Shown one piece after another: positions 1-64,000 of a DNA stretch of 64,000 bases. Each line of letters opens with the position of its first letter. The stretch's first letter is position 1. The stretch spans positions 29,121 through 93,120 of the forward strand of contig JAINDL010000035.1 in the NCBI GenBank assembly GCA_019931245.1, written 5' to 3'. Origin of the DNA: Bryobacteraceae bacterium CoA2 C42. GTDB lineage: Bacteria > Acidobacteriota > Terriglobia > Bryobacterales > Bryobacteraceae. A program made the translations under genes and the position numbers. The notes under the pieces were generated by a model that saw only the letters and a program-made list of their open reading frames with translations, did not search any database and was not told the origin of the DNA.

Positions 1-12
1 TTAGGAATCAGC

Positions 13-558
13 ATGAAGGCCAGGCTCAGAGAACACTATTTGAAGAACGTTGTCCCCGCGTTGAAGAACGAGTTCGGGTACACCAACATCATGGCGGTGC
101 CCAAGATCGAAAAGATTTCAGTCAACGTTGGATTGGGCGAGGCGACCTCCAACCCTAAGATAATGGATGGCGCGGTAAACGAACTGGCGTCGATCACGGG
201 TCAACGCCCAGTGGTGACCAAGGCCAAGAAGTCCATTGCCGCCTTTAAGCTACGCGAGAACATGCCTATCGGTTGCATGGTCACCCTGCGGGGCGACCGA
301 ATGTTCGAGTTCTTGGACCGCCTGATGAACATCTCGCTGCCACGTGTGCGCGACTTCCGCGGGGTCTCTTCAAAGTCCTTCGATGGTCGGGGCAACTACA
401 CCCTGGGCGTGAAGGATCAGTTGATTTTTCCGGAGATCGACTATAACAAGGTAGACAAGACGCGGGGGATGAACATCAGCATCACTACCACGGCCAAAAC
501 CGATGCCGAGGGCGTTGCCCTACTCAAGCTGATGGGTATGCCGTTCCGGCAGCAGTAA
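13..558 (+). CDS. rplE: 50S ribosomal protein L5
   Basis: Protein matches L5 ([23 protein letters not shown]..., [16 protein letters not shown]); followed by S14 and S8 in canonical spc order. Confidence 0.98.
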
Positions 559-577
559 CGAATCAAGGATTTGACTC

Positions 578-787
578 ATGGCTACGACTGCGAAAATCGC
601 AAAAGATCTCAAGCTCAAGAAGGCCGCCGATGCCAACGTGCCCAAATTGGGCGTACGCCATCGGAATCGGTGCTTTCGCTGCGGGCGCCCCCGCGGCTTC
701 ATGCGTAAGTTTGGCCTCTGCCGCATCTGTTTCCGCCAGTTGGCGCTGTCCGGACAGATCCCCGGTGTAACTAAATCGAGCTGGTAA
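578..787 (+). CDS. rpsN: 30S ribosomal protein S14 type Z (zinc-binding)
   Basis: [41 protein letters not shown] with CxxC...CxxC. Confidence 0.97.
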
Positions 788-835
788 TCCCAGCGCAACG
801 ACAGTATTTTCTAGACAAGGAAACCTGAACGGACC

Positions 836-1231
836 ATGACCAGCGATCCTATCGCCGATATGCTTACGCGGATCCGCAACGCGATGGCCGCACGGCATCC
901 CAAAGTGGATGTGCCGGGGTCGAAGTTGAAGTTGGAGATTGCTCGAATCCTCCGGGAGGAGGGGTATATTCTCAACTATAAACTCGCCGAGGAAGGGGCC
1001 AAGAAGATAATCAAGATCTATTTGAAGTACACGGCGGCGAATGCTCCCGTTATTTCAAAAATGGAACGGATCTCAAAACCCGGTTGCCGGGTCTATGTTG
1101 GCTCAAAGGACGTTCCGCGCGTTCTTGGCGGCATGGGTATCAACATTCTGACCACCCCGAAAGGTGTGATGACCGGTCGCACCGCCCGCAAAGAGGGTGT
1201 GGGCGGGGAACTCCTCTGCCAAGTCTGGTAG
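836..1231 (+). CDS. rpsH: 30S ribosomal protein S8
   Basis: MTSDPIADMLTRIRNA start; synteny. Confidence 0.98.
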   Translation: MTSDPIADMLTRIRNAMAARHPKVDVPGSKLKLEIARILREEGYILNYKLAEEGAKKIIKIYLKYTAANAPVISKMERISKPGCRVYVGSKDVPRVLGGMGINILTTPKGVMTGRTARKEGVGGELLCQVW

Positions 1232-1258
1232 ACGACCGGAAACCGAGAGAATAATCAT

Positions 1259-1798
1259 ATGTCGAGAGTAGGAAAAAAACCAATCCCGCTCCCAGCCGGG
1301 GTCAAAATTCAAATCGGCGATCAACTTTCGGTTCAAGGACCGAAGGGTCAGTTGAATGTGCCGATTCCCGGGGGCATCCGGATTGAGCAGAACGCGAACG
1401 TACTGGAGGTGAAGCGCGACAGTGACTCCCACGCGGCGCTACACGGACTGACACGCGCGCTGGCCGCTAACGCCGTGACCGGGGTTACCGCAGGCTTTAC
1501 CCGGGAGTTGGATATCGTGGGGACCGGCTACCGCGCGGACGTGAGAGGACGAGTGGTGGTTTTCACCCTTGGCTATTCGCATCCGATTGAGTTTCTTCTG
1601 CCGGACGGCGTTGATGCCAAAGTGGAGAAGATGACCCACGTTGTGCTTACCAGCCATGACCGTCAACTGATCGGGCAGGTAGCTGCCAACATGCGGTTTC
1701 TCCGGCCGCCGGATCCCTACAAGAATAAAGGCGTCCGCTACACCGGCGAGGTGCTGCGTAAGAAGGCGGGCAAGTCGGGTGCGGGTGGCAAAAAGTAA
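1259..1798 (+). CDS. rplF: 50S ribosomal protein L6
   Basis: [15 protein letters not shown] start, [13 protein letters not shown] near the C-terminus; synteny. Confidence 0.98.
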
Positions 1799-1819
1799 CC
1801 GGGTGAGGAGCTAACAGGC

Positions 1820-2176
1820 ATGATTTCGAAAATCAATAAAGACGCCGTCCGGCGCCGTATTCATACCCGCATCCGCAAACGCGTGGAAGGTACTCCGCAG
1901 CGGCCTCGTCTGGCGGTATTTCGCAGCATCAAGCATATTTACGCGCAGGTTATTGACGACTTGGCGGGAGTCACCCTCGTGGCTGCGTCTTCAGCGGAGA
2001 AGGATGCCTTGGATGGTGGCAATCTGGCGGGTGCACAGGCGATCGGCAAGTTGGTTGCTGAGCGGGCAAAGGAAAAAGGGATCGAGAAAGTCGTCTTCGA
2101 CCGGGGCGGCTTTCTTTACCATGGACGCGTGAAGGCGCTGGCCGATGCCGCCCGCGCGGCGGGTTTGGAATTTTAA
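1820..2176 (+). CDS. rplR: 50S ribosomal protein L18
   Basis: [42 protein letters not shown]. Confidence 0.98.
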
Positions 2177-2197
2177 GGGGCTGAGGAGGATTAACGC

Positions 2198-2707
2198 ATG
2201 CCAGCAACCGTAGTCAAGCGCGTCGAAGCGACCGCCAACCTGAAAGAACAAGTCGTCTCGATCAACCGCGTAACGAAGGTGGTCAAGGGCGGTAAAAACC
2301 TTAGCTTTTCTGCCTTGGTTGTAGTCGGAGATCCCCAAGCCCGCATTGTCGGGTTTGGGACCGGTAAGGCAAAGGAAGTGCCGGCGGCTATCAAGAAAGG
2401 AATTGAGTCGGCGAAGAAGAATCTTCGGAAGATTAACGTTTTGGAGACCACCATTGCCCATCCGGCAACCGGTCGGTTTGGCGCGGGTCTGGTGCTCATC
2501 AAACCGGCACCCGAGGGCACTGGGGTGATCGCCGGAAGCGCTGTGCGCGCGGTGATTCAGGCGGTCGGTATTCCGAACGTTCTGACCAAGTGCTTGGGTT
2601 CGCGCAACCCGCACAACATGGTGAAAGCGACGATGGCTGCTCTGGTGCAACTCCGGGAAAAGGGCGAAGTGGCCGATGTTCGCGGGATTGCGCCGGAGAA
2701 GATGTAA
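2198..2707 (+). CDS. rpsE: 30S ribosomal protein S5
   Basis: [31 protein letters not shown]; synteny. Confidence 0.98.
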
Positions 2708-2719
2708 GGATCTGTGGCC

Positions 2720-2905
2720 ATGAGCACTGCTAAAATGATAAAGATTCAGCTGTATCGGAGTCCTATCTGTACTCCGGAGCCGCACAAAGCGATTGTGCGA
2801 TCCTTGGGTTTGAAGAAAATGAACCGGATTGTGGAGCGCCCCGACACCCCGTCATTTCGGGGCATGGTGGCTAAAGTTCCGCATCTTCTCCGGATCGTTG
2901 AATAG
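2720..2905 (+). CDS. rpmD: 50S ribosomal protein L30
   Basis: IQLYRSPICTPEPHKAIVRSLGLKKMNRIVERPDTPSFRGMVAKVPHLLRIVE; ATG 2720 preferred over GTG 2714. Confidence 0.95.
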   Translation: MSTAKMIKIQLYRSPICTPEPHKAIVRSLGLKKMNRIVERPDTPSFRGMVAKVPHLLRIVE

Positions 2906-2929
2906 CCCGTCCCGTGGAGATGAACGCAA

Positions 2930-3376
2930 ATGAACCTCAGTGATATAAAACCTCCTGCCGGGCAGGTAAAGAAGAAACAGCGCGTTGGTCAAGGTATGGG
3001 CACCGGCCGCGGCAAGTACTCTGGACGTGGCGCCAAGGGCGCCAAGTCCATCAGTGGATATTCGCGGATGCGTGGATTCGAAGGCGGGCAGATGCCGCTC
3101 CATCGTCGTTTGCCGAAGCGTGGATTCACTAATATCTTCCGTAAAGAGTATGCCATCGTGAACGTCGCCGTACTCGATCAGCTTAGCGGGGACTCCTTTG
3201 ACGCCGCCAAGCTGATCGAACTGGGCGTGATCAAGAAGCTCCAGGACGGGCTCAAGATTCTCGCTCATGGTGAGATTACGCGGCCGATCCACGTGACAGC
3301 GACCCTCTTCTCGAAGGCTGCTCAAGAGAAGATCAAGGCGGCAGGCGGTACCGCTACCGTCGTAGAGAAAAAGTAA
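2930..3376 (+). CDS. rplO: 50S ribosomal protein L15
   Basis: MNLSDIKPPAGQVKKKQRVGQGMGTGRGKYSGRGAKGAKS. Confidence 0.97.
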   Translation: MNLSDIKPPAGQVKKKQRVGQGMGTGRGKYSGRGAKGAKSISGYSRMRGFEGGQMPLHRRLPKRGFTNIFRKEYAIVNVAVLDQLSGDSFDAAKLIELGVIKKLQDGLKILAHGEITRPIHVTATLFSKAAQEKIKAAGGTATVVEKK

Positions 3377-3397
3377 AGAGCTCGATAACGAATCGTC

Positions 3398-4792
3398 ATG
3401 AAGTTCTTCGAAGCACTGGCGAACGCATTCAGAATTCCGGACCTCCGGAATCGCATCCTATTCACCCTGGGGATGCTGGCGATCTACCGTTTGGGTGGGC
3501 ACATCCCTACGCCCGGCATCGACGCTGAGCGCCTGGAGCAGTTCTTCCAGCAGAACCAGGGAACCCTATTCGGTTTCATTGACCTTTTCTCTGGTGGGAT
3601 GTTCCGTCGCTTGACGGTCTTTGCACTCGGGATCATGCCCTACATCACTTCGTCGATCCTGCTGCAGTTGATGACGATTGTCGTTCCTACTCTCGAAAAG
3701 CTCTCGAAGGAGGGCGAGTTGGGACGGAGGAAGATCACGCAGTGGACACGCTACCTGACGGTAGGTTTGGCTCTCATTCAGTCCTTCACCCTGGCTACTG
3801 CGTTGCAGTCGCAAGGGAATTTCGTGGTCAATCCCGGTTTTGGATTCGTTCTGATGACGATGATTTCGCTTACCACCGGAACGGCCTTTATCATGTGGCT
3901 TGGGGAGCAGATCACGGAGCGGGGCATTGGAAACGGCATGTCGCTGATCATCTTCACCGGCATCGTCGTGGGTTTGCCGGATGCGATCGCGAATATTTAC
4001 CAAAAGGCATTCCAGACCCGCGAGTGGAACATCGTCCAACTGCTCGTCATCATTGCGATCATGATTGCAGTGGTCGGCTTGATCGTCTTGGTGGAAAGGG
4101 GAGAGAGGCGCATTCCCGTGCAGTACGCGCGCCGGGTGGTTGGCCGGCGAATGATGGGTGGTCAGTCGACTCACCTTCCGCTGAAGGTGAATGCCGGGGG
4201 CGTGATTCCGGTCATCTTTGCAAGTTCCCTGTTGACCTTTCCGCAAACGCTGACCCAAGTGGCTTGGGTACGGGACAATCCTTATCTAAGCGCGATGCTG
4301 AGAAGTATCCAGCATTCCGAACCGCTCTACATTATCTTGTTCATCACGCTGATTGTATTCTTCTGTTTCTTCTACGTCTCGATCATCTTCAATCCGAACG
4401 AAGCCGCTGACAACATGCGCAAGTATGGTGGTTTTATTCCTGGTATCCGCCCGGGGAAGAACACTGCGGATTATATGAACAGCATTCTCACCAAGATTAC
4501 GGTAGTCGGTGGGTTATACCTTTCAATTCTGTGCCTGTTGCCTGAGATTATGATCTCCGGGATCAAGCTCCAACACCTTCCGCTTATTGGAAACTGGGTG
4601 GATGCTTATTTCCCCCGCTTCATTCTGGACGGTTTAAATGTTAACTTCTATTTCGGCGGCACCTCTTTGCTGATTGTGGTAGGCGTCGCTATGGATACCG
4701 TCAACCAGATTGAGGCTCAGCTGATCATGAGGCATTACGAGGGCTTTACCCCTCGTGCGGGCCGGATTCGTGGACGCCGCTCGTCGGCCTAA
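3398..4792 (+). CDS. secY: Preprotein translocase subunit SecY
   Basis: Multi-TM protein, IYRLGGHIPTPGID, ALGIMPYITSSILLQL, NPNEAADNMRKYGGFIPGIRPG. Confidence 0.98.
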   Translation: MKFFEALANAFRIPDLRNRILFTLGMLAIYRLGGHIPTPGIDAERLEQFFQQNQGTLFGFIDLFSGGMFRRLTVFALGIMPYITSSILLQLMTIVVPTLEKLSKEGELGRRKITQWTRYLTVGLALIQSFTLATALQSQGNFVVNPGFGFVLMTMISLTTGTAFIMWLGEQITERGIGNGMSLIIFTGIVVGLPDAIANIYQKAFQTREWNIVQLLVIIAIMIAVVGLIVLVERGERRIPVQYARRVVGRRMMGGQSTHLPLKVNAGGVIPVIFASSLLTFPQTLTQVAWVRDNPYLSAMLRSIQHSEPLYIILFITLIVFFCFFYVSIIFNPNEAADNMRKYGGFIPGIRPGKNTADYMNSILTKITVVGGLYLSILCLLPEIMISGIKLQHLPLIGNWVDAYFPRFILDGLNVNFYFGGTSLLIVVGVAMDTVNQIEAQLIMRHYEGFTPRAGRIRGRRSSA

Positions 4793-5519
4793 CATAGTCG
4801 TTCTTTCGCAATTGAATACCGCCGTTGCCGCCAGTTTTTTTGCTTCCAAACCGCTGGCGCTGTTGTTGTACGGCGTGCCAGGTTCAGGCAAAGGTACTCT
4901 GGGGAAAATGTTGAGTCAGGTAACCGCTTGGCCGCACATATCCACCGGGGACCTCCTGCGGAAGCATGTTGCCGAGGGAACGTCAACCGGCCAAGCCTCG
5001 GCAGGCATCCTTCGTGGGGCTTACGCGCCGGATTACATTGTCAACAATTTAGTCGCCTCGCGGATGCGGGAGGCCGATTGCCGGAGAGGGGTCATCCTAG
5101 ACGGTTATCCCCGAACTCTTGAGCAGACTATGGATTTGCTCCCTGTATTGCGTCGCCTCAATCTCGAACCAGTCCTAGTCCGTCTCAACTTGGACTATAC
5201 TGAAGTGGTGCATCGTCTTCAGGCACGATGTCATTGCCAGACCTGTGGGGCTATTTACAATCTCGTTCATTTACCGCCCAGGCTGGCCGGCAGTTGTGAC
5301 CAGTGTGGTGGTCGATTGGTCGCACGGGAAGATGATCAAGTTGATTTGTTGTCCAAAAGAATTGAACAGTACCTCACGTTGACGGCTCCGGTCGCTCGAT
5401 TTTTGGAGGCCAGTTCAGTGAGAGTGGAGGAGTTTAGCGCAACGGAAGCGCCCTCCCGACTGCTGACGGCTGTCCTGACTCGGATCGGTACCGAGACTCC
5501 GAGCGATGAATTACCATAA
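4755..5519 (+). CDS. adk: Adenylate kinase with Zn-type LID, divergent P-loop; true start may be TTG 4812
   Basis: GVPGSGKGTLGKMLSQ, ILDGYPRTLEQ, CQTCGAIYN...CDQCGG, position after secY. Confidence 0.9.
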   Translation: MRAGFVDAARRPNIVVLSQLNTAVAASFFASKPLALLLYGVPGSGKGTLGKMLSQVTAWPHISTGDLLRKHVAEGTSTGQASAGILRGAYAPDYIVNNLVASRMREADCRRGVILDGYPRTLEQTMDLLPVLRRLNLEPVLVRLNLDYTEVVHRLQARCHCQTCGAIYNLVHLPPRLAGSCDQCGGRLVAREDDQVDLLSKRIEQYLTLTAPVARFLEASSVRVEEFSATEAPSRLLTAVLTRIGTETPSDELP

Positions 5520-5543
5520 CCTGTTTTTGTTTCCCTATCCTCA

Positions 5544-6314
5544 ATGATCATTCGGAAAAGTCCCGCAGAACTGGAGAAGATGCGCCGTAGCGGTCTGCTC
5601 GTCTACCGTGTTTTGCAGACTCTCGCGGGAATGGTCGAGGTGGGCGTCTCAACGTTGGAATTAGAGAACGCGGCAGAAAAGCTGATCCTCGACGCCGGAG
5701 CGCGTCCCGCCTTTAAAGGCTACTATTCGGCGGCGGCCGGTAACCGTTATCCCTACGTTCTCTGTACCTCGGTAAACGATGAGATTGTGCACGGGATGCC
5801 GTCCAGGAATAAGGTTTTAAAGCGAGGGGATATAATCTCGATCGACACCGGCGTACAACTCGACGGCTACTTCGGTGACTCTGCGATCACGGTGGGGGTC
5901 GGCGAGATTTCCCCGCAGTTGGTCAAGCTTCTTGCGGTGACGCAGGAGTCGCTTGAACGAGCGATCGACAAGGCTAGACCGGGCAACCGCTTGTTTGATA
6001 TCTGCTCGACGGTGCAAAAACACGTCGAATCGAATGGTTTTACGATTGTTCGGGAGTTTGTCGGGCACGGGATTGGAACCGAGCTGCACGAAGAGCCGCA
6101 AGTTCCCAACTATGTGGACCGCAATAATGAAAATCCACGGCTGAAAGAGGGAATGGTGTTGGCGATCGAGCCGATGGTCAACGCCGGGAAACCGCAGTCT
6201 AAAGTTTTATCCGACCGTTGGACCGCCGTCAGCCAAGACGGTTCAGCGTCGGCTCATTTTGAGCATTGTGTGGCTGTTACAAAAGATGGACCGTGGGTGT
6301 TGACCCGGCCATGA
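5544..6314 (+). CDS. map: Methionine aminopeptidase type I
   Basis: MIIRKSPAELEKMRRSG, GDIISIDTGVQLDGYFGDSAIT, GHGIGTELHEEPQVPNY, EPMVNAG. Confidence 0.97.
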   Translation: MIIRKSPAELEKMRRSGLLVYRVLQTLAGMVEVGVSTLELENAAEKLILDAGARPAFKGYYSAAAGNRYPYVLCTSVNDEIVHGMPSRNKVLKRGDIISIDTGVQLDGYFGDSAITVGVGEISPQLVKLLAVTQESLERAIDKARPGNRLFDICSTVQKHVESNGFTIVREFVGHGIGTELHEEPQVPNYVDRNNENPRLKEGMVLAIEPMVNAGKPQSKVLSDRWTAVSQDGSASAHFEHCVAVTKDGPWVLTRP

Positions 6315-6538
6315 GTTGTGGAGTCCAGATGCAAAGCCATCGCGCAACCGTGTTGGAGCTCATGCCCAATGGGATTGTCAAGGTGGAGTTGGAAAACCGG
6401 CAGCAGGTGCTTGCCCACCCCGCCGGGACACGAGAAGTTCAGTTTATCCGGCTGCGGCCGGGAGATCTGGTTGAAGTGACGCTCTCGCCACAGGATCACA
6501 GGCGAGGGCGCATCACGGGAGCATCGAGGAAGTCATGA
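6311..6538 (+). CDS. infA: Translation initiation factor IF-1 (divergent)
   Basis: [45 protein letters not shown]; lies between map and rpmJ; ATG 6311 overlaps the map stop (ATGA). Confidence 0.88.
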
Positions 6539-6648
6539 AAGTACGGGCATCAGTCAAGAAGATTTGTGATAAGTGCAAGATGATTCACCGTTACGGAACG
6601 GTCCGGGTGATCTGCACCAACCCGAAGCACAAACAGCGTCAAGGCTAG
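6535..6648 (+). CDS. rpmJ: 50S ribosomal protein L36
   Basis: 37 aa read from sequence: [41 protein letters not shown] overlap with infA; absent from the ORF track because of its size. Confidence 0.98.
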
Positions 6649-6705
6649 ACGCGCAGCGATCCGGCCTATTGAGATTCAGTTTAAGATAACAGGAGCACCC
6701 AGCCT

Positions 6706-7089
6706 ATGGCACGTATCGCCGGCGTCGACCTCCCCGCAAAGAAGCGGGCCGAGATAGGTCTCACTTACATTTATGGAATTGGCCGTACTCGGGCCAAATC
6801 GATCCTTTATCGGGTTGGAGTCGACCCGGACCGCAAGATCGCCGATCTGACGGAAGACGAAGTCAACCAGATTCGAACCCTGTTAGAGAACGAGGGAGCG
6901 GTGGAGGGTGACCTGCGGAAGGAGGTTTCTCTCAACATCAAGCGCTTGATTGAGATGGGTTCCTATCGTGGACTGCGTCACCGGCGCGGATTGCCGGCGC
7001 GGGGCCAGCGTACTCATACCAACGCCCGCACGCGCAAGGGTCCCAGAAAGGGAACTGTCACCAACAAGAAGAAGCCGGGTCAGAAGTAA
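6706..7089 (+). CDS. rpsM: 30S ribosomal protein S13
   Basis: [62 protein letters not shown]. Confidence 0.98.
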
Positions 7090-7107
7090 GGATCCCCAGT
7101 AAACAAC

Positions 7108-7515
7108 ATGGCCAAAGCAGCAGCTAAAAACGCGAAAAAGAAGGCCTTCAAAAAGAAGGAACGAAAGAACGTACCGATCGGGCTGTGCCACGTGCAGGCG
7201 ACGTTCAACAACACGATTATTACGTTTACGGATCCGACCGGGAATGTGATCGCCTGGTCGAGTTCTGGCTCTCTCGGGTTTCGTGGTTCGAGGAAGGGCA
7301 CCCCGTTTGCCGCCCAGCAGGCCTCGCTGACCGCAGCGAACAAGGCCAAAGAGTCGGGTCTGCGGACGGTGGAGGTTCGGGTGAGCGGTCCGGGGGCGGG
7401 CCGAGAGTCGGCAATCCGTGCCCTGTCGACCGCCGGGATTGAGGTTCGTTCGATCAAGGACCGGACGCCCATTCCTCACAACGGTTGCCGGCCGCCGAAG
7501 AAGCGGCGCGTCTGA
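7108..7515 (+). CDS. rpsK: 30S ribosomal protein S11
   Basis: [43 protein letters not shown]. Confidence 0.98.
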
Positions 7516-7689
7516 TCGCTCGTTCCCCTTTTTGACGACCCTGGCCCGTGCGTTAGCACGGTAAACTCGGTCTGTGTCATAATGTTAATTGGCGAATCTG
7601 CAGGTTTGCAGTCGTCACCAGCAAGCAGGATGAAGGCGTATGCCGTAAACTGCACCTTGAGCACGTGCTCAAAGGTTTTAGGAGATTGA

Positions 7690-8331
7690 ATGGCTCGTTA
7701 TAACGGACCGGTATGCCGCCTCTGTCGGCGTGAAGGAATGAAGCTCTACCTGAAGGGAGAGCGGTGTTACGGCCCCAAGTGTGCCGTGAGTGATGAAAAG
7801 AAGCGCAACTTCCCTCCTGGTCAGCATGGTCAGGCCCGGAAGCCGAAGATTCTTGGATACGGGCTCCAACTGCGCGAAAAGCAAAAGACCAAGCGGTACT
7901 TCGGCCTGCTCGAGGGGCAGTTCCGGAATATTTTTGAAAAGGCCAGCCGCTCGAAGGGCATTACAGGTGAGGTGATGTTGCAGATGCTCGAAAAGCGTCT
8001 GGACAATGTCGCTTTTCGCATCGGATTTGCTACTTCCCGCGCCGGTGCGCGGCAGGTTGTGCGTCACGGTCACCTGTTGGTGAACGGTAAGAAGGTTAAC
8101 ATTCCCTCTTATCAGGTGCGTGCCGGAGACGTCGTCTCGGTGCGGGAGAAGAGCAAAAGTAATCCTTCTATTCTAGCCTCGCGCGATGCAACGGCTCATC
8201 TGCCCTCTCCCACGTGGTTGGAGGTCGACCGCGAAAACCTAAAGGCGACGATTGCCTCCAACCCCAAGCGTGATGAGCTCGTTCAGATCCAGGTCAATGA
8301 ACAGCTGATCGTCGAACTGTACTCGAAGTAA
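7690..8331 (+). CDS. rpsD: 30S ribosomal protein S4
   Basis: [45 protein letters not shown]4 RNA-binding domain. Confidence 0.98.
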
Positions 8332-8365
8332 GCGACCCGAGGTCCCTAAATCCACAAGGAGTGCT

Positions 8366-9385
8366 ATGTTCAAAGGCTTTCAGAAACCGAAGCGTCTGGT
8401 TGCCAATACCGAGACGCTGACCGAGCGTTATGGCATGTTCACGGCTCAGCCGTTCGAGCGGGGTTTTGGCACAACGATCGGCAACAGCCTCCGTCGTGTG
8501 CTCCTCAGTTCAATTGAGGGCGCGGCGATTACGGCGGTCCGCATTGAGGGCGTTGCCCACGAATTCAGCCCGATCCCCGGGGTGACCGAAGACGCCACCG
8601 ACATCATCCTCAATCTGAAACAGGTACCCTTCAAAATGACCTCTGATGGGGTGCACACCGCGCGGATCATCGTCGACCAGCCGGGGGAGGTGCTTTCAGG
8701 TCAAATTCAGACCGATGCGGACGTCGAAGTTCTCGACCCGCACCTTCACATTGCGACGGTAGGCGAGGGCGGACGGTTGAACATTGAAGTTCGTTTGAAG
8801 CAGGGCCGGGGCTATGTTGCGGCCGACCGTAACTTTGACGAAGATCTGCCTATCGGTTTTATTCCGATCGACTCAGTTCACTCGCCGGTGCGCAAGGTCA
8901 ACTATTCGGTCGAGGCGGCCCGCCTTGGGCAAATGACCGACTACGACAAGCTCACCCTTGAGGTCGTGACTAACGGCGCCATCTCGCCGCAGGACTCCAT
9001 CGGGATGGCGGCGAAGCTTCTCAAAGACCACATGAGCATCTTCATTAACTTTGAAGAGGTCTCCGAGGCGGTCGAGGAGCCAGTCGAGCGGGGCGTAACC
9101 GGTCAGGTCAACGAGGTTCTCAACCGCTCAGTCGAGGAGTTGGAGTTGTCCGTGCGCTCTTACAACTGCCTCAAGAATGCCAATATCCAATCGATCGGCG
9201 ATCTAGTACAGCGCTCCGAGGCCGAAATGCTGCGAACGAAGAACTTTGGGCGTAAATCGCTGAACGAGATCAAAGAGATTCTCTCCGGCCTTGGCCTTGG
9301 CTTTGGCATGAAGTTTGATTCCCAGGGACGGTTGGTCTCCCCGGTAGGCGCGCCGGTCAGCGATAGCGCGGAAATTGGCGAGTAA
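8366..9385 (+). CDS. rpoA: RNA polymerase alpha subunit
   Basis: [25 protein letters not shown]-type motif, C-terminal domain [39 protein letters not shown]. Confidence 0.99.
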
Positions 9386-9406
9386 TTCAGAAGTTAGAGA
9401 AAGAGC

Positions 9407-9862
9407 ATGAGACACAATCGAGCAGGATTTAAACTAAAGCGCGATATTGGCGCGCGTCGCGCCTTGTTACGCGGCCTTGTGACCAGCGCCATCCTCGAAG
9501 AGCGCATCGTGACCACGGTTCCCAAGGCGAAGGCGGCCAAGCCGCTGGTCGAGAAAATGATCACCCTCGCCAAGCGCGACACCCTGCATTCGCGCCGGCA
9601 GGCGGCAGCGTTCCTGTTGACCCCGGCCGCCGTGCAGAAGCTGTTTGACAAGATTGGCCCCCGGTTCACCCAGCGCAATGGCGGCTACACCCGCGTAGTC
9701 CGGGTGGGCGTCCGTAAAGGCGATGGCGCCGAGACCGCGATGTTAGAGTTGGTGGGATCCGAGTTGGTTCGTCGCGCGGCCGACCGGGCCAAGCGGCGGG
9801 AAGAGCGACTGAAGCAGCTGCAGCAGGGTCAGGAAGCTGACGTCGAACAGGATACGAAGTAG
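9407..9862 (+). CDS. rplQ: 50S ribosomal protein L17
   Basis: MRHNRAGFKLKRDIGARRALLRGLVTSAILEERIVTTVPKAKAAKPLVEKMIT. Confidence 0.97.
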   Translation: MRHNRAGFKLKRDIGARRALLRGLVTSAILEERIVTTVPKAKAAKPLVEKMITLAKRDTLHSRRQAAAFLLTPAAVQKLFDKIGPRFTQRNGGYTRVVRVGVRKGDGAETAMLELVGSELVRRAADRAKRREERLKQLQQGQEADVEQDTK

Positions 9863-9883
9863 CATCTCCGCTCCTGCACTCCC

Positions 9884-9914
9884 GGCGCAAGAATCGGTAA
9901 AAGGTTCTTGCGCC
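9884..9914 (+). terminator. Terminator-like hairpin after the ribosomal operon
   Basis: Perfect 10-bp stem GGCGCAAGAA / TTCTTGCGCC with an 11-nt loop, 22 nt after the rplQ stop; no clear U-tract. Confidence 0.6.
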
Positions 9915-9942
9915 GTCGTGTGTTGGGGACGTCTCGGGTCCC

Positions 9943-10791
9943 ATGGAAAGCACACCCAACTCCCAGACGCCGCTCGTCTCGGTCCTGTGCGTCAGCCGCA
10001 ATCAGGATCTCAACCTACGGCGGTGCCTAGTCGCTTTGTCTCGGTCGACCCTGGCGGCCCAGACGCAGGTTGTGGTCGTGGACCTTGCCTCGCATGATGA
10101 GACCGCCACGGTCGTGGCGGATTTTTCCGAACTGACGGCCCTCCGTCTGCCAAAAAACTTCGGATGGACGAAGGCGGCCAATATCGGACTGCGCTCGACC
10201 ACGGCCGAAAACATTCTTTTCCTCGATCCCTGCGTCGAACTGGACCCAGGCACCGTCGAGGTTCTGCTGAGTAGCGTGGCTGAGAGCGGAACCGTGGCGG
10301 CGGCGGTGGCCACCCTGCGCACGACCGACGGAAGCCCGGCATCCTATCTCCGCCCCCTGCCGGTTGCCACGCTCCTCCGAATGGAGGCCCATGCCCCCGC
10401 CCAGCCGGAAGAGAGTGAATCGGTTGACTACCCCGGGCTAGCCGCTCTGTTGATTCGGAAGTCCTTTCTCAAAGGCATGAACTATTTCGACGAGCGGTAC
10501 GGCGAACTCTGGTCCGATGCGGAGCTCGCGGCGCAGGTGAAGCGAGCCCAGCGGCGCATTCTGCGCTTACCCGGTGCTGGCGGCGTGCTCCACCCGGAGC
10601 AGGACAAGCGCATTCCTTCTGCCCTGCTCGCCGCCGACTGGCACTCGGGGGCGGCTGTGTATCTCAAGAAGCATTACGGATTGTCGCTCGGCCGTTCTCT
10701 GGGCCCGATCGTGAGATCGCTGTTGAGCGGGAATCTCAGCCTGGCCCGCCATTTGCTCGCTGGGGACAAAGTCGATGGGACGCAGGAGTGA
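9943..10791 (+). CDS. Family 2 glycosyltransferase
   Basis: LVSVLCVSRNQDLNLRRCLVALSRSTLAAQTQVVVVDLASHDET, FLDPCVELDPG, FDERYGELWSDAELAAQVKRAQRRI. Confidence 0.85.
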   Translation: MESTPNSQTPLVSVLCVSRNQDLNLRRCLVALSRSTLAAQTQVVVVDLASHDETATVVADFSELTALRLPKNFGWTKAANIGLRSTTAENILFLDPCVELDPGTVEVLLSSVAESGTVAAAVATLRTTDGSPASYLRPLPVATLLRMEAHAPAQPEESESVDYPGLAALLIRKSFLKGMNYFDERYGELWSDAELAAQVKRAQRRILRLPGAGGVLHPEQDKRIPSALLAADWHSGAAVYLKKHYGLSLGRSLGPIVRSLLSGNLSLARHLLAGDKVDGTQE

Positions 10792-10792
10792 G

Positions 10793-10824
10793 CAACTCGA
10801 GCCGGTTTCCGCTACCGAGTTGCC
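10793..10824 (+). terminator. Hairpin at the end of the glycosyltransferase gene
   Basis: Inverted repeat GCAACTCG ... CGAGTTGC (8 bp perfect, 16-nt loop). Confidence 0.4.
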
Positions 10825-10897
10825 TGGTTTGTGATAAACTCAAATCTTGTGTGTGGCTTGAGAACAGGCCCGCGCAACCTATTTCTTGGAGTCTTCT

Positions 10898-11128
10898 ATG
10901 GAATGTCCTGTAACCGGAATCAAAACTCAGTTCGGCAATCGCGTCTCTCACGCAAATAACAAAACCCGTCGCACCTGGCAGCCGAACATGCAGAGTAAGC
11001 GCTTCTGGTATCCTGCAGAGAACCGATTCGTTCGGCTGACGCTCAGTGTCCAAGGCATCAAGCACATCGACAAGGTCGGGATCGATACTGTGGTACGCGA
11101 GCTGCGTGCAAAGGGTGTGAAGCTCTAA
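10898..11128 (+). CDS. rpmB: 50S ribosomal protein L28
   Basis: MECPVTGIKTQFGNRVSHANNKTRRTWQPNMQSKRFWYPAENRFVRLTLSVQGIKHIDKVGID. Confidence 0.95.
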   Translation: MECPVTGIKTQFGNRVSHANNKTRRTWQPNMQSKRFWYPAENRFVRLTLSVQGIKHIDKVGIDTVVRELRAKGVKL

Positions 11129-11907
11129 CTGCGCTGGCAGCGCGGGCAGAAGTGGGTGCCCCGCTGCACGAGAGCGATCCTTTCAATTGCGGTACCGCAC
11201 CGGTAGCACGGCTGCCCGGTACGGGCGTATACTTGGTGCTGCAGCTGAAAGCTCCCCCGCTCTCCAGCCGTATTGACGTAGTCGGAGATGGACGATCCCC
11301 CGGCGCGAATTGCCTCCTTTAGCAAGGCACTCATCTCCCGCCATAGTTTGGCCCAGGCTGCCTCGGGGAGACTCTCTGTGCGCTGCGCGGGATGGATTCG
11401 TGCCCGGAATAGCAGTTCGTCTACGTAGATGTTGCCGAGACCGCGTAGGAAGTTCTGGTTGAGCAGCAGCCCTTTCACGGTGGTGCGGTAGGGCGTTGCG
11501 CGGCGGACCAACGCGGCCCGGCCGATCTCCAACGGATCCGGCCCCAGGGCCGCCACCGGCTCAGGTAACGACTCGGCCCAGAGGACGCGGCCGAACTGCC
11601 GGATATCTTCAAGGCTCAAGGAGATGTCTCGAAACCGCCACACCGCGCGCGTGTGGCGGTTAAGCGGCACGTCGAATAGAAGTTTACCGGTCATCCCCAG
11701 GTGAATTGCCAGTACGCCCCGGTCGAGTTCGACTACGATAAATTTGCCGTACCGGCGGACCCCGGCTACGCGCCCCCCGGCTAGCTCCGGCGGAAAACAG
11801 CCCCGAAAGATGCGGGAGGGGAAATAGCGCCCCTCCAGGACTGTCTGCCCCTCGAGCCGGGGTACCAGCGCCCGGACGATCGTCTCCACCTCCGGTAGCT
11901 CCGGCAC
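11125..11907 (-). CDS. mutM: Formamidopyrimidine-DNA glycosylase
   Basis: MPELPEVETIVRALVPRLEGQ, LRGLGNIYVDELLFRARIHP, C-terminal zinc finger CYRCGTAIERI...THFCPRCQ. Confidence 0.97.
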   Translation of the reverse strand: MPELPEVETIVRALVPRLEGQTVLEGRYFPSRIFRGCFPPELAGGRVAGVRRYGKFIVVELDRGVLAIHLGMTGKLLFDVPLNRHTRAVWRFRDISLSLEDIRQFGRVLWAESLPEPVAALGPDPLEIGRAALVRRATPYRTTVKGLLLNQNFLRGLGNIYVDELLFRARIHPAQRTESLPEAAWAKLWREMSALLKEAIRAGGSSISDYVNTAGERGSFQLQHQVYARTGQPCYRCGTAIERIALVQRGTHFCPRCQRS

Positions 11908-11910
11908 CGC

Positions 11911-12219
11911 TTAATCCAGTTCGACCGCAATCGAACGGTCCGCCAGCACCTGAACCGGATAGCGGCGCAGGGCAAGACCTGGGTCAAACGCGCACACTCC
12001 GGTGGTGCAATCGAATTCCCATCCATGCCACGGACACACGAGCAGCGTCCCGTGCAGCGCTCCCATCGCCAGCGGTCCCCCCCGGTGGGGACACCGGTTA
12101 TCAACGGCGAATACCTCGCCGTTCACGTTGCAGACTGCCATCTCGGTGCCGTCCTTCCGGAATGCAAGCACCCCGCCGGGTCTTAGGTCATCGAGCGAGC
12201 CAACCTGCACCAAGGGCAT
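11911..12219 (-). CDS. Rieske [2Fe-2S] ferredoxin (NirD-like)
   Basis: CPHRGGPLAMGALHGTLLVCPWHGWEFDCTTG (CxH...CxxH). Confidence 0.92.
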   Translation of the reverse strand: MPLVQVGSLDDLRPGGVLAFRKDGTEMAVCNVNGEVFAVDNRCPHRGGPLAMGALHGTLLVCPWHGWEFDCTTGVCAFDPGLALRRYPVQVLADRSIAVELD

Positions 12220-12235
12220 ATAGAATTAAGCTACC

Positions 12236-13207
12236 ATGCGACTCCGCTTCCTGGTCTGTGTCCCCCTCTTTCTGCTCGTCACCTGCCGTCAGTCGCCGTC
12301 GAAAGTGATCGGGGTCGTCCCGAAGGGCGCCGGCCATGTCTTCTGGCTCACGGTGAAGGCGGGGGCGGAAAAGGCGGCGGCCGAATCCGGCTACACCATC
12401 GAGTGGAACGCCCCGACCCTCGAAGTCGATGCCAGCCGCCAGCGGGATATCCTCGACTCCATGATCACCCGGCGCCTCGCCGGCATCGCCCTTGCCCCCG
12501 TGGACCGCAAGGCGCTCGCCGGTACCGTAGACCGCGGCACGGCGGCGGGCATCCCCATGGCTGTGTTCGACTCCGACGTCGACACGACCAACCGCCTGAC
12601 CTATGTCGCCACCGATAACCGGGCTGGCGGCAGGCTGGCCGCGCAGCGCCTGGCAGCCGTCCTGGGTGGCAAGGGGAAGGTCGCCATGATTGGCTTCATG
12701 CCGGGCAGCGCTTCGACCATGGACCGGGAGGCTGGCTTTCGCGAGGAAATTGCGGCCCACCACCCCGGGATGCAAATCGTGGTGGAGAGCTTCGGCATGG
12801 CGGACCGCGCCAAGGCGATGGCGGTGACCGAAAACGCCCTGACAGCCCACGCCGACCTGGCCGGTATCTTCGCCGACAACGAATCCAGCTCGGCCGGGGC
12901 ATTGCAGGCCATCAAGAGCCGGCAAGCAAAAACGGTGAAGTTTGTGGCCTTTGACGCCAACGAACAGTTCATCGAGGACCTCCGCGCCGGCTGGATCGAC
13001 GCGCTGATCCTGCAGGATCCCTTCGAGATGGGATATCAATCAGTGAAGGCCATCGCTACCCGTTTGAGTGGAGGCGCCCCCGCGCCCCGCCGGGACCTGC
13101 CTGCGACATTGGTGACGTTGGCCAACCTCGATGCCAAAGAGATCCCCGCCGATGATCCTGCCAGGCGCCCAGAAGCGGCTCACGCAGGGCGCACATTAGG
13201 CGGCTGA
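12236..13207 (+). CDS. Sugar ABC transporter substrate-binding lipoprotein (RbsB/Peripla_BP_4-like)
   Basis: N-terminal lipobox LLVTC, VIGVVPKGAGHVFWLTVKAGAEKAAAESG, ADNESSSAGALQAIK, DPFEMGYQSVKAI. Confidence 0.88.
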   Translation: MRLRFLVCVPLFLLVTCRQSPSKVIGVVPKGAGHVFWLTVKAGAEKAAAESGYTIEWNAPTLEVDASRQRDILDSMITRRLAGIALAPVDRKALAGTVDRGTAAGIPMAVFDSDVDTTNRLTYVATDNRAGGRLAAQRLAAVLGGKGKVAMIGFMPGSASTMDREAGFREEIAAHHPGMQIVVESFGMADRAKAMAVTENALTAHADLAGIFADNESSSAGALQAIKSRQAKTVKFVAFDANEQFIEDLRAGWIDALILQDPFEMGYQSVKAIATRLSGGAPAPRRDLPATLVTLANLDAKEIPADDPARRPEAAHAGRTLGG

Positions 13208-13473
13208 TCCCGCCGGTTGGCCTCAAACAGGCCCTCATCCCCGCGTGTCACCGGAGGTGCGTCCGAATCCACGCGGATTCACGGAGCCGTCTGCCTTGGA
13301 AAGTACTTTCGTCCGCCGGGTCAACCGCGACGGCCTTCGACAGCGTGAGGAAGCGAATTGAACCAAATCCGCCTGAACATCGCGACGTCTCCCGTCCACC
13401 CGGGCCACCGCGCACATCCAGCGGCACAGCACCGCCACCGCGCTCCGCCAAGACCGCGCCCCAACGGCGCAGA

Positions 13474-13880
13474 TCACCAGTGGAGGCTTTCGCCGAGGTT
13501 TGACGAACTGGGCGTCTTCGACGGTGGAATTGCTGCCGCGTCTTTGAACGGGAAAGCTGGATTCGTTTCTCCGGAAGGAGAGTGGGTCGTTGCGCCTCGT
13601 TTCGACCGGTCCCATCGTTTTGTCGGTGACCTCGCCGTGGTGCAGACTGGCGACAAGTACAGCTATGTTTGAAGGAGAGGCGAAGTTGTCTGGACATCGG
13701 AACCCTATTCGATGCCACAGGTCCCTCCACTCAGAGACTGAGGAACAAAGTTATACGGAGTGTCCGCCCGGAATGAGACGTTTGAAGCACTAGCATCGAC
13801 TCTTGCTGATCGCAAGGTCAGCGTCGAAGCGTGGACAGTGGTCCTGGGGGGCGGGTATAAAGCTTCGAAAAGGTCGTAGC
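13474..13880 (+). pseudogene. WG-repeat protein remnant interrupted by two in-frame TGA codons
   Basis: One frame reads SPRFDELGVFDGGIAAASLNGKAGFVSPEGEWVVAPRFDRSHRFVGDLAVVQTGDKYSYV*RRGEVVWTSEPYSMPQVPPLRD*GTKLYGVSARNETFEALASTLADRKVSVEAWTVVLGGGYKASKRS; stops at 13670-13672 and 13739-13741. Confidence 0.65.
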
Positions 13881-13883
13881 AGA

Positions 13884-13982
13884 TGCCGGCCCTGTATCCG
13901 ATTCATCTAAGCCATGCTGGGGCACGCGGACCTGAAGACAACCCAGATCCATACGCGAGTTGCGATCCGGCAACTGAAGGCC
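13884..13982 (+). pseudogene. Tyrosine recombinase/integrase C-terminal fragment
   Basis: RFI*AMLGHADLKTTQIHTRVAIRQLKA matches the integrase tail (catalytic Tyr position reads H); in-frame TAA at 13908-13910. Confidence 0.75.
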
Positions 13983-13991
13983 AAGGTAGGA

Positions 13992-14174
13992 AAAGCGGAC
14001 GCGGCAGTCGCCGACACGAAGGCGGAACTCGGGCGGGTCGATGCCTTGCAGGCGCTTCACATCGCCAGCGCCGGTTTCGGCGAAGCGCTCGACAGCCTGC
14101 TTGAGGCGGCCAGCGATGCCCTTATCGAGACCGGCCATGTCGGACAGAGCCGCACCGGTCCATTCGATCTCAAT
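13992..14174 (-). pseudogene. RelE/ParE-family toxin fragment
   Basis: IEIEWTGAALSDMAGLDKGIAGRLKQAVERFAETGAGDVKRLQGIDPPEFRLRVGDCRVRF then loss of homology at the junction with the integrase fragment; no normal start codon. Confidence 0.7.
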
Positions 14175-14345
14175 TAGTCCAGACCAAGCCGCCGCATCGC
14201 TTCTGCGTCGGGAATGCCCTTGCCGCCGTTGTTCTGGGGCCTGGTCTTGGGGCCTGGTCTTGGCTACCGTGACGGCAGCCTTCTCTTCGTCGGTCTCCGG
14301 CTCATCGTCGAGCGGCGCGTTGCGTAAGGCGGCAGGCCTCGGAAA
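14174..14345 (-). pseudogene. Antitoxin fragment partner of the RelE remnant, frameshifted
   Basis: PAALRNAPLDDEPETDEEKAAV... then, after removing a 13-nt duplication, AKTRPQNNGGKGIPDAEAMRRLGLD*. Confidence 0.65.
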
Positions 14346-14386
14346 ATACTCCCCTCCGGCGTACCGCGCACCGTCTGATAAACTAA

Positions 14387-17300
14387 GTGCAGAATTCGAT
14401 GTTACTGCGCGGACTCTTACTGGCCGCCGGCTTGGCGGGAATCATCGGGGCCAATGACGCTGTCGCCCCGGTGGTCAGAAAATACTGCGTCAGCTGCCAC
14501 GGCGCCGCCAAGCCGGCCGGGGATGTCGACCTCGCCAAACTCTCCGGCGACCCCATCTCCCGGCACGCCCGCACCTGGCAGAAAGTCGTCGAACAGATAT
14601 CCCTCGGCGAAATGCCCCCCCAAGGCCTGCCGCGCCCCTCGGAAGAGGAACGCTCCAGCCTCCTCACCGCCGTCCGGGCCGACCTCAGGAAAGCCGCCCT
14701 CGACCGCGCCGGAGACCCCGGCCCCGTCGTCCTGCGCCGCCTCAATAACGCCGAATACACCTACACCGTCCGCGACCTCACCGGCGTCCCTTCGCTCGAC
14801 CCCGCCAAAGAGTTTCCCGCCGACGGCGCCGCCGGAGAAGGCTTCACCAACACCGGCAACTCGCTCGTCATGTCGCCCTCCCTGGTCACCAAGTACCTCG
14901 ATGCCGCCAAGCAAATCGCCCGGCACGCCGTCCTCGAACCGGCAGGCATCCGCTTCTCCAGCTTCACCTCCAGCCGCGATTGGACCGACGAAACCCTCCG
15001 CGAGATCCGCGCCTTCTACGCCAACTTCACCGAAGCCGGCGGCGCCGATACCGTCCGCCAGCAGGGAATCGACCTCGACCGCAACCGCGGCGGACGCCTC
15101 CCCCTTGAAAAATACCTGGCCGCTTCGCTCGCCGTCCGCGATGGCCTGCCCGTCGCCACCGTAGCCCGCCGCCACGGCCTCAGCCCGAAGTACCTCGCCT
15201 CGCTCGTCGCGGCCCTCCGCGGCACGAACCCGTCTCTCCTGCTCGGTCCGCTGCGCCAACGCTGGGCCACCGCCAGGAACGCCGACATCGCCCCCATGGC
15301 CGCCGCCATCGGACAGTGGCAGGAATCGCTCTGGCGCTTCAGCAGCGTCGGCCACATCGGTAAGGTCAACGGCCCCAAGGCCTGGATGGAGCCCGTCACG
15401 CCTCTCGCCGCCGAGCAGGAGTTCCGTCTGAAGCTCACCCCGGCGCCGCCGCAAGAAGAAGTCACGCTCTATCTCGCCGCCCGTCAGGTCGGCGCCGGAC
15501 CCGCCACCGTCATCTGGAACGCGCCCCGGCTCCTCATCCCCGGCCGCGAGCCCCTGCCCCTCCAGCAGGTGCCGAACCTCGTCGACCAACTCCGCCGCCG
15601 CCGCGCCGTGGTCGTCTCCTCCACGGCCGCCGTACTCACCGGCCAGCCCGCTCCCGACGAAGCGCGCGCCGCCTGGGAAACCTTCCTCGGCCAGAGCCGC
15701 CCGCCATCCCTCGCCCTCCTCACCACCCGCATCGAGAAAACCGCCGACTTCGACTTCATCCGCGGCTGGGGCGGCGGCAAAGAACCCTCCGTCCTCATCA
15801 ACGCCAGCGAACAGACCGTCCGTATCCCCGGCGTCATGAAGGGCCGCGGCGTCGCCGTCCTGCCCAAAGTGACCGCCCAGGCCGGCATCGCCTGGCGCAG
15901 CCCGCTCGCCGGTACCGTCCAGGTCAACCTCACCCTCACCGGCGTCCATGTCGGCTGCGGCAACGGCGTCACCTGGGCCCTCGAACTCCGCCGCGGCAAC
16001 GTCCGCGTCGGTCTCGCCGAAGCTGCCAAAGCCGGCCCGGCCACCGCCTCCCTCGCCGTGCGCGAAGACGACCTACTCACCCTCGTCGTCGGCCCCAAAG
16101 ACGGCAACGCCTCCTGTGACCTCACCGCCGTCGATTGGACCATCGCCGCCGCCAACCGCGCCTGGTCCCTGGCGCCCGATGTCTCGGCGGACCCCCTCCG
16201 CGCCAATCCGCTAGGCCCCTGGGCCTTCTTCTCTGAACCCGTCGCCGCCCCCGGAGTAGGCGCCACCATCCCGTCCGGCTCCCTCCTCGCCCGCTGGTTC
16301 ACCGCCGCCGATCCCGCCCAGCGCGCGCCCCTCGCCGCCCAACTCCAGCAACTCCTCGAAGGTCCGGCGCCCGCCGGCGCCACCCCGGACGCCCGTCTGC
16401 GCCAGCAGCTGCGCTCGCTCGCCGGCCCCCTGTTCTCGGGTGTCACGGTCGCGTCGAAGACCGAGCCCCTCACGGTCCGGGCGCCCGGACTGCTCGCCTT
16501 CCCCTTGCCGGCCGATCTGGTCGCCGACGCCGAATTCGCCGTCTCCGCCACGGTCCCCGAAGCCGCCGGCGCCGTCCAATTGGAAGTGGCCACCACGAAG
16601 CCGTCCCTCGAAACCGGCCTGCTGCCCAGCCTCACCGCCGTGCGGGATAAAGGCGGCACCTGGAGCTCCAACAACCAGGCGCTCACCGTCGCCCGCCCCG
16701 TCGTCGCCGGCGCCGCCGCCCGTACCCGCTTCGCCGCGATGTTCGAAGAGTACCGCCAGCTCTTCCCGGCCTCGCTCTGCTACACGCGCATCGTCCCGGT
16801 CGACGAAGTGGTCACCATGACCCTCTTCCATCGCGAAGACGCTCACTTAATGCGTCTGCTGCTCTCGCCGGCCGAACAGAAGCACCTCGACGCGCTCTGG
16901 GCCCGCCTGCGCTTCGCCAGCCGCGCGCCGCTGCTCACCGTCGACGCCTTCGAGCAGCTCTGGCAGTACGCCACGCAGGACGCCGACCCCTCGGCCTTTG
17001 AGCCCCTCCGCCAGCCCATCCAGGACGACGCCGCGCTCTTCCGCCGCCAGTTGGTGGAGGCCGAACCCAATCATCTCGACGCCGTCCTCCGCTTCGCCGG
17101 TCAGGCCTACCGCCGCCCCGTTACCCCGGCCGAAGAGCAGGGCCTGCGCGCCCTCTACGCCCGCCTCCGCCAGCAGGAACTGCCCCACGACGAGGCCATC
17201 CGCATGACCCTCGTCCGCGTCCTCACCGGTCCGGCCTTCCTCTACCGCACCGAGAAAGCGCCGGCCGGCCCCGCGTCCGCCCCCGTCTCGGCCTGGGAGC

Positions 17301-18334
17301 TCGCCAGCCGCCTGAGCTACTTCCTCTGGTCCTCCCAGCCCGATGAAGCCCTGCGCCAGGCCGCCGCCACCGGCGTGCTGCGCACCCCGGCCGGCCTCGC
17401 CGCCCAGGTCCGCCGCATGCTCAAAGATCCCAAAGCCGCGCGCCTGTCCACCGAGTTCGGCGCCGCCTGGCTGCACCTCGCCGGCTTCGACACCCTCGAC
17501 GAAAAAAGCGAGCGCCACTTCCCGGAGTTCGCTGCCCTGCGCGGCCCCATGTACGAAGAGACCCTCCGCTTTTTCACCGACTTCTTCGCCAACGGCCGGT
17601 CCATTCTGAGCCTTCTCGATGCCGACCATACCTTCGTCAACGAACCGCTCGCCCGCCACTACGGCATCGCCGGCGTCGCCGGCGCCGCCTGGCAGCGCGT
17701 GGCCGGCATGAAGGCGCGCGGCCGCGGCGGCATCCTCGGCCACGCCGCCACGCTCGCCAAGCAGTCCGGCGCCTCGCGCACCAGCCCCATCCTCCGCGGC
17801 AACTGGGTCGCCGAAGTGCTTCTCGGTGACAAGCTCCCGCGCCCGCCCAAAGACGTCCCGCAACTGCCCGAGGACGAAGCCGGCCTCACCCTCACCATGC
17901 GCGAGCTCACCGAAAAGCACACCGCGGACCCACGCTGTGCCGGCTGCCACCGTCGCATCGACCCCTACGGCTACGCCCTCGAACGGTTCGACGCCATCGG
18001 CCGCGCCCGCGACAAGGATCTCGGTGGCCGCCCCGTGCACACCGCCACCCGGCTCCTGGACGGCGCCGAAATCGACGGCCTCGACGGCCTCCGCCGCTAT
18101 CTGCTCACGCAGCGCAAGGACGACTTCGTCCGCCAGTTCAACCGCAAGCTGCTCGGCTACGCCCTCGCGCGCGGCCTGCAGCTCTCCGACGAGCCCCTGC
18201 TCGATCAGATGCAGGCGCGCCTGGCGGCTAATGGCTATTCCGTCGAAACCGCCATCGCCAGTATCATCGAAAGTAAACAGTTCCGGCAGATCCGCGGCCG
18301 CGCCGCGGCCATCGAGGAGGAGACCGCCCCATGA
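14387..18334 (+). CDS. Planctomycete-type cytochrome c protein (DUF1587/DUF1592/DUF1588/DUF1585 architecture)
   Basis: CVSCHGAAKPAGDVDLAKL, LRRLNNAEYTYTVRDLTGV, SRLSYFLWSSQPDEALRQ, GGILGHAATLAKQSGASRTSPILRGNWVAEVLLGDKLPRPP, CAGCHRRIDPYGYALERFDAIG. Confidence 0.93.
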   Translation: MQNSMLLRGLLLAAGLAGIIGANDAVAPVVRKYCVSCHGAAKPAGDVDLAKLSGDPISRHARTWQKVVEQISLGEMPPQGLPRPSEEERSSLLTAVRADLRKAALDRAGDPGPVVLRRLNNAEYTYTVRDLTGVPSLDPAKEFPADGAAGEGFTNTGNSLVMSPSLVTKYLDAAKQIARHAVLEPAGIRFSSFTSSRDWTDETLREIRAFYANFTEAGGADTVRQQGIDLDRNRGGRLPLEKYLAASLAVRDGLPVATVARRHGLSPKYLASLVAALRGTNPSLLLGPLRQRWATARNADIAPMAAAIGQWQESLWRFSSVGHIGKVNGPKAWMEPVTPLAAEQEFRLKLTPAPPQEEVTLYLAARQVGAGPATVIWNAPRLLIPGREPLPLQQVPNLVDQLRRRRAVVVSSTAAVLTGQPAPDEARAAWETFLGQSRPPSLALLTTRIEKTADFDFIRGWGGGKEPSVLINASEQTVRIPGVMKGRGVAVLPKVTAQAGIAWRSPLAGTVQVNLTLTGVHVGCGNGVTWALELRRGNVRVGLAEAAKAGPATASLAVREDDLLTLVVGPKDGNASCDLTAVDWTIAAANRAWSLAPDVSADPLRANPLGPWAFFSEPVAAPGVGATIPSGSLLARWFTAADPAQRAPLAAQLQQLLEGPAPAGATPDARLRQQLRSLAGPLFSGVTVASKTEPLTVRAPGLLAFPLPADLVADAEFAVSATVPEAAGAVQLEVATTKPSLETGLLPSLTAVRDKGGTWSSNNQALTVARPVVAGAAARTRFAAMFEEYRQLFPASLCYTRIVPVDEVVTMTLFHREDAHLMRLLLSPAEQKHLDALWARLRFASRAPLLTVDAFEQLWQYATQDADPSAFEPLRQPIQDDAALFRRQLVEAEPNHLDAVLRFAGQAYRRPVTPAEEQGLRALYARLRQQELPHDEAIRMTLVRVLTGPAFLYRTEKAPAGPASAPVSAWELASRLSYFLWSSQPDEALRQAAATGVLRTPAGLAAQVRRMLKDPKAARLSTEFGAAWLHLAGFDTLDEKSERHFPEFAALRGPMYEETLRFFTDFFANGRSILSLLDADHTFVNEPLARHYGIAGVAGAAWQRVAGMKARGRGGILGHAATLAKQSGASRTSPILRGNWVAEVLLGDKLPRPPKDVPQLPEDEAGLTLTMRELTEKHTADPRCAGCHRRIDPYGYALERFDAIGRARDKDLGGRPVHTATRLLDGAEIDGLDGLRRYLLTQRKDDFVRQFNRKLLGYALARGLQLSDEPLLDQMQARLAANGYSVETAIASIIESKQFRQIRGRAAAIEEETAP

Positions 18335-19638
18335 CGAAAAAACATCTTTACTCGCGGAGGCTTTTCCTGCGCGGCGCGGGAGTCACCATGGCGCTCCCGT
18401 GGCTCGAATCGATGCCGGTTTGGGGCGATACCCCCGGCGCCCGCGCCGCCGGCAGCCAGGCCCCCGTGCGTCTCGGCGTCCTGTTCGCCGGTAATGGCTT
18501 TCATAGCAAGGAGTGGTGGGCCCGGGGTGAAGGCGCCTCCATGGAACTGGGCCAGGTGCTCGCCCCGCTCGGCGACCTCCGCCGCAAGATGCTCTTCATC
18601 CGCGGGCTCTATAACGAAGAGGCGCTCAAGGGCAACATCCACAGTTCGCAAACCGGCAACCTGCTGTCCGGCGCTCCCCTCGCCTCGGGCGGGGAAATCC
18701 GCTCCGGCACCAGCTTCGATCAGCTGCTCGCCCAGCGCTACGGCGCCTCGACCCGTGTGCCGAGCCTCGTTCTCGGCTGCGAGAAGTCGAATCCGTCGGT
18801 ACACAAAAACTACTCGATGCTCTACAGCTCCCATATCTCCTGGAGCTCACCCACCACGCCAACCCCGCTCGAACTCTACCCCGCGCTCGCCTTCGACCGG
18901 CTCTTCAAAGATGAAGCCTCGAAGGCCGACCAGAGTGTGCTCGACGCCGTGCTCTCGGACGCCCGTGATCTCCGGCGCGACATCAGCTCGGGCGACCAGC
19001 GCAAGCTCGACGAGTATCTCGAGTCCGTGCGCGACGTCGAACAGCGCATCGCCAACGCCGGCAAGCGGGGCCAACTGCAGGGCTGGCGCCCCACTCTCGA
19101 TAAACCCAACATCCCGCGCCCGGCCGACGGCATCCCCCAGGACATCGCCGAGCACATGCGCCTGATGGCCGACATCGTCGTGCTGGGCTTCCAAACCGAT
19201 ACCACGCGCATCGCGACCCTCAAGCTCAACAACGATCACAGCTCGCTGCGCTTCCCCAACCTCGGCGTCGACTACATGATTCACCATCTGCTCTCGCACG
19301 CCGACACCCCGGACTGGCTCAAGGTGAATCAGTTCTTCCTCGCGCAGTTGGCCTATCTCGCCCGCAAGCTGGACTCCATCCGCGAAGGCGACCGCACCCT
19401 GCTCGATAACACCATGCTCCTGTTCTGCTCGAGCATGCTGACCGGCAGCCACGAAGCGCGCCAACTGCCCGTCGTCGTGCTCGGCGGCGGGGGCGGCCGC
19501 ATCCAGGGCGGCCGCGTACTCGACTATCGCGAAAAGCCGGACCGCCAGCTCTGCCGGCTCTACCTTTCGCTCATGGACAAAATGGACGTGCGGCCCCCGC
19601 GCTTCGGCGACGCCGCCCGCCCCCTCGACGAAGTGTAA
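18331..19638 (+). CDS. DUF1552 family protein with Tat signal
   Basis: SRRLFLRGAGVTMALPWLESMP, LGVLFAGNGFHSKEWWARGEGASMELGQVLAPL, IFC-like secreted partner; ATGA-coupled to the upstream gene. Confidence 0.92.
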   Translation: MTKKHLYSRRLFLRGAGVTMALPWLESMPVWGDTPGARAAGSQAPVRLGVLFAGNGFHSKEWWARGEGASMELGQVLAPLGDLRRKMLFIRGLYNEEALKGNIHSSQTGNLLSGAPLASGGEIRSGTSFDQLLAQRYGASTRVPSLVLGCEKSNPSVHKNYSMLYSSHISWSSPTTPTPLELYPALAFDRLFKDEASKADQSVLDAVLSDARDLRRDISSGDQRKLDEYLESVRDVEQRIANAGKRGQLQGWRPTLDKPNIPRPADGIPQDIAEHMRLMADIVVLGFQTDTTRIATLKLNNDHSSLRFPNLGVDYMIHHLLSHADTPDWLKVNQFFLAQLAYLARKLDSIREGDRTLLDNTMLLFCSSMLTGSHEARQLPVVVLGGGGGRIQGGRVLDYREKPDRQLCRLYLSLMDKMDVRPPRFGDAARPLDEV

Positions 19639-19656
19639 GAGACGGCGGGAAGCCGC

Positions 19657-20517
19657 TTAGTAAGTAGGCCGGTCCTTGCCGTCCGCTGCCCATTTCCCGA
19701 ACGGCTTCAGCAAGCCCTCGGCTCCGGTCCGCAGCATCACCATATCCGACGGACCCTGGAAGAACGTAAACCCCTGGTCGATGCCCTCGCGAATCTGCGC
19801 GGCGTTCGCCACCGGCCGGCCCACGGGCAGCCCGTTCTTCTTGGCCGCCGCAATGATCTTCGCCATCGCCTCCCGGTGCTTGGGATGGTCCTGGTTCCCG
19901 CGCAAACCGAGCGAATAGCTCAAGTCGTTCGCGCCAATGAACAAAACATCAATCCCGGGGGTCGCGGCGATCTCTTCAATCTTCTCTACCGCGCTGACCT
20001 CTTCGATAATCACGATCACCAGCCCGTTCTTATCGATGAAGTCGGCATACCCCTCCGGCGCCGGCCAGCGGAACGTCCCTAACGCGGGACCCGAACCGCG
20101 CCGCCCCGCCGGCGGGTACTTCATCGAAGCCACGGCTTGCCTGGCCAGTTCCGGCGTCGAAGTAAACGGAAACACAACCCCGATCGCCCCAATATCCATC
20201 GCCCGCTTCGCCGTCCAGAGTTCGTTTACCGGAACCCGGATGAAGGGAAGAGCCTTCAACCCGCGCGTCGCCAGAATCATATTCCGCGCCGTCTCGAGAG
20301 TAATCGGGCTGTGCTCCATCTCAATCCAAATGAAGTCGAACCCCATGCCGGCCGCCTGCGCGGCCACCTCCGGGCTCGCCGCCGTGATGGTGGCGCCGAT
20401 CACCGGCTTGCCCTCCTTCAGCAGCTTCCGGACCGGGTTCTCCCAGGAAGTCTGCCCAAAAATCTGACTCGCGGTGATTCCCGCCAGGACTGCACAGAAA
20501 ACGAAAATGTTGCTCAT
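19657..20517 (-). CDS. HpcH/HpaI aldolase family protein with predicted signal peptide
   Basis: MSNIFVFCAVLAGITASQIFGQTS leader; GFDFIWIEMEHSPITLETARNMI, GVVFPFTSTPELARQAV, LFIGANDLSYSLG. Confidence 0.9.
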   Translation of the reverse strand: MSNIFVFCAVLAGITASQIFGQTSWENPVRKLLKEGKPVIGATITAASPEVAAQAAGMGFDFIWIEMEHSPITLETARNMILATRGLKALPFIRVPVNELWTAKRAMDIGAIGVVFPFTSTPELARQAVASMKYPPAGRRGSGPALGTFRWPAPEGYADFIDKNGLVIVIIEEVSAVEKIEEIAATPGIDVLFIGANDLSYSLGLRGNQDHPKHREAMAKIIAAAKKNGLPVGRPVANAAQIREGIDQGFTFFQGPSDMVMLRTGAEGLLKPFGKWAADGKDRPTY

Positions 20518-20542
20518 ACGGTACCGTACGCTATCACAAACT

Positions 20543-21973
20543 TCAGACTAAAACCTTGCGCACGACCTCGCCGCGCACCCCGGTCAGCCGCTGATTGAAA
20601 CCCTGATAGAAGTAAGTCAGCTTGGTGTGGTCCATTCCGAGCAGGTGTAGCAGCGTCGCGTGCAGGTCAGAGACATGCACCCGCTCCTCCACGGCCGCGA
20701 AGCCGAGTTCATCGGTCGCCCCGATCGCCTGCCCGCCCTTCACCCCGGCGCCGGCCAGCCACATCGAAAACCCGTGCCAGTCATGATCGCGGCCCGGCTT
20801 GCCAACGCCTTCGCTCGTCGGGGTCCGGCCGAACTCTCCGCCCCAGAGCAGCAGCGTCTCGTCCCACAATCCGGTCGCCTTCAAGTCCTCCATGAGCGCG
20901 GCGATCGGCCGGTCCGTCTCCCCGGCGTGGAGCCGGTGGTTGGTGATGCAGTCGTTGTGTCCGTCCCAGGTATCTTCGATGTGTCCCCCGCCCGAGTACA
21001 GTTGAATGAACCGCACCCCTTTCTCAAGCAGCCGTCGCGTCATGAGGCACTTGCGCCCAAAGTCCGCCGTCAGCGGATCGTCGAGTCCGTAGCGGGCCCG
21101 CGTAGCCGCCGACTCGGTAGAGAGATCGACGACCGCGGCGGCCTCCATCTGCATCCGGTAGGCGAGTTCGTAGGAGGCGATCCGGGCCGACAGCTCCGAT
21201 TCGGCGGCGTGTTCGGCGAGGTGTTCGTCGTTCAGCCGTTTGAGCAGATCGAGCGACTGCCGCTGGGTCTGGTCGGTCACCCCCGGCGGCGGCTGCAAAT
21301 TGAGCAAGGGCGCCTTTCCGCTGCGGAACAACGTCCCCTGATACGCCGCCGGCATGTAGCCCGCGGTCCAGTTCGAGGCCGAGCCGATGGGGCCGCCGCG
21401 CGGGTCCGTCATCACCACAAACGCGGGCAGACTCTGGTTGTCGGTCCCGAGCCCGTAGGTGACCCAGGAGCCCATGCTGGGTTTGCCGAGGAAGATACTG
21501 CCGGTGTTCATCTGCAGGCAGCCGGAGGCGTGCGCCGCCGTATCCGTATACATCGAACGGATCACACAGAGGTCGTCCGCGAACCTGGCCGTGTGCGGGA
21601 ACAGGTCGCTGATCGGCAGCCCGCTTTTGCCGCGGGGCGCGAAGGCAAAGGGCGACTGCATGAGGTAGCCGACGGGGCGGCCGTTGGAGCCGACGGCGAG
21701 GGGGCCCTTGTAGGGCTGGCCGTTGCGCCGGGTCAATTCCGGTTTGGGGTCGAAGGTATCGACCTGGCTGGGGGCGCCGTTCATGAACAGGAAGACGGCG
21801 CGTTTGGCCTTGGCGGGAAAGTGCGGCCGCTTGGGCGCGAGAATCGAGTCGGCGGCCAGGGCCTGATCGCGCTGCAGCAGGTCGAGCAGGGCGATGCCGG
21901 CGAATCCGCCACCTGTCTGCCAGAGAAAGTCACGCCTTGTCTTCATCAGCTCCTCGCTAGTTCGTGTAGGCAA
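20543..21973 (-). CDS. DUF1501 family protein with Tat signal
   Basis: MKTRRDFLWQTGGGFAGIALLDLL, FLFMNGAPSQVDTFDPKPELTRRNGQP, LLWGGEFGRTPTSEGVGKPGRDHDWHGFSMWLAGAGVKGG; likely start 21946. Confidence 0.95.
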   Translation of the reverse strand: MPTRTSEELMKTRRDFLWQTGGGFAGIALLDLLQRDQALAADSILAPKRPHFPAKAKRAVFLFMNGAPSQVDTFDPKPELTRRNGQPYKGPLAVGSNGRPVGYLMQSPFAFAPRGKSGLPISDLFPHTARFADDLCVIRSMYTDTAAHASGCLQMNTGSIFLGKPSMGSWVTYGLGTDNQSLPAFVVMTDPRGGPIGSASNWTAGYMPAAYQGTLFRSGKAPLLNLQPPPGVTDQTQRQSLDLLKRLNDEHLAEHAAESELSARIASYELAYRMQMEAAAVVDLSTESAATRARYGLDDPLTADFGRKCLMTRRLLEKGVRFIQLYSGGGHIEDTWDGHNDCITNHRLHAGETDRPIAALMEDLKATGLWDETLLLWGGEFGRTPTSEGVGKPGRDHDWHGFSMWLAGAGVKGGQAIGATDELGFAAVEERVHVSDLHATLLHLLGMDHTKLTYFYQGFNQRLTGVRGEVVRKVLV

Positions 21974-24395
21974 ACTCGTTCAGGTTCAGGATCACGCGGC
22001 ACATCTGTTCGAGTGTTCCTGTCTGCAAAAAAGTGCTCATGGCGTCGCGCTCAGCGGGCTTGGGTGGGCGGGCGAGCGCGAGGCGGTAGGCCATCTCGAT
22101 CTGCGCGGCGGGCTCGGCGCCGGCTTCGCGCCGCAGGCGTTCGGCCAGGTGGCGGGCCTGCCGGTTCATGAAGCCGCCATTGAACAGTTGCAGCGCCTGT
22201 GGCGCGACGGAGGTGGTTTGCCGCTTGGCGGCGGGGCGGGCGGTGTCGCAGACGTCGAGCACCTCCATGAGGGGGACGAGGAGGGAGCGCTTGACGATGT
22301 AGTAAATGGCCCGCCGCGACGCCTGCTCTTCGGAGAAGCTCTTCCAGACCTTATCCGGATCGCTCGACCCTTCGAGCGCCTCGCGCGGCACCTCCGGGTA
22401 GACGAACTCGCCGAACAGGGTCCGGTTCAACTTGCCGCTGACGGCCAGCGCAGAATCTAGAATGGCTTCGGCTTCGAGGCGGCGGTAGGGCGCCCGCCAC
22501 CACAGGCGGTTTTCCGGATCCTCGGCCGCATAGGCCGGGTTACCCGTTTTCGCCATGCGGTAGGTGTTGCTGCTGAGGATCAGCGCGTGGAGTTTCTTGA
22601 GCGACCAGCCGTTATCCATGAACCAGACGGCCAGCCAGTCGAGGAGTTCGGGGTGGGAGGGCTTATCGCCCATGACGCCGAAGTCATTGGCGGTGCGCAC
22701 GAGGCCTTCGCCGAAGTGCCATTGCCAGACGCGGTTGACGATGACGCGGGCGGTGAGGGGATTTTCGCGCGAGGCGATCCAGCGGGCGAGGGCGAGGCGG
22801 CGGCCGCTCGAGCGCGGGGCGGGGGTGAAGACGGGCGGGGCGTGAGCGGCGACGACCATGGGCGCTGCGGGCGGCACCTCCGGCCCCGGCGAGGTCGCCT
22901 TGCCGCGGATCAGGATATGGGTTGGCGGCGGCCGCTGGCCGCGCTCTTCGAGGAAGTATCCGCGCTCCAATTCGGGCGTCTCGCGCCGGAGCCGCTTCAC
23001 CTCGTCCTCAACCGGGAGGGAGGCGAGCTCCTCGTCGAGCTTCCTGGTGTAGTCTTTGACGAGTTTCCGGGCGGCTTCGTCGCGATCCTTGGCGGGTTGC
23101 AGGAAGGCCGCGGCGGCGGCCGGGGGCATGGCGCTTTGGCCCGAGCGCAGCCATTCGGTGCGCGCGGCTTCGCGCAGCTTGATGATCTGCTCTTCGCGGG
23201 CGTCGTCCCTTTCGATTTCGGGCCATGTGCCGATGGGGCGGTCGAGTTCGGTTCGTCCTTTGCGCGGCCTTTCAAGGCCGTTGAAGACGGCGATCATGCC
23301 GTAGTAGTCCTTGGTGGTAAGCGGTTCGAATTTATGGTTGTGGCAGCGGGCGCAGGCGAGGGTGAGGCCGAGAAAGCCCTGAGCGGTGGCGTTCAGGATA
23401 TCGTCGAGCTGGTCGAAGCGGTCTTCGGCGGGGTCGGCCGGTTCGTCGTCCCAGGGGCCGAGCCGGAGGAAGCCGGTGGCGAGGAGGGTTTCGGCGTTGG
23501 CGTCCGGCAGTTCGTCGCCGGCGAGTTGTTCGACAACGAAACGGTTGAAGGGTTTGTCGGCCTGGAGCGAGCGGATGACATAGTCGCGATACTTCCAGAC
23601 CTTGGGCTTCACGTCGTCGCGTTCGTAGCCGTTGGTATCGCCGTAGCGGACGACGTCGAGCCAGTGGCGGGCCCAGCGTTCGGCGTGGGCGGGGCGGTCG
23701 AGCAGTTCCTGCGCGAGGCTGTCCCAATTGCCGCGGAAGCGGTCCTGTTCGGCGAGGGAGGGCGGCAGGCCGGTGAGGTCGAGATAGATGCGCCGGAGCA
23801 GGTCGGGCGGGGTGGCAGGGGGGGCGGGTCGCCAGCCTTTGGCTTCGAGCCGGGCGAGGATGAAGGCGTCGATGGGGTTGCGAACCCAGCTGGTATCGCG
23901 GACCGGCGGGAGAGCGGGCGCGGCGCGGAGGGGTTGGAAGGCCCAGTGGCTGAGGCGGGGATCGGGTTTAGCCGCCAAGGGAGCTTTGGGTTCGGCGCCG
24001 GTCCACTCGGCGCCCGCGTCGATCCACTGGCGCAGGGTCTCCACTTCGGCCGGGGTGAGCCGGGGGCCGGCGGGGGGCATGACGAGCTTGGGGTCGGCGC
24101 CGGAGACGTAGCGAATCAGCAGGCTGTCTTTACTATTTCCCGGCACGATAGCCGGGATGCCGCTTTCGCCGCCGTGCAGGGCATCGGCGCGGCGGTCGAG
24201 GCGCAGGTCGCTTTTGTGCAGGGCGGGGCCGTGGCAGCCCCAGCAGCGGCGGGCCAGAATGGGCCGGACGTCCATTGCAAAATCCGCTGCCGCGCAACCG
24301 GCAGCACCCAGGAGGATCCAGATGAGCCACACCACGGGGAGAACTCTATCACACCCGCCGGGCGAGGTAGCGGTCGACCACTGCGCGCGTTCCAT
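21957..24395 (-). CDS. PSCyt1/DUF1549/DUF1553 cytochrome c protein
   Basis: ILARRCWGCHGPALHKSDLRLDRRADALHGG, FLGLTLACARCHNHKFEPLTTKDYYGMIAVFNG, LALARWIASRENPLTARVIVNRVWQWHFGEGLV; start probably GTG near 24335. Confidence 0.95.
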   Translation of the reverse strand: MERAQWSTATSPGGCDRVLPVVWLIWILLGAAGCAAADFAMDVRPILARRCWGCHGPALHKSDLRLDRRADALHGGESGIPAIVPGNSKDSLLIRYVSGADPKLVMPPAGPRLTPAEVETLRQWIDAGAEWTGAEPKAPLAAKPDPRLSHWAFQPLRAAPALPPVRDTSWVRNPIDAFILARLEAKGWRPAPPATPPDLLRRIYLDLTGLPPSLAEQDRFRGNWDSLAQELLDRPAHAERWARHWLDVVRYGDTNGYERDDVKPKVWKYRDYVIRSLQADKPFNRFVVEQLAGDELPDANAETLLATGFLRLGPWDDEPADPAEDRFDQLDDILNATAQGFLGLTLACARCHNHKFEPLTTKDYYGMIAVFNGLERPRKGRTELDRPIGTWPEIERDDAREEQIIKLREAARTEWLRSGQSAMPPAAAAAFLQPAKDRDEAARKLVKDYTRKLDEELASLPVEDEVKRLRRETPELERGYFLEERGQRPPPTHILIRGKATSPGPEVPPAAPMVVAAHAPPVFTPAPRSSGRRLALARWIASRENPLTARVIVNRVWQWHFGEGLVRTANDFGVMGDKPSHPELLDWLAVWFMDNGWSLKKLHALILSSNTYRMAKTGNPAYAAEDPENRLWWRAPYRRLEAEAILDSALAVSGKLNRTLFGEFVYPEVPREALEGSSDPDKVWKSFSEEQASRRAIYYIVKRSLLVPLMEVLDVCDTARPAAKRQTTSVAPQALQLFNGGFMNRQARHLAERLRREAGAEPAAQIEMAYRLALARPPKPAERDAMSTFLQTGTLEQMCRVILNLNEFAYTN

Positions 24396-24804
24396 CGGTG
24401 AGCTGGATGTCGCCGAGTTGGGCGACGGGCCACCAGGTGACGGCGGCGGAGTCGTCGCCGGCCTGTAAGTGACCGCCGGTGACGCGGCACTCGTAGTCGA
24501 TGAGCACGTAGTGATACTCGCAGCGTCCCTCGGCGTCGGGCATCAGCCGCTCGAAGATGGTGGCGAGCTGGACGATCTCGACTTCGAGGCCGGTCTCTTC
24601 GCGCACCTCCCGCCGGATCGCCGCCTCGAGCCGTTCACCGGTTTCAACCCCGCCGCCCGGAAGCGACCACCACCCTTTGTACGGTTCGTTGCCCCGCTGG
24701 ACGAGCAGGATGCGGTCGCCGTCGCGGTCGCCGTCGCGGTCGCCGTCGAAGATGAGCGCCCCGACGCCGAGGACGGGACGTTCCGGGTAGCGTCTACTGG
24801 ACAA
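24349..24804 (-). CDS. NUDIX hydrolase
   Basis: Nudix box GGGVETGERLEAAIRREVREETGLEVE. Confidence 0.95.
   Translation of the reverse strand: MSSRRYPERPVLGVGALIFDGDRDGDRDGDRILLVQRGNEPYKGWWSLPGGGVETGERLEAAIRREVREETGLEVEIVQLATIFERLMPDAEGRCEYHYVLIDYECRVTGGHLQAGDDSAAVTWWPVAQLGDIQLTDGTRAVVDRYLARRV
24712..24747 (+). repeat. 3 x 12-nt perfect tandem repeat (gcggtcgccgtc) inside the NUDIX gene, encoding (DGDR)n on the minus strand
   Basis: Direct reading of 24712-24747. Confidence 0.95.
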
Positions 24805-25675
24805 TGCTGCCCCGGCGGTCGACGCGGATGCGGTAGACGCTTTTTTGCGCGGTGAGGTAGAGGGTTTGGAGATCGGCGTCGCCGAAGGCGAGGTTGGCGG
24901 CAGGTTCGGGCATTTCGAGTTTGGCGGTAGGTTTGCCGTCCTCGCTAAAGACGAGAAGGGCTTTGGCGGCTACCCAGACGGCGCCTTTTTCGTCTGTCTT
25001 GACGCCGTTGGGCGGGCCTTCGATGCCGGAGACGAAGATGCGTTCGTTGGTGGCGCGGCCGGCGCGGTCGAGGTCCCAGAGGCGGACCAAGCGTTGGTCG
25101 GAGTCGGTGACGTAGAGGCGGTCGCCTTTGGGGGAGAGGGCGATGCCGTTGGGGCGGCCGGGGGTTTTGGCGACGAGGGCGAGTTCCCCTTTGGGCGAGA
25201 GGTGATAGACGCCGTAGAAGTCGAGTTCGCGCGTAGCGGCCTGCGAGCCGAAGGCGGGATCGGTGAAGTAGAGATGGCCGTCTTTGCGGATGGCGACATC
25301 GTTGGGGGCGTTCAGGCGCTTGCCTTCGAAGCGTTCGGCGAGGACTTCGACGGCGCCTTTTTTGTCGGTGCGGGTGAGGCGGCGGGCGGCGGCTTCGCAG
25401 GTGACGAGGCGGCCCTGGAGGTCGAAGGCGCTGCCGTGGGCGCCGCCGGAGGAGGCGCGGAAGACGGCGGGCGGTTCTCCGGGCATAAGTTTGATGATGC
25501 GGCCGGTGGGCACGTCGGAGAAGAGCAGGAACCCCTCGCGGCTCCAGGCGGGGCCTTCGGTGTACTGGTAGCCGGCGGCAACCTTCTCGAGTTGAATTTT
25601 CGAGAAGTCCTGCGCCGCAAGAACGGCCGCGCCGGCAATCACCCATAGCATCCGCATGTTTTTGCAAGATATCAT
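24794..25675 (-). CDS. SMP-30/gluconolactonase family protein, secreted
   Basis: YTEGPAWSREGFLLFSDVPTGRIIKL, LNAPNDVAIRKDGHLYFTDPAFG, PNGIALSPKGDRLYVTDSDQRLV. Confidence 0.93.
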   Translation of the reverse strand: MISCKNMRMLWVIAGAAVLAAQDFSKIQLEKVAAGYQYTEGPAWSREGFLLFSDVPTGRIIKLMPGEPPAVFRASSGGAHGSAFDLQGRLVTCEAAARRLTRTDKKGAVEVLAERFEGKRLNAPNDVAIRKDGHLYFTDPAFGSQAATRELDFYGVYHLSPKGELALVAKTPGRPNGIALSPKGDRLYVTDSDQRLVRLWDLDRAGRATNERIFVSGIEGPPNGVKTDEKGAVWVAAKALLVFSEDGKPTAKLEMPEPAANLAFGDADLQTLYLTAQKSVYRIRVDRRGSIVQ

Positions 25676-25680
25676 GTGCC

Positions 25681-26514
25681 ATGCGCTTGCGTGTCTTTTT
25701 TCTCGCAGTTCTGCCCTTGCTGGCGGCCGATCCGCTGACCGAAAAGGTGACGGCTTGGCGGACGAAGTACGAAGCCGGGCTGAAGAGTGAAACGGGATGG
25801 CTCTCGGTGGCCGGGCTCTACTGGCTCGAGCAGGGGGCGAATGTGGCGGGGACGGCGGCGTCGAACAAGGTTGTGCTGCCGGCCGGGCCGGCCGTGGCGG
25901 GAACGTTCGAGCGGTTGGGGGACCGGGTGAAGTGGAAGCCGGCGAACGGGCCGGCGCGGACGCTGCAGTCTGACAAAGACGGCGCGAAGCCGGACCTGCT
26001 GACGATTGACCGGCTGACGCTGTTTGTCATCGACCGCAACGGCAAGATCGGCATCCGGATGCGCGACCCGCAGTCGAAGATGCGGCGCGAGTTTCATGGC
26101 ACCAAGTGGTTTCCCATTCGGGCGCAGTATTCGTTGACCGGGGAGTTCAAGCCGTATCCGCAGAAGAAGGTGGTCATGGTGCCGGATGTGACGGGGAACA
26201 CGCTGCGGTACGAAAGCCCGGGCGAGGTGGAGTTTGCGGTCAACGGGCAGAAGGTGCGCCTGGAGCCGGTGCTCGATGAGGGGCAGCTGTTTTTTGTGTT
26301 CCGGGATAAGACTTCGGGCAAACAGACCTACGGCGGGGGGCGGATGCTGTACGCGCCGCTGCCGGGTCCGGACAACAAGGTGGATCTTGAGATGAACATC
26401 GCCAAGAATCCGCCGTGTGTGTTCACGCCCTATGCGACCTGTCCGCTGCCGACCAAGCGGAATACCCTGAATGTGGCCATCGAGGCGGGTGAGCTGGCGC
26501 AGCCGGGTCACTAA
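25681..26514 (+). CDS. DUF1684 domain protein
   Basis: SETGWLSVAGLYWLEQGANVAG, FRDKTSGKQTYGGGRMLYAPLP, NPPCVFTPYATCPLPTKRNTLNVAIEAGE. Confidence 0.88.
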   Translation: MRLRVFFLAVLPLLAADPLTEKVTAWRTKYEAGLKSETGWLSVAGLYWLEQGANVAGTAASNKVVLPAGPAVAGTFERLGDRVKWKPANGPARTLQSDKDGAKPDLLTIDRLTLFVIDRNGKIGIRMRDPQSKMRREFHGTKWFPIRAQYSLTGEFKPYPQKKVVMVPDVTGNTLRYESPGEVEFAVNGQKVRLEPVLDEGQLFFVFRDKTSGKQTYGGGRMLYAPLPGPDNKVDLEMNIAKNPPCVFTPYATCPLPTKRNTLNVAIEAGELAQPGH

Positions 26515-26536
26515 AGCCGATTGTTAAACTAACCTA

Positions 26537-28486
26537 GTGATCTGCATCAGCGCCACGTTTACCGCCGAGCCGATCCAGCCGGTTTTGGAGTTCTGGGCTC
26601 GCCAGTTGGGTGAGCGGTGGCCGATTCAATTCGCCCCTTACAACCAGGTTCTGCAGACGCTGCTGGACCCGGGCGGTTTGTTTGCCCAGAACCGGGAGGG
26701 GGCGAACGTGATTCTGGTGCGCCCGGCGGACCTGGCGCAGTTTGCCGGGGCGACGGAGGCGGACGAGGACAGGCGCCTTGAAGAGATTCTGGCAACGGCG
26801 GCAGCGCAGCGGTTTGCCGTGCCGACGCTGGTGGCGATCTGTCCGCCGCGGCAGGTGCGAGTGGCGCCGCAGCCGCATCTGCTGGTGGTGAACACGGATC
26901 TTTATCCGGTGGCGCAGTGGGAGGATGCGGCGGCGGACCGGCTGGGCCGGATCCCCTACACGCCGGCGTACTTCACGGCGCTGGGCACGGCGGTGGCGCG
27001 GTTGCTGCACGCGCTGCGGCGGCCGCCGTTCAAGGTGATTGCCCTCGACTGCGACCACACGCTGTGGGCCGGGGTGTGCGGCGAGGACGGGCCGACGGGA
27101 GTGACGATTGACGGGCCGCGGCGCGCGCTGCAGGAGTTTCTGTTGCGGCAGCGCGAGATGGGGATGCTGCTGGCGCTGTCGTCGAAGAACAATCCGGAGG
27201 ATGTCTGGCAGACTTTTGCCGCGCATCCCGAGATGGTGCTGCGGCGGGAGCACATTACGACGCACCGGCTTTCGTGGGGAGCGAAGGCGCAGGGGCTGCG
27301 GGAGATGGCGGCCGAGCTTTCGCTGGGGGCGGATTCGTTTCTGCTGCTGGACGATAATCCGAAAGAGATCGCGGAACTGGCCGAGGGGGCGCCCGAGGTG
27401 TTGGGGCTGACGCTGCCGGAAACGGGAATTCCGCATTATCTCGACCATGTGTGGGCGTTTGACCATCCGGTGGTCACCGAGGCGGACCGGAACCGGGCGG
27501 CGAGCTATCAACTGCAGCAGTCGTTCGCGGCGGCGGCGAGTCTTGCACACTTCTATGAAACGCTGCAGCTGCGGGTGGACATTCACCGGCTGCATCCCCA
27601 GGAGCTGCCGCGGGCGGCGCAACTGACGCAGCGGACCAACCAATTCAACTTCACGACGCGGCGGCGGAGCGAGGCGGAGCTGGCGGGGTTCGAGGCGTAT
27701 GCGATTCACGTGGCTGACCGGTTTGGCGAGTATGGATTCACGGGTCTGGTGGTGGTGGTTGCCGGGGTGGTGGATACGTTTCTGCTGAGTTGCCGGGTGC
27801 TGGGCCGGGGTGTGGAGCATGCCGTGGTGCGGTGGCTGGGCGAGCATTGGGCGGCGCTGACGTTTGAGCTGATTCCAACGGCGCGCAACGCGCCGGCGCA
27901 GAGCTTTTTGCATGAGCTGGCGGGGCAGCGGCAGGGGACGGCGACGCTGAGCGCGGCGCAGATGCGGGCCGTGGCGTTTTCGGCGCCGGCGCCGGCGGAG
28001 ACCGCGACGGCGGCGGAGCCGGTGGTGGCGGCGGACCGCTTCACGGGCTACCAGCGGCTGGCCACGCATCTGGACACCGTCGAACGTATTCAGGCGGCCA
28101 TGGCGGCCGAGCAGCGGGAGGCGGCGCCGGCGCGGGAGGTGGCGAGTCCGCCGGTGACGGAGACGGAGCGGCGGCTGGCGGCGATCTGGTCCGAGCTCCT
28201 GGGACAGTCTGCTATCTCGACCGGGGATAACTTCTTTGACCTGGGGGGGCACTCGCTGCTCGCGGTGCTGCTGGTGACGCGGGTGCAGGAGGAGTTTGGC
28301 ATGGAGCTGTCGATGGACGATGTCTACTCGGCCGATACCACGCTGGCCAAGTTGGCAATGATTGTCGAGACACAGCAGTTGCGCACGTATGACCCGGCGG
28401 AGGTAGCGGCGGTGATTGGCGAAATTGAGACGTTGTCGGAAGAAGAGGTCCGGTCGGAAATCTCCCGCCTATGCGCGTTCTTTTAA
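26537..28486 (+). CDS. FkbH-like HAD phosphatase/glyceryl-transferase fused to C-terminal peptidyl/acyl carrier domain
   Basis: HAD motif LDCDHTLWAGVCGEDG, ALSSKNNPEDVWQTFAAHPEMVLRREHI, FLLLDDNPKEIAEL, NQFNFTTRRRSEAEL; carrier motif FFDLGGHSLLAVLL near the C-terminus. Confidence 0.92.
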   Translation: MICISATFTAEPIQPVLEFWARQLGERWPIQFAPYNQVLQTLLDPGGLFAQNREGANVILVRPADLAQFAGATEADEDRRLEEILATAAAQRFAVPTLVAICPPRQVRVAPQPHLLVVNTDLYPVAQWEDAAADRLGRIPYTPAYFTALGTAVARLLHALRRPPFKVIALDCDHTLWAGVCGEDGPTGVTIDGPRRALQEFLLRQREMGMLLALSSKNNPEDVWQTFAAHPEMVLRREHITTHRLSWGAKAQGLREMAAELSLGADSFLLLDDNPKEIAELAEGAPEVLGLTLPETGIPHYLDHVWAFDHPVVTEADRNRAASYQLQQSFAAAASLAHFYETLQLRVDIHRLHPQELPRAAQLTQRTNQFNFTTRRRSEAELAGFEAYAIHVADRFGEYGFTGLVVVVAGVVDTFLLSCRVLGRGVEHAVVRWLGEHWAALTFELIPTARNAPAQSFLHELAGQRQGTATLSAAQMRAVAFSAPAPAETATAAEPVVAADRFTGYQRLATHLDTVERIQAAMAAEQREAAPAREVASPPVTETERRLAAIWSELLGQSAISTGDNFFDLGGHSLLAVLLVTRVQEEFGMELSMDDVYSADTTLAKLAMIVETQQLRTYDPAEVAAVIGEIETLSEEEVRSEISRLCAFF

Positions 28487-31400
28487 CTTCCAATGCTTCG
28501 TACGAACCGCCGCGGGGCGGTTCGACGCGGAGCAATCTGATTTGGCTCGAGGCGCTGGCGGCGGCGGGGCATGCGGTGCGGGTGGTGTGCCCGGCGCACG
28601 ACGAGGCGGGCGAGACGACGCGGCGGGGGATTGCGATTCTGCGCGTGCCGGAGTTGACGCGGCACGTGGAGCGGTTGGCGGCGGAGATCGAAACGTGGAA
28701 GCCGGACTGGGTGCTGGTTTCGAGCGAAGACCTGAGCCACGTGCTGCTGCGGGAGGCGTTTCGCGTGGCGCCGGGGCGGTTGATTTTCGTGGCGCATACG
28801 CCGCAGTTTCTGCCGTTCGGGCCGGAGAGCTGGTACCCGGACGCGGCGGCCACGGCGCTGGTGCGGCAGGCGCGGGGCGTGGTGGTGATTGGCCATCACA
28901 TGGCGGGTTACGTGCGGGAGCACCTGGGGGTGCGGCCGGTGGTGATCCATCCGCCGATCTACGGGACGGCGCCGTGGCGGAGGCTGGGGCGGTTTGAGAA
29001 CCGCTATGTGCTGATGGTGAACCCTTGCGTCGTGAAGGGCGTGACGGTGCTGGCGAGTCTGGCGCGGCGGATGCCGCAGCTTGAGTTTGCCGCGCTGGCG
29101 GGATGGGGCACGACGGCGGCGGACCGGGCGCTGCTGCGCGATTTGCCGAACGTGACGCTGCTGGAGACGGTGCCGGATATTGAAGACGTGCTGGGGCAGG
29201 CGCGGCTGCTGCTGATGCCGTCGCTTTGGTACGAGGGCTTCGGGCTGATTGCGATGGAGGCGATGCTGCGGGGCTTGCCCGTGGTGGCGTCGAATTCGGG
29301 AGGCCTGGCCGAGGCGAAGGCGGGGACGGGGTATGTGATCCCGGTGCAGCCGATTACGAAGTACCGGGCGGAGTTCGACGACAACCACATGCCGCGGCCC
29401 GTGGACGTGGAGCAGGACCTGACGCTGTGGACGGCGGCGATTGCGGAGCTGACGACGAACGAGACCGCGTGGGAGGCCGAGGCGGCGCGGTCGCGGGCGG
29501 CGGCGGAGCGGTTTGTGGGGGCGCTCGATGCGCGGGATCTGGAGCGGTACTTGCAGTCGCGGCGGAAGCTGCGGGTGGTGCTCGCGCATAACTCGCTGTA
29601 CTATCCGTCGGCCGGGGGCGGGGACAAGTCGAACCGGCTGCTGATGGAGGCGCTGGCGGCGCGGGGGCATCAGGTGCGGGTGGTGACGCGCGTGGAGTCG
29701 TTTGGCGATGCGGACCATGCGGAGTACCTGCAGGCGCTGGCGTTGCGGGGGGTGAGCCCGGCGGTGGGGGAGAGTGAGGTTAGCTTTTCGCTGCGCGGCG
29801 TCGAGGTGCGGACGCTAACGCGGAGCCCGTTGTGGCGTCCGTATTTTCAGCGGCAGATTGAGGAGCTGGATCCGGACGTCATTGTGACATCGACGGATGA
29901 CCCGGCGCAGCTGTTGTTTGATCTGGCGGTGCGGACGCCGCGGGCGCGCGTGGTGTATCTGATCCGGGCGACGATTGCGGTGCCGTTTGGGCCGGATAGC
30001 TCCGGGGTGAATGCGGAGCGGACGCAGTGGCTGGCGCAGGCGGATGGGGTGGTGGGGGTGTCGCACTACGTGGCGGGTTATGCGCGGGAGCACGGGGGAT
30101 TGGCGCAGGCTATTCATGTCCCGATTTCGCTGCTGGAGCCGGGGCCGGCGCCGGTCTTGGGCCGGTTTGATAACCCGTACGTGCTGATGGTGAACCCTTG
30201 CGCGGTGAAGGGAATTGCGATTCTGCTGGGGTTGGCGGACGCGATGCCGGAGGTGACCTTCGGCGCGGTGGCTTCGTGGGGTACGACGCAGGAGGACCTG
30301 GCGGAGCTGGCCAAGCGGCCGAACATCCGGATGCTGCCGCGGACGGACGACATTGACGAGCTGCTCGGGCAGGCGCGGGTGACGCTCGTGCCTTCGGTGT
30401 GGGCGGAGGCGCGGAGCCGGATGGTGCTCGAAAGCCTGTCGCGGGGGGTGCCGGTGTTGGGCGCGAACGTAGGCGGGCTGCACGAGGCGATGCTGGGCGT
30501 GCCGTATCTGCTGCCGGTGAATCCGGTGACGGCGTACCGGGGATCGGTCGATGAGCACATGGTGCCGGTGGCGGAGGTGCCGCCGCAGAATCTGGAGCCG
30601 TGGATTGAGGCCCTGCGGCGGCTGACAACCGACCGGGGGCATTGGGAGAAGCTGTCGGCGCTGTCGCGCGAGAAGGCGCTCGCCTACATGGAGAACCTGA
30701 ACGTGCTGCCGTTTGAGGCCTACTGCGAGAGCCTGCAGCATCGAGTGAAGCGCGGGGTGGCGGCGCGGGGCCCGGAGGCGGGGCCGCTGGCGCGGCTGAG
30801 CGCGGAGCGGCGGCGGCTGCTGGAGCTGCGGCTGCGGGAACGGGCGGCGTGGATGCCGGTGGTGCCGGTGAGCGGGCGGCGCGTGTTCTGCTTCCCGTGG
30901 GCGGGGGCGGGGCCGTTGGCCTACCGCGGATGGCAGGAGCGGCTGGGGGCGGAGTTTGCCCTGATCCCGATCCGGCTGCCGCAGCGGGAGTGGGCCGGGA
31001 TTGATGAGTTAGTCGAGCAGTTGGCGCGGCAGGTGAAGCCGCTGCTGACGGCGGACGCGGTGTTTTTCGGGCACTCGATGGGGGCGGGGCTGGCGTTTGA
31101 AGTGGCGCGGCGAGTGGCTCCGGCGCGGCTGGTGGTTTCGGCGGCGCGGGCGCCGAAGTTTCGGATCGGTTACGTGCCGCCGGCAGAGCCGAGCGACGCT
31201 GAGTTGCTTGCGCAGTTGGAGCGGCTGGGGGGGGCGCCGAAGGAGCGGCTGGAGGCGCTGCTGCCGGCTTTCCGGCGGGATACGCGGCTGTTCCGGCGGT
31301 GGGTGTACGCGCCGGGTGAGCGGTTGACGATGCCGGTGGTGGCGCTGGGCGGGGCGGGGGATCCGCAGGTAACGGCGGAGCATCTGGCGCCGTGGGCCGA

Positions 31401-31506
31401 GGTGACGACGGGGGCTTTTGCGCTGCGGACGTTTGCCGGGGGCCATTTCTATTTCCAGACGGAGGAGTCGTTTTTCGGGGAGTTGGCGGCGATGCTCCGC
31501 GAGTAG
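28471..31506 (+). CDS. Tandem GT4-like glycosyltransferase (two copies) fused to C-terminal type II/GrsT-like thioesterase
   Basis: Repeated halves: YVLMVNPCVVKGVTVLASLARRMPQLEFAALAGWGTT vs YVLMVNPCAVKGIAILLGLADAMPEVTFGAVASWGTT; C-terminal VFCFPWAGAGPLAYRGWQERL...FFGHSMGAGLAFEVAR...FAGGHFYFQ. Confidence 0.9.
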   Translation: MRVLLTSNASYEPPRGGSTRSNLIWLEALAAAGHAVRVVCPAHDEAGETTRRGIAILRVPELTRHVERLAAEIETWKPDWVLVSSEDLSHVLLREAFRVAPGRLIFVAHTPQFLPFGPESWYPDAAATALVRQARGVVVIGHHMAGYVREHLGVRPVVIHPPIYGTAPWRRLGRFENRYVLMVNPCVVKGVTVLASLARRMPQLEFAALAGWGTTAADRALLRDLPNVTLLETVPDIEDVLGQARLLLMPSLWYEGFGLIAMEAMLRGLPVVASNSGGLAEAKAGTGYVIPVQPITKYRAEFDDNHMPRPVDVEQDLTLWTAAIAELTTNETAWEAEAARSRAAAERFVGALDARDLERYLQSRRKLRVVLAHNSLYYPSAGGGDKSNRLLMEALAARGHQVRVVTRVESFGDADHAEYLQALALRGVSPAVGESEVSFSLRGVEVRTLTRSPLWRPYFQRQIEELDPDVIVTSTDDPAQLLFDLAVRTPRARVVYLIRATIAVPFGPDSSGVNAERTQWLAQADGVVGVSHYVAGYAREHGGLAQAIHVPISLLEPGPAPVLGRFDNPYVLMVNPCAVKGIAILLGLADAMPEVTFGAVASWGTTQEDLAELAKRPNIRMLPRTDDIDELLGQARVTLVPSVWAEARSRMVLESLSRGVPVLGANVGGLHEAMLGVPYLLPVNPVTAYRGSVDEHMVPVAEVPPQNLEPWIEALRRLTTDRGHWEKLSALSREKALAYMENLNVLPFEAYCESLQHRVKRGVAARGPEAGPLARLSAERRRLLELRLRERAAWMPVVPVSGRRVFCFPWAGAGPLAYRGWQERLGAEFALIPIRLPQREWAGIDELVEQLARQVKPLLTADAVFFGHSMGAGLAFEVARRVAPARLVVSAARAPKFRIGYVPPAEPSDAELLAQLERLGGAPKERLEALLPAFRRDTRLFRRWVYAPGERLTMPVVALGGAGDPQVTAEHLAPWAEVTTGAFALRTFAGGHFYFQTEESFFGELAAMLRE

Positions 31507-31523
31507 TGATAGGCTGAGGCAGG

Positions 31524-32918
31524 ATGCTGGCGCTGTTGCCAATGCTGCTGTGGACCGGGCCCGAGGTCACGCTGCTGGGCGGGCCGTCGCGGGATGGGCG
31601 CGTGTTGTCGAACGTGCAGGCGCCGTCGCGGGAACTGGTGCTGTATGACGTGGCGGCGAAGACGGCGCGGACGGTGGCGGCGGCGCAGGGGGGCGAGTAC
31701 GCCTACTTTTCGATTGTCTCGGCCGATGGGAAGCGGGTGGCGTACGCGTGGAAGAACCGGGACGGGTTCTATGAGCTGCGCGTGGACGGGCGGACGGTGT
31801 ACCGGAACGAGGAAGCCGGCTTCGTGCAGCCGTGCGCGTGGAGCCCGGACGGCACGGCCGTATTGACGCTGCTGTTCCGGCGGGATAACACGAGCCAGAT
31901 TGCGATGGTGCCGCTCGCGGGGGGCTTGCCGCGGGTGTTGAAGTCGCTCGCGTGGGTGTATCCGAAGCGGATGGATCTTTCGGCGGACGGCAAGTGGATT
32001 GTCTACGACACGCTGGCGGGCCGGGAGCGGCGGCTGTATGTGCTGGCGGCGGACGGGTCGGGGGAGCGGATGGTGGGGGAGGGGGTGTTTCCGCTGTGGC
32101 GGGCGGATGGGCGGCGGGTGGTGTACGCGCTGGGCGAGGAGTTGTGGGAGTTGACGGTGGAGACCGGGGCGCGGCGGCGGCTGCGGGAGGGATTGGGGCG
32201 ATTCTTGCCGCTGGGGATGTCCGCGGGGGACGTGCTGGTGTACGGGGTGCGGGCTGGGGGCTCGGAGGTTTACTACGACGCGCGGCAGCGGGCGTCGCTG
32301 CGGTTTCCGGGGCGGAACGCGGCGCCGGCGTGGAGCCGGGACGGGAAGTGGCTCGCTTTCGTCTCGCGACGGGGGGAGGAGAATTTCGGCGAGGAGGCGC
32401 GGGTGCTGGTGGTGCGCGAGGTGGCATCAACCGTGGAGCGGGAGATTGACCCGGGGCTGGCGCTGGTGGATGCGCCGGCGTGGAGCGGGGACGGGCGGCG
32501 GCTGCTGGTGCGGGGGGCGGACCGGCAGGGACGGGCGGGCGTGTTCGTGGTGGACGTGGAGACGGGGAGGGTGACGCCGGTGGCGCGGGAGGCGGGCGTG
32601 GAGCCGGGGCTGTTCCGGGCGGCGTGGGGGGAGGGCGATACGATCTGGGTGCAGCGGGGGACGGAGCTGCGCAACGGGGAACGGGTTTACCGGGAGGTGC
32701 GGGCGTTTGCGGCGCAGGGGAAGCGGCTGGCAGTGCTCTATAGCAATGGGCGGCTGGAGGTGGATGGCGAGGAGCGGGGGACGAGCAGTGCGCGGGAGAT
32801 TGTCTGGCGGGGGGAGAAGCTGGTGGGCGGCGGGGCGTATGATGCGAGTGGGGAGCGGGAGGCGTGGACGGAGTCGGACGCGCGGAACGAGATCTGGCAA
32901 TGGGAGCTGCCGCGATGA
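31524..32918 (+). CDS. PD40/TolB-like beta-propeller protein
   Basis: Repeated blades with SPDGTAVL, SADGKWIVYDT, SRDGKWLAFVSRRGEENF, SGDGRRLLVRG. Confidence 0.85.
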   Translation: MLALLPMLLWTGPEVTLLGGPSRDGRVLSNVQAPSRELVLYDVAAKTARTVAAAQGGEYAYFSIVSADGKRVAYAWKNRDGFYELRVDGRTVYRNEEAGFVQPCAWSPDGTAVLTLLFRRDNTSQIAMVPLAGGLPRVLKSLAWVYPKRMDLSADGKWIVYDTLAGRERRLYVLAADGSGERMVGEGVFPLWRADGRRVVYALGEELWELTVETGARRRLREGLGRFLPLGMSAGDVLVYGVRAGGSEVYYDARQRASLRFPGRNAAPAWSRDGKWLAFVSRRGEENFGEEARVLVVREVASTVEREIDPGLALVDAPAWSGDGRRLLVRGADRQGRAGVFVVDVETGRVTPVAREAGVEPGLFRAAWGEGDTIWVQRGTELRNGERVYREVRAFAAQGKRLAVLYSNGRLEVDGEERGTSSAREIVWRGEKLVGGGAYDASGEREAWTESDARNEIWQWELPR

Positions 32919-33784
32919 GCGCATGGTGGCTGGCGGCGATTGTGGCGGTGCCGTTGGGATTGGATCAGCTGATTCCGGCGCCGGCGGAGAACCCGCTCGA
33001 GCCGGGGCGCGTGAAGCGGGGGCGGGAGCTGTTCTTCGATAAGCGATTGTCGCGGGACGGGACGGTGGCTTGCGCGACGTGTCATGATCCGGCGCGGGGG
33101 TTTGCCGATGGCGCGGCGCGGGCGGTGGGGATTGGCCGGCAGGTGGGGCTGCGGCGGAGCCCGCGGATTGTGAACCGGGCGTATGGGAAGACGTTCTTCT
33201 GGGACGGGCGGGCGGCGACGCTCGAAGAGCAGGTGGTGCAGCCGATTGCGAATCCGCTCGAGATGGGGATGCGGGTGGAGGAGGCGGCGGCGCGGGTGGG
33301 GATGACGGGGGAGGAGCTCGCGCGGGCGCTGGCGAGTTACGTGCGGACGATTCTGGCGGGGGATAGCCCGTATGACCGGTTTATCGCCGGGGACCGCGGG
33401 GCGTTGACGGCGGAGCAGCAGGCGGGATTGAAGCTGTTCCGGGGGAAGGCGAACTGCGTGGCGTGCCATTTGGGGCCGAACCTGACGGATGAGGAGTTTC
33501 ACGCGACGGGGCCGGTGGGGGACGACCTGGGCCGCTTCGCGGTGACGGGGCGGGTGGAGGACCGGGGCGCGTTCAAGACGCCGTCGCTGCGGCAGGTGGC
33601 GGAGACGCCGCCGTATCTGCATGACGGGTCGAAGGCGAGCCTTGAGGAGGTGGTGGAGTTTTATGACCAGGGGAAGGGAAGTGACCCGGAGATCCGGCCG
33701 TTGGGGTTGACGGCGGAGGAGAAGCGGCAGTTGGTGGCGCTGCTGCGGGCGTTTACGGGACGGGTGCAGGAGGGGTGGCCGTGA
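32915..33784 (+). CDS. Cytochrome c peroxidase / MauG family diheme protein
   Basis: CATCHDPARGFADG, RSPRIVNRAYGKTFFWDGRAATLEEQVVQPIANPLEMG, CVACHLGPNLTDEEFHATG, FKTPSLRQVAETPPYLHDGS; ATGA coupling at 32915-32918. Confidence 0.94.
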   Translation: MSAWWLAAIVAVPLGLDQLIPAPAENPLEPGRVKRGRELFFDKRLSRDGTVACATCHDPARGFADGAARAVGIGRQVGLRRSPRIVNRAYGKTFFWDGRAATLEEQVVQPIANPLEMGMRVEEAAARVGMTGEELARALASYVRTILAGDSPYDRFIAGDRGALTAEQQAGLKLFRGKANCVACHLGPNLTDEEFHATGPVGDDLGRFAVTGRVEDRGAFKTPSLRQVAETPPYLHDGSKASLEEVVEFYDQGKGSDPEIRPLGLTAEEKRQLVALLRAFTGRVQEGWP

Positions 33785-34536
33785 TCGCGCTGCTGCTGGC
33801 TTTTCAGTTGTGGCAGCCGGTGGATTGGCGGGCGCTGCTGCCGCTGTACGAGGCGCGGGCGACGAATGAAGCGGGGGTGCGGGACGTGGCGCTGTTCCTG
33901 TTGCGGGAGCAGCAGTGGGCGTTGGCCGAGCCGTGGCTGCGGCGGCTGGGGGATGCCGAGATGCTGGCCGATTGCCTGGCGGCGATGGGGCGGAACGCGG
34001 AGGCCGAGGCGGAGTATGCCAAGGCGCCGTCGACGCGGGCGCTGGCGCGGCGGACGGAATTGACGGGGGATCCGCAGTATCTGGAGCAGGCGGTGCGGCG
34101 GGAGCGGAAGCCGGGGTATCTGAACGATCTGGCGCTGCTGCTCAAGGGTTCGGCGCGGGCCGAGGCGCTGCTGCGGGAGGCGCTGGCGGCGCAGGAGAAG
34201 ACGCTGGGGCCGCAGCATCCGGAGGTGGGGACAACGCTGAACAACCTGGGCAGTGAGTTGTTTGCCAAGGGGAAGCTGGCCGAGGCGGAGGCCGTGCAGC
34301 GGCGGAGCCTGCGGGTGCTGGAGACGGCGCTGGGGCCGCGGCATGTGCGGACGGGGTTGGGAGCGAGCAACCTGGCGGATGTGCTGGCGGCGGCGGGCAA
34401 GCCGTCGGGGGCGTTCTATGAGCAGGCGTGGCGGATTTTCAACGCGCAGTTGGGCCCGCGGCACCCCTGGACCGTAGAAGCGGCAGCAGCGGCTTCCGCG
34501 GCGCGTACACCCCAATCCAATGGTTTGAAAAAGTAA
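33781..34536 (+). CDS. TPR-repeat protein
   Basis: GPQHPEVGTTLNNLGSELFAKGKLAEAEAVQRRSLRVLETALGPRHVRTGLGASNLADVLAAAGK; GTGA coupling to the previous gene. Confidence 0.88.
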   Translation: MIALLLAFQLWQPVDWRALLPLYEARATNEAGVRDVALFLLREQQWALAEPWLRRLGDAEMLADCLAAMGRNAEAEAEYAKAPSTRALARRTELTGDPQYLEQAVRRERKPGYLNDLALLLKGSARAEALLREALAAQEKTLGPQHPEVGTTLNNLGSELFAKGKLAEAEAVQRRSLRVLETALGPRHVRTGLGASNLADVLAAAGKPSGAFYEQAWRIFNAQLGPRHPWTVEAAAAASAARTPQSNGLKK

Positions 34537-35332
34537 GCTGGGGGCTGGCGCCGACCTTGGGCATGTGGCAGGATTCGCAGGATTGGCCGGCGGGGGGCTT
34601 GGTCGTGTGCCGGACGGCGGGGTGGCAGCTTGCGCAGGTGGCGGCCTTGAGTTCGCCCGAGTGGGGGTCGTGGCAGGTGGTGCAGCTCAGGCTGCCTTTC
34701 TGAAAGCAGGCGCTTTGGGAGAGGGAGACGGGCTGGTGGCGGACGTTCCAGGGGTCCTGCCAGTTGATGTCTTCGCCGGGTTTGGGGGGCTGGCGGTGGC
34801 AGGCGCCGCAGAGGTCGTTGAGGCCGGCGGGGTTGAGGATTTTGGGGTTGAGGAGCTGGTTGTGCTGAGCGCCGGGCCCGTGGCAGGCTTCGCATTGGAC
34901 GCCGTGTTCGGCGGGTTCGATGCCCTTTTCGGCGGTGAAGCGCAGGGCGCCGGTGGAGTGGCACTGGAAGCAGCGGAGGATCTGGGCGCCGGGATCGAAG
35001 ACGCGGTATTTGACGCCTTGCGGGGTGGTGTGGCCGGGGGTGAGGGCTTTGGCGTTGGGGTTGGTGTACTGCGAGAGACCGTGTTCGAGGTAGTGGTCGG
35101 GATCGAGGCGGGAGACCGGGGTGGTGGCCTGGCGGCCGGCGCCGAACAGCCAGAGGTCGTTGCGGCGGGAGAGGGCATAAGAATGGGCCGAGCGTTTCTG
35201 CGCGGCCCATTGGGGTTGATGACATTCGGCACAGGCCGCCGACCCGGTGAACTGGGCGGCGGCCGGGACGAGGAACAGGCTAGAAAATAATGCGGCCCGA
35301 ATACTGAAGCTGACGGCCAAAGAATCCTCCAC
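34439..35332 (-). CDS. Multiheme cytochrome c, 7 CxxCH motifs
   Basis: CAECH, CFQCH, CEACH, CGACH, CTTCH, CASCH, CESCH; signal peptide ALFSSLFLVPAAAQ. Confidence 0.93.
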   Translation of the reverse strand: MEDSLAVSFSIRAALFSSLFLVPAAAQFTGSAACAECHQPQWAAQKRSAHSYALSRRNDLWLFGAGRQATTPVSRLDPDHYLEHGLSQYTNPNAKALTPGHTTPQGVKYRVFDPGAQILRCFQCHSTGALRFTAEKGIEPAEHGVQCEACHGPGAQHNQLLNPKILNPAGLNDLCGACHRQPPKPGEDINWQDPWNVRHQPVSLSQSACFQKGSLSCTTCHDPHSGELKAATCASCHPAVRHTTKPPAGQSCESCHMPKVGASPQLTFSNHWIGVYAPRKPLLPLLRSRGAAGPTAR

Positions 35333-38300
35333 GCTGCGTGACGACGCGGCCGAAGTTGGGCGAGTTCACGTTGAGATCCGGGTCGGACCCGAAGAAGCTA
35401 TTGGCCACATTGTACGCTTCCATGCGGAGTTCAAACTTCACCTTTTCGGTGATGGGGAACTCTTTGGCGAGCGTGGCATCGAGGTTGAGCGTATTCGGTC
35501 CGACCAGCTTCGGATACTGGAAGGGGTTCGACCGGCGGGTGAAGGCCGGCAGGATGGCGAACTTCGAGGTGTCGAACCAGCGGCTGCGGGTCGGATTCTC
35601 AAGAGTGGGGTCGCCGCTTGCGAGCAGGCCGCCGAAGCGGAGGAAGAGGCCCGTGTTGTAGGTAAACAAGGGGGCGACGGACCATCCGCCGAAGGCGAGG
35701 TCGAGAGCTTTGGGCGCGTTGGCCATGAAGCGGCGGCCTTTGCCGAACGGGAGTTCGTAGATGGCCGCGCCGGTGAGCCGGTGGCGGGCGTTACGCGCCG
35801 GTTGGAAGGTGAGGGTGCGGGTGAAGAAGTCCTGTTCGTCGTAGAACTCTTCGTTGCGTTCGCGGTTGTAGTTATATCCAACGGTGAAGTTGAAGCCGTT
35901 CGAGAAGGGCCGCTGGAACTGCATCTGGAGCGAGCGGTAGTAGTTGCGCGCACCCGCGTTCAGGGTTTCGGTGAGGTCGCCGTACTGCGGGTAGGGGCGC
36001 AGTAGCTGGCTGACCGGAAGGTTCGCCTGGGTGCGGAGCTGGCCGGGGAACTTGTCGGCGCCGAGCACGTTGAAAAACGGGTTGGGAACCGATTGGGTGA
36101 CGGCGGTTTTGACGTTGTAGCCGATGCGGGGGTCGATCTGGTTGAGGTTGTAGGTGTAGGGCTGGTTCCGGCCGGTGTTCATGAAGAAGGTGATGTCGGC
36201 GAGGATCTGGCCGGGCAGCTGCCGCTGCAGCGAGACGTTGAAGCGGTCGTTAACGCCGGGGGTGAAGTCCTGCTGATACCAGGTGGCCGGGGCGCCGAGG
36301 TTGGTGTAGCGGCCGAGGGTCTTGCCGCTGACGGGGACGAGACCGCCGGGGAAGGGGTTCGACAGGCGCTGCTGCGGGACGCCCTGGATTTCGGGTACCG
36401 AGGTGCTGGTGGCGTCGAAGCCGGGCAGCGGGACGGAGCCGAGAATGTTGAGGCCGTCGGTGAGCGTGGCCGGCACGATGTAGCGGGCCCAGCCGATGCG
36501 GAGGGCCGATTTATCGTTGATGCGGTAGGCGATGCCGGCGCGCGGCATCAGGAGCGTCCTGGGGGCGTTCCAGCTGCCGCGATTGTTGGAGTCGGTGAAG
36601 ACCCAGGCGCCGTTGTAGATGGGGGCCGCGGTGCGGAGGGCGGCGGCGGCCGCGGGCATGCGGGGAGCGTTGGCACCCTGGAACTCGGGGATGGGACTGG
36701 TGAGGTCGAGGAAGCGGGAGAAGCGGTCTTCGGGGTCGGTCATCGGTCCGAAGTACTCGTAGCGGATGCCGAGGTTGAGGGTGATGCGCTGGGTGAGTTT
36801 GTAGTCGTCCTGCACGAAGAGCGAGTAGAAGTTGACCTGCGGGCGCTGGATGGGAATGGAACTGAAGTTGGAAGATCCATTCATCGCGCCGAGCAGCATG
36901 GTGGCCCAACCGTCGCCCGAGAGGTTGACGTTGGGGTTGAGGAAGGTGTCGGCGGTGACGGCGGGCACGAAGTTGAAGACCGGCGGGCGGGGGCGGGAAG
37001 CGACGACGTTTTCGCGCCGGTATTCGCCGCCAACCTTCACGTAGTGGCTGCCGATGTTTTTCGACATCTTGGCTTCGACGTTCCAGGATTTCGGCTCCTG
37101 ATACCAGTAGCCGGTGCGGCCGAGGGTGGTGCTGGAGCCCTGGGTGACGGTGACGCCGGGGTAGTAGATATCGGGCAAGCCGCCGAGGTAGGGCTTGTAC
37201 CAGGCGTTGCCGGGCCAGAACTTATCGAGGTCGGACTCCTTGAGCGTGGCCGAGGGGACGCCGAAGGAGTCGACGATGGCGTTGGAGGCGCCGCGGATGT
37301 TGAGCACGGTGCTCGAGTTCAGGGCGTAGACCATGTCGCCGGAGAAGCTGAGGGAGTGGCGCTTGGAGCCGTCCGGGGGCTGGGCTTTGGAGCCGCCGGT
37401 GTAGTCGTCCTGGGCGGTGAAGGTGCGGAACTGGTTGTAGCGGCCGAAGAATTTGAGCTTGTCGGTAGCGTTGTAGTCGACGCGGTCGCTGAGGTTCCAG
37501 TAGCGAAAGCGGTTGGCGAAGCCAGCGATGAAGTTATTCACCTGGGTGGGGCCGGTGCCGGGGCCGTTGGGCTTCCAGAGGTCGTTCATGATGATGCGGG
37601 AGGTGGGGTCGATGCGATTGGCCGGAATGACGTTGCCAGCGAAGGGCATGCGGCTGGCGACACCGTTGGTGACGGTGGTGGTGTAGGGGTCGAAGATGGT
37701 GCGGCGGGCGCCGGCCGTGTTGAGCGACCGGGAGAAGTCGCCGGTGCGTTCGAGATCGGTGGGCAGGGTGTTGAAGGCGCTGCGCGGCTCAATGGTGCGC
37801 CACCCTTCGTAAGAGACGAAGTTGAAGAGTTTGTTCTTCTTGATGGGGCTGCCGAGGGTGGCGCCCCAGGTATTCTGCCGGGTGAGGTTGGCGCGTTGGG
37901 TGATGCGATCGGCGAGCGCGTTCAAGGCCGGGTTGCGGCCGAGATAGTAGGCGGTGCCGTGATAGTCGTTCGTGCCGGATTTCATCGAAACGCTAAGGAC
38001 GCCGCCGGCGGAGTGGCCGAATTCGGCGTCGACGGCGTTCTGCTGGAGGTTGACCTCCTGCACGGCGTCCATGGGGGGCGTGTAGGAGGACTTCTGGCCG
38101 GTCATGGACGGCGAGCCGTCGAGAATGATGTCGTTCTTGGTGCTCGTATTGCCGCCGACGTCGAACTGGGAGGCGGCCCAGTGGTGGAAGGGGCTCTGTT
38201 CGGTGGAGGAGCGGATGACCGTGGCCGGGTTCAGGCTGACCAACAGGAAGGGGTTCCGATGGATGATCGGGAGGTTGTTGGTCATCTTGGTGTCGAGCGT

Positions 38301-38702
38301 GAGGCCCATGGTCGAGGTGTTGAACTGCACGGCGACGGGGGAGGCTTCGACGGTGATCGACTCTTTGGTGGAACCGGCTTCGAGGCGGGAATCGACGGTG
38401 ACGTCGGCGCGCGCCTGCACGAGAATGTTCTTCTGGACAAACTTGCGGAATCCGGCTAGCTCGACACTCAAGGTGTACTTGCCGGGCAGCACGAGGTCGA
38501 AAATGTATTGCCCCGTGGCGTTAGACACCTGCGTGGACTGAATATTCGTGTTGTCGTTCTGCAGAACGACAGTAGCGCCGACGATAACGGCGTCGGTGGC
38601 GTCGGTTACTCGTCCCTGTACCCTGCCGCGCGTATCCTGTGCGAGCAGCGGCAGCGAGAACAGAGTCATTAAAATTACTAAATGGCTTCTCTTGTCCAAC
38701 AT
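35280..38702 (-). CDS. TonB-dependent receptor, Oar-like, with N-terminal carboxypeptidase-regulatory-like domain
   Basis: GRVQGRVTDATDAVIVGATVVLQNDNTNIQSTQVSNATGQYIFDLVLPGKYTLSVELAGF; beta-barrel ending GRQLQYSGRIIF. Confidence 0.94.
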   Translation of the reverse strand: MLDKRSHLVILMTLFSLPLLAQDTRGRVQGRVTDATDAVIVGATVVLQNDNTNIQSTQVSNATGQYIFDLVLPGKYTLSVELAGFRKFVQKNILVQARADVTVDSRLEAGSTKESITVEASPVAVQFNTSTMGLTLDTKMTNNLPIIHRNPFLLVSLNPATVIRSSTEQSPFHHWAASQFDVGGNTSTKNDIILDGSPSMTGQKSSYTPPMDAVQEVNLQQNAVDAEFGHSAGGVLSVSMKSGTNDYHGTAYYLGRNPALNALADRITQRANLTRQNTWGATLGSPIKKNKLFNFVSYEGWRTIEPRSAFNTLPTDLERTGDFSRSLNTAGARRTIFDPYTTTVTNGVASRMPFAGNVIPANRIDPTSRIIMNDLWKPNGPGTGPTQVNNFIAGFANRFRYWNLSDRVDYNATDKLKFFGRYNQFRTFTAQDDYTGGSKAQPPDGSKRHSLSFSGDMVYALNSSTVLNIRGASNAIVDSFGVPSATLKESDLDKFWPGNAWYKPYLGGLPDIYYPGVTVTQGSSTTLGRTGYWYQEPKSWNVEAKMSKNIGSHYVKVGGEYRRENVVASRPRPPVFNFVPAVTADTFLNPNVNLSGDGWATMLLGAMNGSSNFSSIPIQRPQVNFYSLFVQDDYKLTQRITLNLGIRYEYFGPMTDPEDRFSRFLDLTSPIPEFQGANAPRMPAAAAALRTAAPIYNGAWVFTDSNNRGSWNAPRTLLMPRAGIAYRINDKSALRIGWARYIVPATLTDGLNILGSVPLPGFDATSTSVPEIQGVPQQRLSNPFPGGLVPVSGKTLGRYTNLGAPATWYQQDFTPGVNDRFNVSLQRQLPGQILADITFFMNTGRNQPYTYNLNQIDPRIGYNVKTAVTQSVPNPFFNVLGADKFPGQLRTQANLPVSQLLRPYPQYGDLTETLNAGARNYYRSLQMQFQRPFSNGFNFTVGYNYNRERNEEFYDEQDFFTRTLTFQPARNARHRLTGAAIYELPFGKGRRFMANAPKALDLAFGGWSVAPLFTYNTGLFLRFGGLLASGDPTLENPTRSRWFDTSKFAILPAFTRRSNPFQYPKLVGPNTLNLDATLAKEFPITEKVKFELRMEAYNVANSFFGSDPDLNVNSPNFGRVVTQRGGFFGRQLQYSGRIIF

Positions 38703-38774
38703 AAACCCTCCCTAACGGTTCGGGCATTACATCACAGATAGCCTCGGGAAAACAACCGGGCCGCGGAGCGGCAC

Positions 38775-39836
38775 TTACTGCGAAGGACGCCGCGGCGGGC
38801 GGCGGTGTGGCATCCGGCAGCCAGAGATACGCATGGGGTTGGGCATGGCGGGCATGCCGTCTTCGAGCTCCCAGGGCGTGATCTGGCGCAGGGCTTCGGC
38901 AACGGTTTGCACGCTGCCGCAGGGGACCCCTGCCGTGTTGAACCGCTGCTGCCAGTCGGCGCGCGAACGCGCGGTGAACAGCGGAGTCAGAAGCGGGAGT
39001 AGTTCGTCGCGGTGCCGGACGCGCAGGGCGTTGCTGGCAAAACGCGGATGCGCTTTCCATTCCGGCTGCTCCATCATGTCGCAGAAGCGGAGCCAGATGC
39101 GTTCGTTCGGAACGCCGACGGCAAGCTGGCCATCGGCGCAGGCGAATACCTGATAGGGGACGATGCTGGCCAGGCCCAGGCCGGCCGGCGCCGGGTCCAC
39201 GCCCGCCAGGAGCGCCGCCGAGGTGAGCGGCGACATACCGGCGAGTAGGCTATCCAACAGGGAGACGTGAATCCGGGCGCCCTCTCCGGTGCGCTGGCGG
39301 CGGAACAGGGCGGCGAGAATGGCTTGGCTGGTGAAGAGCGAAGCGAGGACGTCGGCAACGGGGAAGGAGGTTTTGCCAACGGTGTTCCCGGGCAGCGCGC
39401 TGGTATGCATGAGGCCGCTGAGGGCCTGCACCATGAGGTCGTAGCCGGGCTGCGTGGACTCCGGGCCGAAGCCGCTCACCGAGGCATAGATGAGCGCAGG
39501 CTGCCCCAGTTGCTCGTAGCCGAAGCCGAGGCGGTCCATCACGCCGGGGCGGAAGTTTTCGACCAGTACGTCCGAGGCGGCGATACGGGCGAGGACGGCG
39601 GCGCGGTCGGCCTTGAGATCGAGCGCGACGCTGGTCTTATTGCGATTCAAACCCAGCCAGTAGGTGCTGTCGTCGCCGTGGAAGGGCGGGCCCCATTGGC
39701 GCGTTTCATCACCGGCGTCCGGCTCTTCAACCTTGGTCACTTCGGCGCCGAGGTCGCCCAGCATCATTGTGCAGAACGGCCCGGCCACCGCCCGGGTCAG
39801 GTCGAGCACCCGGATACCCGCCAGCGGCAGGCTCAT
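38775..39836 (-). CDS. CoA transferase family III (CaiB/BaiF)
   Basis: MSLPLAGIRVLDLTRAVAGPFCTMMLGDLGAEVTKVE, LNRNKTSVALDLK, DVLVENFRPGVMDRLGFGYEQL; the ORF extends upstream but homology starts at ATG 39836. Confidence 0.95.
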   Translation of the reverse strand: MSLPLAGIRVLDLTRAVAGPFCTMMLGDLGAEVTKVEEPDAGDETRQWGPPFHGDDSTYWLGLNRNKTSVALDLKADRAAVLARIAASDVLVENFRPGVMDRLGFGYEQLGQPALIYASVSGFGPESTQPGYDLMVQALSGLMHTSALPGNTVGKTSFPVADVLASLFTSQAILAALFRRQRTGEGARIHVSLLDSLLAGMSPLTSAALLAGVDPAPAGLGLASIVPYQVFACADGQLAVGVPNERIWLRFCDMMEQPEWKAHPRFASNALRVRHRDELLPLLTPLFTARSRADWQQRFNTAGVPCGSVQTVAEALRQITPWELEDGMPAMPNPMRISGCRMPHRRPPRRPSQ

Positions 39837-41365
39837 GCCGGGAGCACCTCTTGGCTGGGCGGCAGCAGGGAGACCGGGATGAGGTAGCCCCGCTGCAGCA
39901 GCCCGCGCAGAATCGGCAGCGCGGCGTCCACAATCTCGGGAAAGCTGACCCCGACGGCCTCGCCCATGGCGGCGATGAGTTCCCGCAGGGGAACGGTTCC
40001 ATCGCAGCGGGCGAGCAGCCCGGCGGTGTACTGATCGATGCGCCCGCTGTAGGGCAGTGGCTCTTCGAGAAAGATCTCCGCTTCGGTCGAGGCCCAGCGG
40101 CTGCTCACCTGCTGGTAGACGTGGCGCATGCGGGCGGCGCTGGCGAGCTGGTAGGGTTGGTCGAGCAGTTCGTCTACCGTAGCTTGGTGGAGCAGCGTGT
40201 GGATAGCGAGTAACTGCAGCAGCGTTTCTCCCCAACGGCCGCGGATCACCGGGGGCGCTTCGTCGATGTACAGCCAATTACCGCCGGCGCGCTTGCGCAG
40301 AACGACGAGTCCGGTTTGGATTCCGGTCATGTGGAGATCGTCGTAGTAGTCCAGCCAGCGATTGTAGGTGCGGTGGAACTCTTCGGGGGAGAGATGGGCC
40401 CGGTAGGAGCGGAGCCACGACATGGCGTAGCTGGGCAGATCTTCCCCTTTACTTGTCGACACCCAGACATCGCAGCCGTTGCCGGCGACCCACTGCCGGA
40501 GCCGGTCGCTCGGGCTGGTGCCTTTGAGCACGGCCCACTCGCAGATAATCACGGCGATGCCGCCTTCGGCTAAGTGCTGGGGGGCGCCGCGAATGACGGT
40601 TTCGGTGACGCGGTCGGCGCCGAGTCCGCCGTCTCGGTAGTGAAACTCCGTTTCGGGCGAGATCACAAACGGAGGATTGGAGACGATCAGATCGAAGGTT
40701 TCGCCCGCGACCTCCGCGTAGAAGTTCGACAGGCGGAAATCGATGTTCGCCGCCCGGTTCAGCCGGGCGGCCAGGCGGCCGAGGCTCAGCGCGCGGGGGT
40801 TGATGTCGAGGCCCACCACCTCGTCGCAGTGCGTGGCGAGATGGAAGGCTTGGAAGCCGCCGCCGCAGCCAACGTCGAGGGCGCGGCGGTAGTGGCGGCG
40901 GGGCGCCGCGTTGGCGGGCGCCAGCGAACTAGTGCCCACGCCCATCACCAGATATCTGGCCACCGGCGACCGCTTGGCCGCGAGCGTGTCGTAGACAATG
41001 TAAAAACCGCGGATCGGGTGCACGATCACCGGGCAGACGAGGCCCCCGGGCGCGGCTTCGAGTAGGCCACCGGCGGTGAGGGCGGCGAGCAGGCTTTCGC
41101 CGAACAGTTCGCGCAGGGACTCCGCGGGCACCGGCACCGTAAGCAGGAACAGCCGGATCAGCAGGCTGAGCGGCGTTGTTTCGTCGAGAGCGCGGAGAAC
41201 CATGGGGGCCGCGCCCTCGGTGGTCGCATTGCCGTTGAGGCCGGGCGGCAGGACGGCTTCGAGCGACTTTTCGTCGAAGCCGACGCGGTCGAACAGGGCG
41301 CGGAGCGCAGGCAGCGCTCGCGGGTCGAGCCGGGAAAAGGGGGCGAGGATCGCTGCGTTGGTCAA
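39833..41365 (-). CDS. Class I SAM-dependent methyltransferase (NPPF motif, PrmC/HemK-like core)
   Basis: RRALDVGCGGGFQAFHLATHCDEVVGLDINPRAL, FDLIVSNPPFVISPE. Confidence 0.88.
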   Translation of the reverse strand: MTNAAILAPFSRLDPRALPALRALFDRVGFDEKSLEAVLPPGLNGNATTEGAAPMVLRALDETTPLSLLIRLFLLTVPVPAESLRELFGESLLAALTAGGLLEAAPGGLVCPVIVHPIRGFYIVYDTLAAKRSPVARYLVMGVGTSSLAPANAAPRRHYRRALDVGCGGGFQAFHLATHCDEVVGLDINPRALSLGRLAARLNRAANIDFRLSNFYAEVAGETFDLIVSNPPFVISPETEFHYRDGGLGADRVTETVIRGAPQHLAEGGIAVIICEWAVLKGTSPSDRLRQWVAGNGCDVWVSTSKGEDLPSYAMSWLRSYRAHLSPEEFHRTYNRWLDYYDDLHMTGIQTGLVVLRKRAGGNWLYIDEAPPVIRGRWGETLLQLLAIHTLLHQATVDELLDQPYQLASAARMRHVYQQVSSRWASTEAEIFLEEPLPYSGRIDQYTAGLLARCDGTVPLRELIAAMGEAVGVSFPEIVDAALPILRGLLQRGYLIPVSLLPPSQEVLPA

Positions 41366-41411
41366 GAGGCGGTGGTTCCTTTTAGAGGTGCGCGGTAAGC
41401 CAGAGAGAATT

Positions 41412-41467
41412 CCATCAGGAGAAACCCATCAGAAGAAACCCATCAGAAGAAACCCATCAGAAGAAAC
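41412..41467. repeat. 4 x 14-nt tandem repeat (ccatcagRagaaac) in a divergent intergenic region
   Basis: Units 41412-41425 (ccatcaggagaaac), 41426-41439, 41440-41453 and 41454-41467 (ccatcagaagaaac). Confidence 0.97.
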
Positions 41468-41514
41468 GATGATGGGGTCATGTTACACCTACCGCGTGTA
41501 TAATCGGGAGCGCC

Positions 41515-43014
41515 ATGGCGAAAACTGCAATCTCTGAGGTCTTTTTGGATGTCGATCCGCAGCGGCGCTCGACCGCGCGGCCGGAGCCGGATGCGCCGTT
41601 TTCCATCCTGATTCTGGGCGATTTTTCCGGGCGGACGAGCCGCGGAGTGGTCGAACCCCTGGCCGGGCGCCGTCCCGTGGCGATCGACCGCGATGAGATC
41701 GACGCCGTCATGCGGCGTTTCGAGATCCGGCTGCGTCTGCCGCTGGGTGCGGGCGGCGCGGTGGCAGACCTAAGCATTGCCGAACTCGACGATTTTCATC
41801 CCGATCGCATCCTGGCCACGCAGCCGCTGTTCGCCGCGCTGCGGCAGATGCGCCGGCGTCTTGAAAATCCGGCGGCGCTGGCGGCCGTCACGGAGGAGAT
41901 TCTCGGCGGGGCGGCGCGCCCGCCGGCGCCCTCGGCCGCGGTGCCGGAATCGGGCATCGTCACGGGAAGCCTGCTGGACGCCATCGTCGAAGGCGCGGAG
42001 CCGCCTGCTTCCCCTTCCGCCCGCAGACGGCCGGCCGACCCGCTCCTGGCCTATGTACAGGACCTGGTGGCGCCGCACCTCGAACGGACAGACGATCCGC
42101 GCCAGAAGGAGCTGCTGGCGCAACTGGACGAAACCATTGCCGGGCAGATGCGGTCGTTGCTGCACCAGCCGCAATTTCAGGCCCTTGAGAGTGCGTGGCG
42201 GGCGCTCGATTGGCTCGTGCGGCATACCGAGACGGATTCCCAACTGCGGATTTACCTGCTCGATGTGAGCAAAGCGGAGTTGATCGCCGATCTGGCGACC
42301 GCCAGCGATCTGCGCACGACGGCGCTGTACCGGCTGCTGGTGACGCAGCCGGTCGACGGGGAGCCGTGGTCGCTGTGGGGAGCGGATCTGTACTTCCGGC
42401 CGTGGATCGACGAAATCGAGCTGCTGGCCCGGCTGGCGATGATTGCCGATCAGGCTGGTGCGCCGCTGTTGTCCGGGGCGGATCCGTCGATTCTAGGGGT
42501 GAAGAATCCCGAGGACCTCCGGCATACCGAAGAGTGGGAGGAAGGGGATCCGGTCTGGCGGGAGATGCGGCAGCTGCCCGAGGCCCGGCGCATCGGACTG
42601 GCGCTGCCCCGCTTTCTGGTTCGTTTGCCATACGGGAGGCTCTCAAATCCGGTTGAGGGCTTCGCCTTTGAGGAGATGCCGAATCGAACGTCGGTGCACG
42701 CGGGCTATTTGTGGGCCAATCCCATGTATGCCGGTGTGCAGTTGATCGCCCATGCCTTCGCCGTCGAGCGGTGGCAGATGCGTCCCGGGCAGTTTCAGAA
42801 CATCGATGGATTGCCGCTGCACGCCTATCTCGAATACGGCACTCCGGAGGTCAAGCCCTGCGCCGAGGTTCTGTTGACTCTGCAGGCGGCGGAGCGTATG
42901 ATTGCGCAGGGATTGATGCCGCTTCTGACGATGAAGGGGACCGATACGGTCCGCATCGGCATGTTTCAGTCGATTGTGGATCCGCCGGCGGCGCTGGCTG
43001 GAAGGTGGGGATAA
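41515..43014 (+). CDS. Fused TssB-TssC-like type VI / contractile sheath protein
   Basis: N-terminal TssB-like PFSILILGDFSGR...RPVAIDRDEIDAVMRRFEIRLRL...LSIAELDDFHPDRI; C-terminal TssC-like FQALESAWRALDWLVRHTETDSQLRIYLLDVSKAEL, LALPRFLVRLPYGRLSNPVEGFAFEE, YLWANPMYA. Confidence 0.88.
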   Translation: MAKTAISEVFLDVDPQRRSTARPEPDAPFSILILGDFSGRTSRGVVEPLAGRRPVAIDRDEIDAVMRRFEIRLRLPLGAGGAVADLSIAELDDFHPDRILATQPLFAALRQMRRRLENPAALAAVTEEILGGAARPPAPSAAVPESGIVTGSLLDAIVEGAEPPASPSARRRPADPLLAYVQDLVAPHLERTDDPRQKELLAQLDETIAGQMRSLLHQPQFQALESAWRALDWLVRHTETDSQLRIYLLDVSKAELIADLATASDLRTTALYRLLVTQPVDGEPWSLWGADLYFRPWIDEIELLARLAMIADQAGAPLLSGADPSILGVKNPEDLRHTEEWEEGDPVWREMRQLPEARRIGLALPRFLVRLPYGRLSNPVEGFAFEEMPNRTSVHAGYLWANPMYAGVQLIAHAFAVERWQMRPGQFQNIDGLPLHAYLEYGTPEVKPCAEVLLTLQAAERMIAQGLMPLLTMKGTDTVRIGMFQSIVDPPAALAGRWG

Positions 43015-43060
43015 CTGGCGGGCGATCCGTTTCGCGGTATACTAAGGTAGAAAGTTTTTA

Positions 43061-43447
43061 ATGAATCAACCTGACAGAAAGAAGTTCCACGCGATGCTAC
43101 TCGCCAAGCAGATCGAGTTGCAGAATCGGTTGGCTCGCCGTGACGACCTAGAGGTGCAGGTATCCCCTGACGAATTCGATGCCCGGCTTCAGTTGGTAGA
43201 CCGGGAATTCCAGAGCGGCCTGTTGCATCAGACAGCGTTGGATCTTCGCGAAGTGCGTGCGGCTCTCGTCCGCATTGAGGACGACAGCTACGGCGTTTGC
43301 GCCGAGTGTGACGACGCGATTTCGCCGGCCCGGTTGCAGGTGATTCCGTGGGCTAACTACTGCGTGAAATGCCAGGAGCAGATCGAGGTGGAAAAACAGA
43401 TGGAAGACCTCGATGAACGGCCGCAGGAGTTAGTGCCCAGCGAGTAA
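43061..43447 (+). CDS. TraR/DksA-family zinc finger regulator
   Basis: RIEDDSYGVCAECDDAISPARLQVIPWANYCVKCQEQIE. Confidence 0.93.
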   Translation: MNQPDRKKFHAMLLAKQIELQNRLARRDDLEVQVSPDEFDARLQLVDREFQSGLLHQTALDLREVRAALVRIEDDSYGVCAECDDAISPARLQVIPWANYCVKCQEQIEVEKQMEDLDERPQELVPSE

Positions 43448-43470
43448 GCCGGGCTGGCGTTCCCTATTTC

Positions 43471-44802
43471 CTAGTGGTTGAGGCGGATCTGCTGGCCTTC
43501 CTGGAGACCGCCCAGGATGGTGGCGTGGGTGTCGTTGCTGAGTCCGATGGTCACTTCGCGGGCAGCAAAGCCGTCTGCAGTCTTCACGTCGACAAAGGCT
43601 TTGCCGTCCTGTCGGTAAATCGACTGCCGAGGCACGATCAAGGCGGTCTGCACCTGGTCGAGGACAACATCGGCGGAGCCGGAAAGGTCGGGAATCAGGT
43701 GGGAGTCGGAACCCTCGATGGCAAGTTTCAGAGGAATCGTACGGATGTACGGGCTCTGGCGCCAGCCTCCGGCGGCGATGGCCCCAATGCTGAAGACCTT
43801 GGCCTTCATGACCATTCCAGGGAAGGCGTCGAGGCGGACTTCCGCCGTTTGTCCCAGGCGGAAGTCGTCACTTTCGGCCTGATTGATCCGGGCATCGAGC
43901 ATCATGCTGGCCGGATTAACGACCTTCATGAATGGCTGCCCGGGAGTGACCTGATCTCCCTGTTCGACCGTGCGCATGGAACTGCCGCCCCAGACGGATT
44001 GCAGAACCACCAGACCGTCCATCGGCGCCGTAATGGTGAACCGCTTGACATCGGATTCATGGCGGGCCAGATGCCGCTTATGACGCTCCAGGGTGAAGCC
44101 CAGGATCGCCAGATCGGCCGCCTGCTGCTTCTTGGTATTTTCAAGGTCCGACTGCAGCTGCTTGTAACGAGCCTGAGCCTCTTCAAAGGAGAGTTGCAGC
44201 AGTTGGCGTTCGACCTCCGTCCGGACTTCGGCGGCGGAGGCTTCGAGCCGCGCCTTGTCGAGATCGGCCTTGGCTACCAGAATGGTTTGCTCAAGGTTCT
44301 TCCAGTCAATTTCGAGTTCCGCCTTGCGCTTCCGCACATCAGCGATGGCGGCCTCGACGGTGTCCTTGACGTCGTCGATATGGTCCTGCAAACTCTGCCC
44401 GTCAATGCGGGCGATGACATCCCCCTGCTTGACCTGCGCCCCCGAGTTGACCATATTGAGGAGGACCATCGGACGGTTGCCCTCCGGGCCGCGAATCATG
44501 GGGGCCGTGATCGTGGCGAAGTTTTTCGCCGCGGTAGTCCCGGCGATGCGGGTCCGCTTCTGCAGCGTACCGCGCTGCACGTTCGTGGTAGGGATGACTA
44601 CCTCTACGGACTGCGCCTTTTGGGCTTCGCGCGGCTTGTAGCCGAACTCGTAGCCGGCCCAGACCGCGCCGGCCACGAGGGCCAGAACCAGGAACGATTT
44701 CCAGCGCTTGCCGGACGGTGCTTCGGGAGGCAGCGCCGGAGAGAGCTTGGCCGGTTGGCCAGAGGGGGTCGGTTGCGGTGTGGGGTTGAGAATCGCCGAC
44801 AT
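43471..44802 (-). CDS. HlyD/RND-type periplasmic adaptor (membrane fusion) protein
   Basis: VQRGTLQKRTRIAGTT, NSGAQVKQGDVIARID, long coiled coil, ITAPMDGLVVLQSVWGGSS. Confidence 0.9.
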   Translation of the reverse strand: MSAILNPTPQPTPSGQPAKLSPALPPEAPSGKRWKSFLVLALVAGAVWAGYEFGYKPREAQKAQSVEVVIPTTNVQRGTLQKRTRIAGTTAAKNFATITAPMIRGPEGNRPMVLLNMVNSGAQVKQGDVIARIDGQSLQDHIDDVKDTVEAAIADVRKRKAELEIDWKNLEQTILVAKADLDKARLEASAAEVRTEVERQLLQLSFEEAQARYKQLQSDLENTKKQQAADLAILGFTLERHKRHLARHESDVKRFTITAPMDGLVVLQSVWGGSSMRTVEQGDQVTPGQPFMKVVNPASMMLDARINQAESDDFRLGQTAEVRLDAFPGMVMKAKVFSIGAIAAGGWRQSPYIRTIPLKLAIEGSDSHLIPDLSGSADVVLDQVQTALIVPRQSIYRQDGKAFVDVKTADGFAAREVTIGLSNDTHATILGGLQEGQQIRLNH

Positions 44803-44990
44803 AGAAAGTAGGACCAAGATCTTGGATACAGGATCACGGAGACGGGCCGCGTCACGAGGGAGGACGACTGGCGTCAGGTCAAGGTTACGCCTCTTTCACT
44901 CTAGCACCCGGATGTCAGGGTGCGCGAAGGGGTAAAGTTTTGCACCGGGTCGGACGATGAACCACTCGGGAGCGGTCTCCCAAAGGTTTT

Positions 44991-45902
44991 TTGATGCGCC
45001 ATCTCTCATTCGGAATTTTCCTACTCTGGACACTCGCCTGTTGGGCGGGCGCTCCCCGTTTGTCGCCGCCGGAACCCATCGGTATGGTGGTGGACCCCGA
45101 GCAGGGTCACGTGCTTGCGATTGAGGGTGTCGTCGGACGCCTGAGTCTGGGGCGCCGGCTGTTTGACGGGCCGGTTGACGGGGTTTGGTCGGCAGGGCCC
45201 CGTGCGCTGGTGCGCGCCGCCGCGGGATGGCAGTTGCTCGAATGGAGCGAATCCTGGTCGGTGGTCAAGGGGATTGACCTGGGGGCGCGGGATTGGTCGG
45301 CCCCGGTCTGGAACGGGCGCGGTTCGGCTTGGTTTGTCTGTGGCGAGGGTACGGGAATCTGCGGGATTTATCGGGGGGAGGATGGCCGATTGGTGCGGGA
45401 GTTGCGGGGCGGCGTTGGGCTGCGGCCGGTCGGGCTGTCGGATAATGGCGTCGATGCGCTTGTTTCGGAGGACGGGCGTGCCTTTTTGTGGACCGACAGT
45501 GATGCGCTGGTGCCCGTAGCCGCGGGGGAAGGGCTTCTGGGCGCCTTCGCGCCGGGCGGTGAGCGGTTGGTGACACTGGATGCGGCGGGCGCTCTGACGT
45601 TTTTCGACGTGCGAACGGCGGCCTCGCGGCAGATGGAAGCACCTGCGGGAGGCGTGGGTGTGGCTTGGTCCGGCGGCTCTCTGGTGTCTGTCCACCGGTC
45701 GGGTGAGATCCGGCGGTGGGATGAGCGGGCTGAATTGGTCTTTGCGGGCAGTTGTGGCTGTGAACCGGTCGGGGCCTGGGCCGCTGGGCAGGGCCTGATT
45801 CGGCTGCATGACTCGCTCAAGCAGGTCGGTCACTTTATTGACTTTAGAGGCGGAGAGGCTGTGGTTACGCTGCTTCCCGCCCTGGCGCCGGAGGTCCGCT
45901 AA
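44991..45902 (+). CDS. Secreted beta-propeller-like hypothetical protein
   Basis: Signal peptide MRHLSFGIFLLWTLACWAG; WD-like repeats; TAATGG overlap with the next gene. Confidence 0.6.
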   Translation: MMRHLSFGIFLLWTLACWAGAPRLSPPEPIGMVVDPEQGHVLAIEGVVGRLSLGRRLFDGPVDGVWSAGPRALVRAAAGWQLLEWSESWSVVKGIDLGARDWSAPVWNGRGSAWFVCGEGTGICGIYRGEDGRLVRELRGGVGLRPVGLSDNGVDALVSEDGRAFLWTDSDALVPVAAGEGLLGAFAPGGERLVTLDAAGALTFFDVRTAASRQMEAPAGGVGVAWSGGSLVSVHRSGEIRRWDERAELVFAGSCGCEPVGAWAAGQGLIRLHDSLKQVGHFIDFRGGEAVVTLLPALAPEVR

Positions 45903-48900
45903 TGGCAATCGAACGCCATGACAATGTGCTGCCGGAGGAGGCAGCGTTCACTTCCGATCTTCTCGCCCTCGCACGGGCGGTAGAAGCGGAGGGCGGTGCT
46001 GAGTCTCCCCGGCCAGAGGCGGGAGGGGGGGCTGAATGGAACCGCATCCGGATGCCGCAGGCGCGGAGCGTGTTGCCGCTGTTGGCCCTGTTTGCCAGCG
46101 GTTTCATCCTTTCCCCGTCCTTGACGGCGCAGGCCATCCGGGACCTCCCTGGATTCAAGTCCCGCAGTGTGCCCCGCAACGATGATGGCTCCGGCCCTTT
46201 TGTGTCACTGCCCTTTCCGATCAACTTTTTTGGCCGGCTGCGGGGCGGTTGCTGGGTGAACAACAACGGAAACATCACTTTCGACCGCGCCTTGTCTACC
46301 TACACCCCATTCGGACTGGAGAGCACACGGACGGAGATCATTGCTCCATTTTTTGCTGATGTGGATACGCGGGGTCAACGGTCTCGCCTCGTCACCTTCG
46401 GCGAGGATACCGTGAATGGACGTCAGGCCTTTGGCGCCAACTACCTGGATGTGGGTTATTACGCCAGTCATGACGAAAAGCTGAATCGCTTCCAGGTTAT
46501 CTTGATCGACCGATCCGATACGGGCTCCGGGAACTTCGATGTTGAGTTCAACTACGAGCGGATTGTTTGGGAGACGGGGGATGCCTCAGGGGGGTCGAAC
46601 GGCTTCGGCGGGGTTCCGGCGGCGGCAGGTTGGTCGAACGGATCCGGACTTCCCGGGACCAGTTTCCAACTGCCAGGTTCTCTAACCGCCGGGGCGTTTC
46701 TAGACAGCGGCTCGCAGTCCCTGGCGCGGCGCCGGTTGAACTCACCGGTCATCGGCCGGTATCTGTTTCGCGCCCGGGACGGTCAATTGAGTCCCGGGCT
46801 GCGGATCACATCAGGAAGTCCTTTACCGAATGGACGGCTTGGGTCGGCCTACTCCACGGTCCTGAGTGCCGAAGGAGGCTCCGCCTATCAGTGGACTCTC
46901 CTGCCGGACCCGGGTCAGTCGTTGCCCTGGCTGTCCCTGTCCCCGGCGGGTATCTTGAGCGGGACCCCTACGGTCGCGGGCACCTACCAGTTCACCGTGC
47001 GCGTGACTTCCCGCATCGATGGGCTGGAGGAGTCGGCCGCGCAGCGGGTTACCCTTGTTGTTCTCCCGGCGACTCTTCAGATTTTGAGCGGTACCTGCCC
47101 TTTGCCTGAGGCGACCGAGGGTGCCGTTTACCGGCAGACTCTGCGTGCGGCGGGGGCGCCCGGCCCCTACCTCTGGTCCTGGGGAGAGAATGGCGCAAGC
47201 CCGGTTTCCGGCCTTGCACTGAGCGAAGACGGCGTCCTGGCGGGAACGCCTACCACGGCGGGCTCCTACAACTTCGTCGTGCGGGTCGCCGGCAACCCCC
47301 GATCCGAGGTCGAGGCGGCCACCCGGGTGTGCGCCTTGACAGTCCGGGCCCGTCCCTCTCAATTGACTGTGTCATCCTGCCCCTCTCCCGCAGGTACGGC
47401 CGGCGTTGGCTACGACGAAATGGTTCAGGCCGCCGGAGGAGCGCGTCCATACCGTTGGCGAGCGCTCGGCGCATTACCGCCCGGTATCTCGTTTTCGGAG
47501 TCTGGCCGTCTTACCGGCATCCCCGCGGGTACCGGCGGCTTCGTCTACGCCGTGGAGGTCAGCGACGCCGTGGGGCTCACCAGCCGCCTTACCTGCAACC
47601 TGAATATCGAGGAGCCCGGGCTGACCGTCGAGACCGCGTGCCCTTTGGCGCCGGTCGACACGGGCCAAGCGTTGCGTATCCCCCTCGATGTGTCCGGCGG
47701 GATGGCGCCCTACGTCTGGAGCGCCGTTGGTACACTTCCCCCCGGGCTGGTCCTGAGCCCGGAGGGAACACTGCAGGGGACTCCGAACGGGGCGGGAGCG
47801 TATCAATTTCAACTCGTCGTTAGAGACCGGGACGGTCGGGCGGCGGGAAAACCGTGTGCGATTGGCGTACGCCGTGCGCCGCTGAGTATCTCCTCCTGCC
47901 CGCTGCCGCCTGCCCAACTGGGCCAGTCCTACGAAGCGAATCTCGCTGTCGAGGGTGGCGTGGCGCCGTACCTCTGGACGGCTAATGGCGCACTGCCTCC
48001 CGGGTTAACTGTTAGCTCCGAGGGCCGTTTGCGTGGTATCCCGGCCCGGCCAGGCACCTCCACCTTCCAGTTGACCGTACGCGACGCAAACGGCCTGGTC
48101 GCCACCCAGCAATGTGAACAGTTCGTTACTCCGAACTCCCTCCGTCTCCAGGGTGAATGCCCGCTGCCCCCGGCCACGGTCGGTTCGTTCTATCGCGCGC
48201 AGGCTATCGCGGACGGCGGCATCCCGCCCTACCGCTTTCGCGCCGAGGGACAACTGCCGGCCGGGGTGGTGCTGAACCTGGATGGTTGGTTTACGGGAAC
48301 CCCGCGTGAGCCGCGGAAGGGGGAGGTCACCGTGGTGGCCGAGGATTCCCGGCGGGCTATCGTAACCCGCACTTGTGCGCTGCAAGCGGATTTGCCCGAG
48401 CCGGCAAACCTGCGGTTAGTCGGCACGCCCTCCGTTGTCAACCCCGCCGGCGGTAGCCTCCCATTGGTATTGCAACTCGATCGCGCGTATCCGTTGCCTA
48501 TCAGCGGCTTGCTGTCGCTCGAGTCCCAGCCCGACACCGGTGTCGCCGATGACCGGGTCAATCAGGCCGACCCCGCCGTTGTGTTTGCCGCCAATGGTCG
48601 CCGACAACTCCCGTTCTCGCTTCCGGCCGGGCAACTGCGGTTTGCGGCCACCATTACCGGACCGGGTTCGGTCGCTGGATATCTCATGGCCCGCGTCGAA
48701 CGCTTGGAGATTGCCGGGCAGGCACAGGTGGCCACGCCAGGGGCGGCCCGGGTTACCGTACTTCGGACCGCTCCCGGTTTGACGGATGCCTGCTACGCCG
48801 TGGCGGCGGGCCAGTTGACTTTGCGCGTCACCGGAGCCAGTTCGACGCGGGACCTTACGGCGATCACTGCCTTCCTGAACGGGAACGAACTCAAAGATCT

Positions 48901-49090
48901 CAGTATTGGACCCTATGCGGCGGACTACTTCTCGAGCGAACTCAGCATCCGCACCGGTGGGACCTTCCAACTCGAAATCCCTCTGCCCACCCCCTCTTCT
49001 ACCAACGCCATCCGGGTAGACTCACTCCGTGTCTCTCTTGGGAACAAAATCGGGACCTCGGTGGAAAGAACCGCCCGAGCCTGCAATTGA
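45902..49090 (+). CDS. NIDO (nidogen-like) domain plus about six He_PIG/putative Ig repeats, secreted
   Basis: NNNGNITFDRALSTYTPFGLESTRTEIIAPFFADVDTRG; repeated CPLPxAxxGxxY...GGxxPYxWxAxGxLPPGLxLSxEGxLxGxP; start may be ATG 46052 (MPQARSVLPLLALFASGF). Confidence 0.85.
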   Translation: MAIERHDNVLPEEAAFTSDLLALARAVEAEGGAESPRPEAGGGAEWNRIRMPQARSVLPLLALFASGFILSPSLTAQAIRDLPGFKSRSVPRNDDGSGPFVSLPFPINFFGRLRGGCWVNNNGNITFDRALSTYTPFGLESTRTEIIAPFFADVDTRGQRSRLVTFGEDTVNGRQAFGANYLDVGYYASHDEKLNRFQVILIDRSDTGSGNFDVEFNYERIVWETGDASGGSNGFGGVPAAAGWSNGSGLPGTSFQLPGSLTAGAFLDSGSQSLARRRLNSPVIGRYLFRARDGQLSPGLRITSGSPLPNGRLGSAYSTVLSAEGGSAYQWTLLPDPGQSLPWLSLSPAGILSGTPTVAGTYQFTVRVTSRIDGLEESAAQRVTLVVLPATLQILSGTCPLPEATEGAVYRQTLRAAGAPGPYLWSWGENGASPVSGLALSEDGVLAGTPTTAGSYNFVVRVAGNPRSEVEAATRVCALTVRARPSQLTVSSCPSPAGTAGVGYDEMVQAAGGARPYRWRALGALPPGISFSESGRLTGIPAGTGGFVYAVEVSDAVGLTSRLTCNLNIEEPGLTVETACPLAPVDTGQALRIPLDVSGGMAPYVWSAVGTLPPGLVLSPEGTLQGTPNGAGAYQFQLVVRDRDGRAAGKPCAIGVRRAPLSISSCPLPPAQLGQSYEANLAVEGGVAPYLWTANGALPPGLTVSSEGRLRGIPARPGTSTFQLTVRDANGLVATQQCEQFVTPNSLRLQGECPLPPATVGSFYRAQAIADGGIPPYRFRAEGQLPAGVVLNLDGWFTGTPREPRKGEVTVVAEDSRRAIVTRTCALQADLPEPANLRLVGTPSVVNPAGGSLPLVLQLDRAYPLPISGLLSLESQPDTGVADDRVNQADPAVVFAANGRRQLPFSLPAGQLRFAATITGPGSVAGYLMARVERLEIAGQAQVATPGAARVTVLRTAPGLTDACYAVAAGQLTLRVTGASSTRDLTAITAFLNGNELKDLSIGPYAADYFSSELSIRTGGTFQLEIPLPTPSSTNAIRVDSLRVSLGNKIGTSVERTARACN

Positions 49091-49189
49091 TCAGGAAAAA
49101 ACTACTGTCATCTAGGCACTCTTGCTGATTGGGCACCGGCCGCTTTCTTTCTAAAATTGAGGAAAGGTCAGAGCCAAGGAACCCAATTC

Positions 49190-49387
49190 ATGCTAGCTAC
49201 CCGAGCATCCAAGTCGTATTATTCCGAGTCCGAAGCGGCGGAGGCTTTGGGAGTTTCCATCGAACAGTTCCGCTCTCTCGTGCGCACTCACATCGCGCCC
49301 TCCGACGAGGAGCAGCACATGATCCCGTCGACCACCTTCCAGCCCTCGGACCTCGTCATTCTTCGCCTCCTCGCCAACCTCCGATAG
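49190..49387 (+). CDS. Small helix-turn-helix-like protein (MerR-like N-terminal motif)
   Basis: MLATRASKSYYSESEAAEALGVSIEQFRSLVRTHIAPSDEEQHMIPSTTFQPSDLVILRLLANLR with AAGGA upstream. Confidence 0.65.
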   Translation: MLATRASKSYYSESEAAEALGVSIEQFRSLVRTHIAPSDEEQHMIPSTTFQPSDLVILRLLANLR

Positions 49388-49405
49388 CGATACAATAACC
49401 GGGGT

Positions 49406-50311
49406 ATGGCGAAACTCGGCTTTCTCGGATTGGGCATCATGGGATACCCCATGGCCCGGCATCTTCTCGACGCAGGGCATGATGTGGCCCTCTGGTCTTA
49501 CTCCCCCGCCAAGGTCACCGACCTGGCGTCCGGTCGGTCCAACGCCCGGCCCTGCGCTACTCCGAAAGAGGTAGCGGAAAACGCCGATTGCATCTTCCTG
49601 ATCGTCGGCGACACCGCCATGTCCGAAGCGGTCGTCTTCGGCCCCGACGGTCTGCTTGCCGGAGCGAAGCCCGGCGCCGTCATCGTCGATGCCTCGACGG
49701 TTGCCCCCGCCTACAGCCGGTCCGCCGCCGAACGTTGCAAACACAAGGGCGTCGAGTTTCTCGACGCACCCTGCACCGGCTCCAAACCCGGCGCCGAAGG
49801 CGGCACCCTCACCTTTATGATTGGCGGCGACCCGAATGTCTTCGCCGCCGTCAAACCCTACTTCGAACCCATGGGCAAGCAACTCTATTACTGCGGAGGC
49901 CCCGGCCTCGGCATGAACGCCAAGCTCACCCAGAATCTGATCCTGTCCAACCTCCTCCAGGCCTTCAACGAAGGCATGGTCCTCGCCACCAAGGCCGGCG
50001 TCGATCCCGACCTCATGGTCGATATCCTCAGCAACTCCGCCGCCCGCAGCGGCCTGATCTCCTTTAAAGCCCCCTACGTCTTCCGCCGCGACTTCTCCAC
50101 CAACTTCTCCGTGAAATGGATGCACAAGGACATCGGCCTCATGCTCGACTCGGCCAAAGAGATCGGCGTACCCCTCCCGCTCACCGCGTTAACCCAGCAA
50201 ATGTTCCAGGCCGCCATCTCCCTCGGCTCCGGCGATGAGGATATCTGCAGCACTATCAAGGTGTTAGAGGGAATCGCCGGTGTTGAGGTCAAGAGCAAGA
50301 CGACAGCATAA
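49406..50311 (+). CDS. NAD(P)-dependent beta-hydroxyacid dehydrogenase (3-hydroxyisobutyrate dehydrogenase/GarR family)
   Basis: LGFLGLGIMGYPMARHLLDAGHDVALWSYSP, FLDAPCTGSKPGAEGGTLTFMIGG, GPGLGMNAKLTQNL. Confidence 0.94.
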   Translation: MAKLGFLGLGIMGYPMARHLLDAGHDVALWSYSPAKVTDLASGRSNARPCATPKEVAENADCIFLIVGDTAMSEAVVFGPDGLLAGAKPGAVIVDASTVAPAYSRSAAERCKHKGVEFLDAPCTGSKPGAEGGTLTFMIGGDPNVFAAVKPYFEPMGKQLYYCGGPGLGMNAKLTQNLILSNLLQAFNEGMVLATKAGVDPDLMVDILSNSAARSGLISFKAPYVFRRDFSTNFSVKWMHKDIGLMLDSAKEIGVPLPLTALTQQMFQAAISLGSGDEDICSTIKVLEGIAGVEVKSKTTA

Positions 50312-50431
50312 ACCGTCGTCTCCATTTTTCAGAAAAAAACTCTTGCGATTCCAAAAATCATATTCTAATATTGAAAGTAAGACGGGGGGGCAACTCCCAC
50401 CAAAGCGAGACTAACCTCAATATAGACCCCT

Positions 50432-50480
50432 GAAGCATCCCTCCCGTCGCCCTTCGGGGTTCCTTGTCTCCCGGTGCTTC
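50432..50480 (+). promoter_or_regulatory. Possible structured leader upstream of dxr
   Basis: Outer arms GAAGCA (50432-50437) / TGCTTC (50475-50480) enclosing CCC-TTCG-GGG (50450-50459). Confidence 0.3.
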
Positions 50481-50531
50481 CTTCCTCCAAACTCCTCCTA
50501 ACCGAGTGATACCATAGACTTGTCTGCTTGG

Positions 50532-51689
50532 ATGAAGACCCTTACCTTACTCGGCTCGACCGGTTCGATCGGTACCAGCACCCTCGACGTGGTCCGGCAT
50601 CGCCGCGACCAATTCTCCGTCCACGCCCTCGTCGCCGGAAGTAATCTCGATCTCCTCGTCGAACAGATCCGCGAATTTTCACCCGCCCTCGCCGTCGTCG
50701 CTGACGCCAAACTCTGCGACGAACTCGCGCGCAAGCTCCATGCCGCCGGTCTCGCTCTTCCCGAACTGGCCCACGGCTCCGCCGGACGCCTCGCCGCCGC
50801 CATCGCCCCGGAGGTCGACATCGTCATGTCCGCCATCGTCGGCGTTGCCGGCCTGGAGGCCACCTACGAAGCCGTCCGCCGCCGCAAAATCATCGGGCTG
50901 GCCAATAAAGAGGTGCTCGTCGCCAGCGGCCAACTCGTCATGGCCGCCTGCCGCGAAGCCGGCACGGAGATGATCCCCGTCGACAGCGAGCACAACGGCG
51001 CCCACCAATGCCTCCGCGCCGGCCGTCGCGACGAGGTCACCAAGCTCATTCTCACCGCCTCCGGCGGCCCCTTCCGCCGCACCCCGGCCGCGGAACTCGC
51101 CCAGGTCACCGTCGCTCAGGCCCTCAATCACCCCACCTGGAAAATGGGCCAGCGCATCACCATCGATTCGGCCACCATGATGAATAAAGGTTTCGAGGTC
51201 ATCGAAGCCTGCTGGCTCTTCGATTTCCCCCCGGCCGAAGTCGAGGTCGTCGTCCACCCCCAGTCCTCCATCCACGCCATGGTCGAGTACAACGACGGCT
51301 CCGTCATCGCCCAGGCCTCGGCCACCGACATGCGGATGCCGATCCAGTACGCCCTCACCTACCCCGCCCGTGCCTCCGCCCCCGTCCCCCGCATGGACTG
51401 GAAAACCGCCCGCACCTGGGAGTTCGAACCCCCGGACCTCGACCGCTTCCCCCTGCTCGCCCTCGCCTACGCCGCCCAAACCGCCGGCGGCTCCGCCACC
51501 TGTACCCTCAACGCCGCCGACGAAGTCGCCGTCGAAGCCTTCCTCGCCGGCCGCATCTCCTTCCCGGGCATCGCCCGCGTCGTCCGGGAAACCCTCGAAA
51601 AGGTACCCAATCGCACCCCCCGCGCCGTCGAAGAGGTGCTGGAGATTGATCGCGCCAGCCGCCAGATGGCCCGCGCGCTCCTAGGATAG
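50532..51689 (+). CDS. dxr: 1-deoxy-D-xylulose 5-phosphate reductoisomerase
   Basis: MKTLTLLGSTGSIGTSTLDVVR, DSEHNGAHQCLRAG, LTASGGPFRRTP, HPTWKMGQRITIDSATMMNKGFEVIEACWLFD. Confidence 0.98.
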   Translation: MKTLTLLGSTGSIGTSTLDVVRHRRDQFSVHALVAGSNLDLLVEQIREFSPALAVVADAKLCDELARKLHAAGLALPELAHGSAGRLAAAIAPEVDIVMSAIVGVAGLEATYEAVRRRKIIGLANKEVLVASGQLVMAACREAGTEMIPVDSEHNGAHQCLRAGRRDEVTKLILTASGGPFRRTPAAELAQVTVAQALNHPTWKMGQRITIDSATMMNKGFEVIEACWLFDFPPAEVEVVVHPQSSIHAMVEYNDGSVIAQASATDMRMPIQYALTYPARASAPVPRMDWKTARTWEFEPPDLDRFPLLALAYAAQTAGGSATCTLNAADEVAVEAFLAGRISFPGIARVVRETLEKVPNRTPRAVEEVLEIDRASRQMARALLG

Positions 51690-51698
51690 CTGTCTCTT

Positions 51699-53033
51699 AT
51701 GATCTTCTTTCAAAACGTCTGGTGGGTCCTCGTCCTGCTCGGCATCATGATCCTCATTCATGAACTGGGTCATTACTGGGCCGCCCGCTACTTCGACGTC
51801 CGCGTCGAAGCCTTCTCGTTCGGCTTCGGGCCACGCCTGTTCGGCTTCCGCCGCGGCGAAACCGATTTCCGTGTCTCCCTGGTCCCCTTCGGTGGATACG
51901 TCAAGATGACCGGCGAGCAGACCGCCGACGAAGACGCCCCCGACGGCGCCGTCGCCGCCGACCCCCGCAGCTTTCTCGCCAAACCCCGCTGGCAGCGCAT
52001 GATCATCGCCTTCGCCGGTCCCGCCATGAACATCCTGCTGGCCCTCGCCTTGCTGACCGGCCTCTTCCTCTACCGCTACCCCAAAATCGTCGGCGCCGAC
52101 GGCCCGGCCGTCGTCGGCTACGTCGCCAAGGACTCCGTCGCCGCCAAAGCCGGCATCCTGCCCGGCGACCGCATCGCCCGCTTCGACGATATCGCCGACC
52201 CCACCTGGGAGGACGTAACCATTGCCGAAGTAGCCGCCACCAACCGCCCCGTCCCCGTCGTCCTCGCCCGCGGGTCCGGCCAGGTCATCGTCACCGTCAC
52301 CCCGGCCCTCGATGAGCAGATCGGCGTCGGCTCCCTCGGCTGGGCCGCGCAGCATGAGATTCAACTGGGCGGCGTCAGTCCCGATATGGAAGCCGCCCGC
52401 GTTGGCCTGCGGGCCGGCGATCTGCTCGTAGCCCTCGACGGTGTCGCCCTGCGCTCCACCCAAATGCTGCTGTCCCTCCTCAAAGAAGGGCAGGGAAAAC
52501 CGGTCGAACTCACCTACAGCCGCAGCGGCGAAATCCGCAAGGCGCAGGTGACACCCCGCGCCGTCGGCGAAGGCGACGCCAAACGCTACATGCTCGGTGT
52601 CCAACTCTCGCCCCGCGTCACCTTCGTCTCACTCCCCTTCGCCGAAGCCCTCCGCGAATCCGCCCGCCAGAACTTCCGCAGCGCCGGATTAATCGTCCAG
52701 TTCCTCCGCGGCATGGTCGAACGCCGCATGTCCCCCAAAAATCTCGAAGGACCCGTCGGCATCGCCCGGCTCAGCGGCGACGCCGCACGCGAAGGCCTCG
52801 CTTCCTTCGTCGGTCTGATGGCCGCCGTCAGCCTGAATCTCGCCATCTTTAACCTGCTGCCCATCCCCATCCTCGACGGCGGCACCATCCTCATGCTCGC
52901 CATCGAAATGATCATGCGCCGCGATCTAAGCCTCCAGATCAAAGAGGCCATCTTCAAGCTCGGCTTCGTGTTCCTCATGATGCTCGTCGTCTTCGTCCTG
53001 TACAACGATATCTCCAAACTCCTCCCGGGCTAG
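51699..53033 (+). CDS. rseP: RIP metalloprotease, site-2 protease family
   Basis: MILIHELGHYWAARYFDVRVEAFSFGFGPRLFGFRRGETDFRVSLVPFGGYVKMTGE (HExxH), PDZ domain, NLLPIPILDGG. Confidence 0.96.
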   Translation: MIFFQNVWWVLVLLGIMILIHELGHYWAARYFDVRVEAFSFGFGPRLFGFRRGETDFRVSLVPFGGYVKMTGEQTADEDAPDGAVAADPRSFLAKPRWQRMIIAFAGPAMNILLALALLTGLFLYRYPKIVGADGPAVVGYVAKDSVAAKAGILPGDRIARFDDIADPTWEDVTIAEVAATNRPVPVVLARGSGQVIVTVTPALDEQIGVGSLGWAAQHEIQLGGVSPDMEAARVGLRAGDLLVALDGVALRSTQMLLSLLKEGQGKPVELTYSRSGEIRKAQVTPRAVGEGDAKRYMLGVQLSPRVTFVSLPFAEALRESARQNFRSAGLIVQFLRGMVERRMSPKNLEGPVGIARLSGDAAREGLASFVGLMAAVSLNLAIFNLLPIPILDGGTILMLAIEMIMRRDLSLQIKEAIFKLGFVFLMMLVVFVLYNDISKLLPG

Positions 53034-53062
53034 AACCTGAGTCTCTCCTGCTAAAATATTAC

Positions 53063-53091
53063 TTGACAATGGATCGCGCAGATTCAATACT
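53063..53091 (+). promoter_or_regulatory. Predicted sigma70-type promoter of dnaK
   Basis: TTGACA (53063-53068), 17-nt spacer, AATACT (53086-53091). Confidence 0.6.
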
Positions 53092-53127
53092 TGTAGTACA
53101 CTAAAGCAGGAGGCAAAAGTTCTTGTC

Positions 53128-55041
<1,914 letters not shown>

Positions 55042-55098
55042 TTACCAGCCAGGAGCCGGTGGGGCCGCCGCTGTGCGGCCCCGCCGCCGAGGTGTGCC

Positions 55099-56259
55099 AT
55101 GCCGGAACGCAAAGACTATTACGGCACCTTGGGTGTCGACAAGAAAGCATCGGAGGATGAGATCCGCAAGGCTTACCGCCGCCTCGCCCGGAAGTATCAT
55201 CCCGACCTCAACCCCGGCGACAAAGCCGCCGAAGACAAGTTCAAAACCGTCCAGGAAGCCTACGACATCCTGAGCGAGCCCAAAAAGCGCGCCATGTTCG
55301 ACCAGTACGGCTTCTACTCCGATAGCGGCTTCCCCCCGGGCGGACCCCCTCCCGGCGGCGGCCCCGGCATGGGCTTTGAAGGCTTCGACTTCTCCGATTT
55401 CGTCAATCAGCAGACCGGGCGTCGCTCCGCCCCCGGAGCCGACACCGGCGGCCGCTTCAGCGATATCTTCAGTCAATTCTTCGGCGGCCGCTCCGGCGCC
55501 CAACCCCAGCAGCCCGAAAAAGGCGCCGATCTCGAATACACCCTCAACATCGACTTCTGGCAGGCCATTCGCGGCACCCAGGTCCGCCTCAGCATCTCCC
55601 GCCAGGAGTCCTGCGCCACCTGCCACGGCTCCGGCTCGGCCGGCGGCAGCGTCGCCTCCTGCCCCGAATGCAACGGCACCGGTCAGGTCAGCCAAACCGC
55701 CGGCGCCATGAAATTCAACCTTACCTGCACCCGCTGCAACGGCGCCGGACGCCTCCGCAACGTCTGTCCCTCCTGCCGCGGCGATGGCCGCGCCGCCCAC
55801 ATCGATTCGGTCGAGGTCCGTCTCCCGCCCGGTGTCGCCGCCGGCTCCCGCCTGCGCGTCGCGGGGAAGGGAAATGCCGGGCGCATGGGCGGCCCCGCCG
55901 GCGATCTCTACATCACCGTCCGCGTCGAAGAGCACGCCTTCTTCAAACGCGACGGCGATACCATCGAAATCAAGGTCCCCGTCACCCTCCCCGAAGCCGT
56001 TCTCGGCGCCAAAATTGAGGTCCCCACCATCGACGGCCGCGCCATTCTCAAAATCCCCCAGGGCACCCAGAACGGCCAGAAGTTCCGCCTGCGCGAAAAG
56101 GGCGTCCCCAACTCCCGCAAAGATACCCGCGGCGACCAGATCGTCGAAGTCGTCCTCCAGGCCCCGCCCGCCAACGACGAGCGCACCCGCGAACTCCTCC
56201 GCGAACTCGCCGAGCAGTATCCGCCCGACCCCCGGAGCGAACTCTGGACCAAGGTATAA
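55099..56259 (+). CDS. dnaJ: Molecular chaperone DnaJ
   Basis: KDYYGTLGVDKKASEDEIRKAYRRLARKYHPDLNPG, four CxxC zinc-finger motifs. Confidence 0.98.
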   Translation: MPERKDYYGTLGVDKKASEDEIRKAYRRLARKYHPDLNPGDKAAEDKFKTVQEAYDILSEPKKRAMFDQYGFYSDSGFPPGGPPPGGGPGMGFEGFDFSDFVNQQTGRRSAPGADTGGRFSDIFSQFFGGRSGAQPQQPEKGADLEYTLNIDFWQAIRGTQVRLSISRQESCATCHGSGSAGGSVASCPECNGTGQVSQTAGAMKFNLTCTRCNGAGRLRNVCPSCRGDGRAAHIDSVEVRLPPGVAAGSRLRVAGKGNAGRMGGPAGDLYITVRVEEHAFFKRDGDTIEIKVPVTLPEAVLGAKIEVPTIDGRAILKIPQGTQNGQKFRLREKGVPNSRKDTRGDQIVEVVLQAPPANDERTRELLRELAEQYPPDPRSELWTKV

Positions 56260-56278
56260 AGGTAGAGGTCCCAAGCCG

Positions 56279-56716
56279 ATGGCGAAACGCAACAAAGCTG
56301 CCTACATGATCTCGGCCGTGGCCGAGCAGTACAACCTCCACCCGCAAACCCTCCGCATGTACGAACGCGAGGGCCTCCTCAAGCCCTCCCGCAGCGACGG
56401 CAACACGCGCCTCTACACCGACGACGATATCGAACGCCTCGAAGTCATCCTCCAACTCACCCGCGAACTCGGCGTCAACCTCGCCGGCGTCGAAATCATC
56501 CTCAATATGCGCGAAAAAATGGAGGAGATGCAGCGGCAGATCGAACAGTTCGTCGCCTCGCTCAACTCGGAAATCGCTCAGCGCGTCCGCCACCCCGCCC
56601 CCGGCCCGGAGTCTCAGGCCCTCGTCCCCGTCATCAGCGTCTCCTCCCTCGTCCGCGTCGAAACAGAAGTCGCTCCCCCGGAATCCAAACCCCGCCGGAA
56701 GAAACTCACGCTCTAG
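56279..56716 (+). CDS. hspR: MerR-family heat-shock regulator HspR
   Basis: YMISAVAEQYNLHPQTLRMYEREGLLKPSRSDGNTRLYTDDDIERLEVI; third gene of dnaK-dnaJ-hspR; ATG 56279. Confidence 0.93.
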   Translation: MAKRNKAAYMISAVAEQYNLHPQTLRMYEREGLLKPSRSDGNTRLYTDDDIERLEVILQLTRELGVNLAGVEIILNMREKMEEMQRQIEQFVASLNSEIAQRVRHPAPGPESQALVPVISVSSLVRVETEVAPPESKPRRKKLTL

Positions 56717-56738
56717 CCCCGATACAATAGGAGGCTGA

Positions 56739-58388
56739 ATGCGGATTGCCTTGGGGCAGATCAATACCACGGTTGGCGACCTTGCCGGAAACGCCAGCCT
56801 CATCATGCGCTACGCGCGGCGAGCCGCCGAAGGAGGCGCCGAAGCCGTCGTTTTCCCGGAACTCGCCCTCACCGGCTACCCGCCCCAGGACCTCCTCGAA
56901 CGCCCCGCGTTCCTCGAAGCCGCCGAAGCCGAACTCGAACGCCTCGCCGTCGAATCCGCCCCCCTGCGTATCGCCATTCTCTGCGGCACGGCCGAAGTCG
57001 CCGACTTTAACGAGGGGAAACGGGTCTCGAACACCGCCGCCATGCTGCAGCGCGGCAAAGTCCTCTTCCGCCAGCACAAAATGCTGCTCCCCAACTACGA
57101 CGTCTTCGACGAGCAGCGCTACTTCCGCCCGGCCGAAAGCCAGTCCCTCGCCACCATCGGCGCCACCCCCGTCGCCATCACCATCTGCGAAGACGCCTGG
57201 AACGACCAGCACTTCTGGCAGAAACGCCTCTACCAGCGCGACCCCGTCGAAGAGCTCATCGGCGCCGGCGCCAAAGCCATCCTCTCCATCAACGCCTCCC
57301 CCTACCACCTCGGCAAACGCGCCCTCCGCCAGCAGATCTTCTCCGCCACCGCCCGCCGCTATCAAACCCCCCTCGTCTACGTCAATCAGGTCGGCGGCAA
57401 CGATCAACTCGTCTTCGACGGCTCCAGCTTCGCCATGGACTCGACCGGCAAAGTCATCGCCGCCGCCTCCAGCTTCTCCGAAGAACTCCTCTTCGCCAAC
57501 CTCCATACCGGCACCGGCGACCTCCACCCCTCCCATCCCGACGAACTCGACGCCGTCTACGAAGCCCTCGTCCTCGGCACCCGCGACTACTTCCGCAAAA
57601 CCGGCTTCCGCAAAGCCCTCCTCGGCCTGTCCGGCGGCATCGATTCCGCCCTCGTCGCCTGCCTCGCCGTCGAAGCCCTCGGCAAGGAAAACGTCACCGG
57701 CGTCGCCATGCCCGGACCCTACTCCTCGGACCACTCCCTCACCGACGCCCACGCCCTCGCCGCCTCCCTCGGCATCTCCTGCCCCACCGTCTCCATCAAC
57801 CACGCCTACGCCGCCATGCTCGAAACGCTCGGCCCCGTCTTCGCTGGCGCCCCCCCCGACGTCACCGAAGAAAACCTCCAATCCCGCCTCCGCGGCCTCA
57901 CCCTCATGGCCCTCTCCAACAAAACCGGCGCCCTCGTCCTCTCGACCGGCAACAAAAGCGAAACCGCCGTCGGCTACGCCACCCTCTACGGCGACATGTG
58001 CGGCGGCCTCGCCGTCATCAGCGACATCCCCAAAACCCAGGTCTACGACCTCTGCCGCGTCGCCAACCGCCGTCTCGCCAACGCCATCCCCGAATCGGTC
58101 TTCGTCAAGCCCCCCTCGGCCGAACTCCGGCCCGATCAGAAAGACTCCGACTCCCTGCCCGAATATCCCGTCCTTGATGCCATCCTCGCCCTCTACGTCG
58201 AACAGATGGTCTCCCCCGCCCGCATCGCCGAAAAGCTCAACCTCCCGCTCACCCTCGTCCGCGACGTCACCCGAAAAGTGGATCGAAACGAATACAAGCG
58301 CCAACAGGCCGCGCCCGGCCTCAAAGTAACCACCAAGGCCTTCGGCTTCGGCCGCCGCCTTCCCATCGCCCAGGGGTACAGCGAATGA
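56739..58388 (+). CDS. nadE: Glutamine-dependent NAD+ synthase
   Basis: MRIALGQINTTVGDLAGN nitrilase domain; LGLSGGIDSALVACLAVEALG synthetase domain. Confidence 0.97.
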   Translation: MRIALGQINTTVGDLAGNASLIMRYARRAAEGGAEAVVFPELALTGYPPQDLLERPAFLEAAEAELERLAVESAPLRIAILCGTAEVADFNEGKRVSNTAAMLQRGKVLFRQHKMLLPNYDVFDEQRYFRPAESQSLATIGATPVAITICEDAWNDQHFWQKRLYQRDPVEELIGAGAKAILSINASPYHLGKRALRQQIFSATARRYQTPLVYVNQVGGNDQLVFDGSSFAMDSTGKVIAAASSFSEELLFANLHTGTGDLHPSHPDELDAVYEALVLGTRDYFRKTGFRKALLGLSGGIDSALVACLAVEALGKENVTGVAMPGPYSSDHSLTDAHALAASLGISCPTVSINHAYAAMLETLGPVFAGAPPDVTEENLQSRLRGLTLMALSNKTGALVLSTGNKSETAVGYATLYGDMCGGLAVISDIPKTQVYDLCRVANRRLANAIPESVFVKPPSAELRPDQKDSDSLPEYPVLDAILALYVEQMVSPARIAEKLNLPLTLVRDVTRKVDRNEYKRQQAAPGLKVTTKAFGFGRRLPIAQGYSE

Positions 58389-60889
58389 GAACTCTCCTCT
58401 TCACCCTCGGCGGCACCCTCCTTGCCGCCTTCCTCCTCGTCTCCCAGTCCGGCGTCACCGAACGCGTCGGCCCCCGCCCCGATGGCGCTTTCCTCCTCAA
58501 CAGCGGCGCCCTCCTCACCCCCGCCGGCCGCCAGCAGGCCACCGACACCTTCCCCATGGCCTCCGCCCTGTCGCCCGACAAGCGCTGGCTCCTCGTCCTC
58601 CACGGAGGCTATAATCCCCCCGCCGTCGTCGTCTTCGACGCCCAGTCCATGACCGAAAAAAGCCGCGTCAACCTCCCCGACGCCTGGCTCGGCCTCACCT
58701 TCTCCCCCAACGGCAAAATGGTCTACGTCGGCGGCGGCAGCCAGGCCAACGTCCACGAACTCAGCTTCGACCCCACCGCCGGCGCCCTCCAACTCCTCCG
58801 CTCCATGCCCATCGTCCCCGCCGCCGACCGCAAACATACCGACTTCATCGGCGATGTCGCCCTCTCCCCCGATGGCCGCCTCGTCTACGCCGCCGCCCTG
58901 TTCCAAAACGCCGTCCACGTCATCAATCCCCAGTCCGGCCGCGTCATCGAAACCTGGAAAACCGGCCGCCGCCCCTACCGCATCCTCTTCCACCCCGACG
59001 GCCAAAGCTTCTTCGTCTCCCACTGGGCCGACGCCTCCGTCGGCCAGTACGCCGCCAATACCGGCGTCCGCCTCGCCCTCCTCCGCGCCGGCCAGCACCC
59101 CACCGACATGCTCTGGAGCAGCCGCCAGCCCGACGCCGGAGAAGGCGACAGCGACGCCCCCAAACTCACCGGCCGCCTCTTCGTCACCAACGGCAACGCC
59201 AACTCCGTCACCGTCATCGGCGTCAACGACAGCAACACCGCCTCCCCCCTCGAATCCATCAACGTCTCCCTCTCCCCCGAACAGCCCGCCGGCATGACCC
59301 CCAGCGCCCTCGCCCTCAGCCCCGACCAGAAGCAGCTCTACGTCGTCTGCTCAGACGCCAACGCCGTCGCCGTTGCCGACATCAGCCGCCTCCGCAGCCA
59401 GGTCCGCGGCTTCATCCCCACCGGCTGGTACCCCCTCGCCGCCCGCGCCCTCGACTCCCAACTCCTCGTCTTCAACGGCCGCGGCCCCCGCAGCTATCCC
59501 AACCCCAAAGGGCCTAACCCCACCCTCCGCCCCGCCCCCGTCCACGAAGGCAACGCCGCCGTCGAATACGTCGGCCGCCTCCAGCGCGGCTCCGTCTCCG
59601 TCATTCCCCCCTTCGACGATGCCCAACTCGAAACCTGGACCACCGCCGTCCGCCAAAACCTCCCCTACAACGACCGCCGCCTCTTCCTCGCCCACTCCGC
59701 CACCACCCTCGCCCCCATCCTCCCCCTCCGTCCCGGCGATCCCTCCCGCCTCGAACACGTCATCTACATCGTCAAGGAAAACCGCACCTACGACCAGGTC
59801 CTCGGCGACCTCGGCAAAGGCAACGGCGACCCCTCCCTCACCCTCTTCCCCGAACGCGTCAGCCCCAATCACCACAAACTCGCCCGCGAGTTCGTCCTCC
59901 TCGACAACTTCTACGTCTCCGCCGACGTCTCCGCCGATGGCCACAACTGGACCACCGCCGGCATCGCTCCCGACTACGTCCAGCGCATGTGGCCCAATAG
60001 CTACGCCGGCCGCCGCAAGCACTACGACTACGAAGGCGGCGAACCCGCCGCCCTGCCCCCCGCCGGCTACCTCTGGAACAACGCCCTCGCCGCCGGACGC
60101 ACCGTCCGCAACTACGGCTACTTCGTCGAAAACACCCCGCTCAAAGACGTCACCGCCTCCACGCCCCACGTCAAACTCGTCCGCGACCCCGCTCTCCTGC
60201 CCCACACCAATCGCCAGTACCGTGGCTTCGACATGGACTACCCCGACGTCGAACGCGCCAAATCCTTCCTCGCCGATCTCGCCAACCTCGAAGCCGCCGG
60301 CAAGTTCCCCCATCTCTCCGTCGTCCGCCTCGGCAACGATCACACCAGCGGCCTCGCCGCCGGCAAAATCTCCCCCCTCGCCGCCATGGCCGACAACGAC
60401 TACGCCCTCGGCCTCATCGTCGAAGGCCTCTCGAAAAGCAAATTCTGGGAGAAAATGGCCATCTTCGTCATCGAAGACGACGCCCAGAACGGTCCCGACC
60501 ACGTCGACTCCCACCGCTCCCCCGCCTTCGTCATCTCCCCCTACACCAAACGCGGCGCCATCGACAGCTCCTTCTACAACACCACCTCCATGCTCCGCAC
60601 CATCGAACTCATCCTCGGCATCCGCCCCATGACCACCTTCGATGCCGGCGCCCGCCCCATGACCGGCGCCTTCCAGCTCACCCCCAACGTCAGCGCCTAC
60701 TCGGCCGAAAAACCCCGCTACCCCCTCGACGAACGCAACCCCGGCCAGGGCGCCCTCGCCGCCCGCTCCGCCCGCATGGACTTCGACGAAGCCGACGAAA
60801 TCGACGACGACGAACTCAACGCCATCCTCTGGACCGCCATCAAAAAAACTACGCCCCCCGTCCCCGTGCGCAGCTACTTCGGAAAGTAA
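58385..60889 (+). CDS. YncE-like beta-propeller / phosphoesterase (alkaline phosphatase superfamily) bifunctional protein
   Basis: LSPDKRWLLVLHGGYNPPAVVVFD blades; VIYIVKENRTYDQVLGDLGKGNGDPSLTLFPERVSPNHHKLAREFVLLDNFYV; FVIEDDAQNGPDHVDSHRS. Confidence 0.92.
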   Translation: MRTLLFTLGGTLLAAFLLVSQSGVTERVGPRPDGAFLLNSGALLTPAGRQQATDTFPMASALSPDKRWLLVLHGGYNPPAVVVFDAQSMTEKSRVNLPDAWLGLTFSPNGKMVYVGGGSQANVHELSFDPTAGALQLLRSMPIVPAADRKHTDFIGDVALSPDGRLVYAAALFQNAVHVINPQSGRVIETWKTGRRPYRILFHPDGQSFFVSHWADASVGQYAANTGVRLALLRAGQHPTDMLWSSRQPDAGEGDSDAPKLTGRLFVTNGNANSVTVIGVNDSNTASPLESINVSLSPEQPAGMTPSALALSPDQKQLYVVCSDANAVAVADISRLRSQVRGFIPTGWYPLAARALDSQLLVFNGRGPRSYPNPKGPNPTLRPAPVHEGNAAVEYVGRLQRGSVSVIPPFDDAQLETWTTAVRQNLPYNDRRLFLAHSATTLAPILPLRPGDPSRLEHVIYIVKENRTYDQVLGDLGKGNGDPSLTLFPERVSPNHHKLAREFVLLDNFYVSADVSADGHNWTTAGIAPDYVQRMWPNSYAGRRKHYDYEGGEPAALPPAGYLWNNALAAGRTVRNYGYFVENTPLKDVTASTPHVKLVRDPALLPHTNRQYRGFDMDYPDVERAKSFLADLANLEAAGKFPHLSVVRLGNDHTSGLAAGKISPLAAMADNDYALGLIVEGLSKSKFWEKMAIFVIEDDAQNGPDHVDSHRSPAFVISPYTKRGAIDSSFYNTTSMLRTIELILGIRPMTTFDAGARPMTGAFQLTPNVSAYSAEKPRYPLDERNPGQGALAARSARMDFDEADEIDDDELNAILWTAIKKTTPPVPVRSYFGK

Positions 60890-60894
60890 CCCGC

Positions 60895-62910
60895 ATGGCC
60901 CAAATCGATCTCTGCTTCGTCTGGCACATGCACCAGCCTTTCTATAAGGATCTGGTCACCGGCGAATACAAACTGCCCTGGACCCGCCTCCACGGCCTCA
61001 AAGACTACTACGGCATGGTGGAGATCCTCGCCGCCTTCCCCTCCATCCACCAGACCTTCAACCTCGTCCCCTCCATGGTCGCCCAGCTCGACGAATACGC
61101 CGCCGGCGCCGCCGAAGACCCCTTCCTCCGCCTCGCCCTCAAACCCGCCGAAGAGCTCACCGACGCCGACCAAGCCTTCCTCCTCCGCTACTTCTTCCAG
61201 GCCAACCTCTCCCGGATGGTCTACCGCTACCCCCGCTACGGCGAACTCTACGAACTTAGCCTCAAAGCCGGCCGCTTCTTCGGCGCGCAGGAGTTCCGCG
61301 ACCTGCAAATCCTCTCCCAGCTCGCCTGGTTCGACGAAATCTTCCTCGCCGCCGACCCGGAAATCCGCGACCTCGTCGCCAAAGGCCGCCACTACTCGCT
61401 TGCCGACCAGAAACTCATGGGCCGCAAACAGCTCGAAATCCTCGGCCACGTCGTCCCCGTCTATCAAAAGTTCGCCGCCACCGGCCAGATCGAAGTCTCC
61501 ACCACCCCCTACTACCACCCCATCCTCCCCCTCCTGTGCGACTCCGACATCGCCGCCGTCGCCCACCCCCACGTCCCCCTCCCCACCCCCTTCCGCTACC
61601 CCGAAGACGCCCGCCACCAACTCCTCACCGCCCGCGACTACATGCAGAAGCGGCTCAACCTCACCCCCCAAGGCCTCTGGCCCTCGGAAGGCTCCGTCTC
61701 CGACCAAGCCCTCCTCCTCGCCGCCGACTGCGGCTTCCGCTGGTTCGCCACCGACAACGGCGTCCTCGCCCGCACCCTCGGCCGCGCCGCCGGCGCCGCC
61801 GAAACCTACCGCCCCTATCTCTGGCAGCACCAGGGCCGCCAACTCCACTGCCTCTTCCGCGATCACTACTTAAGCGACCTCGTCGGCTTCGTCTACTCCA
61901 AAATGGGCCCCGAAGAGGCCGCCGACCACTTCCTCGGCCGCATCCGCGAAAACTGCAACGGCCGCGACTCCCTCGTCCCCATCATCCTCGACGGCGAAAA
62001 CGCCTGGGAGTACTTCCCCGAAAGCGGCCGCGAATTCCTCCGCCAACTCTACGCCCGCATCGCCGCCGACCCCGGCATGCAGGCCGTCACCGTCAGCGAA
62101 GGCCTCGCCCGCCACCCCGCCCACACCCTCGACCGCATCTTCCCCGGCTCCTGGATCAACGCCAACTTCGATATCTGGATCGGCGCCGACGAAGACAACC
62201 GCGCCTGGGAGTACCTCCGCCTCGCCCGCGCCGCCTTCGACCAACACAAAGACAAAGTCACCCCCGAACAACGCGCCCTCGCCTACGAAGAGATCCTCAT
62301 CGCCGAAGGCAGCGACTGGTGCTGGTGGTACGGCCCCGAACACGAATCCGCCAACCGCACCGAGTTCGATCAACTCTTCCGCGACCACCTCGCCAACGTC
62401 TACCGCGCTCTCGAACTCCCGCCCCCCGCCGAACTCTCCCGCCCCATCCTCCGCCTCGAGTTCCTCGAACACCACCACCTCCCCACCGGCCACATCGATC
62501 CCACCCTCGACGGCCAGGTCTCCAGCTACTTCGAATGGATGGGCGCCGGCGAGTACCACATCGACCAGCGCCAGGGCGCCATGCACGGCGGCCGCATCGG
62601 CCTCCAGCAACTCCTCTACGGCACCAACGGCCAACGCATCTTCCTCCGCTTCGACTTCGACCCCCTGCCCGACTGCACCCACCTCGAAATCCGCATCAAA
62701 GCCGGCGCCGCCGAAACCACCCTCCACCCCGGTCAGTTCATCGCCGGACGCATCATCGAAGCCGCCGTCCCCCTCACCGAACTCCAACTCGCCCCCGGAG
62801 ACCTCGCCCGCTTTCAGGTCTCGCTCTGGCAGTCCGGGCTTCCCCTCGAATCCCTCCCCCGCCAGGGCGTCTTCGAATTGGCTACCCTAACCCCAAAAGA
62901 CTGGAACTAA
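60895..62910 (+). CDS. Glycoside hydrolase family 57
   Basis: FVWHMHQPFYKDLVTGEYKLPWTRLHGLKDYYGMVEIL, LWPSEGSVSDQALLLAADCGFRWFATD. Confidence 0.94.
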   Translation: MAQIDLCFVWHMHQPFYKDLVTGEYKLPWTRLHGLKDYYGMVEILAAFPSIHQTFNLVPSMVAQLDEYAAGAAEDPFLRLALKPAEELTDADQAFLLRYFFQANLSRMVYRYPRYGELYELSLKAGRFFGAQEFRDLQILSQLAWFDEIFLAADPEIRDLVAKGRHYSLADQKLMGRKQLEILGHVVPVYQKFAATGQIEVSTTPYYHPILPLLCDSDIAAVAHPHVPLPTPFRYPEDARHQLLTARDYMQKRLNLTPQGLWPSEGSVSDQALLLAADCGFRWFATDNGVLARTLGRAAGAAETYRPYLWQHQGRQLHCLFRDHYLSDLVGFVYSKMGPEEAADHFLGRIRENCNGRDSLVPIILDGENAWEYFPESGREFLRQLYARIAADPGMQAVTVSEGLARHPAHTLDRIFPGSWINANFDIWIGADEDNRAWEYLRLARAAFDQHKDKVTPEQRALAYEEILIAEGSDWCWWYGPEHESANRTEFDQLFRDHLANVYRALELPPPAELSRPILRLEFLEHHHLPTGHIDPTLDGQVSSYFEWMGAGEYHIDQRQGAMHGGRIGLQQLLYGTNGQRIFLRFDFDPLPDCTHLEIRIKAGAAETTLHPGQFIAGRIIEAAVPLTELQLAPGDLARFQVSLWQSGLPLESLPRQGVFELATLTPKDWN

Positions 62911-62917
62911 CAAACTC

Positions 62918-63832
62918 ATGAACCTCTCCTGGCATGGCGTCTACCCCGCCCTCACCACCCAATACCACCCCGACCTCTCCGTCAACCTCCCCGCCACCGC
63001 CGCGCACCTCGAAAAACTCATCGCCGCCGGCATCCACGGCGTCATCCTCCTCGGCAGCGTCGGCGAAAACACCGCCCACGAATATGAAGAAAAATTAATC
63101 ATCCTCCGCGAGCTCAAATCCGTCGTCGCCGGCCGCATCCCCGTCCTCTCCGGCGTCGCCGAAAACACCACCATGGTCGCCGCCCGCTTCGCCCGCGACT
63201 GCGAAAAGCTCGGCCTCGACGGCCTCATGGTCCTCCCCGCCATGATCTACAAAGCCGACCGCCGCGAAGCCATCGCCCACTTCCGCACCGTCGCGCAGTC
63301 GAGCGGTCTGCCCGTGATGATCTACAACAACCCCCCGGCCTACTACGTCGACATGCCCCCGGACGCCTTCGTCGAACTCGCCAACGAGCCCACCATCGTC
63401 GCCATCAAAGAGTCCTCCGACAACGTCCGCCGCATCACCGACCTCCGCAACGCCGTCGGCCGCCGCTTCATCCTCTTCAGCGGCGTCGACGACCTGGTCC
63501 TTGAAAGCGCCCTGCTCGGCGCCGAAGGTTGGGTCTCCGGCCTCGTCAACGCTTTCCCCGACGAGAACCGCGTCCTCTGGCAGTTAGCCCAACAAGGCCG
63601 CTGGGCCGAAGCCCGCGAACTCTACCAGTGGTACACCCCGCTCCTCCACCTCGATACCAAAATCAAGCTCGTCCAGTACATCAAGCTCTGCATGGCCGAA
63701 GTCGGCCTCGGCACGGAACTGACCCGCCCGCCCCGCCTCCCCATCGCCGGCGCCGAAAGAGAAGAGGTGCTCGGCATCATCCGCTACGCCCTGGCCCACC
63801 GCCCGGACCTCACCCGCTATGCTGACCACTGA
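62918..63832 (+). CDS. Dihydrodipicolinate synthase family protein
   Basis: [66 protein letters not shown]. Confidence 0.94.
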
Positions 63833-63909
63833 CCCCATCGCCGAAAGCTTGGCTTCGTTTCGCCAAACGCCCGCCCACCGCCCCGACCTCACCCGCCCCG
63901 CCGACCCCC

Positions 63910-64000
63910 ATGCCAACGATTGACGTCATCGACTCCCACACCGGCGGCGAACCCACCCGCCTCGTCATCGCCGGCGGCCCCGACCTCGGCTCCGGCTCCA
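63910..64000 (+). CDS. Proline racemase / 4-hydroxyproline epimerase family, 5' end only (runs off the window)
   Basis: [30 protein letters not shown], family N-terminal motif [11 protein letters not shown]. Confidence 0.85.

What the first reader, a model, noticed from the sequence alone, without database searches (positions are those of the whole stretch)
41515..43014. Solitary fused TssB-TssC sheath protein without other type VI secretion genes
The N-terminal ~110 aa look like TssB (LGDFSGR, IDRDEIDAVM, ELDDFHPDRI) and the rest like TssC (LESAWRALDWLVRH..., ALPRFLVRLPYG, LWANPMY). In typical T6SS these are two proteins, clustered with tssA/E/F/G/H/K/L/M and vgrG. Here the neighbours are a methyltransferase, a TraR/DksA-like protein and an HlyD adaptor, with no baseplate, spike or membrane complex in the window. 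It may be an orphan contractile structure or a repurposed sheath.
Basis: partly seen in the sequence, partly recalled or inferred. Interest (0 to 1): 0.75.

Follow-up and report, generated by a model that had tools for sequence, protein, structure and literature searches.

The report
Accessory TssB-TssC fusion of type VI secretion
A gene in this acidobacterium encodes one protein made of the two building blocks of the type VI secretion 'spring' but without the inner part that lets the spring polymerise; it is not an orphan, because the genome holds a complete type VI system elsewhere, and it belongs to a widespread but hardly studied family of accessory parts first noticed in marine roseobacters.

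Summary
In detail: window 41515-43014 (+) encodes 499 aa with a TssB/VipA domain and a TssC/VipB domain, and no other T6SS gene is nearby. 'Orphan' does not hold: the genome has a complete T6SS on another contig with its own TssB and full-length TssC. The fusion lacks TssC's C-terminal gp25-like domain (PF18945), which forms the handshake that polymerises sheaths. All 49 scanned homologues, from several phyla, have VipA+VipB and none has PF18945; most end in L-x-G-R/P-W. They form one clade apart from canonical TssC, and it includes the roseobacter fusion published as 'TssCL'. The gene is under purifying selection (dN/dS about 0.08) and occurs almost only with a T6SS (71 of 73 fused-bearing genomes of the order have TssK; 45 of 49 elsewhere). 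In other lineages it sits inside T6SS operons. Most likely it is an accessory, non-polymerising sheath mimic. By its anatomy it could plug onto the last sheath ring and cap it (inferred); a ClpV decoy and a baseplate adaptor are live rivals. A new member of a known, uncharacterised kind.

The parts
41515..43014 (+). Fused TssB-TssC(delta-C) protein, 499 aa, TssCL-type sheath-like accessory protein
   Evidence: ORF; Pfam VipA + VipB, no VipB_2; AF2/Foldseek match to T6SS sheaths; dN/dS about 0.08
41539..41553 (+). N-terminal VFLDV (aa 9-13): likely counterpart of the TssB beta-1 donor strand (inferred)
   Evidence: Alternating hydrophobic strand, mostly 18-19 residues before the TssB core in homologues (74 of 95 with the pattern, 21 expected by shuffling; canonical TssB spacing about 17); relatives are not independent. 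Low pLDDT in the single-chain model
41584..41868 (+). TssB/VipA-like domain (aa 24-118)
   Evidence: PF05591 E 2.1e-12; 49 of 49 homologues
41965..41994 (+). LLDAIVEGAE helix (aa 151-160), resembling the ClpV-binding N-terminal helix of TssC (LLDEII in VipB)
   Evidence: Alignment with own TssC LLDQIVEQGR; loose LLDxh pattern in 83 of 103 homologues; helix aa 151-160 in model; VipB motif from PMC4239648. ClpV binding not tested
42109..42963 (+). TssC/VipB N-terminal domain (aa 199-483)
   Evidence: PF05943 E 8.1e-58
42994..43008 (+). C-terminal LAGRW motif in place of the missing gp25-like domain
   Evidence: L-x-G-[RP]-W-like end in 96 of 103 homologues; ordered in model
43061..43447 (+). DksA/TraR C4 zinc-finger protein, 46 bp downstream; syntenic in nearest relatives, not T6SS
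   Evidence: PF01258; conserved next to the fusion in L036-L040
39833..41365 (-). Methyltransferase (MTS; DUF7059/DUF7782), divergent neighbour, not T6SS
43471..44817 (-). HlyD-type periplasmic adaptor, convergent neighbour, not T6SS

Best explanation
Identity (shown, about 0.93): an accessory, sheath-like component of the genome's type VI secretion system, a compact member of the TssB-TssC fusion ('TssCL') family. It is a sheath protomer in one chain (middle and outer layers, TssC-type ClpV-recognition helix) that has lost the inner gp25-like domain. Mechanism (inferred, about 0.35): in a T6SS sheath each protomer offers an acceptor sheet (TssC b11-b12) to the next ring and donates two arms (TssB b1 and TssC b13) to the ring nearer the baseplate. 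The fusion appears to keep only the TssB-type donor arm and has lost the acceptor sheet, the TssC arm and the tube-facing layer. It could therefore dock onto an exposed sheath end but could not accept a further ring, so it would act in small numbers as a cap or terminator at the distal end, with ClpV perhaps stripping it through its LLDxI helix. Shown: architecture, conservation, T6SS linkage, selection, single clade. Inferred: donor arm, capping, ClpV binding.
For: VipA+VipB and no PF18945 in 49 of 49 homologues; the alignment ends exactly where the own-genome TssC continues into its last ~125 residues; conserved L-x-G-R/P-W end. AF2 model and Foldseek hits to T6SS sheaths. T6SS linkage: 71 of 73 fused-bearing genomes of the order have TssK, the other 2 have a canonical TssC (Fisher p 2e-18, relatives not independent); TssK in 45 of 49 and full-length TssC in 43 of the same 49 fused-bearing genomes in other groups. 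Operon linkage: fusion directly before tssK (L109, L114; G192, G093, G108, G014, G103), between clpV and vgrG in Desulfobacterota, before tssB-tssC-hcp-tagJ-tssA-tssE (L043, L047, L054), inside complete T6SS operons in Ruegeria, Leisingera and Qingshengfaniella. One clade with roseobacter TssCL, SH-aLRT 100. Purifying selection. Handshake anatomy from PMC5807055 and PMC5813253.
Against: No experiment on any member. The solitary position here gives no operon evidence in this genome. 50 T6SS-bearing (TssK+) genomes of the order have no detected fusion, so it is dispensable for a T6SS. The donor-strand pattern is absent or displaced in Blastocatellia, and linkers are longer in Gammaproteobacteria. 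No complex could be modelled, so capping, ClpV binding and stoichiometry are untested; operon neighbours (tssK, clpV, vgrG) fit a baseplate or recycling role equally well.
Confidence: 0.6

Rival explanations
1. Soluble regulator or decoy: it mimics a TssBC protomer and titrates ClpV (or TagJ) through its TssC-type helix, or holds TssB/TssC partners, so that it times sheath assembly or recycling without being part of the machine.
For: LLDxI helix kept in most homologues; no handshake acceptor; in Desulfobacterota the gene follows clpV, sometimes with FHA-EAL or FHA-SpoIIE regulators beside it.
Against: Domain 2 and 3 sheath layers are conserved throughout, more than a ClpV decoy would need; roseobacter and Eleftheria homologues lack the helix at the usual place.
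Confidence: 0.22
2. Baseplate-side adaptor: the domain it lacks is gp25-like, as TssE is, so it may pair with TssE/TssK at the base of the sheath.
For: Immediate neighbour of tssK in many Acidobacteriota and in Eleftheria; PF18945 is described as gpW/gp25-like; TssE is structurally homologous to sheath domain 1 (PMC5813253).
Against: Without an acceptor sheet it cannot pass the handshake on to the first real ring; in other lineages it sits by clpV/vgrG or tssB/tssC instead.
Confidence: 0.18
3. Minor sheath subunit mixed into ordinary TssBC sheaths at random.
For: Same fold as sheath protomers; co-occurs with full-length TssC.
Against: Lacks the acceptor sheet, the TssC donor strand and the tube-facing layer, so a random insertion would break the mesh.
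Confidence: 0.1
4. Orphan contractile device, independent of the T6SS.
For: Alone in the window, and alone in several lineages (mnmG-parAB context in Blastocatellia).
Against: Complete T6SS in the genome; near-strict co-occurrence with T6SS genes; no polymerising domain; no tube, spike or baseplate genes beside it.
Confidence: 0.03
5. Decaying relic of a sheath gene.
For: Solitary, lacks a domain; split into two ORFs in two genomes of the genus (G081, G107).
Against: dN/dS 0.08-0.11, conserved termini and architecture across phyla.
Confidence: 0.02

Closest known systems
TssCL, TssB-TssC fusion of roseobacter T6SS clusters (Suria et al. 2022, PMC9515649)
   Same: VipA + VipB in one chain, kept alongside separate tssB and tssC; T6SS-linked; same clade in the tree.
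   Different: The published example is 1,684 aa with two VipA domains and lies inside the T6SS operon; the window protein is 499 aa, has one VipA and lies outside the cluster. The paper reports TssCL only in Alphaproteobacteria and as a recent event; here the family spans several phyla.
Canonical TssB/TssC (VipA/VipB) sheath
   Same: Fold and order of the TssB core, ClpV helix and VipB domain.
   Different: Two chains fused; no PF18945 gp25-like domain; below both NCBIfam equivalog cut-offs.
TssC40/ImpD of Agrobacterium and Rhizobium (PMC3702570)
   Same: A second, non-redundant TssC-family protein beside normal TssC; TssC40 differs from TssC41 in not being needed for TssB stability.
   Different: Rhizobium ImpD has VipB + VipB_2 and no VipA, and falls with canonical TssC in the tree.
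TssE (gp25-like baseplate protein)
   Same: Complementary: TssE corresponds to the sheath inner domain alone, the fusion to the sheath without it.
   Different: No shared domain.

Membership tests
TssB-TssC fusion (TssCL) family | VipA (PF05591) and VipB (PF05943) in one polypeptide | tested here: met
   roseobacter members
TssB-TssC fusion (TssCL) family | Separate tssB and tssC kept in the same genome | tested here: met
   C166 TssB and TssC over NCBIfam cut-offs
TssB-TssC fusion (TssCL) family | Common ancestry with roseobacter TssCL apart from canonical TssC | tested here: met
   SH-aLRT 100, 41 fused against 36 canonical rows (quick tree)
TssB-TssC fusion (TssCL) family | Two VipA domains and long N-terminal part (published ANG-M7 protein; a feature of that example rather than of the clade) | tested here: not met
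   One VipA, 499 aa; only one VipA detected in Ruegeria, Leisingera and Qingshengfaniella homologues too
TssB-TssC fusion (TssCL) family | Gene inside a T6SS operon (as in roseobacters; not so in several lineages of the clade) | tested here: not met
   Solitary in the window; T6SS genes on contig C166
Canonical TssC (TIGR03355) | Score over the equivalog cut-off and gp25-like C-terminal domain | tested here: not met
   191.6 against 271.5 bits; no PF18945
Canonical TssB (TIGR03358) | Score over the equivalog cut-off | tested here: not met
   44.0 against 97.25 bits
TssC40/ImpD type | VipB + VipB_2 without VipA | tested here: not met
Contractile sheath (functional) | Assembles into contractile tubes around Hcp | not testable with these tools
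   Predicted unable: handshake acceptor and tube-facing region missing

The most novel reading that the evidence does not exclude
The family is a dedicated sheath terminator or cap, an ancient structural part of many non-model T6SSs that stops polymerisation because it can plug onto a sheath end but cannot accept the next ring, and that ClpV may remove.
Probability: 0.3. Interest if true: 0.7.

Novelty: new member of a known kind. Interest (0 to 1): 0.42.

Why it matters
Standard T6SS gene lists omit this part, and RefSeq names it simply 'contractile sheath large subunit', so it is easily miscounted as TssC. The only description found calls the fusion a recent, alphaproteobacterial event. The data here suggest a single old family across several phyla, always lacking the polymerisation domain and nearly always accompanied by a full T6SS. 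[quoted passage not shown]

Tried and rejected
Orphan contractile device: rejected by the complete T6SS elsewhere and by co-occurrence. Displaced sheath of a T6SS lacking tssB/C: rejected, C166 has both. Identity with Agrobacterium/Rhizobium TssC40/ImpD: considered, rejected by domains and tree. Pseudogene: rejected by dN/dS. A missing C-terminal domain encoded in a following ORF: the next ORF is a DksA-type protein. Literature searches for 'TssBC fusion' wording found nothing useful until the two-tssC and roseobacter queries led to PMC9515649. A Vibrio plasmid hit that looked full-length (H19) is an ordinary adjacent tssB-tssC pair.

Full report
WHAT IS THERE. The ORF at 41515-43014 (+) is real and intact: 499 aa, ATG start, no internal stop, coding-like base composition, and dN/dS 0.08-0.11 against relatives with 74-97% protein identity. 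It carries a TssB/VipA domain (PF05591, aa 24-118, E 2.1e-12) and a TssC/VipB domain (PF05943, aa 199-483, E 8.1e-58), both over Pfam cut-offs. It fails both NCBIfam equivalog cut-offs for sheath subunits. A structure predicted from an alignment of 49 homologues (pLDDT 87.5, pTM 0.85) matches T6SS sheath chains of Pseudomonas, Vibrio, Myxococcus and Francisella and, far more weakly, other contractile sheaths.

The TssC half is not complete. Aligned with the full-length TssC of the same genome, the fusion stops where TssC continues for about 125 residues. That piece is PF18945, described as a gpW/gp25-like tail-sheath domain. All 49 scanned homologues have VipA and VipB and none has PF18945. 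Most end in the same short motif, L-x-G-[RP]-W (96 of 103 by a loose pattern). In the roseobacter members the motif is followed by an acidic extension. The truncation is therefore a defining trait of the family, not an accident of this copy.

NOT AN ORPHAN. The same genome (6.07 Mb, 237 contigs, about 98% complete) has a T6SS on contig C166: TssB, TssC, Hcp, TssA, TssE, TssF, TssG, ClpV and VgrG over NCBIfam cut-offs, and a TagJ-like ORF with no NCBIfam match at the limit used (125-139 kb), with TssK, TssL and TssM at 6.5-14.4 kb. It has exactly one PF18945 protein, that TssC. The fusion is thus a second, different sheath-like protein in a genome that already has a normal sheath.

LINKAGE TO T6SS. 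In 200 genomes of the same order, 73 have the fusion; 71 of these have a strong TssK match and the other two still have a canonical TssC; 50 TssK-bearing genomes have no detected fusion (table and Fisher p 2e-18; the lists were transcribed by hand and related genomes are not independent, so the p-value is only descriptive). Among 49 fused-bearing genomes reached in other groups, 45 have TssK and 43 have a full-length TssC (one search gives 44 of 50 including the window's own genome). The exceptions are draft metagenome assemblies, so absence is not established. In the window's own lineage the gene stands alone in a conserved setting (methyltransferase, fusion, DksA-like, HlyD). Elsewhere it is in T6SS operons: immediately before tssK in several Acidobacteriota (L109, L114; G192, G093, G108, G014, G103 by coordinates; for L109), between clpV and vgrG in Desulfobacterota, before tssB-tssC-hcp-tagJ-tssA-tssE in L043, L047 and L054, and inside annotated complete clusters in Ruegeria, Leisingera and Qingshengfaniella plasmids. 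In Blastocatellia it is solitary before mnmG and parAB, as it is in several Gammaproteobacteria.

FAMILY AND PRIOR KNOWLEDGE. A tree of the VipB region puts 41 fused proteins on one side of a branch with SH-aLRT 100, and 36 canonical TssC, including Rhizobium ImpD, on the other (quick method, several long branches). The roseobacter fusions lie inside the fused clade. A TssB-TssC fusion was described in those bacteria as 'TssCL' (PMC9515649): 1,684 aa with two VipA domains and one VipB domain in Leisingera sp. ANG-M7, kept with separate tssB and tssC, reported only from Alphaproteobacteria and taken for a recent event; no function was tested. No other paper in the searched library uses the name. 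The window protein is a compact relative in another phylum, and the breadth found here (record titles name Acidobacteriota, Desulfobacterota, Gammaproteobacteria, Planctomycetota, Verrucomicrobiota and Gemmatimonadota; metagenome bins may be misassigned) argues for an older family. RefSeq names members 'type VI secretion system contractile sheath large subunit'. The nearest functional precedent for a second TssC-family protein is Agrobacterium TssC40, which is not redundant with TssC41 for Hcp secretion and, unlike TssC41, is not needed for TssB stability (PMC3702570); its Rhizobium counterpart is of a different build (VipB + VipB_2, no VipA).

HOW IT MAY WORK. In the solved sheath, TssC strands b11-b12 form an acceptor sheet, filled by b13 of a neighbouring TssC and by the N-terminal strand b1 of a TssB; a middle layer and a three-helix outer layer complete the protomer (PMC5807055). 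Each subunit's two linkers go to the ring nearer the baseplate, and TssE resembles the inner sheath domain (PMC5813253). The fusion keeps the middle and outer layers and a TssC-type LLDxI helix like the one by which VipB binds ClpV (PMC4239648). It has no b11-b13 region. Its N-terminus carries a short alternating strand, mostly 18-19 residues before the TssB core, against about 17 in canonical TssB (the shuffle control ignores relatedness; absent or shifted in Blastocatellia and some Gammaproteobacteria). If that strand is a working donor arm, the protein could attach to the exposed end of a sheath but could not accept another ring: a cap or terminator. This is inference from anatomy. A ClpV/TagJ decoy and a TssE/TssK-side adaptor are serious alternatives and cannot be separated with single-chain tools.

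VERDICT. Real, T6SS-linked, not orphan. A new member of a known but uncharacterised kind, with a wider distribution and a clearer architectural definition than found in the literature. Interest is moderate (0.42), because the identity is largely explained while the function is open and testable.

Noticed in passing
G000 contig C166, 6.5-14.4 kb and 125-139 kb: The genome's T6SS is split in two clusters about 110 kb apart on one contig (TssK/L/M; TssA-TssH, Hcp, VgrG). Two TssK-type genes are found in this genome and in most T6SS-bearing genomes of the order.
   Followed up: partly
L018, L019 (G107 C40:75620-77148; G081 C180:5318-6767): In two genomes of the same genus the fusion is read as two adjacent ORFs (residues 1-316 and 318-498; 1-291 and 305-498), a frameshift or assembly error.
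   Followed up: no
L150, L151, L155, L156: Alpha- and betaproteobacterial members lack the usual LLDxI helix but have an acidic C-terminal tail with LDDLLxxF/L stretches, ending in a conserved D-x-ELAALL-like motif; the Ruegeria and Qingshengfaniella proteins carry about 500 extra N-terminal residues.
   Followed up: no
L058, L063: In Desulfobacterota the fusion is flanked by FHA-GAF-SpoIIE or FHA-EAL signalling proteins, and near clpV by an M91-type effector-family protein.
   Followed up: no
L152:10360-11748, L154:8911-10326: ImpD/TssC40-type second TssC (VipB + VipB_2, no TssB, apparently without the N-terminal ClpV helix region) is a separate sheath paralogue branch in Rhizobium and Azospirillum.
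   Followed up: partly
window 39833-41365 (-): Methyltransferase with DUF7059 and DUF7782 flanking domains, conserved beside the fusion in the genus.
   Followed up: no
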